Source of the DNA: Ectothiorhodospira lacustris
GTDB taxonomy: Bacteria > Pseudomonadota > Gammaproteobacteria > Ectothiorhodospirales > Ectothiorhodospiraceae
Assembly: GCF_022227845.1 (NCBI RefSeq)
Contig: NZ_JAJNQN010000008.1
Coordinates: forward strand, 62,001 to 126,000
Reading direction: 5' to 3'
DNA length: 64,000 nt
Shown: positions 1 to 64,000 of the stretch, one piece after another
Numbering within the stretch: the stretch's first letter is position 1
How the letters are laid out: each line of letters starts with the position of its first letter
Translations under genes and position numbers: made by a program
The notes under the pieces: model-generated
What the model was told of the DNA's origin: nothing
What the model saw: the letters and a program-made list of their open reading frames with translations, nothing else
The model's database searches: none

Positions 1-1
1 G

Positions 2-1292
2 ATTCCGGAACTGTCCAACATTTTCATCATCAACGGTTTCGGCGGGGGCGGTCTGGGGGCCACCAATTCCGCGGTGGCCGGGTTTGTGCTGGCGCCCTGG
101 GATGAACGCGACCGCAGCACCCAGGTGGTTCTGGATCATGAACTGCAGCCTCGCCTGGAAGAGATCCCGGGTCTGAGCATCTTCGCGCTGGTGCCGCCAT
201 CCCTGCCCAGTGCCGGGGGCGGTGCACCGGTGGAATTCGTCATCCGTTCCACTGATCCGGCGGAAAACCTGCTGGAGGTCTCCCGCGAGGTGATCGGCCG
301 GGCCATGGCCAGCGGCCGCTTCATCTACATCGACGGCGACCTGAAGATCGATCGCCCCCGGACCGAGATCCATATCGACCGGGAAAAGGCCGCCCTCATG
401 GGGGTGGACATGCAGACCCTGTCAGCGGATCTTTCATCCCTGTTCTCCGGCGGGTTCGTGGGTCGTTTTGCCCTGGATGACCGTTCCTACCGGGTCATTC
501 CCCAGCTGCAACGGGTGGATCGGCTGACGCCGGATCAGATCGAGGACCTCTATACCCGCAACCGGGACGGCGAACTGGTGCCCCTGGATACCCTGATCAC
601 CCTGAAGGACTCGGTGCATCCCCAGCAGCTCAAGCGCTTCCAGCAGCTCAACGCGGTTACCTTGTCCGGGGTGCCTCGGCCCGGCGTCACCCTGGGTGAC
701 GCCCTGGCGGTGCTGCAGGAGATTGCCGCCGATGTCCTGCCGCCGGGCTACAGCGTGGACTATGGTGGTCAGTCACGCCAGTTCATGAGCGAGGGCCGTC
801 AGCTGGTGGTGACCTTCTTCTTTGCCCTGGTGGTCATCTATCTGGTGCTGGCGGCCCAGTTCGAGTCATTCCGTGATTCACTGATCATGCTGATGACCGT
901 ACCGATGTCCATTGCCGGCGCGCTGCTGTTCGTCAGCCTGGGCCTGACCACCCTGAACATCTATACCCAGGTGGGATTGCTGACCCTGATCGGCCTGATC
1001 GCCAAGCACGGCATCCTGATCGTGGAGTTCGCCAACAAGCTACAGGAGGAACAGGGCTTATCCCGGCGCGAGGCGGTGGAGAAGGCGGCGGGTATTCGTC
1101 TGCGACCCATCCTCATGACCACCGCCGCCACAGTGCTGGCCATGATTCCGCTGCTGATCGCCGGTGGTCCCGGTGCCGGTTCCCGGTTTGCCATGGGGTT
1201 GGTGATCGCCGCCGGCATGACCATCGGGACCCTGTTCACCCTGTTCGTGGTGCCGGCGATATATACCTACCTGGCCCGGGATCGTGCCGGGG

Positions 1293-1309
<17 letters not shown>
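2..1309 (+). CDS. RND efflux pump inner-membrane subunit, HAE1 type (5' truncated)
   Basis: The reading frame is open from base 2, so only the last 435 residues of a roughly 1000-residue proton-driven efflux transporter are present. The first part is periplasmic porter/docking domain. From about residue 260 come the C-terminal membrane helices, including the hallmark segment LIGLIAKHGILIVEFAN, whose lysine matches the TM10 lysine of the AcrB proton relay. A terminal helix ends in YTYLARD. The adaptor (MFP) gene would lie upstream, outside the window. The stop overlaps the end of the convergent kinase gene by 17 bases. The family is certain; the substrate (drugs, solvents or other) cannot be read from this part. 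Confidence 0.93.
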
Positions 1310-3436
<2,127 letters not shown>

Positions 3437-3440
<4 letters not shown>

Positions 3441-4609
3441 GGGACCCCTCCCTGTGCCATGTCAAGCAGGCAAAGCACGGAAGACTTGTTCATGAACTCC
3501 ATGTAATCGTTTCCGGTATTGGCGATTTCGCCCAGTGTGAAGGCACCGAACAAGGGCATGCCGGCGCCGGCGCCCTCCAGTTCCCGGTGGATCCCTTCAC
3601 CGAGAAACAACACCCGTGAAATACAGTCGATGAACAGGGCCGGGGCGGCGGTGCCGTCGGTGCACTGTGATTCGGCGATGGCCCGGGCCTGGGTGGCGGC
3701 CTGGATCAGGGAGTCCGGGGTGCCGTTGAGCAGTCTGACGAAACAACCTTCCCGGACTTCTCCCACACACATCAGGGATTGATCGCCCACTACCATCAGC
3801 GGGTCGCGTACCACCATTTCGCTGTCCAGTTTGGAGATGCCGAAGGGATAGGCCTTGGCGATGTCGAAAAAATTCTCTCTGGTGATGTCCTGGCCGCCAT
3901 GCTCCCGGATCATCCGGCGATACACCTCGAAGGCCGGCTGCCAGTCAAGGGTATGGATGATGTTCCTTTCCGACGAGGTGACTTTGAGGGTGTCGCTGAT
4001 GGGCTCCCAGCCATGGGTGACGCCGATGCGGCTGACCAGAGGGATGCGGGCCAGGACTGCGGTATCCCGGCAAATCCCGTTCGGTGTGATGATGCAGGGT
4101 TTCTTTTCAAAGCTCAGTGACCCGGCACCGCCGCCGACGAAATTGACATCCAGTCCGAAATGCAGGAACAGCGACTCGATGAGGGCGCTGATGCGGCTGG
4201 AGAAACCATCCAAAAACACGATGACGGTATTGTTCTCCAGTGCTTCTGGCCATGCGGCGTGGGCCTGTGCAAGGTCCCGGTCAAGATCGGCATGGGCATC
4301 GCTGAGTCCATGCACCACGGCGATTTGTGCCGTGACGGGCAGCCCGACCAGCAGGGTGCCGTTGGAGTAGGGTTTGCGCTCATGGATGATCTGCGGGAAA
4401 ACGCCACCGAATACCGGTAACGGACACTCCCGGAACAACCGGGTGGCCCCCTCATGCGGCCAGTTGTCCTGATCGCAGCCCAGTACCATGATGCTCTCGA
4501 CCCCGGGTTCCCGCGCCATGCGTTGCAGGCAAGGGACAAGCGCATCGAGATGCCCGGTCGGTTCCATGTGAAAGTGGATGGTGTTCGTGATCATGGGATT
4601 GGTTTTCAT
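3437..4609 (-). CDS. FIST-domain sensor protein (NosP-like)
   Basis: 390 residues, soluble, with FIST_N (about 20-220) followed by FIST_C (about 220-370). The glycine-rich FVGGGAGSLS and FIDCISRVLFLG segments are typical of the family. FIST proteins are ligand sensors; the NosP branch binds heme and nitric oxide and is co-transcribed with a histidine kinase and c-di-GMP enzymes in Pseudomonas, Vibrio and Legionella. This gene lies 10 bases after the stop of the receiver-GGDEF-EAL gene and overlaps the kinase gene by 4 bases, the same gene set as the Legionella system. An alternative in-frame ATG lies five codons in. The FIST assignment is firm; the heme/NO role is inferred from context. Confidence 0.88.
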
Positions 4610-4619
4610 GGAGTGGTAT

Positions 4620-6671
4620 TCACGGAATGTCGGCGTCGGCGACGCTTTTCATGGTCAGACAGTGCTGCAGTTCATCGGCCCTGACGGGCTTGGAAATCAG
4701 GTAACCCTGTATCTCATTGATACCCAGTGCATCCAGATAGTCCCGCTGACGCTGGTTTTCCACGCCTTCGGCAATGGTCCTGAGGCCAAGGCCCTGGCTC
4801 AGGGCCGTCAGGGAACGGATGATGGCCCGGCTGTTTCTGTATTCGGTGATGTTCTCGATGAAGCTCTTGTCGATCTTGAGGGTGTTAAGCGGGAATTTCA
4901 GCAGGTATCCGAATGATGAGTAACCGGTACCGAAGTCGTCGATGGCAATATTGAATCCCATTTCCCTGAGACGCTTGAGGGTTACGATGGTGTCTTCAGG
5001 GCTGTGCATGGCGATGTTTTCGGTGATTTCCAGTTCCAGGCAACGGGCCGGGATGCCGTGCCGCTCCGTGCAGGCCAGGATTCGGTCGGCCAGATCCTCC
5101 TGTTCGAACTGGCGGGCGGACAGGTTGATCCCCATGCGCAGATTGACGCCCTGACGTCGCCAGGCAGCCGCCTGACGGCAGGCCTGCTCAATGATCCAGT
5201 CCCCCACATGCCGTATTCTGCCGGTCTCTTCCAGCAGGGGGATGAACTCGACGGGGGAGATGACGCCTCTCTGGCTGTGCTGCCAGCGGATGAGAGCCTC
5301 GACGCCGACGATCCTGCCGCTGGACAATTCCTGTTGGGGCTGGAAGACCATGAAGAACTCGTCCTTGTCCTGGGCAAGGCGCAGGTCGGTTTCCAACAGG
5401 ATGCCCATGGCCTTGTTTTCCACCTGGCCTTGCTGATGAAACACCAGCTTGGTGCCGCTTCCCAGACGGGCCTTGCGCTGGGCTTGCCGGGCCAGGAGCA
5501 GCAGGTCCTCGGCATTGGATCCATCCCGTGGGTAGATGCCGGCACCGGCGGAGAACTCCACGAAGACGGCCTTGCCATTGATGAAATGCGCCTTGTCCAG
5601 GTGGGAGAGGTAAGCCTCGTGGGAATCCTCCATGGCCATGGCCACGCCGAAGGTGTCGGCTTCCAGTCGGCAGAGCAGGGTGCCTGGGGCGGCATGTTGC
5701 CGCAGACGCTGGGCGAACACCCGCAGGACATTGTCGCCGGCGGCATGGCCGAAGGCATCGTTGATGCGGTGCAGCCGATCGATGTCCAGAACCATGACCA
5801 TCCATGGATCTTCTTCTCCCGACCCCATGTCCAGCTGTTCCTGCAACAGGCGCAGGAACAGCCGTTCCTTGGGTAGGTTCGTCAGCTCATCATGCTCCAC
5901 CAGATAGAGCACCTGATTTTCCAGTGCACGCAGCCCGGTCACATCCTGAAACGCGCCGACCATGGTGTCCTGGTCCGCGGATGGCTTGCCCTGCATCCGC
6001 AGGATGCGATGTCTGGCCCCATCTCCCAGCCGGACTTCCAGGTCAAGCCCTTCGTGATGATTCATGCTCAGTTCAAGCTGATTTTTCACTTCGGTCTGCT
6101 GCCCGGCATCCACCAGTGCGATGAAGTGATCGACACGGTCAGGGAGTGGCTCGCGCCACCCCAGCACGGCAGGAGCGTCTTCCGACCAGCGCATTGCCCC
6201 GGATTGCCGATGCAGTTGCCAGAATCCAAGCCTGGCCAATCGGCAGGCACTTTCCTGTTCGGCTCGGGCCTGCCTTAGCACCGCTTCCCGCTCCGCACCG
6301 CCGAGTACATAGCGGACACGTCGGGATAGCAGGGTCGGGTTGATGGGTTTGGTCATGAAGTCCGTGGCCCCGGCATCGAAGGCCTCATCGATCGACTGGA
6401 CATCCTCGGCGCTGGTCAACATGAGGATGGGAACCCAAGTCCCTTCATTATGGGCGCGGATGGCACGCACCACGTCGAAGCCGTTCATCTCCGGCATGGT
6501 CACGTCCAGCAGGATCAGATCTGGGCGGTGCCGTACAAAGGCCTCGACACCGCGCTTGCCGTTGTCTGCCTCAATGACCCCATAACCCTGACGAGAGAGA
6601 CCGACCCGGATTACGAGCCGAATGGTGGGGTCATCATCGACGATGAGGATGTTAGAGATGGCAGCGGTCAT
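4620..6671 (-). CDS. Response regulator with PAS-like, degenerate GGDEF and EAL domains (c-di-GMP phosphodiesterase)
   Basis: 683 residues. An N-terminal receiver (NILIVDDD near the start, phospho-acceptor Asp56 in LILLDVTMP) is followed by a PAS-like segment, a GGDEF domain and an EAL domain. The GGDEF signature is degraded to LEADTF, so cyclase activity is unlikely. The EAL domain keeps EALIRW, the NLSARQF asparagine, LEITEN, DDFGTGYSS, KIDKSF and AEGVE, so c-di-GMP hydrolysis is expected. The frame is open for 19 further codons upstream (TTG at 6728, ATG at 6698). The ATG at 6671 was chosen because the receiver fold begins eight residues later. It is the first gene of the operon with the FIST sensor and kinase, and the likely phosphorelay target. 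Confidence 0.9.
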   Translation of the reverse strand: MTAAISNILIVDDDPTIRLVIRVGLSRQGYGVIEADNGKRGVEAFVRHRPDLILLDVTMPEMNGFDVVRAIRAHNEGTWVPILMLTSAEDVQSIDEAFDAGATDFMTKPINPTLLSRRVRYVLGGAEREAVLRQARAEQESACRLARLGFWQLHRQSGAMRWSEDAPAVLGWREPLPDRVDHFIALVDAGQQTEVKNQLELSMNHHEGLDLEVRLGDGARHRILRMQGKPSADQDTMVGAFQDVTGLRALENQVLYLVEHDELTNLPKERLFLRLLQEQLDMGSGEEDPWMVMVLDIDRLHRINDAFGHAAGDNVLRVFAQRLRQHAAPGTLLCRLEADTFGVAMAMEDSHEAYLSHLDKAHFINGKAVFVEFSAGAGIYPRDGSNAEDLLLLARQAQRKARLGSGTKLVFHQQGQVENKAMGILLETDLRLAQDKDEFFMVFQPQQELSSGRIVGVEALIRWQHSQRGVISPVEFIPLLEETGRIRHVGDWIIEQACRQAAAWRRQGVNLRMGINLSARQFEQEDLADRILACTERHGIPARCLELEITENIAMHSPEDTIVTLKRLREMGFNIAIDDFGTGYSSFGYLLKFPLNTLKIDKSFIENITEYRNSRAIIRSLTALSQGLGLRTIAEGVENQRQRDYLDALGINEIQGYLISKPVRADELQHCLTMKSVADADIP

Positions 6672-6797
6672 TGATGACTCGATTCTGGTATCAGGCATGC
6701 CCGTGGCGAGTGGGTGCGGTGGTGGCAAAGATTGACCGAATATGCTTCGCTCAGGTTGTTCCTGCGACGATTCACATGATGATCCGGAGACAGACCC

Positions 6798-7775
6798 ATG
6801 TCCTTTGTCATGCAGATTCAGAAAACCGGTGGTCCCGAGGTGCTGGAATGGGTCAGGTCACCCCCTGGGGAGCCGGGGCCGGGGGAGGTCCGTCTGCGCC
6901 AGACGGCGATTGGTCTCAATTTCATTGACATCTATTTTCGTCGTGGGCTGTATCCGTTGCCGAAGCTGCCGTGCGGTCTTGGCATGGAGGCGGCTGGCGT
7001 GGTGGAAGCCCTGGGTGAGAACGTAACCGGGTTGCAGGTCGGCGATCGCGTGGCCTATGCCGCGCCTCCTCCGGGTGCCTACGCTCAGAGGCGGGTCATG
7101 CCTGCCGACAGGCTGGTGCGTCTGCCCGAGGATATCCCGGACGACACCGCCGCCGCCATGATGCTCAGGGGAATGACTGTCCATTATCTGTTGCGGCGCA
7201 CCTGGCCGGTGGCGGCGGGTCAGCATGTCCTGGTCCATGCCGCCGCCGGCGGTGTCGGTCTCATGCTCTGTCAATGGGCAAGGCATCTGGGGGCCGAGGT
7301 GATCGGCATCGTGGGCAGTCCCGAAAAGGCCGATCTTGCTATGGAACATGGCGCGAATCACGTCATAGTGGGCGCCGGGGAGGGATTTGCCGACAGGGTG
7401 AGGGAAATCACCGACGGGCGCGGCGTGGACGTGGTCTACGATTCGGTCGGGCGGGATACGTTCATGGGTTCGCTGGATTGCCTGCGACCGTTGGGCATGA
7501 TGGTCAGCTTCGGCAATGCCTCCGGTCCCGTGCCCCCTGTGGATCCGGCCGTGCTGGCAGGGAAAGGTTCGCTCTTTTTCACTCGACCCAGCCTGTTCCA
7601 TTACATTGCCGCCCGGGAAGACCTGGAATGGGCCGCCTCGGAACTGTTCGCGATGGTCAGGACCGGTGTGGTGGCAGTGCCCATTCATCAACGATACCCC
7701 TTGCGGGAAACCGCCCGGGCTCATGAAGACATGGAGGCCAGGCGCACCACCGGCAGCAGCATCCTGCTGCCCTGA
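6798..7775 (+). CDS. qor: NADPH:quinone oxidoreductase, medium-chain (QorA) family
   Basis: 325 residues, a full-length zinc-independent medium-chain reductase. The N-terminal GroES-like domain includes LNFIDIYFRRGLYP. The central Rossmann fold has HAAAGGVGLMLCQWA, and the C-terminus has the substrate-lobe helix typical of quinone reductases. It reduces quinones or related enones with NADPH in the cytoplasm. A CGGAGA ribosome-binding site lies a few bases upstream of the ATG. It is transcribed alone: the upstream operon is divergent and the downstream exported-protein gene converges 3 bases away. The precise substrate is unknown. Confidence 0.92.
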   Translation: MSFVMQIQKTGGPEVLEWVRSPPGEPGPGEVRLRQTAIGLNFIDIYFRRGLYPLPKLPCGLGMEAAGVVEALGENVTGLQVGDRVAYAAPPPGAYAQRRVMPADRLVRLPEDIPDDTAAAMMLRGMTVHYLLRRTWPVAAGQHVLVHAAAGGVGLMLCQWARHLGAEVIGIVGSPEKADLAMEHGANHVIVGAGEGFADRVREITDGRGVDVVYDSVGRDTFMGSLDCLRPLGMMVSFGNASGPVPPVDPAVLAGKGSLFFTRPSLFHYIAAREDLEWAASELFAMVRTGVVAVPIHQRYPLRETARAHEDMEARRTTGSSILLP

Positions 7776-7778
7776 GGG

Positions 7779-8522
7779 TTACCAGTTGCCGCCCAGCCCC
7801 ATCCGACTGTTGCGAAGGCAGCCTTGAAAGGCCGGCACCGAGCCGCGGGCGTGTCGGTCCCAGCAGGATACGATGGCGTCAAAGCAGGTCTCCAGGCGGG
7901 TCCGTTCCCCCCGGGCCCGCTGATGGCACTCGAAGGCCGCCCTGTCGGAGAGGGTATCCACGGTATGGTGGGTCACGGTCAGCGGACCCTGTGCCAGTAT
8001 CCACTGCATGGCCTGGCGGGCTCCGTCCAGGGAAAATTTCAGGGTACGGGCATCCCCCTGATCATCCTCCACCTTGAGGCGGATTTCACGTCCCTCCATC
8101 AAGGATTCCAGAAGGGGCGGCAGTGAATGTCCGCGGGAAGGTTCCCAGACCGGCCATTCCAGGCTTTGAGTCCATGTCCCCGTCGACGGATCGGGATCCG
8201 CAGCGGCACCCGGATCCTGCTGGAGAGCGTGCTTCTGACATCTCGTGTCCACATCGATCTCCGCTTCCAGCAAGCCATCCCTGATACGAATGGGTGGGCC
8301 GCCCTTGACCAAGAGGGCGATCTTGACCGGCCCGTTCTGCGTCTGGCCCACCGCGAGGGCATGGCCTTCATCACTGCGTGTATAGGCCAGCAGGGTCAGT
8401 CCTTGTTCTTCGCTCGGCTGGCTGTAGCTGATCCACCAGTCCTGAAAGCGCTCCGCGGCGAAGGCCGGCAGGCCCGTTGCCATCAACAGAAAGGCGATCA
8501 GAGTCTTTATCGGCAACGGCAT
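7779..8522 (-). CDS. Exported protein of unknown function
   Basis: 247 residues, not recognised. The N-terminus is a clear Sec signal peptide (basic PIK, hydrophobic LIAFLLMATGLP, cleavage near AFA|AE), so the mature protein is periplasmic. The first half, with the sequence FQDWWISYS and a run of beta-strands, resembles the general shape of periplasmic assembly or invasion-type domains. Four cysteines near the C-terminus may pair as disulfides. AGGAG lies 8 bases before the ATG at 8522. It stands alone, convergent with qor. No domain can be named with confidence. Confidence 0.75.
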   Translation of the reverse strand: MPLPIKTLIAFLLMATGLPAFAAERFQDWWISYSQPSEEQGLTLLAYTRSDEGHALAVGQTQNGPVKIALLVKGGPPIRIRDGLLEAEIDVDTRCQKHALQQDPGAAADPDPSTGTWTQSLEWPVWEPSRGHSLPPLLESLMEGREIRLKVEDDQGDARTLKFSLDGARQAMQWILAQGPLTVTHHTVDTLSDRAAFECHQRARGERTRLETCFDAIVSCWDRHARGSVPAFQGCLRNSRMGLGGNW

Positions 8523-8718
8523 CGGATCGGCTCCTGGTTGAATCCGGTGGCAATCGGGAAGGTTTTCATATGAGCCGGCGAACTATCCATATGTCAACCA
8601 TGAATACGGCGTGGATTTGGCTGGGGAACAGCGTCTTGTAAACCGGCAAAAAAGACCTGATGAACCTTGCGAAAATCGCAAATTGACATGCAGGCATCAT
8701 GCGCTTCTGCTAATCTTC

Positions 8719-8733
8719 GCTGCAATGCAACAT
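8719..8733 (+). promoter_or_regulatory. TGC-rich motif upstream of the fabI operon
   Basis: The 265-base gap between the divergent exported-protein gene and fabI contains GCTGCAATGCAACA about 55 bases before the fabI start. The same 14-mer with a single C/T difference lies in the phasin promoter (19860-19873, opposite strand), where a related copy also occurs (19890-19902). TGC-rich sites of this type are known targets of PHA regulators such as PhaR in other proteobacteria. Regulator binding is inference. A TTGACA at 8683 has no -10 at proper spacing, so the promoter itself was not located. Nothing else was seen in this gap. Confidence 0.45.
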
Positions 8734-8787
8734 AAATCAGGTTCATCTGTCTGAGCCAGTGAACCCAGCGACGATTGGAGGTTGCCC

Positions 8788-9564
8788 ATGATGACTCAAC
8801 CCTTCTCCATGCAAGGGAAAACCGGCATCGTTACCGGCCTCGCCAATGCCGACAGCATTGCCTACGGCTGTGCCCGTGCGCTGCAGCAGGCGGGTGCCGA
8901 AATGATCGTGACCTATGGCCATCCCAAGGCCGAATCCCATGTCCGGCCCTTGGCCGGTGAGATGGGGGATCCGGAACTGATGCTTTGCGATGTGCTTGAC
9001 CAGACCCAAGTGGATGCACTGTTCCAGCGCGCCGCCGAACGTTGGGGCAAGCTGGATTTTCTGATCCATTCCATGGCCTTTGCGCCACGAGATGATCTCC
9101 ATGGTCGAGTGGTGGACTGCTCCTGGGACGGCTTTGCCCAGGCCATGAATGTTTCCTGTCACTCCTTCATTCGCCTGGCCCGACAGGCGGAACACCTGAT
9201 GAAGGCGGGCGGCACTCTGATCACCCTCTCCTATTACGGTGCCGAAAAGGTGGTGGACAACTACAACCTCATGGGGCCGGTCAAGGCCGCGTTGGAATCC
9301 AGTGTGCGCTACATGGCGGCGGAACTGGGTCCGCAAGGCATCCGGGTGCATGCCATCTCGCCGGGTCCCATCCGTACCCGGGCGGCCTCGGGTATTCAGG
9401 ATTTCGAAGATCTGGCCCGCGATGCCGAAACCCGTTCCCCCCTGCGTCGTCTGGCCACCATCGAGGATGTGGGGCAGAGTGCCGTTTTCCTGGCCTCAGG
9501 GGCCGGACAGTCACTGACCGGCAGCACCCTTTACGTGGATGCCGGACATAACATAAGGGCCTGA
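8788..9564 (+). CDS. fabI: Enoyl-[ACP] reductase (NADH), FabI family
   Basis: 258 residues, usual FabI length. The cofactor motif is GLANADSIAYG at 17-27 (the FabI-type glycine motif). The catalytic set is Tyr149 in SYYGAE, Tyr159 in NYN and Lys166, matching the E. coli residues. The ATG at 8788 was preferred over the TTG two codons earlier because GGAGG lies 6-7 bases before it. FabI reduces trans-2-enoyl-ACP and can act on enoyl-CoA. It starts an operon with a MaoC-Pta fusion 3 bases downstream and with ackA. The fab cluster at 33-36 kb has no enoyl reductase, so this could also be the housekeeping enzyme. Confidence 0.93.
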   Translation: MMTQPFSMQGKTGIVTGLANADSIAYGCARALQQAGAEMIVTYGHPKAESHVRPLAGEMGDPELMLCDVLDQTQVDALFQRAAERWGKLDFLIHSMAFAPRDDLHGRVVDCSWDGFAQAMNVSCHSFIRLARQAEHLMKAGGTLITLSYYGAEKVVDNYNLMGPVKAALESSVRYMAAELGPQGIRVHAISPGPIRTRAASGIQDFEDLARDAETRSPLRRLATIEDVGQSAVFLASGAGQSLTGSTLYVDAGHNIRA

Positions 9565-9567
9565 GTC

Positions 9568-10977
9568 ATGGATAAGAAAACCGATCTGGGTTACATCGAG
9601 AACCGCACTTTCGATGAGATTCGGGTGGGCGACGAGGCCTCTATCGAGCGCCGGCTCACCATGGATGACATCAAGCTATTCGCCATCATGTCCGGGGACG
9701 TGAACCCTGCCCATGTGGACGAGGATTTTGCCAAGAGTTCGCGCTTTCAGGAGATCATCGCTCATGGCATGTGGGGCGGAGCGCTCATCTCCACCGTGTT
9801 GGGCACCGAGTTGCCCGGCCCCGGGACCATCTATCTGGGGCAAACCCTGCGGTTTCGGGCCCCGGTAGGTCTGGGTGATGTCCTGCAGGTGAAGGTGAAG
9901 GTCCTGGAAAAGGACCCTGAAAAGAATCGCATCAAATTTGATTGTCGGTGTACCAATCAGGAAGGTCGGGATGTGATCGAGGGGGTGGCCGACGTGCTGG
10001 CGCCCACGGAAAAGATCCGCCGTGCCCGTACTGTGATGCCGCGGGTTCGCATGTCCGAGCGGGCGCGCCTGCATGAACTGTTGCATGCCGCCACCCATCC
10101 GGAGCCGGTCGACATGGCCGTGGTGCATCCGGTGGATGCACCTTCCATCCTGGGGGCCTATGAGTCTGCTAAGGCGGGTCTGATCCATCCGATTCTGATC
10201 GGTCCCGAGGACCGCATCCGGGCGGCGGCGGATGAGGCGGAGATCGACATCAGCGATTTTCGCATCATTCATGTCCCCCACAGCCATGCCGCGGCCGAAG
10301 AGGCGGTGGCCATGACCCGCGCCGGCACCGTGGGCGCCATCATGAAGGGGGCGCTGCATACCGATGAATTGCTGCGGGAGGTGGTGCGTAAGGATTCCGG
10401 CTTGCGGACCGAACGACGCATCAGCCATGTGATGGCCTTCGATGTACCGACCTATCCACGCCCCCTGTTCATCACCGACGCGGCCATCAACATCTATCCT
10501 TCTCTGGCCGACAAGATGGATATCGTGCAGAACGCCATCGAGTTGGCTCACGCGGTGGGTAATGAGCTGCCCAAGGTAGCCATTCTATCGGCGATGGAGA
10601 CGGTGAATCCCAAGATCCAGTCCACCCTGGAGGCGGCGGCCCTGTGCAAGATGGCGGATCGTGGGCAGATTACCGGCGCCTTGATTGATGGCCCGCTGGC
10701 CTTCGACAATGCCGTGTCCGAGGCGGCGGCTGCGACCAAAAACATCATCTCCCCCGTGGCCGGTCGGGCTGACATCCTGGTGGCACCGGATCTGGAAGCA
10801 GCCAACATGCTCATGAAGCAGTTGACCTACCTGGCGGATGCGACAGGGGCCGGCCTGGTGGTGGGAGCCCGGGTTCCCATCGTGCTCACCAGTCGGGCTG
10901 ATGATGCCATCACCCGCATGGCTTCCTGTGCCCTGGCATTGCTGCTGGCGGACTATCAGAAGAAGAAGGTTCGGTAA
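9568..10977 (+). CDS. Fusion of R-specific enoyl-CoA hydratase (MaoC/PhaJ) and phosphate acyltransferase
   Basis: 469 residues. Residues about 10-145 are a MaoC hot-dog domain with the PhaJ catalytic pair Asp44 and His49 in GDVNPAHVD, expected to interconvert enoyl-CoA and (R)-3-hydroxyacyl-CoA. Residues about 160-465 are a PTA_PTB domain, transferring acyl groups between CoA and phosphate. The fusion is a known family, often labelled bifunctional enoyl-CoA hydratase/phosphate acetyltransferase. It sits 3 bases after fabI and 3 bases before ackA, so the operon can convert an acyl-CoA to acyl phosphate and then to acid plus ATP. Chain-length preference (acetyl or butyryl) cannot be read here. 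Confidence 0.92.
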   Translation: MDKKTDLGYIENRTFDEIRVGDEASIERRLTMDDIKLFAIMSGDVNPAHVDEDFAKSSRFQEIIAHGMWGGALISTVLGTELPGPGTIYLGQTLRFRAPVGLGDVLQVKVKVLEKDPEKNRIKFDCRCTNQEGRDVIEGVADVLAPTEKIRRARTVMPRVRMSERARLHELLHAATHPEPVDMAVVHPVDAPSILGAYESAKAGLIHPILIGPEDRIRAAADEAEIDISDFRIIHVPHSHAAAEEAVAMTRAGTVGAIMKGALHTDELLREVVRKDSGLRTERRISHVMAFDVPTYPRPLFITDAAINIYPSLADKMDIVQNAIELAHAVGNELPKVAILSAMETVNPKIQSTLEAAALCKMADRGQITGALIDGPLAFDNAVSEAAAATKNIISPVAGRADILVAPDLEAANMLMKQLTYLADATGAGLVVGARVPIVLTSRADDAITRMASCALALLLADYQKKKVR

Positions 10978-10980
10978 GAA

Positions 10981-12174
10981 ATGGGCGATATCCTGGTCAT
11001 CAACAGCGGCTCATCCAGTCTCAAGTTCGCCCTGTTGGGCCAGGGGAAGGGCCTGTCACTGGATGCGCTTGCCGTCCATTATCAGGGACACTTCTCGGGG
11101 CTTGGGGGGCGGCAGGCCCGCCTGGTGATCCGGGATGGTCGCGGCCGGGCCATACGGGACGATCATCTGGTCGCCGAGGATGGGCGGTATGGCCACGCGG
11201 AGGCCCTGTCCGAGTTACTGGGCTGGATGGATGATGTTCCAGATTCCGGCCGGATCAGCGCCATTGGACATCGGATCGTCCATGGTGGGCGGCACTATCG
11301 CCGGCCCGCCCTGCTGGATGAAGGTGTCCTGACGGATCTGGAAGCCCTGATCCCTCTGGCACCGCTGCATCAGCCCCATGGCCTGGCGCCGGTTCGCAGT
11401 TTGTTTGCCCTGCGTCCGGACGTGCCCCAGGTGGCTTGCTTCGATACCAGTTTTCATACCACCCAGGCCGCGGTCGCCCAGGCCTTTGCCTTGCCCCGGC
11501 ATCTGACCGAGGCGGGTCTGATCCGCTATGGCTTCCATGGCCTGTCCTATGACTACATCAGCCGCCGCCTGCCGGAATATCTGGGCAGGCCGGAGACGGG
11601 CAGGGTGGTGGCGGCGCATCTTGGCAACGGCGCCAGCCTGTGTGCGATGCGTGATGGGGCCAGTGTGGCGTCCACCATGGGTTTCACCGCGCTGGACGGG
11701 TTGCCCATGGGAACCCGCTGCGGGACTATTGACCCCGGCGTGGTCCTGCATCTGCTGACCCATGAAAACATGACCCCCGAACAAGTGAGCGATCTTCTGT
11801 ACAAAAAATCAGGACTTTTTGGGGTTTCAGGTATCAGCGCGGACATGCGTGATCTGATCGATAATCAGACACCTTCGGCCAGGGAGGCGGTGGAACTGTT
11901 TACCTACCGCATTATCCGAGAACTCGGCAGTCACGCCGCCGCCTTGGGAGGGCTGGATCATCTGGTCTTCACGGCGGGTATCGGCGAACATGCCGCGCCG
12001 GTGCGCGCCATGGTGTGCAGAGGTTGCGAATGGTTGGGTGTTCGCCTTGATGAAGGACGCAATGAACAGGGAGAATTGTGCATCAGTACGGATGACAGTC
12101 CTGTGAAGGTCTGGGTGATTCCCACCGATGAAGAGCGCATGATCGCCTGGCATACCGCCCGTTGCTGTCCTTGA
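10981..12174 (+). CDS. ackA: Acetate kinase
   Basis: 397 residues, normal length for AckA. The N-terminal ASKHA motif ILVINSGSSSLKF, the central GFHGLSYDYIS and AHLGNGASLCA, and the C-terminal FTAGIGEHA are diagnostic. It makes acetate (or propionate/short acyl) and ATP from the acyl phosphate produced by the upstream phosphate acyltransferase, or runs in reverse to activate acetate. It is the last gene of the fabI operon, 3 bases after the fusion gene. The GS-SSLKF form is typical of acetate rather than butyrate kinases. Confidence 0.96.
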   Translation: MGDILVINSGSSSLKFALLGQGKGLSLDALAVHYQGHFSGLGGRQARLVIRDGRGRAIRDDHLVAEDGRYGHAEALSELLGWMDDVPDSGRISAIGHRIVHGGRHYRRPALLDEGVLTDLEALIPLAPLHQPHGLAPVRSLFALRPDVPQVACFDTSFHTTQAAVAQAFALPRHLTEAGLIRYGFHGLSYDYISRRLPEYLGRPETGRVVAAHLGNGASLCAMRDGASVASTMGFTALDGLPMGTRCGTIDPGVVLHLLTHENMTPEQVSDLLYKKSGLFGVSGISADMRDLIDNQTPSAREAVELFTYRIIRELGSHAAALGGLDHLVFTAGIGEHAAPVRAMVCRGCEWLGVRLDEGRNEQGELCISTDDSPVKVWVIPTDEERMIAWHTARCCP

Positions 12175-12197
12175 ATTCAAGGAAAAGCGGCACAGTC

Positions 12198-12250
12198 TTG
12201 ACTAGACTTTGGGGACCGGCTTAAACGGTTGCCGACCGTAGCGGCCGGTC
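12198..12250 (+). promoter_or_regulatory. Candidate promoter and nested hairpin before dodecin
   Basis: TTGACT at 12198 and TTAAAC at 12221 are separated by 17 bases, a weak sigma70-like pair. Overlapping it is a nested inverted repeat: GACCGGC (12214-12220) with GCCGGTC (12244-12250), and inside it ACGGT (12225-12229) with ACCGT (12235-12239). It could be an ackA terminator without a U-run or a structured leader for the dodecin gene. The role is not established. Confidence 0.35.
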
Positions 12251-12313
12251 ATCATGGAACCGAGAACCAAAAAATCTGCCACCGACCCAGGTCGAAAGGC
12301 GAGGAGTCTAGTC

Positions 12314-12520
12314 ATGAGCGTTTACAAGGTCATTGAACTGATCGGAACCAGCGAAAAGTCATGGGAAGATGCCGCCGCCCAGGCTGTGGCCAAGGCCCGC
12401 TCCAGCCTGCGTGAACTGCGTATTGTCGAAGTCAAAAAGTTGGACATGAAACTGGACGAGACCGGTGACATCGTGTGTTACCGAGCCCGGTTGAACGTGT
12501 CGTTCAAATACGAAGATTAG
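12314..12520 (+). CDS. Dodecin, flavin-storage protein
   Basis: 68 residues, the size of bacterial dodecins, which form hollow dodecamers that store or buffer flavins. The sequence has the beta-alpha-beta-beta layout: SVYKVIELIGTSEKSW, a helix of AAAQAVAKARSSL, then RIVEVKKLD and CYRARLNVSFKYE. The tryptophan in the first turn is a position that stacks on the flavin. The ATG at 12314 was chosen over an in-frame upstream ATG at 12254 because it has GAGGAG upstream and the protein begins exactly as in the family. Dodecin of Halorhodospira halophila, a related alkaliphile type, is a structural reference. Confidence 0.93.
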   Translation: MSVYKVIELIGTSEKSWEDAAAQAVAKARSSLRELRIVEVKKLDMKLDETGDIVCYRARLNVSFKYED

Positions 12521-12588
12521 ATTAGATGTTACCGCACTGTCGCCCCCGTCCCTTTGTCGGTTGCGGGTTGTGATCCCACCACTGCTCA

Positions 12589-12621
12589 CCCATGCCCGGC
12601 AAGCAGTGCTCCGGGCATGGG
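12589..12621. repeat. 11-bp perfect inverted repeat between dodecin and the RAYT gene
   Basis: CCCATGCCCGG (12589-12599) and CCGGGCATGGG (12611-12621) flank an 11-base loop. No T-run follows on either strand, so it is not a clear intrinsic terminator. It ends 42 bases from the end of the REP-associated transposase gene and could be a REP-type hairpin, or a shared 3' processing structure for the two convergent genes. Confidence 0.6.
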
Positions 12622-12662
12622 CACCGGGCGTGATGCGCAGAATCTGCGCTGCCGATTGTGGT

Positions 12663-13811
12663 TCAGGCCGCCCTTGACTGGAATACCTGTCTTGCCATGG
12701 CAATTCCTCGCATCCGCCGACACCGGCGTCGCCGAGCCAGTGCCGACAAGGTTTCCGCAGTGCCGATGGCCGGGCCGAAAGTTTTCAGCAGATGGTCGGC
12801 ATGACGGAGGAACTGCTGGGGTTCCATTCCAAGTCTAATCAGCAATCTGGGAGACTTCTCGGAAATGAAACCTCGCTTCATCGGGTGCACACAGCGTCCC
12901 AGGGTTTCACTCAGTTCAAGATAATCCTCCAGTGAGAATGGAATGGTCTGTTCAAAACGTCCCGATGCCTCAAAGGGCATCAGTGATGCCAACGGGATGG
13001 CCAGCAAGGATCTTTCCGGGCGCAAGGGGTTGTTTTCGCTGGCATGATCCCTGCCGGAACCGATTCTGTGGGGGGCGGGGGAGGGGGGTGTTTTCACGGG
13101 TGAAGAAGGCGATTCGGCAGCACTTTCAGTCTTGCCGGTGCTGTCACTCTTTCCATTATCCGGGGTGGTGGCATTCCTGATCCGTCTGGCAACGGACGTA
13201 TAGTCGCTGCGTTCCAGATCATCTGCGATCCCCGCACGTATCGGGTTTAGATCCACATAGGCCATCGCCGCCAGCAACGCCTGTTCATCCAGCAGTGCCT
13301 GACTCTTAAAACGTCCTTCCCAGAACCTTCCCTTGACGCCGTCCTCCTGATTGGCCTGTCTGGCGATGGACTCATTCAGTACCCGCATGAACCAGGAAAT
13401 GTCATGGAGGCGCGCCCTGTAAATCTCGGCAAGCTCTTCTACCTGGGCCATTTCCGCGGCACTCAGCCGAACCCTGTCGTCGGACAGGTAGCGCTGAACC
13501 GGGGCAGGGCCGGTAAAGAGCTGCGTCCATCGGACGAGGACTTGTTCAATGGTCCACGCATGGGTGCGGGAGAGGTCTACCCGGAGAACCACATGATAAT
13601 GGTTAGACATCACTGCGTAGGCGGCGATATCGATGGCGAAGACGGAGGACAGGGAAAGGATACGCCCTTCGATCCAGGCTCGACGGTGTGCGTAGTCGGC
13701 GCCGGTCAACGGATCCTTGCCGCATAGGAACGCCCTGCGCACGCAGCGGCTGACCACGTGATACCAGGGGGTCTCTTCAAGGCTGATGAGTGTGGCGCGA
13801 GGCTGAGTCAT
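12663..13811 (-). CDS. REP-associated tyrosine transposase (RAYT, Y1/HUH family)
   Basis: 382 residues. The N-terminal domain begins with WYHVVSRC and has the HUH motif in MSNHYHVVLRVD. After it come FWEGRFKSQALL and AYVDLNPIRAG, the RAYT signature that supplies the conserved tyrosine region. Residues 210-270 are a low-complexity Ser/Pro linker and the rest is a C-terminal extension. RAYTs are single-copy, domesticated transposases that act on REP/BIME palindromes. The gene has no terminal inverted repeats, so it is not an insertion sequence. It is convergent with dodecin. An AT-rich pocket (about 13840-13925) lies just upstream, unlike neighbouring DNA. Confidence 0.88.
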   Translation of the reverse strand: MTQPRATLISLEETPWYHVVSRCVRRAFLCGKDPLTGADYAHRRAWIEGRILSLSSVFAIDIAAYAVMSNHYHVVLRVDLSRTHAWTIEQVLVRWTQLFTGPAPVQRYLSDDRVRLSAAEMAQVEELAEIYRARLHDISWFMRVLNESIARQANQEDGVKGRFWEGRFKSQALLDEQALLAAMAYVDLNPIRAGIADDLERSDYTSVARRIRNATTPDNGKSDSTGKTESAAESPSSPVKTPPSPAPHRIGSGRDHASENNPLRPERSLLAIPLASLMPFEASGRFEQTIPFSLEDYLELSETLGRCVHPMKRGFISEKSPRLLIRLGMEPQQFLRHADHLLKTFGPAIGTAETLSALARRRRCRRMRGIAMARQVFQSRAA

Positions 13812-14049
13812 GTTGTGAGGATACCCTTCTTTTGGGTCTTTAGCAAATAAAGTGGGTGTCCTTTTTAAATAAATAAAACAACAAAAAACCTCATAAGTAC
13901 CAAAAAAATAAATTTAAGCGGGATTAATGCGCGTTGCTCACCAGACTTTCGTTGGAAACAGGATTTTTTCAGTGACCAAGGGCGTCTATGGTTTACGGGC
14001 AGGGCCGTCGTGGTCTGGTCAGTTTCACTCATATTATGGGGATTTCCGC

Positions 14050-14622
14050 ATGAAGCCTTTTTTCAGCCTTTCAGCCGCTCTGGCATTGGTTTCCGGGCTC
14101 GCCGTGGCCGAACCGGTGACTTACGACATCGATCCTACTCATACCTACCCGCGCTTTTCCTATAGCCACTTAGGGCTGTCCAGCCAGACAAGCCAGTTCA
14201 ATCAGACCAGTGGGACGGTGACCCTGGACAAAAGCGCCGGAACGGGGAAGGTGGATATCGTGATCGACATGACCTCGGTGGAAACCGGGTACGTCACCTT
14301 CAATGAACATATCCAGGGAGAGGATTTCTTTGATACCGCTCGGCATCCAGAGGCCGTGTTCCAGTCCAGCCAGGTCAATTTCCAGGATGGTCGCCCGGTG
14401 TCCATTGATGGCCATCTGACGCTGAAGGGTGTCACACTGCCAGTGACCCTGGAGGTGACTCACTTTGCTGCCATGACCCATCCCATGCTGGAAAGGCCCG
14501 CCATTGGGGCCCATGCCCATACCGTGGTCAAGCGCAGTGACTTCAGCGCGGACAAATTCGTACCCTATGTGAGCGATGAGGTCACCATCAGCATTTCCCT
14601 GGAGGCGGTGGTACCCGAGTAA
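14050..14622 (+). CDS. YceI-family periplasmic protein
   Basis: 190 residues with a signal peptide (KPFFSLSAALALVSGLAVA, cleavage before EPVTYD). The mature part is a lipocalin-like YceI beta-barrel, recognised by YDIDPTHTYPRFSYSHLG, DFFDTARHPEAVF and LTLKGVTLPVTLEV. YceI proteins bind polyisoprenoid lipids in the periplasm. The ATG at 14050 is preferred over an upstream ATG at 13927 because the signal peptide starts there. The 238-base gap upstream contains the AT-rich pocket next to the RAYT gene. It is convergent with urtE. Confidence 0.92.
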   Translation: MKPFFSLSAALALVSGLAVAEPVTYDIDPTHTYPRFSYSHLGLSSQTSQFNQTSGTVTLDKSAGTGKVDIVIDMTSVETGYVTFNEHIQGEDFFDTARHPEAVFQSSQVNFQDGRPVSIDGHLTLKGVTLPVTLEVTHFAAMTHPMLERPAIGAHAHTVVKRSDFSADKFVPYVSDEVTISISLEAVVPE

Positions 14623-14636
14623 GCAGTGCGCAGGCC

Positions 14637-14655
14637 GGCCGGGCGTTGCCCGGCC
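14637..14655. terminator. Short GC-rich hairpin between yceI and urtE
   Basis: GGCCGGGC and GCCCGGCC are separated by GTT, an 8-bp stem with a 3-base loop just 14 bases after the yceI stop. No good U-run follows in the + direction, so termination would be inefficient or assisted. It is the only structure seen between the two convergent genes. Confidence 0.45.
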
Positions 14656-14741
14656 ACTTCAAAAAACATTCGCGCACTTGGGCATGAGCCTCTCGCGGGA
14701 GGAATCCTGAGGGCTTTGACTTTTATGCATGGGCGAGGATG

Positions 14742-15437
14742 TCAAACGTTGAGATAACGCTGAATCAGCTCATCACCCAAGTCTTTCATGAGACCCTGTG
14801 CCTGCACACACCCCTTTTCCATCAGAAAGAACTCATCGGCGAAACGTCGGGCGAAGGGCAGTTTTTGCTCCACCAACAGCACGGAAATACCCATCTCGGT
14901 CTGCAGCTTGCGGATCACCTCGCCGATCTGGCGCACGATATTGGGCTGGATACCTTCACCCGGCTCGTCCAGGATCAGCAACCTGGGGTCCAGCACCAGG
15001 GCACGACCAATGGCCAGCTGCTGCTGCTGCCCACCGGACAGATCCCCGCCTCGGCGATGGCGCATTTCCTTGAGCACCGGAAACAGTTCATAGATGTAAG
15101 CCGGTACCTGCCGCCGCCGATCCCGGCGGGAGGTCAGCGGCAGACGCAGGTTTTCTTCCACCGTGAGCAGGGAAAAGATCTCTCGGCCCTGGGGAACATA
15201 ACCGATGCCGGAACGGGCGCGGGCCTCAACGCTAAGGCGATCGATGCGCTGGTCCCCCAGATGGATCTCCCCCTCGCGCATCGGCAGCAACCCCATGATG
15301 CATTTGAGCAGGGTGGTCTTACCCGCACCATTGCGCCCCATGATGCAAGCCACCCGGCCCGGGGTGGTGGACAGGGATAAATCCCACAGGATGTGACTTT
15401 GCCCGTAATACTGATTCAGACCATGGATACGAATCAT
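14742..15437 (-). CDS. urtE: Urea ABC transporter ATP-binding subunit UrtE
   Basis: 231 residues, a LivF-like ATPase. It has Walker A GRNGAGKTT, signature LSGGQQQQLAIGRAL and Walker B LLILDEP followed by GEGIQPNIV, which is typical of UrtE. It drives high-affinity urea import together with UrtD. It overlaps urtD by 4 bases and is the last gene of urtBCDE. No urease genes follow; the operon ends here, facing yceI. Confidence 0.93.
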   Translation of the reverse strand: MIRIHGLNQYYGQSHILWDLSLSTTPGRVACIMGRNGAGKTTLLKCIMGLLPMREGEIHLGDQRIDRLSVEARARSGIGYVPQGREIFSLLTVEENLRLPLTSRRDRRRQVPAYIYELFPVLKEMRHRRGGDLSGGQQQQLAIGRALVLDPRLLILDEPGEGIQPNIVRQIGEVIRKLQTEMGISVLLVEQKLPFARRFADEFFLMEKGCVQAQGLMKDLGDELIQRYLNV

Positions 15438-16276
15438 GCCTCTTCTCCCAGATAGACCTCAATGACCCTGGGATCACCGGACACCCGGTCCATGCTGCCT
15501 TCTGCCAGTACGGACCCCTGATGCAGCACGGTCACCCGTCGGGCGATGGAACGGACGAAGGCCATGTCATGTTCCACCACGATCACGGTATGACGTCCCG
15601 ACAGGGAGGTCAGGAGTTCGGCCGTGCGCTCTGTTTCCTCGGCGGTCATACCGGCCACCGGTTCATCCACTAGTAGCACCATGGGGTTCTGCATCAGCAG
15701 CATGCCGATCTCCAGCCACTGCTTCTGACCGTGAGAAAGGGCCCCGGCAAGTCGTGTCGGCAGAGCACCCAGACCGATGAGTCCAAGCACATAGTCCAGG
15801 CGTTCCTTTTGTTGCGCACTCAGCTGGAAACCCAGACTGACCCAGGTGGACTTGTCCGAGGCCAGAGACAGTTCCAGGTTTTCGAACACGGTGAGAGCTT
15901 CAAAAACCGTGGGTTTCTGAAACTTGCGCCCGATGCCGCCCCGGGCAATCTGGTACTCCGAAAGTTTTTGCAGATCGATGCGCTGACCGAAATAGATCTG
16001 TCCTTCGTCGGCCCGGGTCTTGCCGGTGATCACATCCATCATGGTGGTCTTGCCGGCCCCGTTGGGCCCGATGATGCAGCGCAGTTCACCGGCATCCACC
16101 GCCAGGTTCAGGCGATTGAGGGCACGAAAACCGTCAAAACTGACCGAAACATCTTCCAGATAGAGAATGGGGCCGTGGGACAGATCCACCGGCTGCTCAA
16201 AATCCGGCGGAGGTAGCATGAAATCAAAAACCTGATCCCGGCGCATCAGCGCCCGCGTATCCTTGAGCAGGCTCAT
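15434..16276 (-). CDS. urtD: Urea ABC transporter ATP-binding subunit UrtD
   Basis: 280 residues with the N-terminal extension characteristic of UrtD (DFMLPPPDFEQPVDLSHG), which separates it from LivG. Walker A is GPNGAGKTT, the signature is LSHGQKQWLEIGMLL and Walker B is MVLLVDEP, followed by AGMTAEE. It pairs with UrtE to power the UrtB/UrtC permease. It overlaps urtC and urtE by 4 bases each, so the three are translationally coupled. Confidence 0.95.
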   Translation of the reverse strand: MSLLKDTRALMRRDQVFDFMLPPPDFEQPVDLSHGPILYLEDVSVSFDGFRALNRLNLAVDAGELRCIIGPNGAGKTTMMDVITGKTRADEGQIYFGQRIDLQKLSEYQIARGGIGRKFQKPTVFEALTVFENLELSLASDKSTWVSLGFQLSAQQKERLDYVLGLIGLGALPTRLAGALSHGQKQWLEIGMLLMQNPMVLLVDEPVAGMTAEETERTAELLTSLSGRHTVIVVEHDMAFVRSIARRVTVLHQGSVLAEGSMDRVSGDPRVIEVYLGEEA

Positions 16277-17385
16277 TGTTCATCTCCCTTGGGTTTGCGT
16301 GATGTCCATTGCCCCAGGGTGCGGAAAACACCGGCAATCCCCCGGGGCAGGAACAGGGTGACCAGGACGAACAGGATACCCAGCGCGAACAACCAGACCT
16401 CCGGATACACCGTGGTGAACCAGGTCTTGGCGCCGTTGACCGAAAAGGCACCGATGATGGCCCCGAACAGGGAGCCTCGCCCCCCGACGGCCACCCACAG
16501 CACCGCCTCAATGGAAGCGATGGGGGAGAACTCGCCGGGATTGATGATGCCCACCTGGGGGACATATAGGGCGCCGGCGATGCCCGCCAGCATGGCGGAA
16601 AAGACGAACAACCAAAGCTTGTAGGATTCCACCTGATAGCCGGCAAACCGGGTGCGACTCTCTGCGTCCCGGATCGCCATCAGCACGCGGCCGAAACGGG
16701 ACGTGATGATGTATCGGCATATCAGGTAGGCCCCGATCAGGCAAAGTCCGCTGATGACGAACAGGGTGACCCGGGTCTGACGGGCGGTGATGTCAAAGCC
16801 GAGGATGTCCTTGAAATCCGTCAGTCCGTTATTGCCGCCAAAGCCCAGTTCGTTGCGGAAGAAAGCCAGCATCAAGGCAAAGACCAGGGCTTGGGTAATG
16901 ATGGCAAAGTACACCCCGGAGACCCGTGAACGAAACGCCATCCATCCGAACACCAGCGCCAGCAGGCCGGGCACCAGCATCACCATCAACAGGGCAAACC
17001 AGAACTGGTCAAAACCCTGCCAGTACCAGGGCAGGCTGTCGTAGTTCATGAAGACCATGAAGTCCGGCAGTTCCGGATTTCCGTAGACACCTCGGTCACC
17101 GATCTGGCGGGTGAGGTACATACCCATGACGTAGCCCCCCAGCCCGAAGAAGGCCCCATGCCCCAGGGACAGAATGCCCGCATACCCCCAGATCAGATCG
17201 ATGGCCAGGGCCAGCAGGGCAAAGCACAGGAATTTGCCCAGCAGGGTTACGGTGAAGGTGGACACGTGCAAGGGCGAGTCCGCGGGTAACAGTAGGTTGC
17301 CGATGGGCACATAGATGATCAGGGCCGTCAGTAAGGCCAGGACGATGAGGCCGCCACGGTCACTCAATAGTAGTCGGGTGAGCAT
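16273..17385 (-). CDS. urtC: Urea ABC transporter permease UrtC
   Basis: 370 residues, a LivM-like permease with about nine hydrophobic segments. The segment DLIWGYAGILSLGHGAFFGLGGYVMGM and the long loop with ELPDFMVFMNYDSLPWYWQ are typical of UrtC. It forms the urea channel with UrtB in the inner membrane. It starts 3 bases after the urtB stop and overlaps urtD by 4 bases. Confidence 0.95.
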   Translation of the reverse strand: MLTRLLLSDRGGLIVLALLTALIIYVPIGNLLLPADSPLHVSTFTVTLLGKFLCFALLALAIDLIWGYAGILSLGHGAFFGLGGYVMGMYLTRQIGDRGVYGNPELPDFMVFMNYDSLPWYWQGFDQFWFALLMVMLVPGLLALVFGWMAFRSRVSGVYFAIITQALVFALMLAFFRNELGFGGNNGLTDFKDILGFDITARQTRVTLFVISGLCLIGAYLICRYIITSRFGRVLMAIRDAESRTRFAGYQVESYKLWLFVFSAMLAGIAGALYVPQVGIINPGEFSPIASIEAVLWVAVGGRGSLFGAIIGAFSVNGAKTWFTTVYPEVWLFALGILFVLVTLFLPRGIAGVFRTLGQWTSRKPKGDEQ

Positions 17386-17388
17386 GGA

Positions 17389-18741
17389 TCAGACCTCCGC
17401 GCTGCGACCCTTCTGGGGGAACAGACCCCGGGGCCGATACTGGATGAACAAAATGATGAAGATGAGCAAGAAGATCTTGGCCAGCACCGCACCGGCAAAG
17501 GGCTCCATGAACTTGGTCATGACCCCGAGCCCCAGCGCGCCCACGAAGGTGCCCCAGATGTTGCCCACGCCACCGAAGACCACCACCATGAAGGAATCCA
17601 CGATGTAGGACTGCCCCATGTTGGGACCCACATTGGTGAGTTGAGCCAGGGCCACGCCGGCCACGCCGGCGATACCGGCGCCCAGGCCGAAGGTCATGGC
17701 GTCCACCCAACTGGCGCGGACACCGAGAGCACGGGCCATGGTCCGATTCTGGGACACCGCCCGCACCTTCAGCCCCAGGGTGGTGCGCTTGAGAATGAGC
17801 AGCAAGGCCAGGAACACCAGCAGAGCAAAGATGAGTATGTAGATGCGATTCCAGGTGAGCGACAGCACCGGATTCACCGCCAGGGAACCGCTGATCCACT
17901 CCGGCGAGGCCACGGCCTGGTTCAACGGGGAAAACAGGCTTCTGACCGCCTGTTGCAGGATCAGGCTCAGGCCGAAGGTGGCCAGCAGGGTCTCCAGGGG
18001 GCGACCGTAGAGGAACTGGATGATGCCCCGCTCCATGGCCACGCCCACCAGGCCGGATACAAGAAAGGCGGCGGGGATGGCCAGCAGCAGGGCGGCGGTC
18101 AGGTTGCCCGGCATCAGGGTCTGCAGGAACCAGGTGGTATAGGCGCCGATCATGATCAACTCCCCATGGGCCATGTTGATCACCCCCATGACGCCGAAGG
18201 TGATGGCCAATCCCAGGGCAGCCAGCAGCAGCACCGAGCCCAGGCTCAGGCCGAAGAACAGGTTTTCCGTAAAACGGTAAAAGGCGATCCGGGTTTGAAT
18301 GGCTTCCAGGGTTTCCACCGCGCGCTGACGCACGATGGGATCCGGGTCCTGCTCGGCCACGGTGCCGACCGTGGATCGGACCACCGCCAGCAGGGAACCC
18401 CGCAGACGTTCCAGGGCCTCCAGGCGTACCTGCGCGTCCTCGTGGCGCAGCAATCCCACTGCCCGGGTGATCTCCAGGGCATCGATGACCCGGGGATGTT
18501 CTTCCACCAGCAGGCGGGATTCGATCAGCGCCATCTGCTCCGGTCCCAGCGATCCGCGCATCAGGCGCTCACTGGCCAATATCCGTCGCTGGGGCAGGGT
18601 ATGGTTCATGTCCGCCATGGCGGCGAGATCCCGCAACAGATTGCGCATGGGATTGTTGATGGGCACCGCTCGGGCGCCCGCCGGGACCCCGTCGGCGAGG
18701 ACTTCAGACGTGCACTGAATTCGTGCTGTGCCGACAGTCAT
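17389..18741 (-). CDS. urtB: Urea ABC transporter permease UrtB, with shortened N-terminal domain
   Basis: 450 residues. From about residue 150 it is a LivH-like permease (GLAITFGVMGVINMAHGEL). Before that lies a HEAT-like helical region (LEITRAVGLLRHEDAQVR and following). Proteobacterial UrtB is usually about 520 residues, starting with a signal peptide and further repeats; this one lacks that first part. An in-frame stop lies about 40 bases upstream, so the missing part is not simply an overlooked start. The ATG at 18741 is used (a TTG precedes it). No urtA binding protein precedes it; the next gene is divergent. Function could be reduced or depend on a urtA elsewhere. Confidence 0.88.
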   Translation of the reverse strand: MTVGTARIQCTSEVLADGVPAGARAVPINNPMRNLLRDLAAMADMNHTLPQRRILASERLMRGSLGPEQMALIESRLLVEEHPRVIDALEITRAVGLLRHEDAQVRLEALERLRGSLLAVVRSTVGTVAEQDPDPIVRQRAVETLEAIQTRIAFYRFTENLFFGLSLGSVLLLAALGLAITFGVMGVINMAHGELIMIGAYTTWFLQTLMPGNLTAALLLAIPAAFLVSGLVGVAMERGIIQFLYGRPLETLLATFGLSLILQQAVRSLFSPLNQAVASPEWISGSLAVNPVLSLTWNRIYILIFALLVFLALLLILKRTTLGLKVRAVSQNRTMARALGVRASWVDAMTFGLGAGIAGVAGVALAQLTNVGPNMGQSYIVDSFMVVVFGGVGNIWGTFVGALGLGVMTKFMEPFAGAVLAKIFLLIFIILFIQYRPRGLFPQKGRSAEV

Positions 18742-18822
18742 CAATAACCTGGGGGCCGCAATCTGATACCCTTTGCAAGCTCAGGTTTTTAACCTCATTT
18801 CAACAACGTGGAGGCGCAGGGC

Positions 18823-19314
18823 GTGCAGCAGAATGAACGCAGTGACATCATCGTCCGAGCAGGAGGCGGGGCTGCCATGGTGGTGGCGGCATTGCTGATG
18901 GCCGGCTGTAGCCAGAAGGTTTCGGATGAAGGTTTTTTCGGGGTCTGGACAGTGGAGGGCTTTACCACCACGGAAGATGCCGCACTGACCGAAGAAGAGA
19001 CGCAGGCCCTGGTGGGTCGCAACGGTGTGTATTCGAAACATATCGCTCATTTCGAGGATATTCAGTGCCTCAAGCCCGGGTATGTGGTCCACGCCCTTGA
19101 GCCGGAGGCCTTTGTCGAGCACTACGGCATCACGCCGCAGGCATTGGGCTTTCCAGAGGGGGAGGTGACCACGGTGGAGATCACCTGTTTCGACACGCCG
19201 CTGGAGGAACCCATGAGCCTCCTGCTCAAGGGTGAGGAGACACTGATCACCGCCTGGAATGGCGTATTTTTCGAAGCTCGGCGCAAGACAGGCGCTCCCC
19301 TGTCGGCACGCTGA
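18823..19314 (+). CDS. Putative lipoprotein of unknown function
   Basis: 163 residues from GTG at 18823, which has GGAGG 8 bases upstream; an earlier GTG at 18808 would overlap that site. The N-terminus carries a lipoprotein signal with lipobox LMAGC, so the protein is probably acylated and membrane-anchored. The mature part (DEGFFGVWTVEGF and following) is a compact acidic domain with two further cysteines. No family is recognised. It is divergent from urtB with about 80 bases between them, which must hold both promoters. Confidence 0.75.
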   Translation: MQQNERSDIIVRAGGGAAMVVAALLMAGCSQKVSDEGFFGVWTVEGFTTTEDAALTEEETQALVGRNGVYSKHIAHFEDIQCLKPGYVVHALEPEAFVEHYGITPQALGFPEGEVTTVEITCFDTPLEEPMSLLLKGEETLITAWNGVFFEARRKTGAPLSAR

Positions 19315-19324
19315 AAGTCCCTGA

Positions 19325-19357
19325 CAAAAAAACGCCCACCAGACACATTGGTGGGCG
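19325..19357 (-). terminator. Rho-independent terminator of the phasin gene
   Basis: CGCCCACCA (19333-19341) pairs with TGGTGGGCG (19349-19357) across a 7-base loop. On the minus strand the stem is followed at once by a run of seven T. It lies about 80 bases after the phasin stop. It also sits 18 bases past the lipoprotein stop, but lacks a U-run in that direction. Confidence 0.88.
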
Positions 19358-19438
19358 CAGGGGATAGTGCGGATAGGATAGGAGAAAACAACCTACGGGC
19401 GTCCCTGCCCATGACACAATCCTGGTCTGAAGAAAAAA

Positions 19439-19813
19439 TCAGGCGCTTTTACGAGCCTTGGCAGGGTCGATACTGGTGACGGTGGCCAAGCCTTCTTCGC
19501 TCAGTTTCTGTACTTCTTCGGCATAACCGCGCTGCAGCTCCACCAGTTCGTTGGCGTCCTTGGCGACCTTTTCGCCCAGGGACTTGGTGGCCTCGGCCTG
19601 GGCACCCACATAGGCCTGCAGGCTCTTGGGATCGGTCACGGTCTGCAGCGCACGCATCTGCTCGATGGAAATCTCGGAGTAGCTGCGGAACATGCTGATC
19701 TGGTATTCCACCAGCTTGGACACATAGTCAAGGGTGGCATTATTGAATTTGCGCACCGGAGCAGCCATCTTGTCGAACTGTTCCTGGGAGGTGTTGAAGA
19801 ATTCGTTGTACAT
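19439..19813 (-). CDS. phaP: Phasin (PHA granule-associated protein)
   Basis: 124 residues, almost all amphipathic helix without cysteine. The sequence (YNEFFNTSQEQFDKM, then VEYQISMFRSYSEISIEQM) is of the phasin type: small proteins that coat polyhydroxyalkanoate granules. GGAG lies just before the ATG at 19813. A longer in-frame start at 19924 would run through the promoter and was rejected. It is monocistronic, with its own terminator. No PHA synthase or depolymerase lies in the window. The promoter carries TGC-rich motifs also found before fabI. Confidence 0.88.
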   Translation of the reverse strand: MYNEFFNTSQEQFDKMAAPVRKFNNATLDYVSKLVEYQISMFRSYSEISIEQMRALQTVTDPKSLQAYVGAQAEATKSLGEKVAKDANELVELQRGYAEEVQKLSEEGLATVTSIDPAKARKSA

Positions 19814-19859
19814 GGCAAATCTCCTGTTGGGTTTGCCAAGGCGGGCGGATTCCCAACCT

Positions 19860-19902
19860 TGTTGCGTTGCAGCATATCGCATCCTTTTGTGCGGTGCAAC
19901 AT
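19860..19902 (-). promoter_or_regulatory. Phasin promoter overlapped by two TGC-rich motifs
   Basis: On the minus strand, TTGCAC (19899-19894) and TATGCT (19876-19871) form a -35/-10 pair with exactly 17 bases between them, about 60 bases before the phasin start. The -10 overlaps GCTGCAACGCAACA (19873-19860) and the -35 overlaps TGCGGTGCAACAT read on the plus strand (19890-19902). A repressor binding these motifs would cover both boxes. The site is similar to one before fabI (8719). Confidence 0.65.
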
Positions 19903-20050
19903 TTTCATGGGGGCATGCCCCCACGCGAAAACATTAAAACCGCATAAACTGGATGCATAATTGGGAAAGCCGAAGTATTTTTGTGATCAGTCAATGTCGA
20001 CAGGTCGGCCCGTGGCAACGGAAAGGCCGACCGGGTCATTCAGGAAGCCG

Positions 20051-20752
20051 ATGATGAACAACAACATCACAGTCCGACGCACCCTGACGGGGATCCTGGT
20101 CTTTGACCAGGTAGAGGCCCTTGATTTTGCCGGGCCGTTTGAAGTCTTTGCCACCACCCGGCTGGATGAATCCAGGCGCGCCGAAACGGAGTCGCCTTTC
20201 GACATCCGCCTGATTGCCGAGCACAAGCGCCCCATCACCACCACCGGCGGCATGATGGTCCTGCCCCATCATGATTTCACCGATTGCCCGGAACTGGACA
20301 TCCTGGTGGTACCGGGAGGGAAGGGAGCCCGCAGGGAGATCAACAATCCCGTGCTGATGAACTGGATCCGGGAACGCTCCGATGGCCTGTCCCTGCTGGC
20401 CGGTGTCTGCACAGGGGCCATGCTCCTGGGCAAGGCGGGCCTGTTGGACGGCCTGCGGGCCACCACCCACTGGCGATCCCTTGAGTGGATGCGGGATTCA
20501 TTTCCGGAGGTGATGGTGGTGGAAGATGAGTTCGTCGTGGATGCCGGTTCCGTCATCACCTCGGCGGGCATTTCCGCCGGCATCGACATGGCCTTGCAAC
20601 TGGTACTGCGCTACCACGGCCAGGAGGTGGCACGGGCGGCGGCCCGCAATATGGAATATCCCTTCCCGGAAAACAGCCGCCGCCGCGTACTCGAAGGCCT
20701 GAAGCCACCGACCCTGCAGGTGCCACAGGCAGAACAACAGCCTATCAGCTAG
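20051..20752 (+). CDS. DJ-1/PfpI-family protein
   Basis: 233 residues, one class I glutamine-amidotransferase-like domain. The nucleophile elbow is Cys120 in LAGVCTGAMLLG, after VVPGGKGARR, and TTHWRS follows as in the isonitrile hydratase and AraC-associated subfamily. There is no C-terminal HTH, so it is not one of the AraC regulators. AGGAAG precedes the ATG at 20051; the longer in-frame start at 19961 lacks such a site. Substrate unknown (isonitrile hydratase, chaperone or glyoxalase-like functions occur in this fold). It is convergent with maeB. Confidence 0.88.
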   Translation: MMNNNITVRRTLTGILVFDQVEALDFAGPFEVFATTRLDESRRAETESPFDIRLIAEHKRPITTTGGMMVLPHHDFTDCPELDILVVPGGKGARREINNPVLMNWIRERSDGLSLLAGVCTGAMLLGKAGLLDGLRATTHWRSLEWMRDSFPEVMVVEDEFVVDAGSVITSAGISAGIDMALQLVLRYHGQEVARAAARNMEYPFPENSRRRVLEGLKPPTLQVPQAEQQPIS

Positions 20753-20794
20753 ATTCACGGCTTGCCCCTCCCTCGACGTCCCAAGAAACTGCCG

Positions 20795-20840
20795 CCTCCC
20801 TTCTCCCCCTGGGGGGAGAAGGGCAGGGGACGAGGGGCCT

Positions 20841-20842
<2 letters not shown>
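20795..20842. repeat. CCCTTCTCCCC-type hairpin repeat
   Basis: CCCTTCTCCCC (20798-20808) pairs with GGGGAGAAGGG (20813-20823) across CTGG, followed by GCAGGGGACGAGGGGCC. The same element, larger, occurs at 43401-43500. It lies between the convergent DJ-1 and maeB genes and may serve as a bidirectional stop. Such hairpins are common mobile-looking palindromes in proteobacteria. Confidence 0.7.
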
Positions 20843-23153
<2,311 letters not shown>

Positions 23154-23338
23154 GGGTGCGATGGATCTCCGGGTACGGGTCTTGGAATCGGAAAGCGGAC
23201 CATTATCCGACTTTATTGCTGTGGTCGCACCCGATATGACCGTTTTCCAAGCTGTCTGGTGTCGGAATCGAAAATTGTTTGTGACATCGGCAACAGGCTG
23301 CAACCGGAGGGGAATCGGTACTGAGTCCCGTTATTTAA

Positions 23339-23354
23339 CATAATATACATTATG
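23339..23354. promoter_or_regulatory. AT-rich palindrome upstream of maeB
   Basis: CATAAT and ATTATG flank ATAC, a 6-bp inverted repeat in a short AT-rich patch about 190 bases before maeB. It could be an operator or a promoter element. The 341-base gap between bioA and maeB otherwise holds only the paired-hairpin repeat at 23385. Confidence 0.35.
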
Positions 23355-23384
23355 CGAACCTCCGGGTGCCATGGTATTGGTACC

Positions 23385-23462
23385 GTCATTCCCGCGTTCG
23401 CGGGAATCCAGTCACGGAAAGCCCCTATGAACTCCTGAACTCCCGCTTTCACGGGAGTGACG
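23385..23462. repeat. Paired-hairpin (GTCATTCCC...GTGACG) element
   Basis: The left hairpin has GTCATTCCCGC and GCGGGAATCCAGT (23385-23412). The right hairpin has CTCCCGC and CGGGAGTGACG (about 23440-23462). The whole forms an interrupted inverted repeat with ends GTCA and TGAC. Copies occur at 24911, 25192, 40822, 46268, 46411, 49247 and 58914. Confidence 0.85.
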
Positions 23463-23494
23463 AACAAAGTTCGCGTCGGAGCCATCACCGCGAG

Positions 23495-24844
23495 TCAATC
23501 CCTGCACGCCAGGTCGATGCCTTCCATCATCACCTGCGCCAGGAACCGGATCTGCTCCTCGGTGATTACGTACGGCGGCATCAGGTAACTCACGTTGCCC
23601 AGCGGTCTGAGCAGTGCGCCTCGTTTGAGGCCGTGCCGGTAGATCGCCAGACCACGACGCTCCTGCCAGGGGTACGGTTCGCGGGTGGTCTTGTTTCTCA
23701 CCATCTCCACCGCCGCGATCATCCCGTGCTGACGCACATCCGCCACGTGGGGATGATCCTTCAACGGCGCCAGGGATTCGGCCATCACCGCTGCCAGCCG
23801 TCGATTTCGCCCGATGACGTCATCCCGTTCGAACAGGTCCAGGGTGGCCAAAGCCGCCGTGCAGGCCAGCGGATTGGCGGTATAGGAATGGGAATGCAGA
23901 AATGCGGTCAGGCGCGTGTACTCATCATAAAAGGCGTCATAGACCTGATCATGGGTCAGCACCACGGACAGCGGCAGATAGCCCCCGGTCAGTCCCTTGG
24001 ACAGACACATGAAATCCGGCGAGATACCCGCCTGTTCACAGGCAAACAGGGTCCCGGTCCGGCCGAACCCCACCGCGATCTCGTCGGCGATCAGATGCAC
24101 CCCGTGGCGGTCACAGGCCTCGCGCAACAATTGCAGATACCGGGGGTGATACATGCGCATGCCGCCGGCGCATTGCACCAGGGGCTCGACGATCACCGCG
24201 CAGGTTTCGTGGGCGTGCCTTGCCAACGTCGCCTCCATTGCCTCGAACATTCGCTCGGCCACTTGTTCACAATCCTCGCCCGGTTCACGCTCGAAACAGT
24301 CCGGACCCGGCACGGTCATGACCTCCATCAGTAGCGGCCCATAGGTGGACTTGTACAGAGGCACGTCACCCACCGCCAGCGCCCCCAGGGTTTCCCCGTG
24401 ATAGCTGTTGGAGAGACAGATGAACCGGGTCTTGTCCTTGCGGCCTTGATTGAGCCAGTAATGGAAGCTCATCTTCAGCGCGACTTCGACGGCGGCGGAC
24501 CCGTTGTCGGCGTAGAAGCATCGGCTCAGGCCCGGCGGCGTGATCGCCACCAGACGCTCGGACAACCGGACCACCGGTTCATGGGTGAAACCGGCCAGGA
24601 TCACATGTTCCAGATCATCCAGCTGCCGGCGGATGGCGGCATTGATGTAGGGATTGGCATGGCCGAACAGGTTCACCCACCAAGAGCTGACAGCATCCAG
24701 ATAGCGGTTGCCGTCGAAATCCTCCAGCCACACCCCCTCCCCTCGCCGAATCGGCGTCATGGGTAGGTGTTCGTGATCCTTCATCTGGGTACAGGGATGC
24801 CAGACAACGGCCAGGTCCCTGCGGGTCAGGTCGTGATTGTTCAT
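23495..24844 (-). CDS. bioA: Adenosylmethionine-8-amino-7-oxononanoate aminotransferase
   Basis: 449 residues, a class III PLP transaminase. It has the BioA-specific start LAVVWHPCTQMKDH, VSSWWVNLFGHANP at 52-65, and the PLP lysine Lys283 in LSKGLTGGYLPLS. It transfers the amino group of S-adenosylmethionine to KAPA to give DAPA in biotin synthesis. The other bio genes are not in the window. The leader between kamA and bioA is full of repeat elements. Confidence 0.95.
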   Translation of the reverse strand: MNNHDLTRRDLAVVWHPCTQMKDHEHLPMTPIRRGEGVWLEDFDGNRYLDAVSSWWVNLFGHANPYINAAIRRQLDDLEHVILAGFTHEPVVRLSERLVAITPPGLSRCFYADNGSAAVEVALKMSFHYWLNQGRKDKTRFICLSNSYHGETLGALAVGDVPLYKSTYGPLLMEVMTVPGPDCFEREPGEDCEQVAERMFEAMEATLARHAHETCAVIVEPLVQCAGGMRMYHPRYLQLLREACDRHGVHLIADEIAVGFGRTGTLFACEQAGISPDFMCLSKGLTGGYLPLSVVLTHDQVYDAFYDEYTRLTAFLHSHSYTANPLACTAALATLDLFERDDVIGRNRRLAAVMAESLAPLKDHPHVADVRQHGMIAAVEMVRNKTTREPYPWQERRGLAIYRHGLKRGALLRPLGNVSYLMPPYVITEEQIRFLAQVMMEGIDLACRD

Positions 24845-24910
24845 TGGCTGAAGCCCTCTTCAAGGATGCTATGAATCAGTCTTTTCCGTGGTTGGAGGTT
24901 CTGCACATGT

Positions 24911-25020
24911 GGCACCACTCCCGCTCTTGAACCCGGCATTGATTCCCGTGTTAAAAGGGTATCCTGCGGGAGCCCATGAGGTTCTGCACATACTGGATTC
25001 CCGCTTGCGCGGGAATGACG
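24911..25020. repeat. Paired-hairpin element with an expanded left loop
   Basis: The left hairpin is ACTCCCGC (24917-24924) and GCGGGAGCCCA (24966-24976), but its arms are separated by about 41 bases instead of 4. The right hairpin is intact: CTGGATTCCCGC and GCGGGAATGACG (24993-25020). It is the same family as 23385. The 463-base gap between bioA and the KamA-family gene holds this copy, a terminator and a repeat cluster. Confidence 0.65.
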
Positions 25021-25080
25021 GAGCCGAAGCAAAAGTAACAGCAACGTATTCCCGGGATTGATGGCAAGGCGCCCTGTAAC

Positions 25081-25115
25081 AAAAAGGCTGACCCGGGAGA
25101 TACCCGAACCAGCCT
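25081..25115 (-). terminator. Rho-independent terminator downstream of the KamA-family gene
   Basis: On the minus strand AGGCTG pairs with CAGCCT, with an inner CGGG/CCCG stem, followed by TTTTTG (A-run at 25081-25085 on plus). It lies about 190 bases past the KamA-family stop, after the repeat cluster, and before bioA. A second short stem GAACCGG/CCGGTTC lies at 25127-25144. Confidence 0.65.
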
Positions 25116-25191
25116 GAAAGACATGGGAACCGGCCTGCCGGTTCTCACAAGTCGAGTTGTTTTTTCTTCACATCGCTGCCGTAACCAAGGG

Positions 25192-25290
25192 CATCATTCC
25201 CGCTTCTTGATAACGTCACTCCCGGGGTTGAAACCCATAACATCACTCCCGGAGTTGAACCCGTCATTCCCGCGAAAGCGGGAATCCAGT
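25192..25290. repeat. Cluster of half-elements of the paired-hairpin family
   Basis: Four left-half copies lie in a row. Three are degenerate (CATTCCCGCTTCTTG, then GTCACTCCCGGGGTTG, then ATCACTCCCGGAGTTG). The fourth is intact: GTCATTCCCGC with GCGGGAATCCAGT at 25263-25290. There is no right half. The spacing is irregular (22-29 bases), which suggests repeated partial duplication or decay. It lies just downstream of the KamA-family stop. Confidence 0.65.
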
Positions 25291-25307
25291 CATCATGAAA
25301 CCCCGGT

Positions 25308-26678
25308 TTAGCGGGTCACCGCCCTCGCCTTCATGGCATTGTACTCATCTTCGAAGAAGAACTTCTCCTCCCCGAAAGCCGGCTTGAGATGATTCAGCCA
25401 AGTGGCCTTTTCATCATATCGGGCGAAGAACGGACGCTGCACCCAGTCGGGATTGCGGCCTTGAATGAAGCGCAGCACGAACACCTTCTCTCCCTGAATC
25501 CGGGCCACGCCTTGGATCTCCACCTTGCCGGGACCGGCACTCATGGATGGCCCCCGGGCGGTACGGGCCAGACCGGATACTCGAGACATGGCATCACGGT
25601 AAATCTCCCAGGCCCGGGCCAGTGGGACCTCGAAGTAGCATCGAGCACCGGTATCCCGTTCGCCGAACATGTAATAGGGCACGATCCCCATGCGCACCTG
25701 GTTCTGCCACATGCGGGCCCAGACCTTGGCGTCGTCATTGATATGGGCCAGCAACGGACCTTGACTGCGGATCTCGGCGCCAGTGGCGCGCAGCCGGCGG
25801 ATGGCCTCCCGGGCCACCGGGGTTTCCATCTCCCGCCAGTGGTTGTAATGCGCCATCAGGGCCACGTGCTTGCCCGCCTTCACCAGACGTTCCAGCAGCA
25901 TCAGCAATTCATCGGAATCCCCATCGCTCACGAAGCGATGGGGCCAGAAGGTCAGTGCCTTGGTGCCGATGCGGATGCTCTGGATATGGTCAAACTCCGG
26001 TGCCGTCAGGGGTTCCAGATACTGGGCCAGATACTTGGTCTTCATGACCATGGGATCACCACCGGTGACCAGTAGATCCGTCACTTCCGGATGGGCGCGC
26101 AGGTAGCCCAACAGGTCATCACTCTGACTGGAAGCGATGCGCAGTTCCTTGTCACCCACGAACTGGGCCCAGCGGAAACAGAAGGTGCAGTAGGCATGGC
26201 AAGTCTGGCCCTGGGTGGGGAAGAACAGCACCGTTTCCTTGTACTTGTGCTGCAACCCTTCCAGGGGACGGCCGTCCAGCATGGGGCGGTTCATCTCCAT
26301 CTGCCCTGCCGGGTGGGGATTGAGGTCCTGACGCAGCGTCTGCGCCAAGGCAGCAATCTCCGCCCGCTCGGCGCCGCGACGGTGCAACGCGGCCATGCGC
26401 TCATAGGCGTCCGGCTGCAGCATCTCGCGCTGAGGGAAGGTCAGCTGATAGATCGGGTCATCGGGGACCTGATCCCAGTCGATCAATTCATCTATGATGT
26501 ATTCATTGACTCGGAACGGTAGCACACTGGCCACCACCTTCATCTCGAAGCGCCGGGCCTCGGATAGCCGGGCTACGGCGGGGATCTGCTCCAGGGTCCG
26601 TTCGGTGTACACCTTGAACGGGCGGGACTTGATCTCCTGCCGTGCATCGTGCCGGTAAAAATTAAGGACAGAATTCAT
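25308..26678 (-). CDS. KamA-family radical SAM aminomutase
   Basis: 456 residues. The radical SAM cluster ligands are Cys160, Cys164 and Cys167 in CHAYCTFCFRW. TGGDP and, near the C-terminus, SAGPGKVEI match the PLP-lysine region of lysine 2,3-aminomutase. It probably shifts an amino group on lysine or a related substrate using SAM, an iron-sulfur cluster and PLP. It is longer than EpmB and has no beta-lysine acetyltransferase (AblB) next to it, so the classical osmolyte pathway is not shown. It is divergent from a class V aminotransferase, with a 225-base gap in which no motif was seen. Confidence 0.85.
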   Translation of the reverse strand: MNSVLNFYRHDARQEIKSRPFKVYTERTLEQIPAVARLSEARRFEMKVVASVLPFRVNEYIIDELIDWDQVPDDPIYQLTFPQREMLQPDAYERMAALHRRGAERAEIAALAQTLRQDLNPHPAGQMEMNRPMLDGRPLEGLQHKYKETVLFFPTQGQTCHAYCTFCFRWAQFVGDKELRIASSQSDDLLGYLRAHPEVTDLLVTGGDPMVMKTKYLAQYLEPLTAPEFDHIQSIRIGTKALTFWPHRFVSDGDSDELLMLLERLVKAGKHVALMAHYNHWREMETPVAREAIRRLRATGAEIRSQGPLLAHINDDAKVWARMWQNQVRMGIVPYYMFGERDTGARCYFEVPLARAWEIYRDAMSRVSGLARTARGPSMSAGPGKVEIQGVARIQGEKVFVLRFIQGRNPDWVQRPFFARYDEKATWLNHLKPAFGEEKFFFEDEYNAMKARAVTR

Positions 26679-26903
26679 GACGCCTCCGATACTCTGTGAT
26701 CAGATCAGACGGAAAATAAATCTGGATCCAGTGGGAAGAACGGGCGCCGCAGGCGTGCCAGCCCTGATCTCCGGAAAAGACCGCGCATCATTCGGCGGTC
26801 ACAAGACGGTCGTGGCCAACATGGCCAGGGGACAAAGAGGATCAACCCTAACAAATCAGGCACGTTCATTGCAAATCCATCACTGACCTGATCAAGGAGC
26901 ATC

Positions 26904-28028
26904 ATGCATCCGGAATTCCCCCTCACTCCAGACCTGATACACCTCAATCACGCCGCCGTCGGGCCCTGGCCGGTCCGTACGGCACAGGCGGTGGCCGCCT
27001 TTGCCCAGGAAAATACCCTCTATGGATCGCTGCATTATCCGCAGTGGATGGCGGTGGAAAAAAGGCTCCGCGGACGGCTGCAGCGACTGATCAATGCCCC
27101 AGCCACAGAGGACATCGCCCTGCTCAAGAACACCTCGGAAGGCCTGTCCGTGGTGGCCTTCGGACTGGCGTGGCGGCATGGGGACAACGTGGTCTGTCCG
27201 GTGCAGGAGTTTCCGTCCAACCGGATCGTCTGGCAGGCCCTGGAGTCCCGCTTCGGCGTGGAGGTCCGCCTGGTGGATCTCTCGGTGGCGGACCCGGAGG
27301 CCGCGTTACTGGCGGCCACGAACCGGCGCACCCGCCTGCTGAGCGTGAGCGCCGTACAATATGCCCGGGGCCTGCGACTGGATCTGGAGCGTCTGGGCGC
27401 TGCCTGCAGGCATCGGGGGATCTGGTTCTGTGTGGACGCCATCCAGCAACTGGGCGCCCTGCCCCTGGATGTGCAGTCGGCCCAAGTGGACTTTCTCGCC
27501 GCCGATGCCCACAAGTGGCTACTCGGACCCGAGGGCATCGCGGTGTTCTATGCCGGCCCGGAGGCCCGCGAGGCACTGAGCCTGAACCAGTACGGCTGGC
27601 ACATGGTGGAACAGTGCGGAGATTATGACCGGATGGACTGGCAACCTGCCGATTCGGCACGCCGATTCGAATGCGGCAGCCCCAACATGGTGGGGATTCA
27701 CGCCCTGGACGCCAGCCTGTCCCTGTTCGAGGAGCTGGGCATGGCTTTCGTCGCCGATGCCCTGTCCAGAAACGTGGAATATCTGGTGGATCTGCTCAGG
27801 TCCGCCAAGTTCGAGGTCTATTCTCCCCAGGCGCCGGAACGGCGCTCGGGCATCGTCACCTTCGGGCGTCGGGAGATGGACGTGGAGGCATGCCACCGCC
27901 AACTGATGGACGCCGGAGTGCTATGCGCCCCACGGGGCGGCGGCATCCGGTTCTCCCCCCATTTCCATACCCGGACCGGTGACCTGGAACGGGCCGTGGA
28001 GATGGCGGCAGCTTTCCTCGACGGTTGA
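26904..28028 (+). CDS. Class V aminotransferase-fold PLP protein
   Basis: 374 residues. It opens with LIHLNHAAVGPWP, and the PLP lysine is Lys204 in DAHKWLLGPEG, with the preceding FCVDAIQQLG aspartate. The SufS/IscS-type catalytic cysteine loop is absent: the C-terminal region reads CAPRGGGIRFSPHF. So it is not a typical cysteine desulfurase and is closer to isopenicillin-N-epimerase-like or other class V enzymes. AAGGAG lies just before the ATG. It is divergent from the KamA-family gene and might share a substrate pathway with it (inference). Confidence 0.85.
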   Translation: MHPEFPLTPDLIHLNHAAVGPWPVRTAQAVAAFAQENTLYGSLHYPQWMAVEKRLRGRLQRLINAPATEDIALLKNTSEGLSVVAFGLAWRHGDNVVCPVQEFPSNRIVWQALESRFGVEVRLVDLSVADPEAALLAATNRRTRLLSVSAVQYARGLRLDLERLGAACRHRGIWFCVDAIQQLGALPLDVQSAQVDFLAADAHKWLLGPEGIAVFYAGPEAREALSLNQYGWHMVEQCGDYDRMDWQPADSARRFECGSPNMVGIHALDASLSLFEELGMAFVADALSRNVEYLVDLLRSAKFEVYSPQAPERRSGIVTFGRREMDVEACHRQLMDAGVLCAPRGGGIRFSPHFHTRTGDLERAVEMAAAFLDG

Positions 28029-28044
28029 TGGGTGACCGCCGCGC

Positions 28045-28821
28045 CTACGGCTGGGGATGAAACAGGCGCCGATAGTTCTGCGTGGTCCGGGCGGCCAAGG
28101 TCTCCAGGCTCTCACCCCTGACGGTGGCCACGCACTCGGCCACATGACGGACCAGGGCCGGGTGATTCATCTTGCCCCTGAACGGCGCCGGAGCCAGATA
28201 GGGGGCATCCGTCTCTATCAGTAGCCGGTCCGCCGGCACACGTCGCGCCACCTCCCTCAGGGGTTCAGCGTTACGAAAGGTGACGATCCCGGAAAAGGAA
28301 ACGTGAAACCCCAGGTCCAGCCCTGCCCTGGCCGTGTCCCAGTCTTCGGTGAAGCAATGCAGGACCCCGCCCACGTCCCGGGCACCCTCCTCTGACAAGA
28401 TCGCCAGGGTATCCGCGCGGGCATCCCGGGTATGAATGATCAACGGCTTGCCCGCCGCCCGGGCGGCCCGCACATGCACCCGGAACCGCTCCCGCTGCCA
28501 GGCCAGGTCGCCCTCGTTGTAGTGGTAATCCAGCCCGGTTTCGCCGATGGCCACCACCTCCGGATCGGCAGCCATGGCCGCCAATGCTTCCGCGTCGGGT
28601 TCATGGCCTTCTCGCGCACTGGGATGCACTCCCACGGAACAGGAGACCTGGGCATAGCGCCCGGCCAGATCCTTGACGGCCTGAAAGTTGTTCATGTCGA
28701 TGCACACGCACAGCATGTGCTCGACACCGGCCACGGTGGCCGCGGCCATGAGTTGGTCCATGTCGTCGTCGAACCCGCTCAGGTCGATCCGATCCAGGTG
28801 GCAGTGAGAATCAATCAGCAT
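28045..28821 (-). CDS. tatD: TatD-family metal-dependent DNase
   Basis: 258 residues, a TIM-barrel hydrolase. Metal ligands are visible in DSHCHLD at the start, ETGLDYHY, IHTRDA, LHCFT and the final ETDAPYLAP. TatD-type enzymes are deoxyribonucleases, including proofreading of 3' ends. It is the last gene of the tmk-holB-pilZ-tatD cluster, a common arrangement in gammaproteobacteria, where the member is often called YcfH. Confidence 0.92.
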   Translation of the reverse strand: MLIDSHCHLDRIDLSGFDDDMDQLMAAATVAGVEHMLCVCIDMNNFQAVKDLAGRYAQVSCSVGVHPSAREGHEPDAEALAAMAADPEVVAIGETGLDYHYNEGDLAWQRERFRVHVRAARAAGKPLIIHTRDARADTLAILSEEGARDVGGVLHCFTEDWDTARAGLDLGFHVSFSGIVTFRNAEPLREVARRVPADRLLIETDAPYLAPAPFRGKMNHPALVRHVAECVATVRGESLETLAARTTQNYRRLFHPQP

Positions 28822-28862
28822 GAATTTCGATCTGTCATCGCTTGGGTGAGAGATGATGCAAA

Positions 28863-29204
28863 CTACATGGTATTGGTCAGCCGGTCCGACTGCAGCGCCC
28901 CGCCCAGCAGGCCTTCGATCTTGTTGCGGGTGGCACCCTTGTCCTGGGCGTTGAACTGCACACCGATGCCGGGCGTGCGGTTACCTTGGGCCCTGGGGGG
29001 CGTGACCCAGATGACGCGCCCGGCTACCGGAATACGCTCGCGCTCCTCCATCAAGGTCAGGAGCATGAAGACCTCGTCGCCCAGCTTGTAGGGCTTCTGC
29101 GTGGGAATGAACAGACCGCCATTCTTCACATAAGACATGTAGGCGGCATAAAGGGAATGCTTGTCCTTGATCGCCAGCGAAAGTATGCCTTGTCCCGGTG
29201 CCAT
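28863..29204 (-). CDS. pilZ: PilZ-domain protein, type IV pilus biogenesis
   Basis: 113 residues, a single PilZ domain of the atypical PilZ class linked to type IV pili, which does not need the RxxxR c-di-GMP motif. GVQF and NGGLFIPT are recognisable core strands. GGAGGAG lies directly before the ATG at 29204; the longer frame (29234) adds an unlikely leader. Its position between holB and tatD is the usual one for pilZ. PilZ works with FimX and PilB in pilus assembly in Xanthomonas and Pseudomonas. Confidence 0.88.
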   Translation of the reverse strand: MAPGQGILSLAIKDKHSLYAAYMSYVKNGGLFIPTQKPYKLGDEVFMLLTLMEERERIPVAGRVIWVTPPRAQGNRTPGIGVQFNAQDKGATRNKIEGLLGGALQSDRLTNTM

Positions 29205-29214
29205 GTCTCCTCCT

Positions 29215-30210
29215 TCAGGTCTGTGCCAGATCAAGCAGGGTTACCAGTATATCTTCCAGCAGCACCTGCGGGTTGATCGGGGTGTCCGAAAGACGGCGCC
29301 ACTCGAGCAATCGTTCCTGAAAACGGAAACAGGCCGCCAGGTCCAGCTGTCCCGTCAGGACCTGCAAATCCTTCGAGGTGGCCATGCCGGATAACAGAGA
29401 TCCATCTCCTCCCGTCATGTGCCGACGAATCCCGTCCGCCATGAGGATCTGCAACCGGTCCACCAGCACGTCCACAGGCAACTTGTGCCATTGCTCGGAC
29501 AGTTCCACCACCCCCTTGCGCCCCTGCAACAGGGTCAGCAGGGCATCCAGTTGGGTACGCCACTGACTCAATGTCTCCTGCTCCGCCAACATCCGGGCAC
29601 GCAGCGGCGATCCATGCCCCAGGGCCAGCAGGGCATCCAGATCCCCGGCGGGCACCGTCGGCATGGCTTCCGTCAGCCAGCGCCGGGCCTCGGGGCGTGA
29701 GGGCAACGCCAGCTTGACCTGCTGGCAGCGGCTGCGAACGGTGGCCGGCAAGCGGGAGGCATGGGCGCTGACCAGGATCAATATTGCATCTCCCGGCGGC
29801 TCTTCCAAGGTCTTGAGCAGGCTGTTGGCGGCATTCTCGGTCATGGTATCGGCGGGCCACAGAATGGCCATCCGGCAGGGACCATGGCTGCGGCTCAGGG
29901 ACATGAAATCCCTCAGTTCCCGGATCTGGTCCACCAGGATACGGGTCTTGCCCTCCGGGATGGTGAGTTCCATCAGATCGGGGTGGGCACCGGCCAGCCA
30001 CATGCGACAACCATGACACTGACCACAGGCAACCCCTTGGGCCTGGGGTGATTCGCACTGAATCGCCTGGCAGAAGGCCCTCGCAAAATCCAGCTTGCCG
30101 GTTCCGGTCGGCCCCGTGAATAGCCAGCCGTGAGGCAGACGACCTGAACGCCGCCGCTCCAGTATTGCCCGCCAGGCCTCATCCAGCCAGGGAAAGGAGG
30201 CGCCGTTCAT
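29215..30210 (-). CDS. holB: DNA polymerase III subunit delta'
   Basis: 331 residues, a clamp-loader AAA+ protein. It has a degenerate P-loop GPTGTGKLDF, the zinc cluster of four cysteines starting at Cys52 (spacing C-x10-C-x2-C-x2-C), and the SRC motif in RSRCQQV. Delta' opens the beta clamp together with delta and tau. It overlaps the tmk stop by 4 bases and precedes pilZ by 10 bases. Confidence 0.94.
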   Translation of the reverse strand: MNGASFPWLDEAWRAILERRRSGRLPHGWLFTGPTGTGKLDFARAFCQAIQCESPQAQGVACGQCHGCRMWLAGAHPDLMELTIPEGKTRILVDQIRELRDFMSLSRSHGPCRMAILWPADTMTENAANSLLKTLEEPPGDAILILVSAHASRLPATVRSRCQQVKLALPSRPEARRWLTEAMPTVPAGDLDALLALGHGSPLRARMLAEQETLSQWRTQLDALLTLLQGRKGVVELSEQWHKLPVDVLVDRLQILMADGIRRHMTGGDGSLLSGMATSKDLQVLTGQLDLAACFRFQERLLEWRRLSDTPINPQVLLEDILVTLLDLAQT

Positions 30211-30917
30211 GACGCCCCGGGTACTGAGCGGGCCAGCAGATCATCGATCCGACTCAGCAGGGCCGCCCGCACCTGGACCAGATCTCTTCGCGCATCCACC
30301 ACCGCATAACGATCCGGGGCCAAACGGGCGCGCTCACGATAGACCGCCCTCACCCGCTCGAAAAAATCAACGGTTTCCTGCTCGAAACGATCCGCCTCGC
30401 CCCGCTTGCCGGCCCGGGCCAGTCCGGTGGCAACATCGGCATCCAGCAGAATGGTCAGATCCGGTCTGACACGGCCTTGCACCCAGTCTTCCAGGGCGGC
30501 GATGCGCTCCACCGCAATCCCGCGTCCGCCGCCCTGATAGGCGTAAGTGGCATCGGTGAAGCGGTCACTGACCACCCAGGTTCCCGCATCCAGCGCCGGC
30601 AGGATAAAGTGACGCAGATGCTCCGCCCGGGCGGCGAACATGAGCAACAGTTCCGTATCCGCATGCATGGGGGGATAGTCCCGGGAGAGCAACAGGCCGC
30701 GAACCGCCTCTCCCAGCGGGGTACCACCGGGTTCGCGGGTACTCACGGTGGTAATCCCCCGCGCCTGCAGGTGGGCCACCACGGCACCCAGGTGGGTGGA
30801 CTTTCCCACCCCCTCGATTCCTTCAAGACAGATGAAGCGCCCTCGCCTTTCGGCAGTGGCAGATGGACTGGTCAAAACGCGGGATTCCTGTTCGTCAGCG
30901 CCCGTAACGGCTGGCAT
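30207..30917 (-). CDS. tmk: Thymidylate kinase
   Basis: 236 residues as drawn. The P-loop is LEGIEGVGKST, then the DRF and TREPGGTPLGE motifs and the LID with RAGKRGEADRFE. It phosphorylates dTMP to dTDP. The start is uncertain. The ATG at 30917 overlaps the mltG stop by 23 bases, while a TTG at 30872 would give about 221 residues, closer to the family's 205-215. Both lack a strong ribosome-binding site. It overlaps holB by 4 bases. Confidence 0.93.
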   Translation of the reverse strand: MPAVTGADEQESRVLTSPSATAERRGRFICLEGIEGVGKSTHLGAVVAHLQARGITTVSTREPGGTPLGEAVRGLLLSRDYPPMHADTELLLMFAARAEHLRHFILPALDAGTWVVSDRFTDATYAYQGGGRGIAVERIAALEDWVQGRVRPDLTILLDADVATGLARAGKRGEADRFEQETVDFFERVRAVYRERARLAPDRYAVVDARRDLVQVRAALLSRIDDLLARSVPGAS

Positions 30918-31905
30918 CGCCGCCGAGCTGGTACTGGATCACGGCCCGACGGTGCTCCTGATAGGTTTTGGAGAAATGGTGGCTACCATCGCCCCGGGAC
31001 ACAAAGAACAAGGCCCGGGAATCGCCGGGATTCACCGCCGCCTGCAAGGCCGCTGCGCCCGGCAGGGCAATGGGCGTGGGCGGCAGGCCGTCGCGGGTAT
31101 AGGTGTTGTAGGGATTGTCGGCACGCAGATCCCGGCGGCGAATACGGCCGTCGAAGTGCTCGATACCGTAGATCACGGTAGGGTCAGTCTGCAGGCGCAT
31201 GCCCCGACGCAGACGTTCATTGAACACGGCAGAGACCTGAGTGCGTTCATCAGCCCGTCCGGTCTCCTTCTCCACAATGGAGGCCATGATCAAAGCTTCA
31301 TAGGCATTGTTCAGCGGCAGATCTTCATGGCGGTTCTCCCAGGCCAGGTCCAACTCCTTCTGCATGCGCTGATGGGCGATGCGCAGGATATCCATGTCCG
31401 TGGTCTGGCGGGGAAACAGATAGGTATCCGGGAAGAACCAGCCCTCGGGATGCTCCCCGGGGCGACCCAGATACGCCATCACGTTCATGTAGTCATCCGG
31501 TTCCAGGGTATCCCGGATCTTCTCGTGGGCAGCGATGGCCCGCATCATCTGCAGGAAGGTCCAGCCTTCCGGGATGGTGAGGCTGTACTGGATGGTGCGA
31601 CCACGGATGAACAGGGCCAGTAGGTCTTCGGGGGTATGCCTGGGCTGAATCAGGTACTCCCCGGCCCGGATGCCCTGATCCTGTTCGGACAACCTGCCCT
31701 GGATCTCCCAGTAATGGGGCTTGCTGATGATCCCGGCCGCGGCCAGTTCCTGGCCCACCCGGCGCAGGGATGCCCCGGCAGGGACCTGAAATTCCGTGGC
31801 TGCGGCAAGATTGACCGGCGTCTGCAAAAACCGGTGATAATCCCACACCAACCAGCCGGCCATGATCACAGGCAGCAGAAGGATAAGCAGCAAAAGACGG
31901 CGCAT
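30895..31905 (-). CDS. mltG: Endolytic peptidoglycan transglycosylase MltG
   Basis: 336 residues. A single N-terminal membrane helix (LLLLILLLPVIMAGWLVW) is followed by a LysM-like segment and the YceG/MltG domain. The catalytic Glu lies in ASIVEKETG, and LQTDPTVIYG and NTYTRDGLPPTPI are conserved. It cuts nascent glycan strands at the inner membrane and sets their length. The ATG at 31905 is used instead of the adjacent GTG. It lies in the standard order pabC-mltG-tmk-holB. Confidence 0.94.
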   Translation of the reverse strand: MRRLLLLILLLPVIMAGWLVWDYHRFLQTPVNLAAATEFQVPAGASLRRVGQELAAAGIISKPHYWEIQGRLSEQDQGIRAGEYLIQPRHTPEDLLALFIRGRTIQYSLTIPEGWTFLQMMRAIAAHEKIRDTLEPDDYMNVMAYLGRPGEHPEGWFFPDTYLFPRQTTDMDILRIAHQRMQKELDLAWENRHEDLPLNNAYEALIMASIVEKETGRADERTQVSAVFNERLRRGMRLQTDPTVIYGIEHFDGRIRRRDLRADNPYNTYTRDGLPPTPIALPGAAALQAAVNPGDSRALFFVSRGDGSHHFSKTYQEHRRAVIQYQLGGDASRYGR

Positions 31906-31999
31906 CACGGGAATCGGTATTTGACCTTGTTCGGCATGAACTCAGGAGGGATTGTCGTCCGCCGGCCCCTCATGAGCAAGCCCTGATTGTCTCCCGGCA

Positions 32000-32806
32000 T
32001 CATTGATCCGGGTTTTCCAGTCGGCGCTGGAGTTCTCTCACCAGGTCCGGTACGGGCAAGGGCCGCCCCTCCAGACACCGCACCGGCCAGATCCCGATCA
32101 GGGTATTGCAGAGCAACAGCCCATCGGCCCGGAAAAGATCTTGCGGGCCGATCCTGGTCTGCGTGCAGGCAACCCCCATCGCTGCGGCAATGTCCATGAT
32201 CCGCCCCCGGGTAATGCCGGCCACGCCGCAGCGATCCAGCCAGGGTGTCAGCAACGCCCCGTCCCGAATCAGGAACAGATTGCTCATGGTCCCCTCGACC
32301 ACCCGGTGCTCCCCATCCAGCATCAGTCCTTCCTGGTGCTCATCGTCCCATTCCGACCGGGCCAGCACCTGCTCCAGGCGGTTCAGGTGCTTGATCCCTG
32401 CCAATGCCGGATTGGAGGACAGGCGCATCCGGCAGATGCGCACCTGTACCCCATCCCGCCTCCAGCCGGGAGGTGTGTCCGGGACCGGACTCCCCGTCAG
32501 GATACGGGTCGGAGACGGCGCGACGGGAGGGCGATATCCCCGGGGACCGGACCCGCGGGTGACCATCAATTTGAGAATGCCCTCGGGATACTCGGCCGCA
32601 ATGAGCCGCGCCTCCGTCTCCAGCACGACGGCATCCGGCATCTCGAATCCCAGTCGCCGACAGCCTTCCCGTAGTCGTTCAAGATGGCGCTGCCAATGAG
32701 CTGGGCGGCCCTGCCGAATACGCAGGGTCTCGAACAGACCATCGCCGTACTGCAGGCCCCGGTCATTCACCGGCAGCAACAAGGCCGGTCGGCCATTGAC
32801 AAGCAT
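32000..32806 (-). CDS. pabC: Aminodeoxychorismate lyase
   Basis: 268 residues, a class IV PLP enzyme making p-aminobenzoate from aminodeoxychorismate in folate synthesis. It has VNDRGLQYGDGLFETLR near the start, the PLP lysine in AGIKHLNRLEQV, and EGTMSNLFL. The ATG at 32806 starts at MLVNGRP like other PabC proteins and is preceded by a G-run. The frame is open to a GTG at 32854, but that codon lies in the U-run of the fabF terminator, so it was rejected. It follows fabF in the usual fab-pabC-mltG order. Confidence 0.93.
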   Translation of the reverse strand: MLVNGRPALLLPVNDRGLQYGDGLFETLRIRQGRPAHWQRHLERLREGCRRLGFEMPDAVVLETEARLIAAEYPEGILKLMVTRGSGPRGYRPPVAPSPTRILTGSPVPDTPPGWRRDGVQVRICRMRLSSNPALAGIKHLNRLEQVLARSEWDDEHQEGLMLDGEHRVVEGTMSNLFLIRDGALLTPWLDRCGVAGITRGRIMDIAAAMGVACTQTRIGPQDLFRADGLLLCNTLIGIWPVRCLEGRPLPVPDLVRELQRRLENPDQ

Positions 32807-32844
32807 CACCGCGGACCCCCGATACCGATCAGCATCACTTAAGT

Positions 32845-32892
32845 CCAAAAACACGGAAGGCCGCCAGGCGACAACGCACCCGGCGGCCTTCC
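32845..32892 (-). terminator. Rho-independent terminator after fabF
   Basis: On the minus strand GGAAGGCCGCC (32892-32882) pairs with GGCGGCCTTCC (32865-32855), an 11-bp stem with a 16-base loop, followed by GTGTTTTTGG. It begins 23 bases after the fabF stop. It separates fabF from pabC, which then depends on read-through or its own promoter. Confidence 0.88.
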
Positions 32893-32914
32893 GGCAGTCA
32901 TGGGACTGAACGGC

Positions 32915-34153
32915 TCAGATCTTGCTGAACACCAGGGTCCCGTTGGTCCCGCCAAAACCGAAGGAATTGGACATCGCGACGCTGCCCTTGAACTCCCGTG
33001 CCGTGTTGGGCACATAGTCCAGGTCACACTCCGGTTCCGGGTTCTCCAGGTTGATGGTGGGTGGCAGTACCCCTTCCGACAGGGCCAAGGCGGAAAACAC
33101 CGCTTCGATGCCGCCGGCAGCGCCCAGCAGGTGTCCGGTCATGGACTTGGTGGAACTCACCGCTACCTTGTAGGCATGGTCCCCCAGGGCGCGCTTCACG
33201 GCCATGGTCTCGGCCTTGTCGCCGGCCGGGGTGGAGGTGCCGTGGGCATTGATATAGTCCACCTGATCCGGATTGAGTCCCGCATCCTTCAGCGCCTGCA
33301 GCATGCAGGCGGCGGCCCCTTCGCCACCGGTGGAAGGCTGGGTCATATGGAAGGCATCGGAGTTCCAACCGAAGCCGGACAGTTCGCAGTAAATGCGGGC
33401 TCCGCGAGCCTTGGCATGTTCATACTCTTCCAGCACCAGGACGCCGGCACCGTCGCCCAGCACGAAACCGTCGCGATCCTTGTCCCAGGGGCGGCTGGCC
33501 CGTTCCGGGTCATCATTGCGGGTGGACAGGGCGCGGGCCGCCGCAAAGCCGCCGATACCCAGAGGGGTGGTGGCCATTTCCGCACCGCCGGCGACCATGA
33601 CGTCCACTTCGCCGTACTTGATCATGCGTGCCGCGTCACCGATGTTGTGGGTGCCGGTGGCACAGGCGGACACGATGGAGATGTTCGGGCCCTTGAGGCC
33701 AAACATGATGGAGAGATTGCCCGCCACCATGTTGATGATCGCACTGGGCACGAAAAAGGGAGAGATCTTGCGGGCGCCACCCTTGAGAAAGGCCTCGTAG
33801 CTTTTCTCGATATAGGGCAGACCGCCGATGCCGGAGCCGATGGCCACACCGATACGTTCGGCATTGTCCTCGGTGACTTCCAGTCCCGCGTCCCGGATGG
33901 CCTGAATGCCGGCGGCCATGCCGTAGTGGACGAAGGTGTCCATCTTGCGCTGTTCCTTGGGCGAGATGTAATCGTCCGCATTGAAGTCCCGAACGGCACC
34001 GGAGATGCGCACGGGCATCTGGGAAGCGTCAAAGACATCAATGGGAGTGATGCCGCTACGACCCGCAGTGACATTGTCCCATGCGGTTTGGATGGTGGAC
34101 CCGACCGGCGAGACGATGCCAAGACCGGTGATGACTACGCGCCGTTTAGACAA
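32915..34153 (-). CDS. fabF: 3-oxoacyl-[ACP] synthase II
   Basis: 412 residues, the full length of KAS II. The Cys-His-His triad is Cys164 (SACATGTH), His304 (NAHGTSTP) and His341 ([12 protein letters not shown]). It condenses malonyl-ACP with growing acyl chains and controls long-chain unsaturated fatty acid formation. It is placed after acpP, with a 132-base gap that contains a hairpin (34227-34250). Confidence 0.96.
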
Positions 34154-34226
34154 TGCTACTGCCCCTTTTCCACGCTCGGGCGTGAAACCTTGAGTTCGAC
34201 TCTAAACCTGTTTGAGGCACCCACGA

Positions 34227-34250
34227 CCGCGATCAGGGGACTGGTCGCGG
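34227..34250 (-). other. Hairpin in the acpP-fabF gap
   Basis: CCGCGATCA and TGGTCGCGG form a 9-bp stem with one G-T pair and a 6-base loop. No U-run follows, so it is more likely an RNA-processing or stability element that allows acpP to be made in excess over fabF than a terminator. The role is inferred. Confidence 0.45.
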
Positions 34251-34285
34251 CGCGGGTGTTGAGCATGATCCTCCGAATCGGGGGA

Positions 34286-34528
34286 TCAGGCGCTCGGCAG
34301 GTGCTCGTTGATGTAGTCGATGGCCTGCTGAACGGTGGTGATCTTCTCGGCTTCCTCGTCAGGAATTTCGGTTTCGAATTCCTCTTCGAGGGCCATCACC
34401 AGCTCGACGGTATCCAGAGAATCCGCGCCGAGGTCGTCGACGAAGGAAGCGGCGTTGGTCACCTCGTCTTCCTTCACTCCGAGTTGTTCGACGACGATTT
34501 TCTTGACGCGTTCTTCAATGTTGCTCAT
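34286..34528 (-). CDS. acpP: Acyl carrier protein
   Basis: 80 residues, acidic, four-helix ACP. The phosphopantetheine attachment site is Ser37 in [18 protein letters not shown]. It carries acyl intermediates for the fab enzymes. It lies between fabG and fabF as in E. coli, with a good -10 box in the 94-base gap before it. Confidence 0.97.
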
Positions 34529-34575
34529 GGTTAGCCTATCCCCTTGATTTGAAAAGCAGCCGAAGCTGGGCCGCT

Positions 34576-34604
34576 ATTGTAGTGAAATCCCTGCGGTCGA
34601 TCCA
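34576..34604 (-). promoter_or_regulatory. Candidate acpP promoter
   Basis: On the minus strand TACAAT (34581-34576) is a good -10 box. A weak TGGATC lies 17 bases upstream as a -35. The predicted start would leave a leader of about 40 bases before acpP. A separate promoter for acpP is usual in gammaproteobacteria. Confidence 0.5.
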
Positions 34605-34622
34605 CTGTACTGACGTCGTTTT

Positions 34623-35366
34623 TTAACCCATGAACATCCCGCCGTTCACGTGCAGGGTCTCTCCGGTGACGTAGGCTGCACCAGGAGAGGCCAGGAAGGC
34701 AACCGCCTGAGCGATCTCTTCCGGCGCCCCCAGACGCCCCAACGGGATCTGGGTCAGCAAGGCCTCGCGCTGAGCCTCGGGCAGATCCTTGGTCATGTCG
34801 GTATCGATAAAGCCCGGCGCCACGGTGTTGACCGTGATCCCGCGGGAACCGACCTCACGGGCCAGGGACCGGGTGAATCCCAGCAGACCGGCCTTGGCCG
34901 CCGCGTAGTTGGTCTGGCCCGCGTTGCCGGAAGAGCCCACTACTGAGCCTACGTTGATGATACGTCCCTTACGGGCCTTCATCATGCCGCGCAGCACGGC
35001 CTTGCTCATCCGGTATACGGCCGTGAGATTGGTCTGGATGATGGCATCCCACTCCTCGTCCTTCATGCGCATGAGGAGATTATCGCGGGTAATGCCGGCA
35101 TTGTTCACCAGGATGGTCACACCGCCGAACTCTTCGCCGACGGCTTTGATCACGGCATCCACGGCCTCGGGCCGGGTCACATCCAGCGCCATGCCGCGCC
35201 CCCGAGTACCGGCTTCGCTCAGGTATGCGGAAATGGCTTGAGCACCGCCTTCGCTGGTGGCGGTACCCACCACGACGGCACCCTGGCGAGCCAGGGTCAG
35301 GGCAATGGCCTTGCCGATGCCACGGCTGGCGCCGGTGACGAGTGCGATTTCACCTTCAAGATTCAT
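34623..35366 (-). CDS. fabG: 3-oxoacyl-[ACP] reductase
   Basis: 247 residues, a classical SDR. The cofactor motif is TGASRGIGKA at 11-20, NNAG at 88-91, and the triad is Ser141, Tyr154 and Lys158 (NYAAAK). It reduces 3-oxoacyl-ACP with NADPH. It lies 40 bases after fabD and before acpP. Confidence 0.96.
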   Translation of the reverse strand: MNLEGEIALVTGASRGIGKAIALTLARQGAVVVGTATSEGGAQAISAYLSEAGTRGRGMALDVTRPEAVDAVIKAVGEEFGGVTILVNNAGITRDNLLMRMKDEEWDAIIQTNLTAVYRMSKAVLRGMMKARKGRIINVGSVVGSSGNAGQTNYAAAKAGLLGFTRSLAREVGSRGITVNTVAPGFIDTDMTKDLPEAQREALLTQIPLGRLGAPEEIAQAVAFLASPGAAYVTGETLHVNGGMFMG

Positions 35367-35406
35367 GCGGGGTCCTCGTTATGATGGGGGATGCCGGCGA
35401 AGCGGA

Positions 35407-36342
35407 TCAGGACGCACCCAGGGCCAATGCCTGAGTCAGGCTGTCCGGATCCTGCACGCAGGCCACGGTCAGTGCCTTGTCGATACGCTTGTTCAGGCCG
35501 GTGAGCACCTTGCCGGGACCCAGTTCCAACACGGTGGTGACGCCGTCCGCGGCCATGGCCTGCACGGTCTCCACCCAGCGCACCGGCCGATGGATCTGCG
35601 CCGCCAGAGCGGCCCGGATCACATCCGGCTCGGCGTGGGAGGCCACGTCCACGTTGTGGATCACGCGAATCGCTGGGGTTCCCACGCGCACGGATTCCAG
35701 GCGTACGTGCATGTTGCTGGCCGCCGCCTTAAGCAGGGAGCAATGGGAGGGCACGCTCACCGGCAGTTTCACGCTGCGCTTGGCGCCGGCTTCACTTGCC
35801 AGGATGATGGCCCGGTCCACGGCCGCCGTCTGACCGGCAATGACCACCTGTCCCGGGGCGTTGTAGTTGACAGCCTCCACCACTCCGGCGTCCGCGGCTT
35901 CGCGACAGACGGTCCTGATCTGTTCGTCATCCAGCCCGAGAATGGCCGCCATGGCGCCCTCGCCTGCCGGTACCGCGCTCTGCATCAGGCGGCCACGTTC
36001 GGCCACCAGGCGCACGGCGGCATCAAAGTCCAGGGCGTCGGCGCAAACCAGCGCCGTGTACTCACCCAGGCTATGACCTGCCATGACCTCGGGCTCGATG
36101 CCCCCCTGGGCGGTCCATACCCGCCAGACGGCCACGCCGGCCGCCAGCATGGCCGGCTGGGTATTTTCGGTCCGGTTCAGATCATCCGCAGGGCCTGTCT
36201 GGGTCAGCGCCCACAGGTCAAGGCCCAGGACGTCCGAAGCCTCCTGAAAGGTCTCACGGACCAGGGGAAAGGCCTCCGCCAGAGCGCCGAGCATGCCCAG
36301 CGACTGGGAGCCTTGGCCTGGAAACACACATGCGAGTTTCAT
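35407..36342 (-). CDS. fabD: Malonyl-CoA:ACP transacylase
   Basis: 311 residues. The start CVFPGQGSQ and the active serine Ser91 in GHSLGEYTAL are diagnostic, with a histidine in VPSHCSLL. It loads malonyl groups on ACP. It is the first fab gene here: the usual upstream rpmF-plsX-fabH are absent and infA lies divergent instead. AAGGAA precedes the ATG. A weak promoter (TTGCCC, 18 bases, TAAACT) is visible on the minus strand near 36375-36405. Confidence 0.95.
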   Translation of the reverse strand: MKLACVFPGQGSQSLGMLGALAEAFPLVRETFQEASDVLGLDLWALTQTGPADDLNRTENTQPAMLAAGVAVWRVWTAQGGIEPEVMAGHSLGEYTALVCADALDFDAAVRLVAERGRLMQSAVPAGEGAMAAILGLDDEQIRTVCREAADAGVVEAVNYNAPGQVVIAGQTAAVDRAIILASEAGAKRSVKLPVSVPSHCSLLKAAASNMHVRLESVRVGTPAIRVIHNVDVASHAEPDVIRAALAAQIHRPVRWVETVQAMAADGVTTVLELGPGKVLTGLNKRIDKALTVACVQDPDSLTQALALGAS

Positions 36343-36449
36343 GGCGCAAATTCCTTGAAAGCGTCAGGGTTAGGGCGGCTAGTTTAGGCAAAGCCGACAC
36401 CTTGGGGCAATCATCTGCAAATTTCGGCAAAGAATACCCCTTCCGGTGC

Positions 36450-36477
36450 TTGTTTTATGCGTCCGGTTGTTGATAAT
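36450..36477 (+). promoter_or_regulatory. Candidate infA promoter
   Basis: TTGTTT (36450-36455) and GATAAT (36472-36477) are separated by 16 bases, 35 bases before the infA start. It is the best sigma70-like pair in the fabD-infA gap. Confidence 0.5.
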
Positions 36478-36511
36478 TACGCCTTCGCTGCTCAAACCCT
36501 GAAACAGGCGT

Positions 36512-36730
36512 ATGCCGAAAGAAGATCACATCGAGATGGAAGGCACGGTGCTGGACAACCTGCCCAATACCATGTTTCGCGTTGAACTGGATAATGGTCA
36601 CGTGGTCACCGCCCACATTTCCGGGCGGATGCGCAAGCACTACATTCGCATCCTGCGTGGTGACCGTGTCACGGTGCAAATGACACCGTACGACCTGACC
36701 AAGGGCCGGATCGTCTACCGCAATAAGTAA
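36512..36730 (+). CDS. infA: Translation initiation factor IF-1
   Basis: 72 residues, the exact size of IF-1, an S1-type OB fold. [19 protein letters not shown] and [19 protein letters not shown] are nearly invariant. It binds the ribosomal A site during initiation. It is convergent with clpA, as in E. coli, and followed by a strong terminator. Confidence 0.98.
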
Positions 36731-36770
36731 AGGCCGGGGCTTCGCCGCACCCTTGCATCCCTAAAGCAGG

Positions 36771-36803
36771 AAAGGCCGCAGCCCCTCGGGACTGCGGCCT
36801 TTT
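36771..36803. terminator. Bidirectional terminator between infA and clpA
   Basis: AAAGGCCGCAG (36771-36781) pairs with CTGCGGCCTTTT (36792-36803) across a 10-base loop. A T-run follows on the plus strand and a complementary A-run allows weaker use on minus. It stops infA and probably clpA. Confidence 0.9.
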
Positions 36804-36844
36804 AGCCGTTGCTTCGCAACCGAAACAGGCAGAACACACCCGGG

Positions 36845-39109
36845 TCAGTGCACCGCTTCCTCCGCGTAGTCCAGACTCAGTTCCCCGTCCCTGACGCACA
36901 CATGGACCTCGCCACCACCGGCCAGACGGCCGAACAGGATCTCCTCCGCCAAGGGTTTCTTGATCCGATCCTGAATCACCCGCCCCATGGGACGCGCGCC
37001 CATCTTCGGATCGTAGCCGTGCTCGGCCAGCCAGGCGCGGGCATCATCATCCACCACCAGGGTCACCTTCTTCTCATCCAGCTGGGCCTGAAGCTGAGTC
37101 AGGAACTTGTCCACCACACTGGCGATGGTCACCGGATCCAGCGGCTTGAACTGGATGATGGCATCCAGGCGGTTGCGGAACTCCGGCGTGAACGTGCGCT
37201 TGAGCACCTCCATGGCATCGCTGGAATGATCCTGCTGGGTGAAGCCCATGGATGGTCGACTGGAGACCTCGGCGCCCACGTTGCTGGTCATCACCAGGAT
37301 CACGTTGCGAAAATCCACCTTGCGGCCGTTGGTATCCGTCAGGGTGCCGTGGTCCATCACCTGCAGCAGCAGGTTGAAGACGTCCGGATGAGCCTTTTCC
37401 ACCTCGTCCAGCAGCAGCACTGCATGGGGCTGCTTGAGGATGGCCCCTGTGAGCAAACCGCCTTCGTCATACCCCACATAGCCCGGAGGGGCGCCGATCA
37501 ACCGGGACACGGTATGCCGCTCCATGTACTCGGACATGTCGAAGCGAACCAACTCGATCCCCAGGATCTGGGCCAGCTGGCGGGTAACCTCCGTCTTGCC
37601 CACACCGGTGGGGCCGGCGAACAGGAATGAGCCGATGGGCTTGTCCCGGTCCCCCAGACCGGAACGGGCCATCTTGATGGCGGCCGCCAGGGTCTCGATG
37701 GGGGCATCCTGACCGAACACCACCATCTTGAGATTACGCTCCAGGTTCTTGAGGGTATCCATGTCCGAGGCGGACACACTCTTGGGTGGGATGCGGGCAA
37801 TCTTGGCAACGATGTTTTCCACATCCTGCACCGAGATGGTCTTCTTGCGCTGACTGGACGGCAGCAGGCGCCGGTTGGCCCCTGCCTCATCGATGACGTC
37901 GATGGCCTTGTCCGGCAGGTGACGATCGGTAATATAGCGGCTGGACAGCTCCGCCGCCGCCCGCAGGGCCTTGCTGGTATAGCGCACGTCGTGATGAGAC
38001 TCGAAACGGGACTTGAGTCCCTTGAGGATCTCGTAGGTCTCATCCACCGTGGGCTCGTTGACGTCGATCTTCTGGAACCGCCGGGCCAGCGCCCGGTCCT
38101 TCTCGAAGATGCCGCGATACTCCTGGTAGGTGGTGGAGCCGATGCACTTGAGCTCCCCGGAGGCCAGCATGGGCTTGATCAGGTTGGAGGCATCCATGAC
38201 CCCGCCGGAGGCCGCACCGGCCCCGATGATGGTATGGATCTCGTCGATGAAGAGCACCGCCCCCTGCTGCCGCCGCAACTGGGACAGCACCCCCTTGAGG
38301 CGCTTTTCGAAATCCCCCCGGTACTTGGTGCCGGCCACAAGGGCCCCCAGGTCCAGGGAATAGATCACCGCATCCTGCAGCACCTCCGGCACTTCGCAGT
38401 CCACGATCTTCTTGGCCAGGCCTTCGGCGATGGCGGTCTTGCCCACCCCCGCCTCCCCCACGTACAGGGGGTTGTTCTTACGGCGACGGCACAGGATCTG
38501 CACCGTGCGCTCCAGCTCATGGGCACGCCCGATCAGGGGATCAATCTTCCCCCTGCGCGCCTGTTCGTTGAGGTTGGTGGCAAAACTCTCCAGGGGATTC
38601 TTGCGGGCGGCCTCGTCCGCATCCTGAGCCTCGCCGACGGCACCGGCGCCACCATCGTCCTCCTGCTGCTCGTCGGAGACCTTGGAAATCCCGTGGGAGA
38701 TGTAGTTCACCACGTCCAGCCGGGCCAGATCATGCCGGCCGAGCAGGTAGACCGCATGGGACTCCTGCTCGCCGAAGATGGCCACCAGCACATTGGCGCC
38801 GGTGACCTCCTTGCGGCCGGAAGATTGGACATGGAACACCGCCCGTTGCAGCACCCGCTGAAAGCCCAGCGTGGGCTGGGTATCCCGCGGGTCCTTCATG
38901 GGTAGCCTGGGGGTGTTGGCGTCCACGAATTCCTCGAGCTCCTTGCGCAGGGCATCGATGTTGGCCCCGCAGGCCCGCAGCACCGTGGCGGCCGTCGGGT
39001 TGTCCGTGAGGGCGAGCAGCAGGTGCTCCACCGTCATGAACTCGTGACGTTTCTCGCGCGCGGCCTTGAAAGCCATGTTCAGTGAAAACTCGAGTTCTTT
39101 ATTCAGCAT
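36845..39109 (-). CDS. clpA: ATP-dependent Clp protease ATP-binding subunit ClpA
   Basis: 754 residues. A ClpN repeat domain comes first (LNKELEFSLNMAFKAAREKRHEF), then two AAA+ modules with Walker A GEAGVGKTA and GPTGVGKTE. It unfolds substrates for ClpP. The ATG at 39109 gives the standard start; the frame runs open to 39412, but that part is read out of frame through clpS. It starts 13 bases after clpS. clpP is not nearby. Confidence 0.97.
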   Translation of the reverse strand: MLNKELEFSLNMAFKAAREKRHEFMTVEHLLLALTDNPTAATVLRACGANIDALRKELEEFVDANTPRLPMKDPRDTQPTLGFQRVLQRAVFHVQSSGRKEVTGANVLVAIFGEQESHAVYLLGRHDLARLDVVNYISHGISKVSDEQQEDDGGAGAVGEAQDADEAARKNPLESFATNLNEQARRGKIDPLIGRAHELERTVQILCRRRKNNPLYVGEAGVGKTAIAEGLAKKIVDCEVPEVLQDAVIYSLDLGALVAGTKYRGDFEKRLKGVLSQLRRQQGAVLFIDEIHTIIGAGAASGGVMDASNLIKPMLASGELKCIGSTTYQEYRGIFEKDRALARRFQKIDVNEPTVDETYEILKGLKSRFESHHDVRYTSKALRAAAELSSRYITDRHLPDKAIDVIDEAGANRRLLPSSQRKKTISVQDVENIVAKIARIPPKSVSASDMDTLKNLERNLKMVVFGQDAPIETLAAAIKMARSGLGDRDKPIGSFLFAGPTGVGKTEVTRQLAQILGIELVRFDMSEYMERHTVSRLIGAPPGYVGYDEGGLLTGAILKQPHAVLLLDEVEKAHPDVFNLLLQVMDHGTLTDTNGRKVDFRNVILVMTSNVGAEVSSRPSMGFTQQDHSSDAMEVLKRTFTPEFRNRLDAIIQFKPLDPVTIASVVDKFLTQLQAQLDEKKVTLVVDDDARAWLAEHGYDPKMGARPMGRVIQDRIKKPLAEEILFGRLAGGGEVHVCVRDGELSLDYAEEAVH

Positions 39110-39122
39110 GGTCGCGTACCCG

Positions 39123-39446
39123 CTAGGCCTCTTCCATCGCGCAGTGCAATGGATGCTGGTGTTCCCGTGAATAGTCGTTGACCTGAGCCACCTTGGTTTC
39201 GGCGATATCCCGAGTATAGATGCCACACACGCCTTTGCCGCGGGTGTGCACGTGGAGCATGACCCGGGTAGCCTTCTCGCGATCCATCGCGAAGAAGACC
39301 TCCAGGACCTGAACCACGAACTCCATTGGAGTGTAGTCGTCGTTGAGCAGCACCACCTTGTACTGAGGCGGCTGCTTGAGCCTGGGTTTCGCTGTCTCGA
39401 CGACCAGCCCATGGTCGGATTGGTGTTTCTGTTCGTCTCCCATCAT
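39123..39446 (-). CDS. clpS: Clp protease adaptor ClpS
   Basis: 107 residues. The core [18 protein letters not shown] and [21 protein letters not shown] are invariant ClpS features that bind N-degron residues and the ClpA N-domain. It delivers N-end-rule substrates to ClpAP. Two adjacent ATGs (39446, 39443) are possible starts. It lies 37 bases after icd and 13 before clpA. Confidence 0.97.
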
Positions 39447-39483
39447 GTCAGATCAATCAATGGCCGATTCAGTTCCTGGCGGA

Positions 39484-40740
<1,257 letters not shown>

Positions 40741-40787
40741 GGGCACTCCCTTGTGGTATTGAAGTTGTTGTAAAGGATTTTGGTGGG

Positions 40788-40793
40788 ATTATA
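40788..40793 (-). promoter_or_regulatory. Consensus -10 box of the icd promoter
   Basis: A perfect TATAAT on the minus strand lies 48 bases before icd. No convincing -35 precedes it at 16-18 bases. The next 250 bases upstream are repeat elements. Confidence 0.5.
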
Positions 40794-40821
40794 CACGGCC
40801 TCGGGTTGGACCACAGGACGG

Positions 40822-41049
40822 GCGAAAGCACCCTGCCGCCACTCCCGCTGGAATAACCTGCCGTCACTCCCACGAAAGCGGGAGCCCAGGGTGGTCGGTC
40901 CGCGACTGGATTCCCGCCTTCGCGGGAATGACGATCATCGAAAGCACCTTGTCGCCACTCCCGCTAAAATAACCTGCCGTCACTCCCGCGAAAGCGGGAG
41001 CCCAAGGTGGTCGGTCCGCTGGATTCCCGCCTTCGCGGGAATGACGACC
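40822..41049. repeat. Tandem duplication of a paired-hairpin element
   Basis: A unit of 116 bases occurs twice, starting at GAAAGCACC (40824 and 40940). Each contains a short orphan arm (CCACTCCCGCT) and a full element: GTCACTCCC, GCGGGAGCCCA, GGTGGTCGGTCCGC spacer, CTGGATTCCCGC, CGCGGGAATGACG (40863-40933 and 40979-41046). Two further decayed right-arm ends (GGCGGGAATAACG, GGCAGAAATGACG) follow. It fills the icd-nudJ gap, which shows nothing else. Confidence 0.85.
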
Positions 41050-41123
41050 GTGGCGGGAATAACGACCGTGGCAGAAATGACGGTCTCAGAATACCTACAT
41101 CATCCCTGAGGAACCCCTTAAAC

Positions 41124-41570
41124 ATGGTCTGGACCCCACGCGTCACCGTCGCTGCCGTCGTCGAACGGAATGGCCGCTTTCTGCTGGTGGAGGAACTGGA
41201 ACAAGGCCGCAGCGTCTACAACCAGCCCGCCGGGCACCTGGAAGAGGACGAGGACCTGATCGCCGCCGCTATCCGGGAGACCCTGGAAGAAACCGGCCGT
41301 CGTCTCACCCCCCGCGCCCTGGTGGGCATCTACCGCTGGAAGCATGCGCCCACGGGGCTCACCTTCATCCGCGTGGCCGTCACCGGCGACATCTCGGAAC
41401 CGATACCCGGCCAGGTGCGGGATCCGGACATCCTCGACACCCACTGGATCGATCGTGATGCACTGGCGGCCCATCCCGACAAACTGCGCACCCCGCTGGT
41501 GCTGCGCTGCATTGATGATTACCTGAACGATCGCCGCTATCCCCTGGACCTGCTGGTGGACATGCCATGA
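41124..41570 (+). CDS. nudJ: Nudix hydrolase NudJ
   Basis: 148 residues. The Nudix box runs from GHLEEDEDL to RETLEETG. The start ([21 protein letters not shown]) is like E. coli NudJ, a phosphatase for nucleoside di/triphosphates and the thiamine precursor HMP-PP. The ATG at 41124 excludes an upstream part that is repeat DNA. It overlaps mnmA by 4 bases in the conserved order nudJ-mnmA-hflD. Confidence 0.93.
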
Positions 41571-42697
41571 CCCCATCCCGCGCCAAACGCGTCATCGTCG
41601 GCATGTCCGGCGGCGTGGACTCATCCGTCTCCGCCCTCCTGCTGATGGAACAGGGTTACCGGGTGGAAGGTCTGTTCATGAAGAACTGGGAAGATGACGA
41701 CGAACCCGGCTACTGTTCCGCCGCCACCGACCTGGCAGATGCCAAGGCCGTGTGCGTCGAGTTAGAAATCCCCCTGCACAAGGTGAATTTTGCCAAGGAG
41801 TACTGGGACCGGGTGTTCGCCCATTTTCTGGAGGAATACCGTCTGGGCCGCACGCCTAATCCGGACATTCTCTGTAACCGGGAGATCAAGTTCCGCGCCT
41901 TCCTGGACTATGCCCTGGACAAGGGTGCCGACCTCATCGCCACCGGCCATTACGCCCGGGTGGATGAACTGGACGGACGCTTTCGCCTGTTGCAGGGATC
42001 GGATACCAACAAGGACCAGTCCTATTTCCTGCATGCCCTTGGCCAGCCGGCCCTGTCCCGCACCCTCTTCCCCCTGGGTGAACTGGAAAAGACCCGGGTG
42101 CGTGAGATCGCCACCGGGGCCGGGTTTGTGAACCACGCCAAGAAGGACAGCACCGGCATCTGCTTCATCGGTGAACGGCGTTTCCGGGACTTTCTCAAGC
42201 GCTACCTGCCGGCCCAACCCGGCCCCATCGTCAGCACCGAGGGACAAACACTGGGCGAGCACCAGGGACTCATGTACTACACCCCGGGACAGCGCCAGGG
42301 ACTGGGCATCGGTGGCGTCCACGGCGCCGCGGAAAACCCCTGGTATGTGGTGGACAAGGACATGACCGGCAACCGCCTGATCGTGGCCCAAGGACACGAT
42401 CATCCCGCCCTGCACGCCGGTGGCCTGGTGGCCACGGACGTGCACTGGATCGCCGGCAATGCGCCGAAAATGCCCCTGCACTGCCAGGCCAAGATCCGCT
42501 ACCGGCAGGCCCACCAGGACTGCATGGTGGAACCGATGCCGGATCAACCCGGCGCGCTCAATGTGCGCTTCCATCACCGGCAGCGCGCGGTGGCGCCGGG
42601 GCAGTCGGTGGTGTTCTATCAAGGGACCGAATGTCTGGGTGGTGGCATCATCGCCCGTAAGGATACGGACGCCCGACCGCATCCAATCGGGTTATAG
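41567..42697 (+). CDS. mnmA: tRNA-specific 2-thiouridylase
   Basis: 376 residues. The PP-loop is [14 protein letters not shown] from residue 12. The catalytic cysteines are Cys103 ([11 protein letters not shown]) and Cys199 ([12 protein letters not shown]). It thiolates U34 of Lys, Glu and Gln tRNAs with sulfur from the Tus relay. It is coupled to nudJ by an ATGA overlap and followed by hflD. Confidence 0.97.
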
Positions 42698-42739
42698 TTA
42701 CCCCCGAATCAAACCAGTCACGCAAACGGAAAACGACCC

Positions 42740-43375
42740 GTGGAAGCTTCACACCGCAATCGAACCCTGGCCCTGGCCGCCCTCTTCCAGTCCGCCGCAC
42801 TGGTTAAGGATGTCGCCTGGCGTGGTCAGTGCGATGCCGATCAACTGCAGACCATGATCAGCAGCCTGTTTGCCTTCGAGGCCAAGGCCATCGACGATAT
42901 TTACGGCGGCGCGGCGAACCTGCGTCGGGGGTTGCGGACCCTGCTGGAGCAGGTTCAGTCGGGCTCCCAGCAGGTGGACGGCGAGATCTCCCGGTATGTC
43001 ATCAGCCTGTTCTATCTGGAGCGCAAGCTGATGAAGCAGCCGGACATGATCAAGACGCTACGGGACGGGATCGAAGTGGCCGCCCATCAAAGCGAATCCT
43101 TCGGCATCCTGCACGAGAACATCATGTCCCGCCTGGGCCAGACCTATCAGAACACCATCAGTGAGCTGGGGCCTCGGATCGTCGTGCAGGGGGAGCAGAA
43201 CCACCTGGCCAACCCGCACAATGCGGCACGCATCCGCGCCCTGCTCCTGGCGGGCATCCGCGCAGCAGTCCTGTGGCGTCAGGCAGGGGGATCGAGATGG
43301 AAACTGATCTTCGGGCGCAACGCCATGCTGGCTGAGGCGCGATTCATGCTTGAGGAGACCGCAGAGGCCTCCTGA
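42740..43375 (+). CDS. hflD: High frequency lysogenization protein HflD
   Basis: 211 residues, all-helical. LALAALFQSAALV, YVISLFYLERKLM and NAARIRALLLAGIRAAVLWRQ match HflD, a membrane-associated protein that binds lambda CII in E. coli and whose cellular role is poorly known. It starts at GTG (42740) with GGAAAA upstream. In E. coli purB follows directly; here an 10.6-kb block intervenes. Confidence 0.93.
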   Translation: MEASHRNRTLALAALFQSAALVKDVAWRGQCDADQLQTMISSLFAFEAKAIDDIYGGAANLRRGLRTLLEQVQSGSQQVDGEISRYVISLFYLERKLMKQPDMIKTLRDGIEVAAHQSESFGILHENIMSRLGQTYQNTISELGPRIVVQGEQNHLANPHNAARIRALLLAGIRAAVLWRQAGGSRWKLIFGRNAMLAEARFMLEETAEAS

Positions 43376-43400
43376 GCCTATGTGTTCATACCTGCCATAC

Positions 43401-43500
43401 CCCTCATCCCCTGCCCTTCTCCTCTTTAAGGGAGAAGGGAGCACCTCGACAAAAAGCCCCTCTCCCACAAGGGGAGAGGGGCTGGGGTAAGGGGTGAGAG
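43401..43500. repeat. Large double-hairpin repeat between hflD and acnB
   Basis: CCCTTCTCC (43414-43422) pairs with GGAGAAGGG (43431-43439). A second hairpin pairs AGCCCCTCTCCC (43455-43466) with GGGGAGAGGGGCT (43471-43483). Outer arms CCCTCATCCCC and GGGGTAAGGGGTGAG close the element. It is the same family as 20795-20842 and lies between convergent genes. Confidence 0.8.
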
Positions 43501-43510
43501 GGCAAAAACC

Positions 43511-46087
43511 CTACGCCGCCACCACCGGAATTACCTTCCGGGCCGCTTCCTCATACTCCGGCAACTGATCAAAGTTGAGGTAACGGTAGACCTCGGCCGC
43601 CATGGTATTCAGGCCGGCCACATGCCCCATGTACTCATCCACCGTGGGCAGGCGCCCCATCACAGCCGCCACCGCCGCCAGCTCCGCGGAGGCCAGGAAC
43701 ACATCGGCCCCGTCCCCCAGACGGTTGGGGAAGTTGCGGGTGGAGGTGGACACCACCTTGGCACCGGGGGCCACCCGGGCCTGATTGCCCATGCACAGGG
43801 AACAGCCGGGCATCTCGGTGCGGGCGCCGGCACGACCATAGATGCCGTAGTAGCCCTCCTCCGTCAGCTGGCGCTGATCCATGCGGGTAGGCGGCGACAG
43901 CCACAGACGGGTGGGCATCTGGCCCTGGAACGTCTCCAGCAGCTTGCCGGCGGCGCGGAAGTGACCGATGTTGGTCATGCAGGAGCCGATGAACACCTCG
44001 TCAATCTTGCCGCCGGCCACTTCCGACAGCAGACGGGCGTCGTCCGGATCATTGGGAGCACAGAGGATGGGCTCCTTGATCTGACTAAGATCGATCTCGA
44101 TCACCGCCGCGTACTCGGCATCCGCGTCGGCCCGCATCAGGCGGGGATTGGCCAGCCACTCTTCCATGGCCTTGGCGCGACGCTCCAGGGTCCGGGCATC
44201 GCCGTAACCGTTGGCGATCATCCAGCGCAGCATGGTGATATTCGAGCGCAGGTATTCGGCCACCCGATCTTCCGACAGGGCGATGGTGCAGCCACCGGCG
44301 GAACGCTCGGCAGAGGCATCGGACAGCTCGAACGCCTGTTCCACGGTGAGGTCGTCCAGACCTTCGATCTCCAGGATGCGGCCGGAGAAGATATTCTTCT
44401 TGCCCTTTTTCTCCACCGTCAGCAGACCCTGCTGGATGGCCGCATAGGGGATGGCGTGAACCAGATCCCGCAGGGTGATGCCGGACTGACGCTCACCTTT
44501 GAAGCGCACCAGGACCGACTCGGGCATATCCAGGGGCATCACGCCGGTGGCGGCGGCAAAAGCCACCAGACCGGAGCCGGCCGGGAAGGAGATGCCGATG
44601 GGGAAGCGGGTGTGCGAGTCACCGCCGGTGCCCACGGTGTCGGGCAGCAGCATGCGGTTCAGCCAAGAGTGGATGATGCCGTCACCCGGACGCAGGGAGA
44701 CACCGCCCCGGTTCATGATGAAGTCCGGCAAGGTGTGGTGGGTCTGCACGTCCACCGGCTTGGGATAGGCGGCGGTGTGGCAGAAGGACTGCATCACCAG
44801 ATCGGCCTGGAAGCCCAGGCAGGCCAGATCCTTGAGTTCGTCGCGGGTCATGGGGCCGGTGGTGTCCTGGGAACCCACGGTGGTCATGCGCGGCTCGCAG
44901 TAGGTGCCGGGGCGGATACCGGTTACGCCGCAGGCCTTGCCCACCATCTTCTGGGCCAGGGTGAAGCCCTTGCCGCTGTCCACCGGGGCCTGGGGCCGCT
45001 TGAACACGTCGGAGGCCGGCAGGTTCAGGGCCTGGCGGGCACGATCGGTCAGGCCGCGACCGATGATCAGGGGGATGCGACCGCCGGCGCGGACCTCGTC
45101 CAGCATCACCGGGGAGCGCAGTTCGAAGGTGGTGATCACGGTATCGCTGCCGTGGCGGCAGACCTTGCCGGCGTGGGGGTAAATGTCCACCACGTCACCC
45201 ATCTCAAGGCCGTTGACGTCCAGTTCGATGGGCAGAGCGCCGGCATCTTCCATGGTGTTGAAGAAGATGGGGGCGATCTTGCCGCCCAGGCAGACGCCGC
45301 CGAATCGCTTGTTGGGCACATAGGGGATATCATCACCGATGTACCACAGCACCGAGTTGGTGGCGGACTTGCGGGAGGAGCCGGTACCCATCACATCGCC
45401 CACCAGGGCGACCGGATGACCCTTCTGCTTGAGTACCTCGATCTGAGCCTGGGCATCGGTGACGCCTTCACGGGGCATCTTGTACATGGCCTTGGCATGC
45501 AGGGGGATGTCCGGACGGCTCCAGGCGTCGGGGGCCGGGGACAGGTCGTCGGTGTTGGTCTCGCCCGGGACCTTGAAAATGGTCACGGTCATCTTTTCCG
45601 GCACGGCCGGCCGGCTCAGGAACCACTCGGCATCGGCCCAGGACTGCATCACGGCCTGGGCGTGGGTGTTGCCGGCCTTGGCCCGCTCTTCCACATCGTG
45701 GAAGGCATCGAACATGAGCAGGGTGTGCTTGAGCTCCTTGGCGGCAGCCACGACCAGTTCGGCGTCATCCAGCAGCTCCACCAAAGTCGCGATGTTATAG
45801 CCGCCCTGCATGGTGCCCAGCAGTTCCACGGCGCGGGTACGGTCGATCAAGGGAGAGCTGACCTCACCCTTGGCCACGGCAGACAGGAAACCGGCCTTCA
45901 CATAGGCGGCCTCATCCACGCCCGGGGGTACACGATGGGTGATGAGGTCCAGCAGGAAGTCTTCCTCACCGGCGGGCGGGTTCTTCAACAGCTCCACCAG
46001 TTGGGCGGTCATCTCCGCATCCAGGGGTTTGGGCACCACCCCTTCCGCTGCACGTTCCTGGACATGTTGGCGATAGGCTTCAAGCAC
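43511..46087 (-). CDS. acnB: Aconitate hydratase B
   Basis: 858 residues, normal for AcnB. The N-terminal HEAT-like domain ([16 protein letters not shown]) and swivel domain precede the catalytic part, unlike AcnA. Iron-sulfur cysteines are visible in [13 protein letters not shown] and [12 protein letters not shown]. It interconverts citrate and isocitrate; AcnB is the main growth-phase enzyme. It starts at GTG (46087) with GAGGA upstream. It is divergent from acnA. Confidence 0.97.
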
Positions 46088-46267
46088 GTGTGTGATCCTC
46101 TTTAACGCCCCGGCTGCCCGGGGAGGGAGAAATATCCCTTATGATCAATATTTTATTTTGACAGACAGGGTTATTGCGCGGCAGCATTCTAAACCACCGG
46201 GAGGGTGGCAGACCAGAAATGCCTTGTGCGAGGCTGTGCCATACTCACCAAAGGACTTCTGAATAAC

Positions 46268-46337
46268 TCATTCCCGCGCAGGCGGGAATCCAGTGACGGA
46301 CTGACAATCCTGGACTCCCGCTTTCGCGGGAGTGACG
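46268..46337. repeat. Paired-hairpin element in the acnB-acnA gap
   Basis: TCATTCCCGC with GCGGGAATCCAGT, then GGACTCCCGC with GCGGGAGTGACG, 70 bases in all. Degenerate arms follow at about 46345-46380 (GCGGGAACCCAGC). The 398-base gap also holds an AT-rich patch near 46140-46165, where a TTGACA (46158) has no matching -10. Confidence 0.85.
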
Positions 46338-46410
46338 GCAATCAGATCCAGTGGTTCCTGTGCACGCGGGAACCCAGCAACAAACGGACAGCAGGGTATT
46401 AACGAAGATC

Positions 46411-46437
46411 GTCATTCCCGCGCAGGCGGGAATCCAG
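46411..46437. repeat. Half-element close to the acnA start
   Basis: GTCATTCCCGC and GCGGGAATCCAG form one hairpin only, ending 48 bases before the acnA ATG, so it probably lies in the acnA leader RNA and could affect its stability or translation. Confidence 0.75.
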
Positions 46438-46485
46438 GAACAGCATGGCAAGCACACCGTTCCACAGAAAGAGGGAGCCGCCACG

Positions 46486-49224
<2,739 letters not shown>

Positions 49225-49246
49225 AGCGTGGGCACCAGGTCGATAA

Positions 49247-49317
49247 GTCATTCCCGCGAAAGCGGGAATCCAGTAGCATGGTAAAAATATTGGACTCCCG
49301 CCTTCGCGGGAGTGACG
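49247..49317. repeat. Paired-hairpin element downstream of acnA
   Basis: GTCATTCCCGC with GCGGGAATCCAGT, a 17-base A/T-rich spacer, then GGACTCCCGC with GCGGGAGTGACG. It is a near-ideal copy 22 bases after the acnA stop, and may act as its 3' end. Confidence 0.88.
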
Positions 49318-49384
49318 TCAGGTGGACCCGCGTGAGCTAGATGGACCCGCTTGAGTTAGTCTGGAAAAATCAGGGGCATGATGG

Positions 49385-49771
49385 ATGGATGGCAAAATCA
49401 ACATCCCGGCGGACAGGGCCACGCCAGGCGCTGTCCTGGCGGAGGATGTGCGGGATCGCAGCGGCAGACTGCTGCTGTCCGCCGGTTTACCCCTTAGAGA
49501 CAAACATATCCGCGTCCTGAAGACCTGGGGCGTTAACGAGGTCGCCATCTGGACAGACAGGGAGGTTCCGCTCATGCACACTGAGTCATCGGCCACCGTC
49601 CCCTCCCTCAGGGATAGTAGCGACATCAGCGAAACATCATGGACTCAGGCCAAAAGCATCATGTCAACGGCCTTCATGCACGCGGATCTTGCCAGTCCCG
49701 TCATGGATACCCTGTTCAAGGTATCGACGGCACGTCTCGCAAGGAAACTTGACGCCAAGGCCGGCCCATGA
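49385..49771 (+). CDS. Small protein with an HD-GYP-type N-terminal region
   Basis: 128 residues, not assigned to a named family. Residues 1-55 (PGAVLAEDVRDRSGRLLLSAG, then KHIRVLKTWGV) look like the segment that precedes the HD domain in many HD-GYP and HDOD signalling proteins. Here no HD domain follows, only about 70 helical residues. It overlaps the HDOD gene by 4 bases (ATGA), so it is the first gene of a coupled three-gene operon and may be a detached regulatory or sensing part of it. The ATG at 49385 is used. Confidence 0.75.
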   Translation: MDGKINIPADRATPGAVLAEDVRDRSGRLLLSAGLPLRDKHIRVLKTWGVNEVAIWTDREVPLMHTESSATVPSLRDSSDISETSWTQAKSIMSTAFMHADLASPVMDTLFKVSTARLARKLDAKAGP

Positions 49772-50616
49772 CAGGAGGCACCATCGACGACATCCTCGCC
49801 GGCAACCCGGACCTGGGAACCCTGCCGAGCGTCTTTCATCGCGTCGAAGCCGCAGTCAACGACCCCACCAGTTCCTTCGAGGCTATGAGCCGGGCCATCG
49901 AGACCGACAGTGCCCTGACCGCCAAACTGCTCCGCATCGCCAACAGCAGCCTTTACAACTTTCCGAGCCGGATCAACAGCATCGACCGTGCCATCAGCAT
50001 CATCGGCACCCAGCAACTGCGCGATCTGGTCCTGGCCGCCACCATCATCCGCTATTTCAGCCATCTTCCCGTAGCGGGTGTCGACATGGACAGCTTCTGG
50101 CGGCACAGCATCGTCACTGCACTTCTGGCACGCAGCCTGGCCGGCGCCCGCCGTGAAACCAATGTGGAACGTTTCTACGTAGCCGGCTTGCTCCACGATA
50201 TCGGACGCCTGCTCATGTTCATGCACCTGACCACCCCCTCCGCCCGGATCCTGGCGCGCAGGGACGAACGTCAATGCCTCCTGTTTCAGGCGGAACAGGA
50301 GGTCCTGGGGGTGGACCATGCGGAACTGGGCGGCGATCTACTGCGGGCATGGAACCTGCCGCGAGCCTTCGAGGAGCCGGTGCGCCATCATCACTCGCCT
50401 AGCCTGGCCTCCCAATACCCCATCGAGACCGCTGTCGTCCATGTCGCCGACAGTATTGCCAATGCCCTGAGACTGGGCACCAGTGGGGAACGCTATGTAC
50501 CCCCGATCAATGATGAAACCTGGATTCGCATCGCACTGCCCGAAAACATGCTGGAACAGGTGATCACATACACTGATATGCACTACCAGCAGGTAGTCGA
50601 TGTATTCATGGCATGA
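49768..50616 (+). CDS. HDOD-domain signalling protein
   Basis: 282 residues, one HDOD domain. AKLLRIANSSLYNFP and SIDRAISIIGTQQLRDLVL are typical, followed by HDIGRLLM. HDOD proteins are non-enzymatic relatives of HD-GYP domains that couple signals to motility, type IV pili or c-di-GMP enzymes. It overlaps both neighbours by 4 bases, so stoichiometric synthesis with the GGDEF-EAL protein is likely. Confidence 0.92.
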   Translation: MTGGTIDDILAGNPDLGTLPSVFHRVEAAVNDPTSSFEAMSRAIETDSALTAKLLRIANSSLYNFPSRINSIDRAISIIGTQQLRDLVLAATIIRYFSHLPVAGVDMDSFWRHSIVTALLARSLAGARRETNVERFYVAGLLHDIGRLLMFMHLTTPSARILARRDERQCLLFQAEQEVLGVDHAELGGDLLRAWNLPRAFEEPVRHHHSPSLASQYPIETAVVHVADSIANALRLGTSGERYVPPINDETWIRIALPENMLEQVITYTDMHYQQVVDVFMA

Positions 50617-52565
50617 AAATGACTAAAAAGGACGCACCTCACCCGCCAGAAATCGACTATCTGCGTGGGCGTGTGGCTTATCTTGAGGCCGCCAATCACT
50701 GGCATCACTATGCCATGGACGTACTGGCCTCGATGACCTCGATCTTCGGTGACCATCGCCATAATCGGGACACCCAGACCATCCTCAAATATGCGCATGA
50801 CTGCGTCAAGCGCGTCCTGCCTTTTGAAGATGCGGGCTACTACACCGTGGACGACGACTCCAATTTCAACCTCACTTACCGACAGCCGGGCTGCACGGAT
50901 GCCGATCTGGAAGCCGCCGTCGAGCGGCTGATCGAAGAAGGCACATTTGCCTGGGCCATCAATCAGAACCATCCGGTCTGTCTCTCCGCCGGTGATCATC
51001 ATACCCCCGACGCGCATCTGGTCCTGCACGTCATCTCCACCCGCACCCGAATCCGTGGCATGTTTGTCGGGCGTATCCACGGCACGGACCTACGGATCGG
51101 CGAATCGGGCCTCAAGGTGCTCTCCATCGTTCTGTTCAACACGGCCTATGCGCTGGAAAGTGCCGCCCTCTATACCCTCAGGGAGCAACAACATCAGACC
51201 CTGCGCAAGATCACCCAGCGTCAATCGCGGGAACTGATTCATCAGCACAGCCATGACACCCTCACGGGCCTGCCCAACCGGGTCCTCTTCAATGACCGCC
51301 TGAGCCAGCTGATGCAGCGCCGGGGGGCACCTGATGCCCATATTGCCGTGATCCTCATGGACCTGGATCACTTCAAGCGGGTGAATGATTCTCTGGGCCA
51401 CCGTGCGGGAGACCTGCTGATCCGCCGTCTGGCCGGCGAGATGCGCAGCACCCTTCTCTCCGCCGAAGTGGCTCGGCGCTATCACCTGGACGTGGCCAAC
51501 GTGACCCTCTCCCGCCTGGGCGGTGATGAATTCGGCATCATCCTGGATAACGTGGCCTCGCTGGACCTGGTGGCCCGCTTTGTCCAGCAACTGATCGAAA
51601 GCATCAGTCGCGAACACGAGGTCATGGATCATCAGGTCTTCATCACCTGTAGCGCGGGAATCAGCATCCATCCTTTCGACGGCGATGACACGGACACCTT
51701 GGTCAAGAACGCCGACGCGGCCATGTATGAGGCCAAGCAACGCGGTCGCAACCTGTATCAGTTCTATACCCAGGACCTCAATTCCCAGACCTACCGCCAC
51801 CTGGTACTGGAAAACCAGCTGGTCAAGGCCTTGGCCCGGGACGAATTCGACATCCACTATCAGCCCCAGATATCGCTGAGGACCGGCCGGGTGGAAGCGC
51901 TGGAGGCGCTGGTGCGCTGGCATCATCCGGAGAAGGGCCTGCAGAGCCCGGCCCGCTTCATCCCCATTGCCGAAGACACCGGCATCATCGAAGGTCTGGG
52001 GCTGTGGGTGCTCAAAAGGGTATGCGAGGATGTACACCGACTGCGGGATGCAGGTATCGAATCACCCCGCATGGCCATCAACCTGTCGGCCCGCCAGTTC
52101 CGGCAGGCCAACCTGGTGGAAAAATACATCGCCATCCTCAAGGAGCATGATGTCTCGCCCTGCGCCATTGAGCTGGAACTGACGGAAAGCACCATCATGC
52201 AGGACATCCACGTGGCCGTGGACATGTTCCGGCAACTTCACCAGCTGGGTTTTCGTCTGGCAGTGGATGATTTCGGCACCGGATACTCATCGCTCAACAA
52301 CTTGAAGCATTTTCCTATCCATACTCTCAAGATCGACCGTTCCTTCGTCAGCGACACGCCCCATGATCGCGACGATACCGCCATCGTCACGGCCATCGTC
52401 GCCATGGCCAAGGGGCTGGGCCTGGAAGTCGTGGCGGAAGGGGTGGAAAATGAAGAACAGCTGGCCTTCCTGAAGCAACTCGACTGTGAATTCATCCAGG
52501 GCTACTACTTCAGCAAACCCTTGCCATTCAATGATCTATGCCAATATCTTAAAGCGTATTCCTGA
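50613..52565 (+). CDS. GAF-like/GGDEF/EAL bifunctional c-di-GMP enzyme
   Basis: 650 residues, no membrane segment. Residues about 20-195 form a GAF-like sensor, followed by a short coiled segment (REQQHQTLRKITQRQSREL). The GGDEF domain is intact (RLGGDEFGII), and the EAL domain keeps EALVRWHH, NLSARQFRQ, ELTESTI, DDFGTGYSS, KIDRSF and AEGVENEEQ. Both synthesis and hydrolysis of c-di-GMP are possible. It is the last gene of the HDOD operon; it converges on fumC, 15 bases away. Confidence 0.93.
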   Translation: MKMTKKDAPHPPEIDYLRGRVAYLEAANHWHHYAMDVLASMTSIFGDHRHNRDTQTILKYAHDCVKRVLPFEDAGYYTVDDDSNFNLTYRQPGCTDADLEAAVERLIEEGTFAWAINQNHPVCLSAGDHHTPDAHLVLHVISTRTRIRGMFVGRIHGTDLRIGESGLKVLSIVLFNTAYALESAALYTLREQQHQTLRKITQRQSRELIHQHSHDTLTGLPNRVLFNDRLSQLMQRRGAPDAHIAVILMDLDHFKRVNDSLGHRAGDLLIRRLAGEMRSTLLSAEVARRYHLDVANVTLSRLGGDEFGIILDNVASLDLVARFVQQLIESISREHEVMDHQVFITCSAGISIHPFDGDDTDTLVKNADAAMYEAKQRGRNLYQFYTQDLNSQTYRHLVLENQLVKALARDEFDIHYQPQISLRTGRVEALEALVRWHHPEKGLQSPARFIPIAEDTGIIEGLGLWVLKRVCEDVHRLRDAGIESPRMAINLSARQFRQANLVEKYIAILKEHDVSPCAIELELTESTIMQDIHVAVDMFRQLHQLGFRLAVDDFGTGYSSLNNLKHFPIHTLKIDRSFVSDTPHDRDDTAIVTAIVAMAKGLGLEVVAEGVENEEQLAFLKQLDCEFIQGYYFSKPLPFNDLCQYLKAYS

Positions 52566-52580
52566 TTTCATTCCTTCTTG

Positions 52581-53984
52581 TCACGTTTTCCTGCCACTGT
52601 CTTCCTCCGCAATACCCGTCAGTCTCATGGGATCCAGCAATCGACGCAAGGTGGCCTCATCCAGACCCGTCATCTCCAGCGCCACCGCCAGGACGGGCCT
52701 GCCCTCCCCGTAAGCCCGCTTGGCAATCGCCGCCCCTTGCTCATAACCGATCACCGGATTGAGCGCCGTCACCAGAATGGGATTGCGCTCCAGCGCCGCC
52801 CTGAGCCGCGACTCATCCACCATCAGGCCCTCCACGGCCTTTTCACGCAGCAGCACGACGCCGCGGTACAGCAGTTCGATGCTCTCAAGAAGATCGTGAG
52901 CAATCAGCGGTAACATCACGTTAAGCTGAAAGTTTCCGGACTGACCGGCGATGCCGATCGTGACATCGTTTCCCATCACCCGGGCACAGATCATCGCCAC
53001 CGCCTCCGGAACCACCGGATTCACCTTGCCGGGCATGATGCTGCTCCCCGGCTGCAGAGCCGGCAGCCGGATCTCACCCAACCCGGCCAGCGGCCCCGAG
53101 TTCATCCAGCGCAGATCGTTGCAGATCTTCATCAGGCTCACCGCCAGGGTCTTGAGCTGCCCGCTGATCTCCACCGCCGTATCCTGGGCCGCCAAGCCCT
53201 CAAACCGGCTCGGCTTGGTCACGAACACCACCCCGGTGCGGCGGGACAGAATCCGGGCGACACGATCGCCCAGTTCAGGATGGGCATTTACCCCCGTCCC
53301 CACCGCGGTCCCGCCGATGGCCAGCTCCACCAGGCGGGGAAAGCCGTCTTCCAAACGCTCCGCCCCGTAGCGCATCTGCTGAGCCCAGGCCCCCAGTTCC
53401 TGATCCAGCCGCACCGGCATGGCATCCATGAGATGGGTACGCCCGGTCTTCACCAGACCGGAAAAGTCCGCAGCACGCCGGTCGATGCACTCTGCCAGCT
53501 CAAGTACCGCAGGAATCAGCCGCTGCCGCAGTGCCAGGGCCGCGGCCACATGCAGCGCGGTCGGAATGACATCGTTGGAGCTCTGCCCGAGATTGACGTG
53601 GTCATTGGGGTGCACGAGCGTCCCCAGGTGCCGGGATGCCAGCGTGGCGATGACCTCATTGGCATTCATGTTGGAGCTGGTGCCGCTGCCGGTCTGAAAT
53701 ACATCCACCGGGAACTGCTCGGCATGTTCCCCTCGTGAGACGGCATCGGCGGCCACGATAATGGCGTCGGCCATCTCATCGGACAGCAGTCCCAGATCCC
53801 GGTTGGCCTGAGCACAGGCTGCCTTCACATGTCCCAAGGCCTGGACAAACGCGGCCGGCATCGGCCGGCCGCTGATCCGGAAATGATTCACGGCGCGTTG
53901 AGTCTGAGCGCCGTACAGGGCCTTGGCCGGGACCTCCACCGGTCCCATGCTGTCATGTTCCACACGCATCCCGGAGTTACCCAT
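52581..53984 (-). CDS. fumC: Class II fumarase
   Basis: 467 residues, the size of E. coli FumC, an iron-free, oxidant-resistant enzyme. TGSGTSSNMNANEV, GRTHLMDAMPVRL and the signature GSSIMPGKVNP are present. It hydrates fumarate to malate. The ATG at 53984 has GAGGAGG about 9 bases upstream; a GTG/ATG ten codons earlier was rejected. It is divergent from purB. Confidence 0.95.
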   Translation of the reverse strand: MGNSGMRVEHDSMGPVEVPAKALYGAQTQRAVNHFRISGRPMPAAFVQALGHVKAACAQANRDLGLLSDEMADAIIVAADAVSRGEHAEQFPVDVFQTGSGTSSNMNANEVIATLASRHLGTLVHPNDHVNLGQSSNDVIPTALHVAAALALRQRLIPAVLELAECIDRRAADFSGLVKTGRTHLMDAMPVRLDQELGAWAQQMRYGAERLEDGFPRLVELAIGGTAVGTGVNAHPELGDRVARILSRRTGVVFVTKPSRFEGLAAQDTAVEISGQLKTLAVSLMKICNDLRWMNSGPLAGLGEIRLPALQPGSSIMPGKVNPVVPEAVAMICARVMGNDVTIGIAGQSGNFQLNVMLPLIAHDLLESIELLYRGVVLLREKAVEGLMVDESRLRAALERNPILVTALNPVIGYEQGAAIAKRAYGEGRPVLAVALEMTGLDEATLRRLLDPMRLTGIAEEDSGRKT

Positions 53985-54050
53985 CGTCCATCCTCCTCTT
54001 TGCAGTCGGCACACCCCGCTCCCAAACGGAGCGAATCACCTATCCTGTAG

Positions 54051-55459
<1,409 letters not shown>

Positions 55460-55520
55460 AGGATTTTCGTGTCGCTTTCTTGTAGCACCGGACAACGAAA
55501 AACCCCGACAACAGGCCAAC

Positions 55521-56606
55521 ATGCAGCAGGAAAGGATCGTAGAAAAGTCAGCGGAATCAGCGGTAAGCCATCGACCAGAAAGGAAAAAAGGGCTTCACCG
55601 CTTCTGCGTGGCGCCGATGATGGACTGGACCGATCGACATTGCCGCTACTTCCTGCGTCTTATCTCCCGCCGCGCCTTCCTCTACACGGAGATGGTCACC
55701 ACCGGCGCCCTGCTCCACGGCGATCGGGACTACCTGCTGGGCTTTGATCCGACAGAGCACCCGATCGCCCTGCAACTGGGGGGCTCGGACCCCCAGGCCC
55801 TGGCCTCCTGCGCCCGCATGGGGGCCGAGGCGGGCTATGACGAGATCAACCTCAACGTGGGCTGCCCCTCGGACCGGGTGAGTTCCGGGCGATTCGGTGC
55901 CTGCCTCATGGCCGAGCCGGCGCTCGTGGCCGACTGCGTGGCCGCCATGCAGGCCGCGGTGGACATCCCCGTCACGGTCAAGCACCGCATCGGTATCGAC
56001 CACCTGGACAGCGAAGCCCATCTTCACCAGTTTGTGGAAACGGTTGCGGGTGCCGGCTGCACCCGCTTCATCGTCCACGCACGAAAGGCCTGGCTGCAGG
56101 GCCTGAGTCCCAAACAGAACCGGGAAATTCCGCCCCTGTGTTACGACCGGGTTCACCGCCTTAAACAGGCCTTCCCCCATCTGGAGATCATCATCAACGG
56201 CGGCCTCGCCCGCCTGGAAGACTGCCGGGCGCAACTGGCGCATGTGGACGGGGTTATGCTGGGGCGCGAGGCCTACCACAACCCCTGGCTCCTGGCCGGG
56301 GTGGACCCGGAACTGTACGGCGAACCGGCCCCGGCGCAATCCCCCCATGAAGTCATCGAACAGTTTTTGCCCTATGTGGAGGCACGTCTGTCGGAAGGTG
56401 TCCCCCTGCAGGCCATGACCCGTCACATCCTCGGCCTGTTCCAGGCCCGCCCCGGCGCCCGCGCCTGGCGCCGTCACCTGAGCGAAAACGCCCACCGCCC
56501 CGGCGCCGGCCCGGACATCATCCGGCAGGCGGCAGCCAAGGTTCCCGCCCAGGGCCGATCCTCTGCCGGGCCTTTCCCCTCACCCCTCGGCGACGCCCAA
56601 ATGTAG
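55521..56606 (+). CDS. dusA: tRNA-dihydrouridine(20/20a) synthase
   Basis: 361 residues. [15 protein letters not shown], the catalytic cysteine (Cys115) in [19 protein letters not shown], and [14 protein letters not shown] mark DusA among the Dus flavoenzymes. It reduces U20/U20a of tRNA with FMN. The open frame runs upstream through purB to 55155, but only from the ATG at 55521 is it in non-overlapping DNA; the family core begins near residue 27. The C-terminal 35 residues are Pro/Ala rich. Confidence 0.93.
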
Positions 56607-56618
56607 TAATCTTGGCGC

Positions 56619-56918
56619 ATGCGTCTGACCCCGGACCAACAAACCGCCATCCGCCGGATCGTCACCGAACTGACAGGCCCGAAGGCCACGGTGCGCCTGT
56701 TCGGGTCACGCCTGGATGACCACAAAAAAGGGGGGGATGTGGACCTGCTGGTGGAACTGACGGAGCCGGCCGACAATCCCGCCTGGCTCTCCGCCACCCT
56801 CTCAGCCAGAATCAGCCGCCAAATGGACGGGCGCAGGGTGGATGTTCTTATCAGCGCGCCCAATCTGATCCGGCTTCCCATTCACGACATTGCCCGCCGC
56901 GAAGGGATCATGCTTTGA
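56619..56918 (+). CDS. MNT-type nucleotidyltransferase (antitoxin)
   Basis: 99 residues. VRLFGSRLDDHKKGGDVDLLVEL holds the GSR and DxD catalytic motifs of the minimal nucleotidyltransferase fold. In HEPN/MNT toxin-antitoxin pairs the MNT protein AMPylates and silences the HEPN RNase. It overlaps the next gene by TTGA and is 12 bases after dusA. Confidence 0.88.
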   Translation: MRLTPDQQTAIRRIVTELTGPKATVRLFGSRLDDHKKGGDVDLLVELTEPADNPAWLSATLSARISRQMDGRRVDVLISAPNLIRLPIHDIARREGIML

Positions 56919-57415
56919 ATATCGCCCTTGAAGAGAAAGACAAGGCACGCCTGCAATTCCTCGCCCGCATCGTGGAAAAGGAGGCACGACACTTGCGGAT
57001 CACCGACCAGCGATTCTTTGCACACCCCTTCAGCCTGCAAAGGGCGCGGCAACTTGAAAACGACACCGACCAAGCCGAACGTGCCAACGCCTTTGTCGCT
57101 CGCTTCGGCCGACTCCAGGATAGCCTCGGCGATAAACTGATCCCTCTGTATCTGCGTGGTCTGGGAGAAAAGACCGGCGCCGCCATCGACAATCTGGACA
57201 AGGCGGAACGCCTGGGCGTGATTCCGTCCTCGGATACCTGGCTTACCGTGCGCAAACTTCGCAACCAGATGATCCATGAGTACATCGAAGATCCCGAAAT
57301 ATTGGTCAATGCCCTGGAAACCGGCCATCATTTCGTCCCCGTGCTGCTGGAGGTGACACAAACACTCCTTGACGACATGCTGACTCGGGGTTGGCTGACT
57401 CCAAAAAAAGCGTAA
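56915..57415 (+). CDS. HEPN-domain protein (toxin)
   Basis: 166 residues, all-helical. The R-x4-H motif of HEPN RNases appears as RNQMIH in VRKLRNQMIHEYIEDPE. It probably cleaves RNA when not modified by the upstream MNT protein. It starts at TTG (56915) within the stop of the MNT gene, with GAAGGGA upstream, so its translation depends on the antitoxin. It is followed 6 bases later by the SDR gene. Confidence 0.85.
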   Translation: MNIALEEKDKARLQFLARIVEKEARHLRITDQRFFAHPFSLQRARQLENDTDQAERANAFVARFGRLQDSLGDKLIPLYLRGLGEKTGAAIDNLDKAERLGVIPSSDTWLTVRKLRNQMIHEYIEDPEILVNALETGHHFVPVLLEVTQTLLDDMLTRGWLTPKKA

Positions 57416-57421
57416 AGCATC

Positions 57422-58864
57422 ATGTTGCCGGACACGGAACACGCCCCCCGCATCACCATCGCCGGTGCCAGCGGCTTCATCGGTACCGCCCTGTGCCGTG
57501 AACTGGCCCGGGACCATCCGGTCACCGCCCTCACCCGATCCCAGGCCCGCGCCCAAACCCCCGATCCCGACAGCCGGATCACCTGGCGGCACTGCGATCT
57601 CTACGACCTGGCCGAACTCACCCACGCCCTCAAGGGCTGCGACTACGCCGTCTACCTGGTCCACTCCCTCGCCCCCTCATCACGACTCACCCAGGCCGCA
57701 CCCAGGGACATGGACCTCATCCTGGCCGACAACTTCGCCCGCGCCGCCGCCACCAACGGCGTCAGACAGATCCTCTTCGTCAGCGGCCTCATGCCCGACA
57801 CCTTCCGTATCTCCACCCTGCTCTGGAGCCGCCGGGAAGTGGAACTGGCCCTCACCGCCCACGGCGTCCCCGTCACCATCCTGCGCGCCGGCCTCGTGGT
57901 CGGCCCCGGCGGCTCCGCCTGCCGACTCATGGTGGAACTGGTGCGCCGGATCGGCATCATCACCCTGCCCCCCAACGCCCGCACCCGCACCCGGCCCATC
58001 GCCCTTGCGGACCTTATTCGGGCCATCCGTCACACCCTGGGCAAACCGGAGGAATTCCGAGGCCACTACGACCTCGGCGGCCCCGACTGCATCAGCTACG
58101 AAGACATGCTCCGGACCACGGCAAGGCTGCTGGGCCTCAAACGCCGCTTCCTCACCCTGCCCTGGCTGCCCAGCCGGATCGTCGCCCTAGGCGCCCGCTG
58201 GATCACCGGCACCCCCACCGCCCTGGTGGCCCCCGTCATGGAAAGTCTGCCACGGGCCACCCGGCTCAAGGACAATCCCCTGCAACGGTTCATCGACCAA
58301 AATGCCATCCCCTTCGAACAGGCCCTGAACGACGCCCTGGACCACCGACGCAAACGCCTGCTGCCCAACCCCCGGCAACCCATCCACCAAAAGACCCGGG
58401 CCGAACTCAGACGGGCCAGCCGGGTACGCTCCATCCAGCGCATCATCCAGCCCCCCGGCCAGGACGCCGCCTGGGTGGCCGGCAACTACTTCCGCTGGCT
58501 GGGCGACTGCTGCCGACCCTTCGTGAAGACCGCGGTCCTCACAGACCCGCACACCGACGAAGATACCGGCTACCAGGTCCACCTACGCCCCGGCGGACAC
58601 CTGCTGCTACAACTGGAACGGGACAGCCAGGCCGGTACCAAGGATCGACAGATCCACCGCATCACCGGCGGCCTGCTGGCAAGAAAGGAAGCACAACGGG
58701 GGAGATTCGAGTTTCAGAGCGTCCTGGGCGGACGCTACACCATGGCAGCCATTCACGACTTTGCGCCGTCACTGCCCTGGTATCTATACCTGTGGAGCCA
58801 AGCCGTGGCCCACCTGCTGGTCATGCGCCGCTATCAGCGGCATCTGGCGAGGCTGGCGCGGTGA
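57422..58864 (+). CDS. Atypical SDR NAD(P)-binding protein with C-terminal extension
   Basis: 480 residues. Residues 1-280 are an extended SDR (ITIAGASGFIGTALCREL, then VYLVHSLAP) of the NAD(P)-binding/NDUFA9-like class, without a clear YxxxK pair. The residues after 320 resemble the DUF2867-type beta domain that follows such SDRs. Substrate unknown; relatives include quinone/complex I assembly-like proteins. It starts 6 bases after the HEPN gene, so it may share a transcript with the TA pair by chance. Its codons are unusually C-rich. Confidence 0.8.
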   Translation: MLPDTEHAPRITIAGASGFIGTALCRELARDHPVTALTRSQARAQTPDPDSRITWRHCDLYDLAELTHALKGCDYAVYLVHSLAPSSRLTQAAPRDMDLILADNFARAAATNGVRQILFVSGLMPDTFRISTLLWSRREVELALTAHGVPVTILRAGLVVGPGGSACRLMVELVRRIGIITLPPNARTRTRPIALADLIRAIRHTLGKPEEFRGHYDLGGPDCISYEDMLRTTARLLGLKRRFLTLPWLPSRIVALGARWITGTPTALVAPVMESLPRATRLKDNPLQRFIDQNAIPFEQALNDALDHRRKRLLPNPRQPIHQKTRAELRRASRVRSIQRIIQPPGQDAAWVAGNYFRWLGDCCRPFVKTAVLTDPHTDEDTGYQVHLRPGGHLLLQLERDSQAGTKDRQIHRITGGLLARKEAQRGRFEFQSVLGGRYTMAAIHDFAPSLPWYLYLWSQAVAHLLVMRRYQRHLARLAR

Positions 58865-58913
58865 AAAGCAAGGTAAAAATGCGGTTAATACGTCACTCCC
58901 GTCATTTTTAACT

Positions 58914-58992
58914 GTCACTCCCGCGAAAGCGGGAGCCCAGGCCACAGCATCCTATAAACCCACCACTGGATTACCGCTCTCGCGGGAATGAC
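58914..58992. repeat. Paired-hairpin element between the SDR gene and fliT
   Basis: GTCACTCCCGC with GCGGGAGCCCAG, a spacer, then CTGGATTACCGC with CGCGGGAATGAC. The right arm has a mismatch (ATTACCG). It lies between convergent genes, two bases before the fliT stop. Confidence 0.8.
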
Positions 58993-58993
58993 C

Positions 58994-59323
58994 CTAAAAA
59001 TCCCCCACTTTCTCATATGCCCGCGCCCCCGCCACACCCTTCTGCACCTGGCGAAGTTCCTTCCCAAGTGCGTCCCGAGCCTGCTTCAGCAACGGCAGCA
59101 GGGCCTGATCAAGATCCCGGATTCGAATCAGCCCCTCAAGGAGTACCTCATCGCCGCCTTGAAATACACCCGGCTGGATCCTGCGCGCCAGATCGCCTCG
59201 CTGGGACTCACTGGCCACCACTTCATCCCATTGCCCTGAGCGGGCCCACTCCAGCCGCTGCATGGCAAGATGTTCAAGCGCATCCAGGGCCTCCAGAACC
59301 GTTTCCCCGGCCTTCACAGACAT
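58994..59323 (-). CDS. FliT-like flagellar chaperone
   Basis: 109 residues, all helical (AGETVLEALDALEHLAMQRL and LEGLIRIRDLDQALLPLLKQARD). Length, position 4 bases after fliS and helix pattern fit FliT, the export chaperone for the cap protein FliD. Sequence similarity in this family is low, so the assignment leans on context. Confidence 0.65.
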   Translation of the reverse strand: MSVKAGETVLEALDALEHLAMQRLEWARSGQWDEVVASESQRGDLARRIQPGVFQGGDEVLLEGLIRIRDLDQALLPLLKQARDALGKELRQVQKGVAGARAYEKVGDF

Positions 59324-59327
59324 GACT

Positions 59328-59744
59328 TCAGGACTCCTTGGCTGCTACCGCAGCCGGATTATCACGGGCCTCCTGTGGAATGGCCTTCCAGGCATCGCGG
59401 ATCTCGCCCAGCAACAGGGTCACTTCATCAATCACTTCCACATCATCCCTGGCATTGGCGCTGACCAATCTTCGTTGCATATAGTCATACAGCTCATCCA
59501 GATTCCGGGCTACCTCCCCCCCCTTTTCCAGGTCGAGACCGCCACGCAAACCACCGATGATATCAAACGCCTTGCCGATCAATTTCAGCTTGGTTGGGCG
59601 ATCGCCCCTCTGTACGGCACCACGAGCCTGCGCAAGACGATCAATCCCGCCGTCCAGAAGCATTTCGATTAGCCGGTGTGGACTCGCGAAGGAGGCACTG
59701 GCTGCCCCCACCTGCTGGTAATGATTAATGGCCTTATGCATCAT
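59328..59744 (-). CDS. fliS: Flagellin export chaperone FliS
   Basis: 138 residues. HKAINHYQQVG, the SPHRLIEMLLDGGIDRLAQA helix and the LNLDELYDYMQRRL-like segment identify FliS, which keeps flagellin unfolded before export. It lies between fliD and fliT; two adjacent ATG codons are possible starts. Confidence 0.93.
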   Translation of the reverse strand: MMHKAINHYQQVGAASASFASPHRLIEMLLDGGIDRLAQARGAVQRGDRPTKLKLIGKAFDIIGGLRGGLDLEKGGEVARNLDELYDYMQRRLVSANARDDVEVIDEVTLLLGEIRDAWKAIPQEARDNPAAVAAKES

Positions 59745-59804
59745 TGGAGCGACTCTTTTATGTGGCGAAATTATTGATCGACGATCATGTATCAGGTAAC
59801 ACCT

Positions 59805-61238
59805 CTACCGCTTTCGCGTATTGGCAGACATGATCATCATCTGATTGTCCAGAAACTCGCTGGTCTGGTTCATCTGAGCAATCATCGCATCCATGGCCGT
59901 AAACTGAGCGATGTACCGCGCTTCAATCCGTTCCATGCGAACATCCAGAGTGGTGCGAGCATCTGCAAGATCCGTTAAGCGCTTCTGAAGGTTATCGCCA
60001 CGGATATTGAGAATGCTATCCCAAGCGGTAAATTCCCTGACCATCCCGCTCATCCGGGTTGCCATACCATCGTTCGGATCAGTGAATACCCGAATCACCC
60101 CGGCACGATCCTTTTCAAGGGCGGAGTTCAGGCGGGCGTCATCAATCTGAAGCGTGCCATCCTTTTGACTGACGATGCCCATATCCGCCAACGTCTTGAA
60201 ATCACCATCCATGCCGGCAACCGGATTTCCAAGTGCCTGTGCCATGCGGGATTGTATGGTGCGTAAAGTGGCGTCACCATTGAGCAGACCCGCTTCCTTG
60301 GTTTCAGGGTTGTAGGCGCCCAACTCATTCAATTGCAACCGCAAGGCATTGTAGGCATCGACAAAACCACGAATGGCATCGGAGGCTGTACTTGGATTCT
60401 CCGCCACCGTGACGCGCGTCGCGGCACCCTCCCTGGTCAGGGAGAGCGTCACACCTTCGATGGCCCCGGACACCTCATTGGTCGGACGGGTGAACAACAT
60501 GCCGTCCACGGTGAACTCGGCATTCTGAGACTTGCGCAACTCCACGAAACCACCGCTGACATTATCCCCATCCAGGGTCGAGGCATCGAAAGCCAGGCGA
60601 TTCAGCAAAGCGCCAGGATCAGCGGCATCCACGGAAATCCTGCTGATGGCATTCTGATCGCCGGTCTGAGTCGAGGTGAACACCAGCCTCGGCCCGGATC
60701 CGTCATCAAGAATCGAGGCACGCACACGGCTCGATTGCTCATTGATTTCCTTGCTCAGGGCATCCAGGCTCGTGGCCGTGCCGCTCAAGGTGAAAGTCTC
60801 TGTTACGGCGCCCGCGCCGGATCCAAACCGGATGCTGACCTCCCCAGCACCCAGTGCCCTGGTTGAGGAAAAATTATTGATATCGCTGAACAGATTGCCC
60901 GTGGTTGCCAGCCGCTGCGACTGGGCCAGCTTGATCACTTCCACATCGTAGCCGCCGGCGGGCGCGTTACTCTGGGCCGTGGCACCCAGGACGCTGCCAT
61001 CGGCGACGCGCGCGTCCACCTGCCGGAAATTACTGCTCAGCCTTACATTATCCAAGGCCTTGCCGAAGTCAGTCAGACCATTCTTCAGAATGCCCAGGCC
61101 GGAGATCTGCGCCTCGATGCGCGACTCCTGACGCTGAATGCGATTCTCCTGCGGCGCCCGCTCCGCCTCAACCAAGCCGTCCACCAGTGCGCGGACATCG
61201 ATGCCCGAACCAATACCCAAGGAGCTGATTGTTGCCAT
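59805..61238 (-). CDS. fliD: Flagellar cap protein FliD
   Basis: 477 residues. The N-terminal D0 region (ISSLGIGSGIDVRALVDGLVEAERAP) and the C-terminal D0 helix with QFTAMDAMIAQMNQTSEFLDNQM are the two conserved ends of FliD/HAP2. It caps the filament and helps flagellin fold. GGAGG lies directly before the ATG. A sigma54-like promoter is visible just upstream, overlapping the end of flaG. Confidence 0.95.
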   Translation of the reverse strand: MATISSLGIGSGIDVRALVDGLVEAERAPQENRIQRQESRIEAQISGLGILKNGLTDFGKALDNVRLSSNFRQVDARVADGSVLGATAQSNAPAGGYDVEVIKLAQSQRLATTGNLFSDINNFSSTRALGAGEVSIRFGSGAGAVTETFTLSGTATSLDALSKEINEQSSRVRASILDDGSGPRLVFTSTQTGDQNAISRISVDAADPGALLNRLAFDASTLDGDNVSGGFVELRKSQNAEFTVDGMLFTRPTNEVSGAIEGVTLSLTREGAATRVTVAENPSTASDAIRGFVDAYNALRLQLNELGAYNPETKEAGLLNGDATLRTIQSRMAQALGNPVAGMDGDFKTLADMGIVSQKDGTLQIDDARLNSALEKDRAGVIRVFTDPNDGMATRMSGMVREFTAWDSILNIRGDNLQKRLTDLADARTTLDVRMERIEARYIAQFTAMDAMIAQMNQTSEFLDNQMMIMSANTRKR

Positions 61239-61284
61239 GACTTACCTCCGGAAATTCCCGCACACTTAAAAGTGCCTGAAAAAA

Positions 61285-61300
61285 TGCAAGAATCAGGCCA
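61285..61300 (-). promoter_or_regulatory. Candidate sigma54 promoter of fliD
   Basis: On the minus strand TGGCCTGATTCTTGCA has the invariant GG and GC at exactly 10-base spacing and a perfect TTGCA. The predicted start is about 36 bases before fliD. It overlaps the stop region of flaG. The AC of the consensus TGGCAC is CT here. Confidence 0.6.
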
Positions 61301-61302
61301 CC

Positions 61303-61716
61303 TCAGGCCTTTTCCTTGACCAGCATCCCCTTGAGCTCATCCATGAAAGCCGCAATGGCCAAGACTTCATCCGGTGGCAACTGGCGTATGAGCTCCTCAC
61401 TCTCCGTGTCATACACCCTCACCACGGTGCGCCCGGTTGAATCATCCACGGTAAACTGCAGATCCCGCTGAACCACTTGGACAAACTCATTGATACGCTT
61501 GACGGCATTATCGACTGACGCCGTCAGCTCCTTGATGTCCGACTCGGCTTTCTGCTCGGGGGAAGCACTATTGGGCTCCGAATCGTCACTTTTCGGCAAA
61601 GACTCTCCCTCTCGCATCGCCTTGACCGGCGAGGGGTTGCCACCCCCAGGCCCGGAAACAGAAACGGAAGGAGACACAACCGGGTTCATTGATATGGCAT
61701 TTATCTGTGTATCCAC
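61303..61716 (-). CDS. flaG: FlaG-family flagellar protein
   Basis: 137 residues. The first 55 are low-complexity linker; the C-terminal half (AVKRINEFVQVVQRDLQFTVDD, then RQLPPDEVLAIAAFMD) is the FlaG domain. FlaG affects filament length in polar flagellates. It starts at GTG (61716) with GGAGAGGG upstream. It lies between fliC and fliD. Confidence 0.9.
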   Translation of the reverse strand: MDTQINAISMNPVVSPSVSVSGPGGGNPSPVKAMREGESLPKSDDSEPNSASPEQKAESDIKELTASVDNAVKRINEFVQVVQRDLQFTVDDSTGRTVVRVYDTESEELIRQLPPDEVLAIAAFMDELKGMLVKEKA

Positions 61717-61746
61717 TTGCCCTCTCCTCCCCCGCTACCCGGGAGA

Positions 61747-61784
61747 ACAACAACCCGGGTGACTCACGACACCCGGGTTGTTGT
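61747..61784 (-). terminator. Terminator-like hairpin after fliC
   Basis: ACAACAACCCGGGTG (61747-61761) and CACCCGGGTTGTTGT (61770-61784) form a perfect 15-bp stem with an 8-base loop. It is 26 bases past the fliC stop. The sequence after it on minus is only moderately T-rich, so it may be a strong but leaky stop that lets some flaG be made. Confidence 0.75.
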
Positions 61785-61810
61785 GTTCAGATAAAGCCCC
61801 TCATCCTGTT

Positions 61811-62983
61811 TTACTGGAGCAGAGCCAGGACATTGTTCGGGGCCTGGTTGGCCTGGGCCAGGACCGAAGTACCGGCCTGCTGCAGGATCTGGGACCGTGT
61901 CAGGGCTGCGGTTTCGACAGCAAAGTCTGCATCCTGGATTCGCGACCGGGAGGCTGACAGGTTCTCGGCACCCACCGCCAGGTTCGACACTGTGGACTCG
62001 AAGCGGTTCTGGATACCACCCATGTCGGCACGCAGACTGTTGACCTCCGCAAGCACATAGTCGATGACGATCATGGTTTCAGCAGCATTTTTTTGGTCAT
62101 CAACTTTAAGATTGTTCAAGTTGACAACTGCAGCTTGGTCCAAGGCTCCAAAATCAAAGGCCACTCCATCAATTGTGATCGTGCCTCCTGCAATTGCAGT
62201 TTCCACATCTTGACGCGCAGCAGAGAGTACGAAGGATCTTCCGTCGTTGCTCAGATTAGCCTGAACTTTTGTGTCAGCAGACTTCGCATTGATCAAAGAA
62301 ACAACATCAGACATAGAGGAAACCACATCAGTAGCCTCTGCGACCGTCACTCCGGCAATGACAATTGCTGCTCCAAGCTGCGTGGAGCCACCTTCCGCAA
62401 AGCTTTCCAGGAGGGCATCCAGAGCTGCTTGAGGGGCAGTAGTGCCACCCGCAGCTGCAGTACTGACAGCAGCCCCCAGCTTGCTACCGCGTGCATCCAG
62501 CCCATCCACTACGATGGTCTGACCAGCATTGGCACCCACCTGGAAAATCAGGTTACTCTCACTTCCATCCAGCAGATTATAGCCATTGAACTGGGTCGCA
62601 GACGCAATCCGGTTGATTTCCGCGATGGACTGCTTGACTTCGTTGTTCAATGCCTCCCGATCAGAGGCCGAGTTGGTGGCGTTGGCCGACTGCACCGCCA
62701 GTTCGCGGACACGCTGGGCGATGTTGCCGATCTCGGTCAGGGCGCCTTCTGCGGTCTGGGCAAAGGAGATGCCGTCGTTGGCGTTGCGAATGGCCTGGTT
62801 CTGACCCCGGATCTGGGCCGTGAAGCGCTCGGCGATGGCCAGACCGGCGGCATCATCCTTGGCGCTGTTGATGCGCAGGCCCGAGGACAGACGCTGCAGG
62901 GAGGTCTGGAGCTGGCCCTGACTGGCATTGAGGTTACGCTGAGCGTTCAGCGAGGCGACATTAGTATTGATGACCTGTGACAT
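61811..62983 (-). CDS. fliC: Flagellin
   Basis: 390 residues. The N-terminal D0/D1 ([37 protein letters not shown]) and the C-terminal D0 (ILQQAGTSVLAQANQAPNNVLALL) are conserved around a central variable domain with lower-GC codons (62090-62560). GGAG precedes the ATG at 62983; a start six codons earlier was rejected. It has a textbook sigma28 promoter about 100 bases upstream. It is divergent from a second flagellin. Confidence 0.97.
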   Translation of the reverse strand: MSQVINTNVASLNAQRNLNASQGQLQTSLQRLSSGLRINSAKDDAAGLAIAERFTAQIRGQNQAIRNANDGISFAQTAEGALTEIGNIAQRVRELAVQSANATNSASDREALNNEVKQSIAEINRIASATQFNGYNLLDGSESNLIFQVGANAGQTIVVDGLDARGSKLGAAVSTAAAGGTTAPQAALDALLESFAEGGSTQLGAAIVIAGVTVAEATDVVSSMSDVVSLINAKSADTKVQANLSNDGRSFVLSAARQDVETAIAGGTITIDGVAFDFGALDQAAVVNLNNLKVDDQKNAAETMIVIDYVLAEVNSLRADMGGIQNRFESTVSNLAVGAENLSASRSRIQDADFAVETAALTRSQILQQAGTSVLAQANQAPNNVLALLQ

Positions 62984-63078
62984 GGTGAATCTCCTTGCCA
63001 ATGGTGGGGCAGAACAAACCCCGGGTTCATGTGGGAGGGGGTTATGCCTTCAAGCAGTTCCTTCCTCCTGCAGACCCT

Positions 63079-63105
63079 GTATCGGCCACCCGGCGGCAAG
63101 CTTTA
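63079..63105 (-). promoter_or_regulatory. Sigma28 (FliA) promoter of fliC
   Basis: On the minus strand TAAAGCTT, 11 bases, GCCGATAC: an almost exact match to the flagellar consensus TAAA-N15-GCCGATAA. The predicted start leaves a leader of about 88 bases. Confidence 0.88.
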
Positions 63106-63588
63106 GCCGCTTTCGGCAAAAAAATTCCCCCATCCGAGTGCTTCCTGGCTGCAAAACAGGGCATTACGGCAAAAAAGCCCATTTATCGGCAACAATTGGC
63201 CGCTCATCCACAGCCAGGCGCATACATAGCCTCAGCACCTTGTATCCAGTAGCGCACTGCAAACCTGCTGCGCATCAACAAAACGGGGGCGACACCTACC
63301 CCCCATCGGGACCTAACTCAGCCCCATGTGAAACAAATCCAAATGAGAAATGTGTCTCCGCACCCAGCCACATTCAAGTCGCTCCCCCCCCCACCGGGGC
63401 GGCCGACAGCTCGGCAAGCCACTGCCGTTAGGCGGCACCATCCCACCTCCCTTTTACAAAGAAAAAGCCGGAAATCTATTTCCGATATGCGTTTCATGCC
63501 ATTCCAGCACACCACCGAAAGCTCGCAAGAGATTGTTTTTAATTGAATTTAACAATAATGACAAACCCTCGACACTCGACCCTGAAAG

Positions 63589-63604
63589 TGGCACGAAATC
63601 TGCT
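63589..63604 (+). promoter_or_regulatory. Sigma54 (RpoN) promoter of the second flagellin
   Basis: TGGCACGAAATCTGCT matches the consensus TGGCAC-N5-TTGCW with one change; GG and GC are spaced by exactly 10. It lies about 120 bases before the start of the rightward flagellin. No sigma28 motif was found for that gene. Confidence 0.8.
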
Positions 63605-63725
63605 TTATGTACGGCATGTACAGTTTTGCCAGCGACCGCTGCTCACCCTCCACTGAATCCGGGCCGGTCATCAAGGGCTGTGCACTAACGCATTCGACGA
63701 CCATCCATTGAGGGAGCAAACCATC

Positions 63726-64000
63726 ATGTCCCAAGTCATCAACACGAACATCGCCTCGCTGAACGCACAGCGTAACCTCAACAATACCCAGGGCCAGCTG
63801 CAGACGGCCCTGCAACGCCTCTCCTCCGGGCTGCGCATCAACAGCGCCAAGGATGATGCCGCCGGCCTCGCCATTTCCGAACGTTTCACCACCCAGATCC
63901 GAGGCCAGAACCAGGCCATTCGTAATGCTAGCGACGGCATCAGCTATTCTCAGACTGCCGAAGGTGCCTTGGGTGAGGTGAGCAACCTGCTGCAGAGAAT
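63726..64000 (+). CDS. Second flagellin (3' truncated by window edge)
   Basis: The first 91 codons are present and the frame is open to the window end. [38 protein letters not shown] and [20 protein letters not shown] are the flagellin D0/D1 region, highly similar to the divergent fliC, which shows a duplication. The ATG at 63726 follows GAGGGAG by about 8 bases. It is preceded by a sigma54-type promoter rather than sigma28, as for the major flagellin FlaA of Vibrio. Confidence 0.95.

Follow-up and report, generated by a model that had tools for sequence, protein, structure and literature searches.

A PHA-linked operon of Ectothiorhodospira lacustris with a dedicated FabI paralogue, a hydratase–acyltransferase fusion and an acyl kinase: a candidate ATP-yielding acid branch

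Three adjacent genes of the purple sulfur bacterium Ectothiorhodospira lacustris encode a FabI paralogue, a fusion of a hydratase with a phosphate acyltransferase, and an acyl kinase, and the link of this operon to PHA is strong. We judge the chances about even that the operon constitutes a PHA-linked, reductant-consuming and ATP-yielding acid branch leading from 3-hydroxyacyl-CoA to acid; the link to PHA storage and the special reductase lend this idea good indirect support. In the proposed scheme, whose substrates, flux direction, cofactor, product and PhaR control in this organism are all inferred, the MaoC/PhaJ domain would dehydrate (R)-3-hydroxybutyryl-CoA (or its C5 homologue) to crotonyl-CoA, which the operon-type FabI, acting on CoA rather than ACP, would reduce to butyryl-CoA. 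The Ptb-like domain would then transfer the butyryl group to phosphate, and the kinase would convert the acyl phosphate into ATP and butyrate, the likely product. PhaR would release repression of the operon when PHA or PHA oligomers are present.

Gene organization and PhaR-like boxes

The window analysed here is a stretch of 64,000 nt from the E. lacustris assembly GCF_022227845.1 (contig NZ_JAJNQN010000008.1, positions 62,001-126,000, + strand), and all coordinates refer to it. A sequence-only reading had described fabI, a hydratase–acyltransferase fusion and an acyl kinase separated by 3-base gaps, and the list of open reading frames, the profiles and the domains all agree with it. On the + strand, the gene for a fabI-like enoyl-thioester reductase (8788..9564; PRK07533), an operon-type paralogue predicted to be an enoyl-CoA reductase, is followed by the whole fusion (9568-10977; MaoC and PTA_PTB domains) and by the gene for an acyl kinase of the acetate kinase family (10981..12174; TIGR00016). 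Within the fusion, the MaoC/PhaJ-like (R)-specific enoyl-CoA hydratase domain spans approximately 9568..10044 (MaoC_dehydratas, 5cpg) and the phosphate-butyryltransferase-like phosphate acyltransferase domain approximately 10072..10950 (7vg9, TIGR02706), both on the + strand. The fabI frame, which ends at 9564, has two possible starts, TTG at 8782 or ATG at 8788, and the latter is the better one because GGAGG precedes it.

The sequence-only reading had also stated that a nearby phasin carries the same motif. Taking this motif as TGC-N3-GCA, we found it before fabI, in the PhaR-like box CTGCAATGCAACA (8720..8732, + strand), and in two PhaR-like boxes, TGCAACGCAACA (19860..19871, - strand) and TGCACCGCACAA (19887..19898, - strand), upstream of the phasin gene (19439..19813, - strand), which lies outside the operon's transcription unit and is linked to it by the promoter motif. 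The phasin scored 46.8 bits with Phasin_2, over the cut-off, and 65.7 with TIGR02809, just under the cut-off of 65.85. Alignment showed that the block around the fabI box is conserved in 9/9 same-genus loci with the operon, the window included, and the E. lacustris genome has a PhaR gene (140.7 bits), so that both gene and promoter box of a putative PhaR regulon are present. The fabI box matches the PhaR pattern NGCN3GC[GA]N3 given in excerpts of a study of B. diazoefficiens, where the phaP1 boxes are TGCGACGCACAA and TGCGTTGCACTA (PMC10888616). It is their position and conservation that speak for the PhaR-like boxes, since the bare pattern is not enriched, and we rejected it as statistical evidence: TGC-N3-GCA is common, with 36 occurrences in the 64 kb window, and with 6 TGCN3GCA over 11 kb, the pha cluster of the same genome matches the window in density. 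Within the window, neither CTGCN3GCA (22 found, 15.9 expected) nor TGCRNYGCASMA with one mismatch (24 found, 22.6 expected) was enriched. No FNR-like site with up to two mismatches precedes the window operon, and among the eleven loci scanned, such a site with one mismatch occurs only in L009, L011 and L012.

Properties of the three enzymes

The operon FabI scored 391 bits in the profile search with PRK07533 (cut-off 337). The same genome carries a second, ordinary FabI (G000:C1:83603-84352) that is 42% identical to it, and the operon-type FabIs form a separate clade (100/100). Tyr156 and Lys163, which we take to be the catalytic residues, are kept in 47/47 operon-type sequences, as expected of members of the family. 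R204 of E. coli FabI is presumably a basic ACP-docking residue; at this position the window FabI has Glu, followed by Asp in place of K205 (E. coli numbering), and thus lacks the basic charge. Position 204 is D/E in 52/52 operon-type sequences and R/K in 53/55 other FabIs, counted without the second readings of L065 and L069, without L002 (the same gene as L008) and without E. coli FabI, which served as the numbering reference. Judged by these residues and its clade, the operon FabI is a dedicated, non-housekeeping paralogue with a reversed ACP-docking charge. The simpler view that the sequence-only reading had offered, acetyl-CoA overflow plus a housekeeping FabI, loses one of its halves: the second FabI gene, the separate clade and the acidic position 204 exclude the housekeeping enzyme, and acetate may be the product. 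Position 40, presumably Gln in FabI of the NADH type, is mostly Gly, Leu or Ala in the operon type, and the use of NADH is therefore uncertain. Loss of the charge counts as evidence against ACP more than as evidence for CoA, because excerpts of a paper report that in engineered cells ordinary E. coli FabI, which has R204, can take enoyl-CoAs as substrates (PMC9118988). The reversal makes the proposed switch from ACP to CoA directly testable.

The fusion protein scored 745.9 bits in the family membership test (cut-off 282), and both its MaoC and PTA_PTB domains were found; we required both domains for calling a fusion because PTA-only proteins also exceed 282. Its hydratase part scored 76.6 bits with MaoC_dehydratas and has as top PDB match 5cpg, an (R)-specific enoyl-CoA hydratase (142 bits). 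The PhaJ motif D-x-N-P-x-H is present, with D44, N46, P47 and H49 invariant across 6 aligned fusions. By sequence, the PTA domain resembles phosphate butyryltransferase much more than Pta, with 251 bits for the phosphate butyryltransferase 7vg9 versus 44.8 for the best phosphate acetyltransferase. The fusion stays under the cut-offs of both TIGR02706 (phosphate butyryltransferase; 319.9 bits, cut-off 410.5) and TIGR00651 (pta; 63.5 bits, cut-off 311.2), and it passes that of PRK11890, a subfamily named "phosphate acetyltransferase" (466.1, cut-off 413).

The kinase is best assigned to the acetate kinase family, scoring 359.3 bits with TIGR00016 ackA (acetate/propionate kinase; cut-off 293.4) and 42.8 with the butyrate kinase profile TIGR02707 (cut-off 289.1), and its pocket lends no support to butyrate. 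Among 73 distinct operon kinases, the window's own counted once, the catalytic residues R91, D150, H182 and R243 and also V93 are kept in 73/73 and catalytic H123 in 71/73, while Pro234 (E. coli numbering) is replaced by Ala in the window and in 68/73. We rejected this replacement as evidence for butyrate, because all four pocket residues (Q124, L184, Y186 and A234) recur in 2/6 kinases from fusion-less genomes, those of G017 and G019, the latter encoded near a gene for sulfoacetaldehyde acetyltransferase (Xsc), an enzyme whose product is acetyl phosphate. Excerpts of work on S. typhimurium AckA state that the enzyme prefers acetate and does not use butyrate, for which V93 was held responsible through modelling (PMC3475010). 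The operon kinase is the sole PF00871 match in its genome, in which we found no PTA protein besides the fusion, except a malic-enzyme fusion, and no free-standing Pta; with neither another AckA nor such a Pta, acetate could be what the operon makes.

These properties make an acetate/propionate node the alternative to be weighed most seriously, although we consider it rather unlikely. The PTA domain and kinase would handle acetyl-CoA (or propionyl-CoA), in overflow or in the uptake of acetate or propionate into PHA, and the hydratase and FabI would have a separate role in PHA or fatty acid metabolism. The family of the kinase, the acetate preference of its S. typhimurium relative, the gene content of the genome and the pocket shared with fusion-less genomes all suit this explanation, and so do excerpts in which the Cobetia authors assign the conversion of propionate into propionyl-CoA to AckA and Pta (PMC8686332) and in which pta, ackA and fabI of S. 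meliloti are named under energy metabolism (PMC5789663). However, it does not account for the Ptb-like PTA domain, gives no role to the fused hydratase or the co-travelling FabI, and has to contend with an association between fusion and PhaC that covers 16 families. The proposed PHA-linked acid branch, which the sequence-only reading had put forward as an ATP-yielding route for PHA precursors, finds partial support: it is favoured by the dedicated FabI, the Ptb-like domain, the PHA association and the boxes, and disfavoured by the acetate-type kinase.

Association with PHA genes

Co-occurrence with PHA synthase, suggested as a check in the sequence-only reading, supports the link. Across 369 gammaproteobacterial genomes, a PHA synthase homologue was found in 18/19 genomes with the full fusion versus 88/350 others, and PhaC in 17/17 genomes with operon-type FabI (E<=1e-78) versus 89/352 others, the background being 106/369. 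The 19-genome set is counted without G163 and G342, whose fusion frames are broken and which both have PhaC. In the same survey, the fusion was present in 11/17 genomes with operon-type FabI versus 8/352 others, and among 40 genomes, the organism's own included, operon-type FabI occurred in 11/12 full-fusion genomes, in G013 unlinked to the fusion, and in 0/28 fusion-less ones. It was absent from 6/30 whole genomes with the fusion and from 8/19 fusion genomes of the class (E<=1e-78). We also searched by tblastn the neighbourhoods of 80 named loci, the best 80 of 556 relatives, a choice that favours close relatives and includes several loci cut by contig ends. No FabI lies beside the fusion in 38/80 of these loci, some of them contig-cut and two, L047 and L110, with FabI remnants. 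The four-step set, treated as a unit by the sequence-only reading, is thus not universal.

Among the same best 80 of 556 relatives, PhaC matched at 28 loci, two of them weakly, and a good match lay on the fusion's strand at 24; at L103 the order is PhaC-FabI-PhaA-PhaB-fusion, and L120 and L077 are similar. The frequent adjacency of a PhaJ-type domain to phaC is what recommends a monomer supply role, in which the hydratase would work in reverse, turning enoyl-CoA into (R)-3-hydroxyacyl-CoA for PHA, and the kinase and transferase would activate free acids. We regard this as improbable: the FabI step would drain enoyl-CoA, yet FabI is also found at 22/28 PhaC-bearing loci (best 80 of 556 relatives). 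Reduction of an enoyl to an acyl thioester is thermodynamically strongly favourable. The PhaC adjoining the fusion in G065 scored 488.7, under the class I cut-off of 622.65. In E. lacustris, phaC, phaE, a thiolase gene, phaR, a phasin gene and phaB lie together in one cluster; the genome has a class III PHA synthase, and a search for class I/II synthases gave no PhaC_N match at E<=0.001.

Comparison with known systems

The three-gene cluster as such is not new: it has been annotated before, and its gene order has appeared in print with another reading. In Sinorhizobium meliloti, pta, ackA and fabI likewise stand together, in an operon reportedly described by Summers in 1999 as orfA-pta-ackA-fabI, an order said to differ from that of Ectothiorhodospira. 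Excerpts of a later study state that this operon is induced by phosphate starvation (PMC5789663). The blr3456-blr3459 genes of B. diazoefficiens, which we compared by description and which include pta and ackA, are predicted to form one operon, have PhaR boxes and are expressed more strongly in a phaR mutant; unlike us, the authors read them, in the excerpts available, as converting acetyl-CoA to acetate and ATP (PMC10888616). Cobetia marina and Halomonas sp. SF2003 have phaC1-fabI-bi-pta-ackA, with the same gene names and with phaC1 alongside, whereas the Ectothiorhodospira operon has no adjoining phaC; the available part of that work discusses activation of acetate and propionate, not a reductive acid branch (PMC8686332). 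For Defluviicoccus, pta and ackA were interpreted in the part available as serving acetate uptake (PMC9041414). Clusters of pta, ackA and fabI beside PHA genes, then, have drawn attention in several bacteria, and the excerpts available interpret them in terms of acetate metabolism or signalling. Signalling, in which the operon would set the level of acetyl phosphate controlling PHA synthase or response regulators, was proposed in an excerpt for phaC2-pta-ackA of Herbaspirillum (PMC8222739). Here it is very improbable, as it leaves the hydratase and FabI without a role.

Returning to the PHA-linked acid branch, we tentatively suggest that it may be a recurrent proteobacterial route, tied to PHA and governed by PhaR, from 3-hydroxyacyl-CoA to butyrate or valerate plus ATP, in which a FabI switched from ACP to CoA would replace butyryl-CoA dehydrogenase/Etf and which would serve as a fermentative, redox-balancing outlet for PHA. 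Should CoA esters be the substrates of FabI and butyryl-CoA that of the transferase, an ATP-yielding fermentative outlet for storage precursors without Bcd/Etf would be open to PHA bacteria, the modelling of anoxic PHA use would change for phototrophs, halophiles and perhaps rhizobia, and a natural FabI-PhaJ-Ptb set would be named for butyrate production. Clostridia form butyrate and ATP from 3-hydroxybutyryl-CoA with Crt, Bcd-Etf, Ptb and Buk; the proposed chemistry is the same, but Ectothiorhodospira has an (R)-specific hydratase, a FabI-type reductase and a kinase of the acetate kinase family. Engineered reverse beta-oxidation (PhaB, PhaJ, Ter or FabI) is alike in enzyme types and order up to acyl-CoA; it is man-made, and most acid examples tabulated in the excerpts finish with a thioesterase (PMC9118988).

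Operon layout and linkage to PHA genes

The tight spacing given by the sequence-only reading is confirmed: the open reading frames of fabI (8788-9564), the fusion of a PhaJ-like hydratase domain to a phosphate acyltransferase (PTA) domain (9568-10977) and the kinase (10981-12174) all lie on the + strand with 3 bases between neighbours. The window sits in a 131-kb contig of a 3.28-Mb genome assembled in 49 contigs. The closest named relatives of this DNA are two Ectothiorhodospira shaposhnikovii strains (96% identity in the fusion protein), which places it in Ectothiorhodospira and thus among the purple sulfur bacteria. The fusion belongs to a named, widespread family, and 69 of the 515 plasmid records with a relative at E<=1e-5 cover at least 80% of it. 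Two full-length fusion genes per genome were seen in G065 (contigs C1 and C13) and G090 (C7 and C10), and G065 additionally carries two FabIs of the operon type. A dodecin gene (12314-12520, + strand) follows the kinase after a 139-base gap, and also adjoins the operon at loci L041, L042 and, in reversed orientation, L045.

The operon is linked to PHA genes. Its own genome groups the class III genes phaC and phaE in one cluster with phaR, phaB, a phasin gene and, where phaA would stand, a thiolase gene. Co-occurrence with PHA synthase, proposed earlier as a check for the gene order, was upheld for the fusion: its full-length form (query start <=10 and end >=455 in the match table) was found in 19 of 369 genomes of the class, and a PhaC homologue (E<=1e-20) accompanied it in 18 of these versus 88 of the 350 others (Fisher two-sided p = 8.5e-10, in a test that ignores kinship), G141 being the one without. 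Since 16 families are represented, the link is not confined to one lineage, and it belongs to the fusion, because genomes with the PTA domain as their sole over-cut-off match carry PhaC at the background rate (6/21). Operon-type FabI (E<=1e-78) occurred in 17 of the 369 genomes, all 17 with PhaC; the full fusion was present in 11 of them versus 8 of the 352 others. Two more of the 17 carry the fusion in a broken frame, and this search found none in G127, G128, G244 and G363. At the same threshold, operon-type FabI was not found in 8 of the 19 full-fusion genomes.

Among the 80 named loci (the best 80 of 556 relatives), FabI was found in 42, the kinase in 69 and a PhaC match in 28, weak in L098 and L110; 22 of the 28 also have FabI. 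A PhaC match above 150 bits lies on the same strand as the fusion in 24 of these best 80. With genes named by tblastn, the order is PhaC-FabI-PhaA-PhaB-fusion up to the contig end in L103, PhaC-FabI-PhaA-fusion-kinase in L120 and PhaC-FabI-PhaB-fusion-kinase in L077. G065 has PhaC-fusion-kinase-FabI with phaB convergent, and in G031 (L037:3775-8868) a phasin gene and a class I phaC diverge from fusion and kinase; neither a PhaR match nor operon-type FabI was found in G031. All nine neighbouring PhaCs read contain the GYC[LI]GG box; that of G065 scores below the class I cut-off, and from its sequence its activity is not certain.

A distinct type of FabI

The view that the operon encodes a housekeeping FabI does not hold for its own genome, where a second FabI (C1:83603-84352) shares 42% identity with the operon copy. 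In a tree of 74 FabI sequences, 47 of the operon type are split from the rest by a fully supported branch. Among 40 genomes (its own and relatives), operon-type FabI, called at >=64% identity, occurred in 11 of 12 with the full fusion, G031 being the sole exception, versus none of 28 without. G013 keeps the pair without linkage, its operon-type FabI lying 416 kb away from the fusion.

The catalytic Tyr156 and Lys163 are present in all 47 operon-type FabIs, and six have Phe for Tyr146. We take positions 204 and 201 to be ACP-docking sites; in work by Rafi in 2006, a basic residue 204 of E. coli FabI reportedly docks ACP. Position 204 is Arg/Lys in 25 of 26 ordinary FabIs of a first, solely gammaproteobacterial set, and Asp/Glu in 47/47 of the operon type. 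A second set of 34 further FabIs, drawn from fusion-carrying genomes of alpha-, beta- and gammaproteobacteria, gave Arg in 28 of 29 ordinary copies (Gly in one) and Asp in five operon-type copies, each on a contig other than the fusion's. Pooled, Asp/Glu occupies 52/52 operon-type versus Arg/Lys 53/55 ordinary positions. Position 201 is uninformative, being unconserved even in ordinary FabIs (Gly in 22/26). Position 40, Gln in 26/26 ordinary FabIs, is mainly Gly, Leu or Ala in those of the operon type, so either NADH or NADPH may serve as the cofactor.

In the genomes of, for example, L049, L058, L066 and L068, operon-type FabI is the sole match at E<=1e-35, and may double there as the reductase of fatty acid synthesis, provided that no enzyme of another type fills this role. 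Ahead of the fusion in Allochromatium humboldtianum, a short ORF (L047:5598-5984) retains only the C-terminal ~55 residues of FabI and reads as a decayed fabI; no operon-type FabI was found in that genome at E<=1e-35. In G244, a genome with PhaC and no full fusion, operon-type FabI adjoins three MaoC-domain genes (C160:3328-5488).

Acyl group and proposed route

We give even chances to the operon being a PHA-linked branch from 3-hydroxyacyl-CoA to a C4 or C5 acid plus ATP. (R)-3-hydroxybutyryl-CoA would be dehydrated to crotonyl-CoA, reduced by FabI to butyryl-CoA, transferred to phosphate and released as butyrate with ATP formation; from two acetyl-CoA, one ATP would be gained and two NAD(P)H consumed. 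Because crotonyl-CoA reduction is a strongly favourable step, the enzyme set with FabI should run towards the acid. In engineered cells, E. coli FabI supports a route of this kind (PMC9118988); R204 is intact in that enzyme, so the missing charge speaks for ACP use having been lost rather than for CoA use having been gained.

Among solved structures, 5cpg, an (R)-specific enoyl-CoA hydratase, comes closest to the hydratase domain (142 bits). The PTA domain best matches phosphate butyryltransferase 7vg9 (251 bits, versus 44.8 for the best Pta), which fits the butyrate route; it falls under the cut-offs of both Ptb and Pta equivalogs and passes the subfamily model PRK11890, named phosphate acetyltransferase. 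The kinase is the weak step of the butyrate reading. Its family is acetate kinase, V93 is present in 73/73 distinct kinases and Pro234 is replaced by Ala in 68 of them; butyrate is not a substrate of S. typhimurium AckA, and modelling puts this down to V93 and A181 (PMC3475010). The four pocket residues of the operon kinase (Q124, L184, Y186, A234) recur in G017 and G019, two of the six kinases compared from fusion-free genomes, and are thus no sign of butyrate. The G019 kinase gene lies near a sulfoacetaldehyde acetyltransferase gene.

These kinase features suit an acetate/propionate node, which we consider rather unlikely. No second kinase of the acetate kinase family was found in the genome, and its sole other PTA-family match is the PTA part of a malic-enzyme fusion (20841-23303, - strand), so acetate via Pta and AckA, if made, would need the operon kinase. 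The gene order itself is already known: passages in print describe it in Cobetia and Halomonas with phaC1 (PMC8686332) and in rhizobia and Burkholderia (PMC5789663), and phaC2 with pta-ackA in Herbaspirillum (PMC8222739), and interpret it as signalling by acetyl phosphate or as metabolism of acetate or propionate. A literature search over titles and the openings of abstracts, partly limited to the top-ranked entries and mostly to papers outside subscription, showed no title that puts forward a butyrate branch tied to PHA through this operon, which is weak evidence for novelty.

Candidate regulatory sites

PMC10888616 gives the PhaR box as NGCN3GC[GA]N3, with two boxes at phaP1, and reports blr3456-blr3459 of Bradyrhizobium diazoefficiens, including pta and ackA, upregulated in a phaR mutant. 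The motif said to be shared by operon and phasin, taken here as a PhaR-like box, occurs as one candidate site before fabI and two before the phasin gene. When upstream regions are aligned, the fabI box falls within the block of highest conservation, in 9/9 same-genus operon loci, and PhaR-like boxes also occur between phaE and phaA and close to the phasin gene of the genome's own pha cluster; the pattern by itself is no more frequent in the window than expected by chance. In G013, G023 and G031, the 400 bases preceding the first gene contain no such box. In S. meliloti, by contrast with PhaR control, pta, ackA and fabI respond to phosphate starvation (PMC5789663). An FNR/Anr-like site was not found before fabI in the window. 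Such a site, TTGATNNNNGTCAA, precedes fabI in three genomes of the same genus (L009 459, L011 490, L012 490), where it hints at anoxic control.
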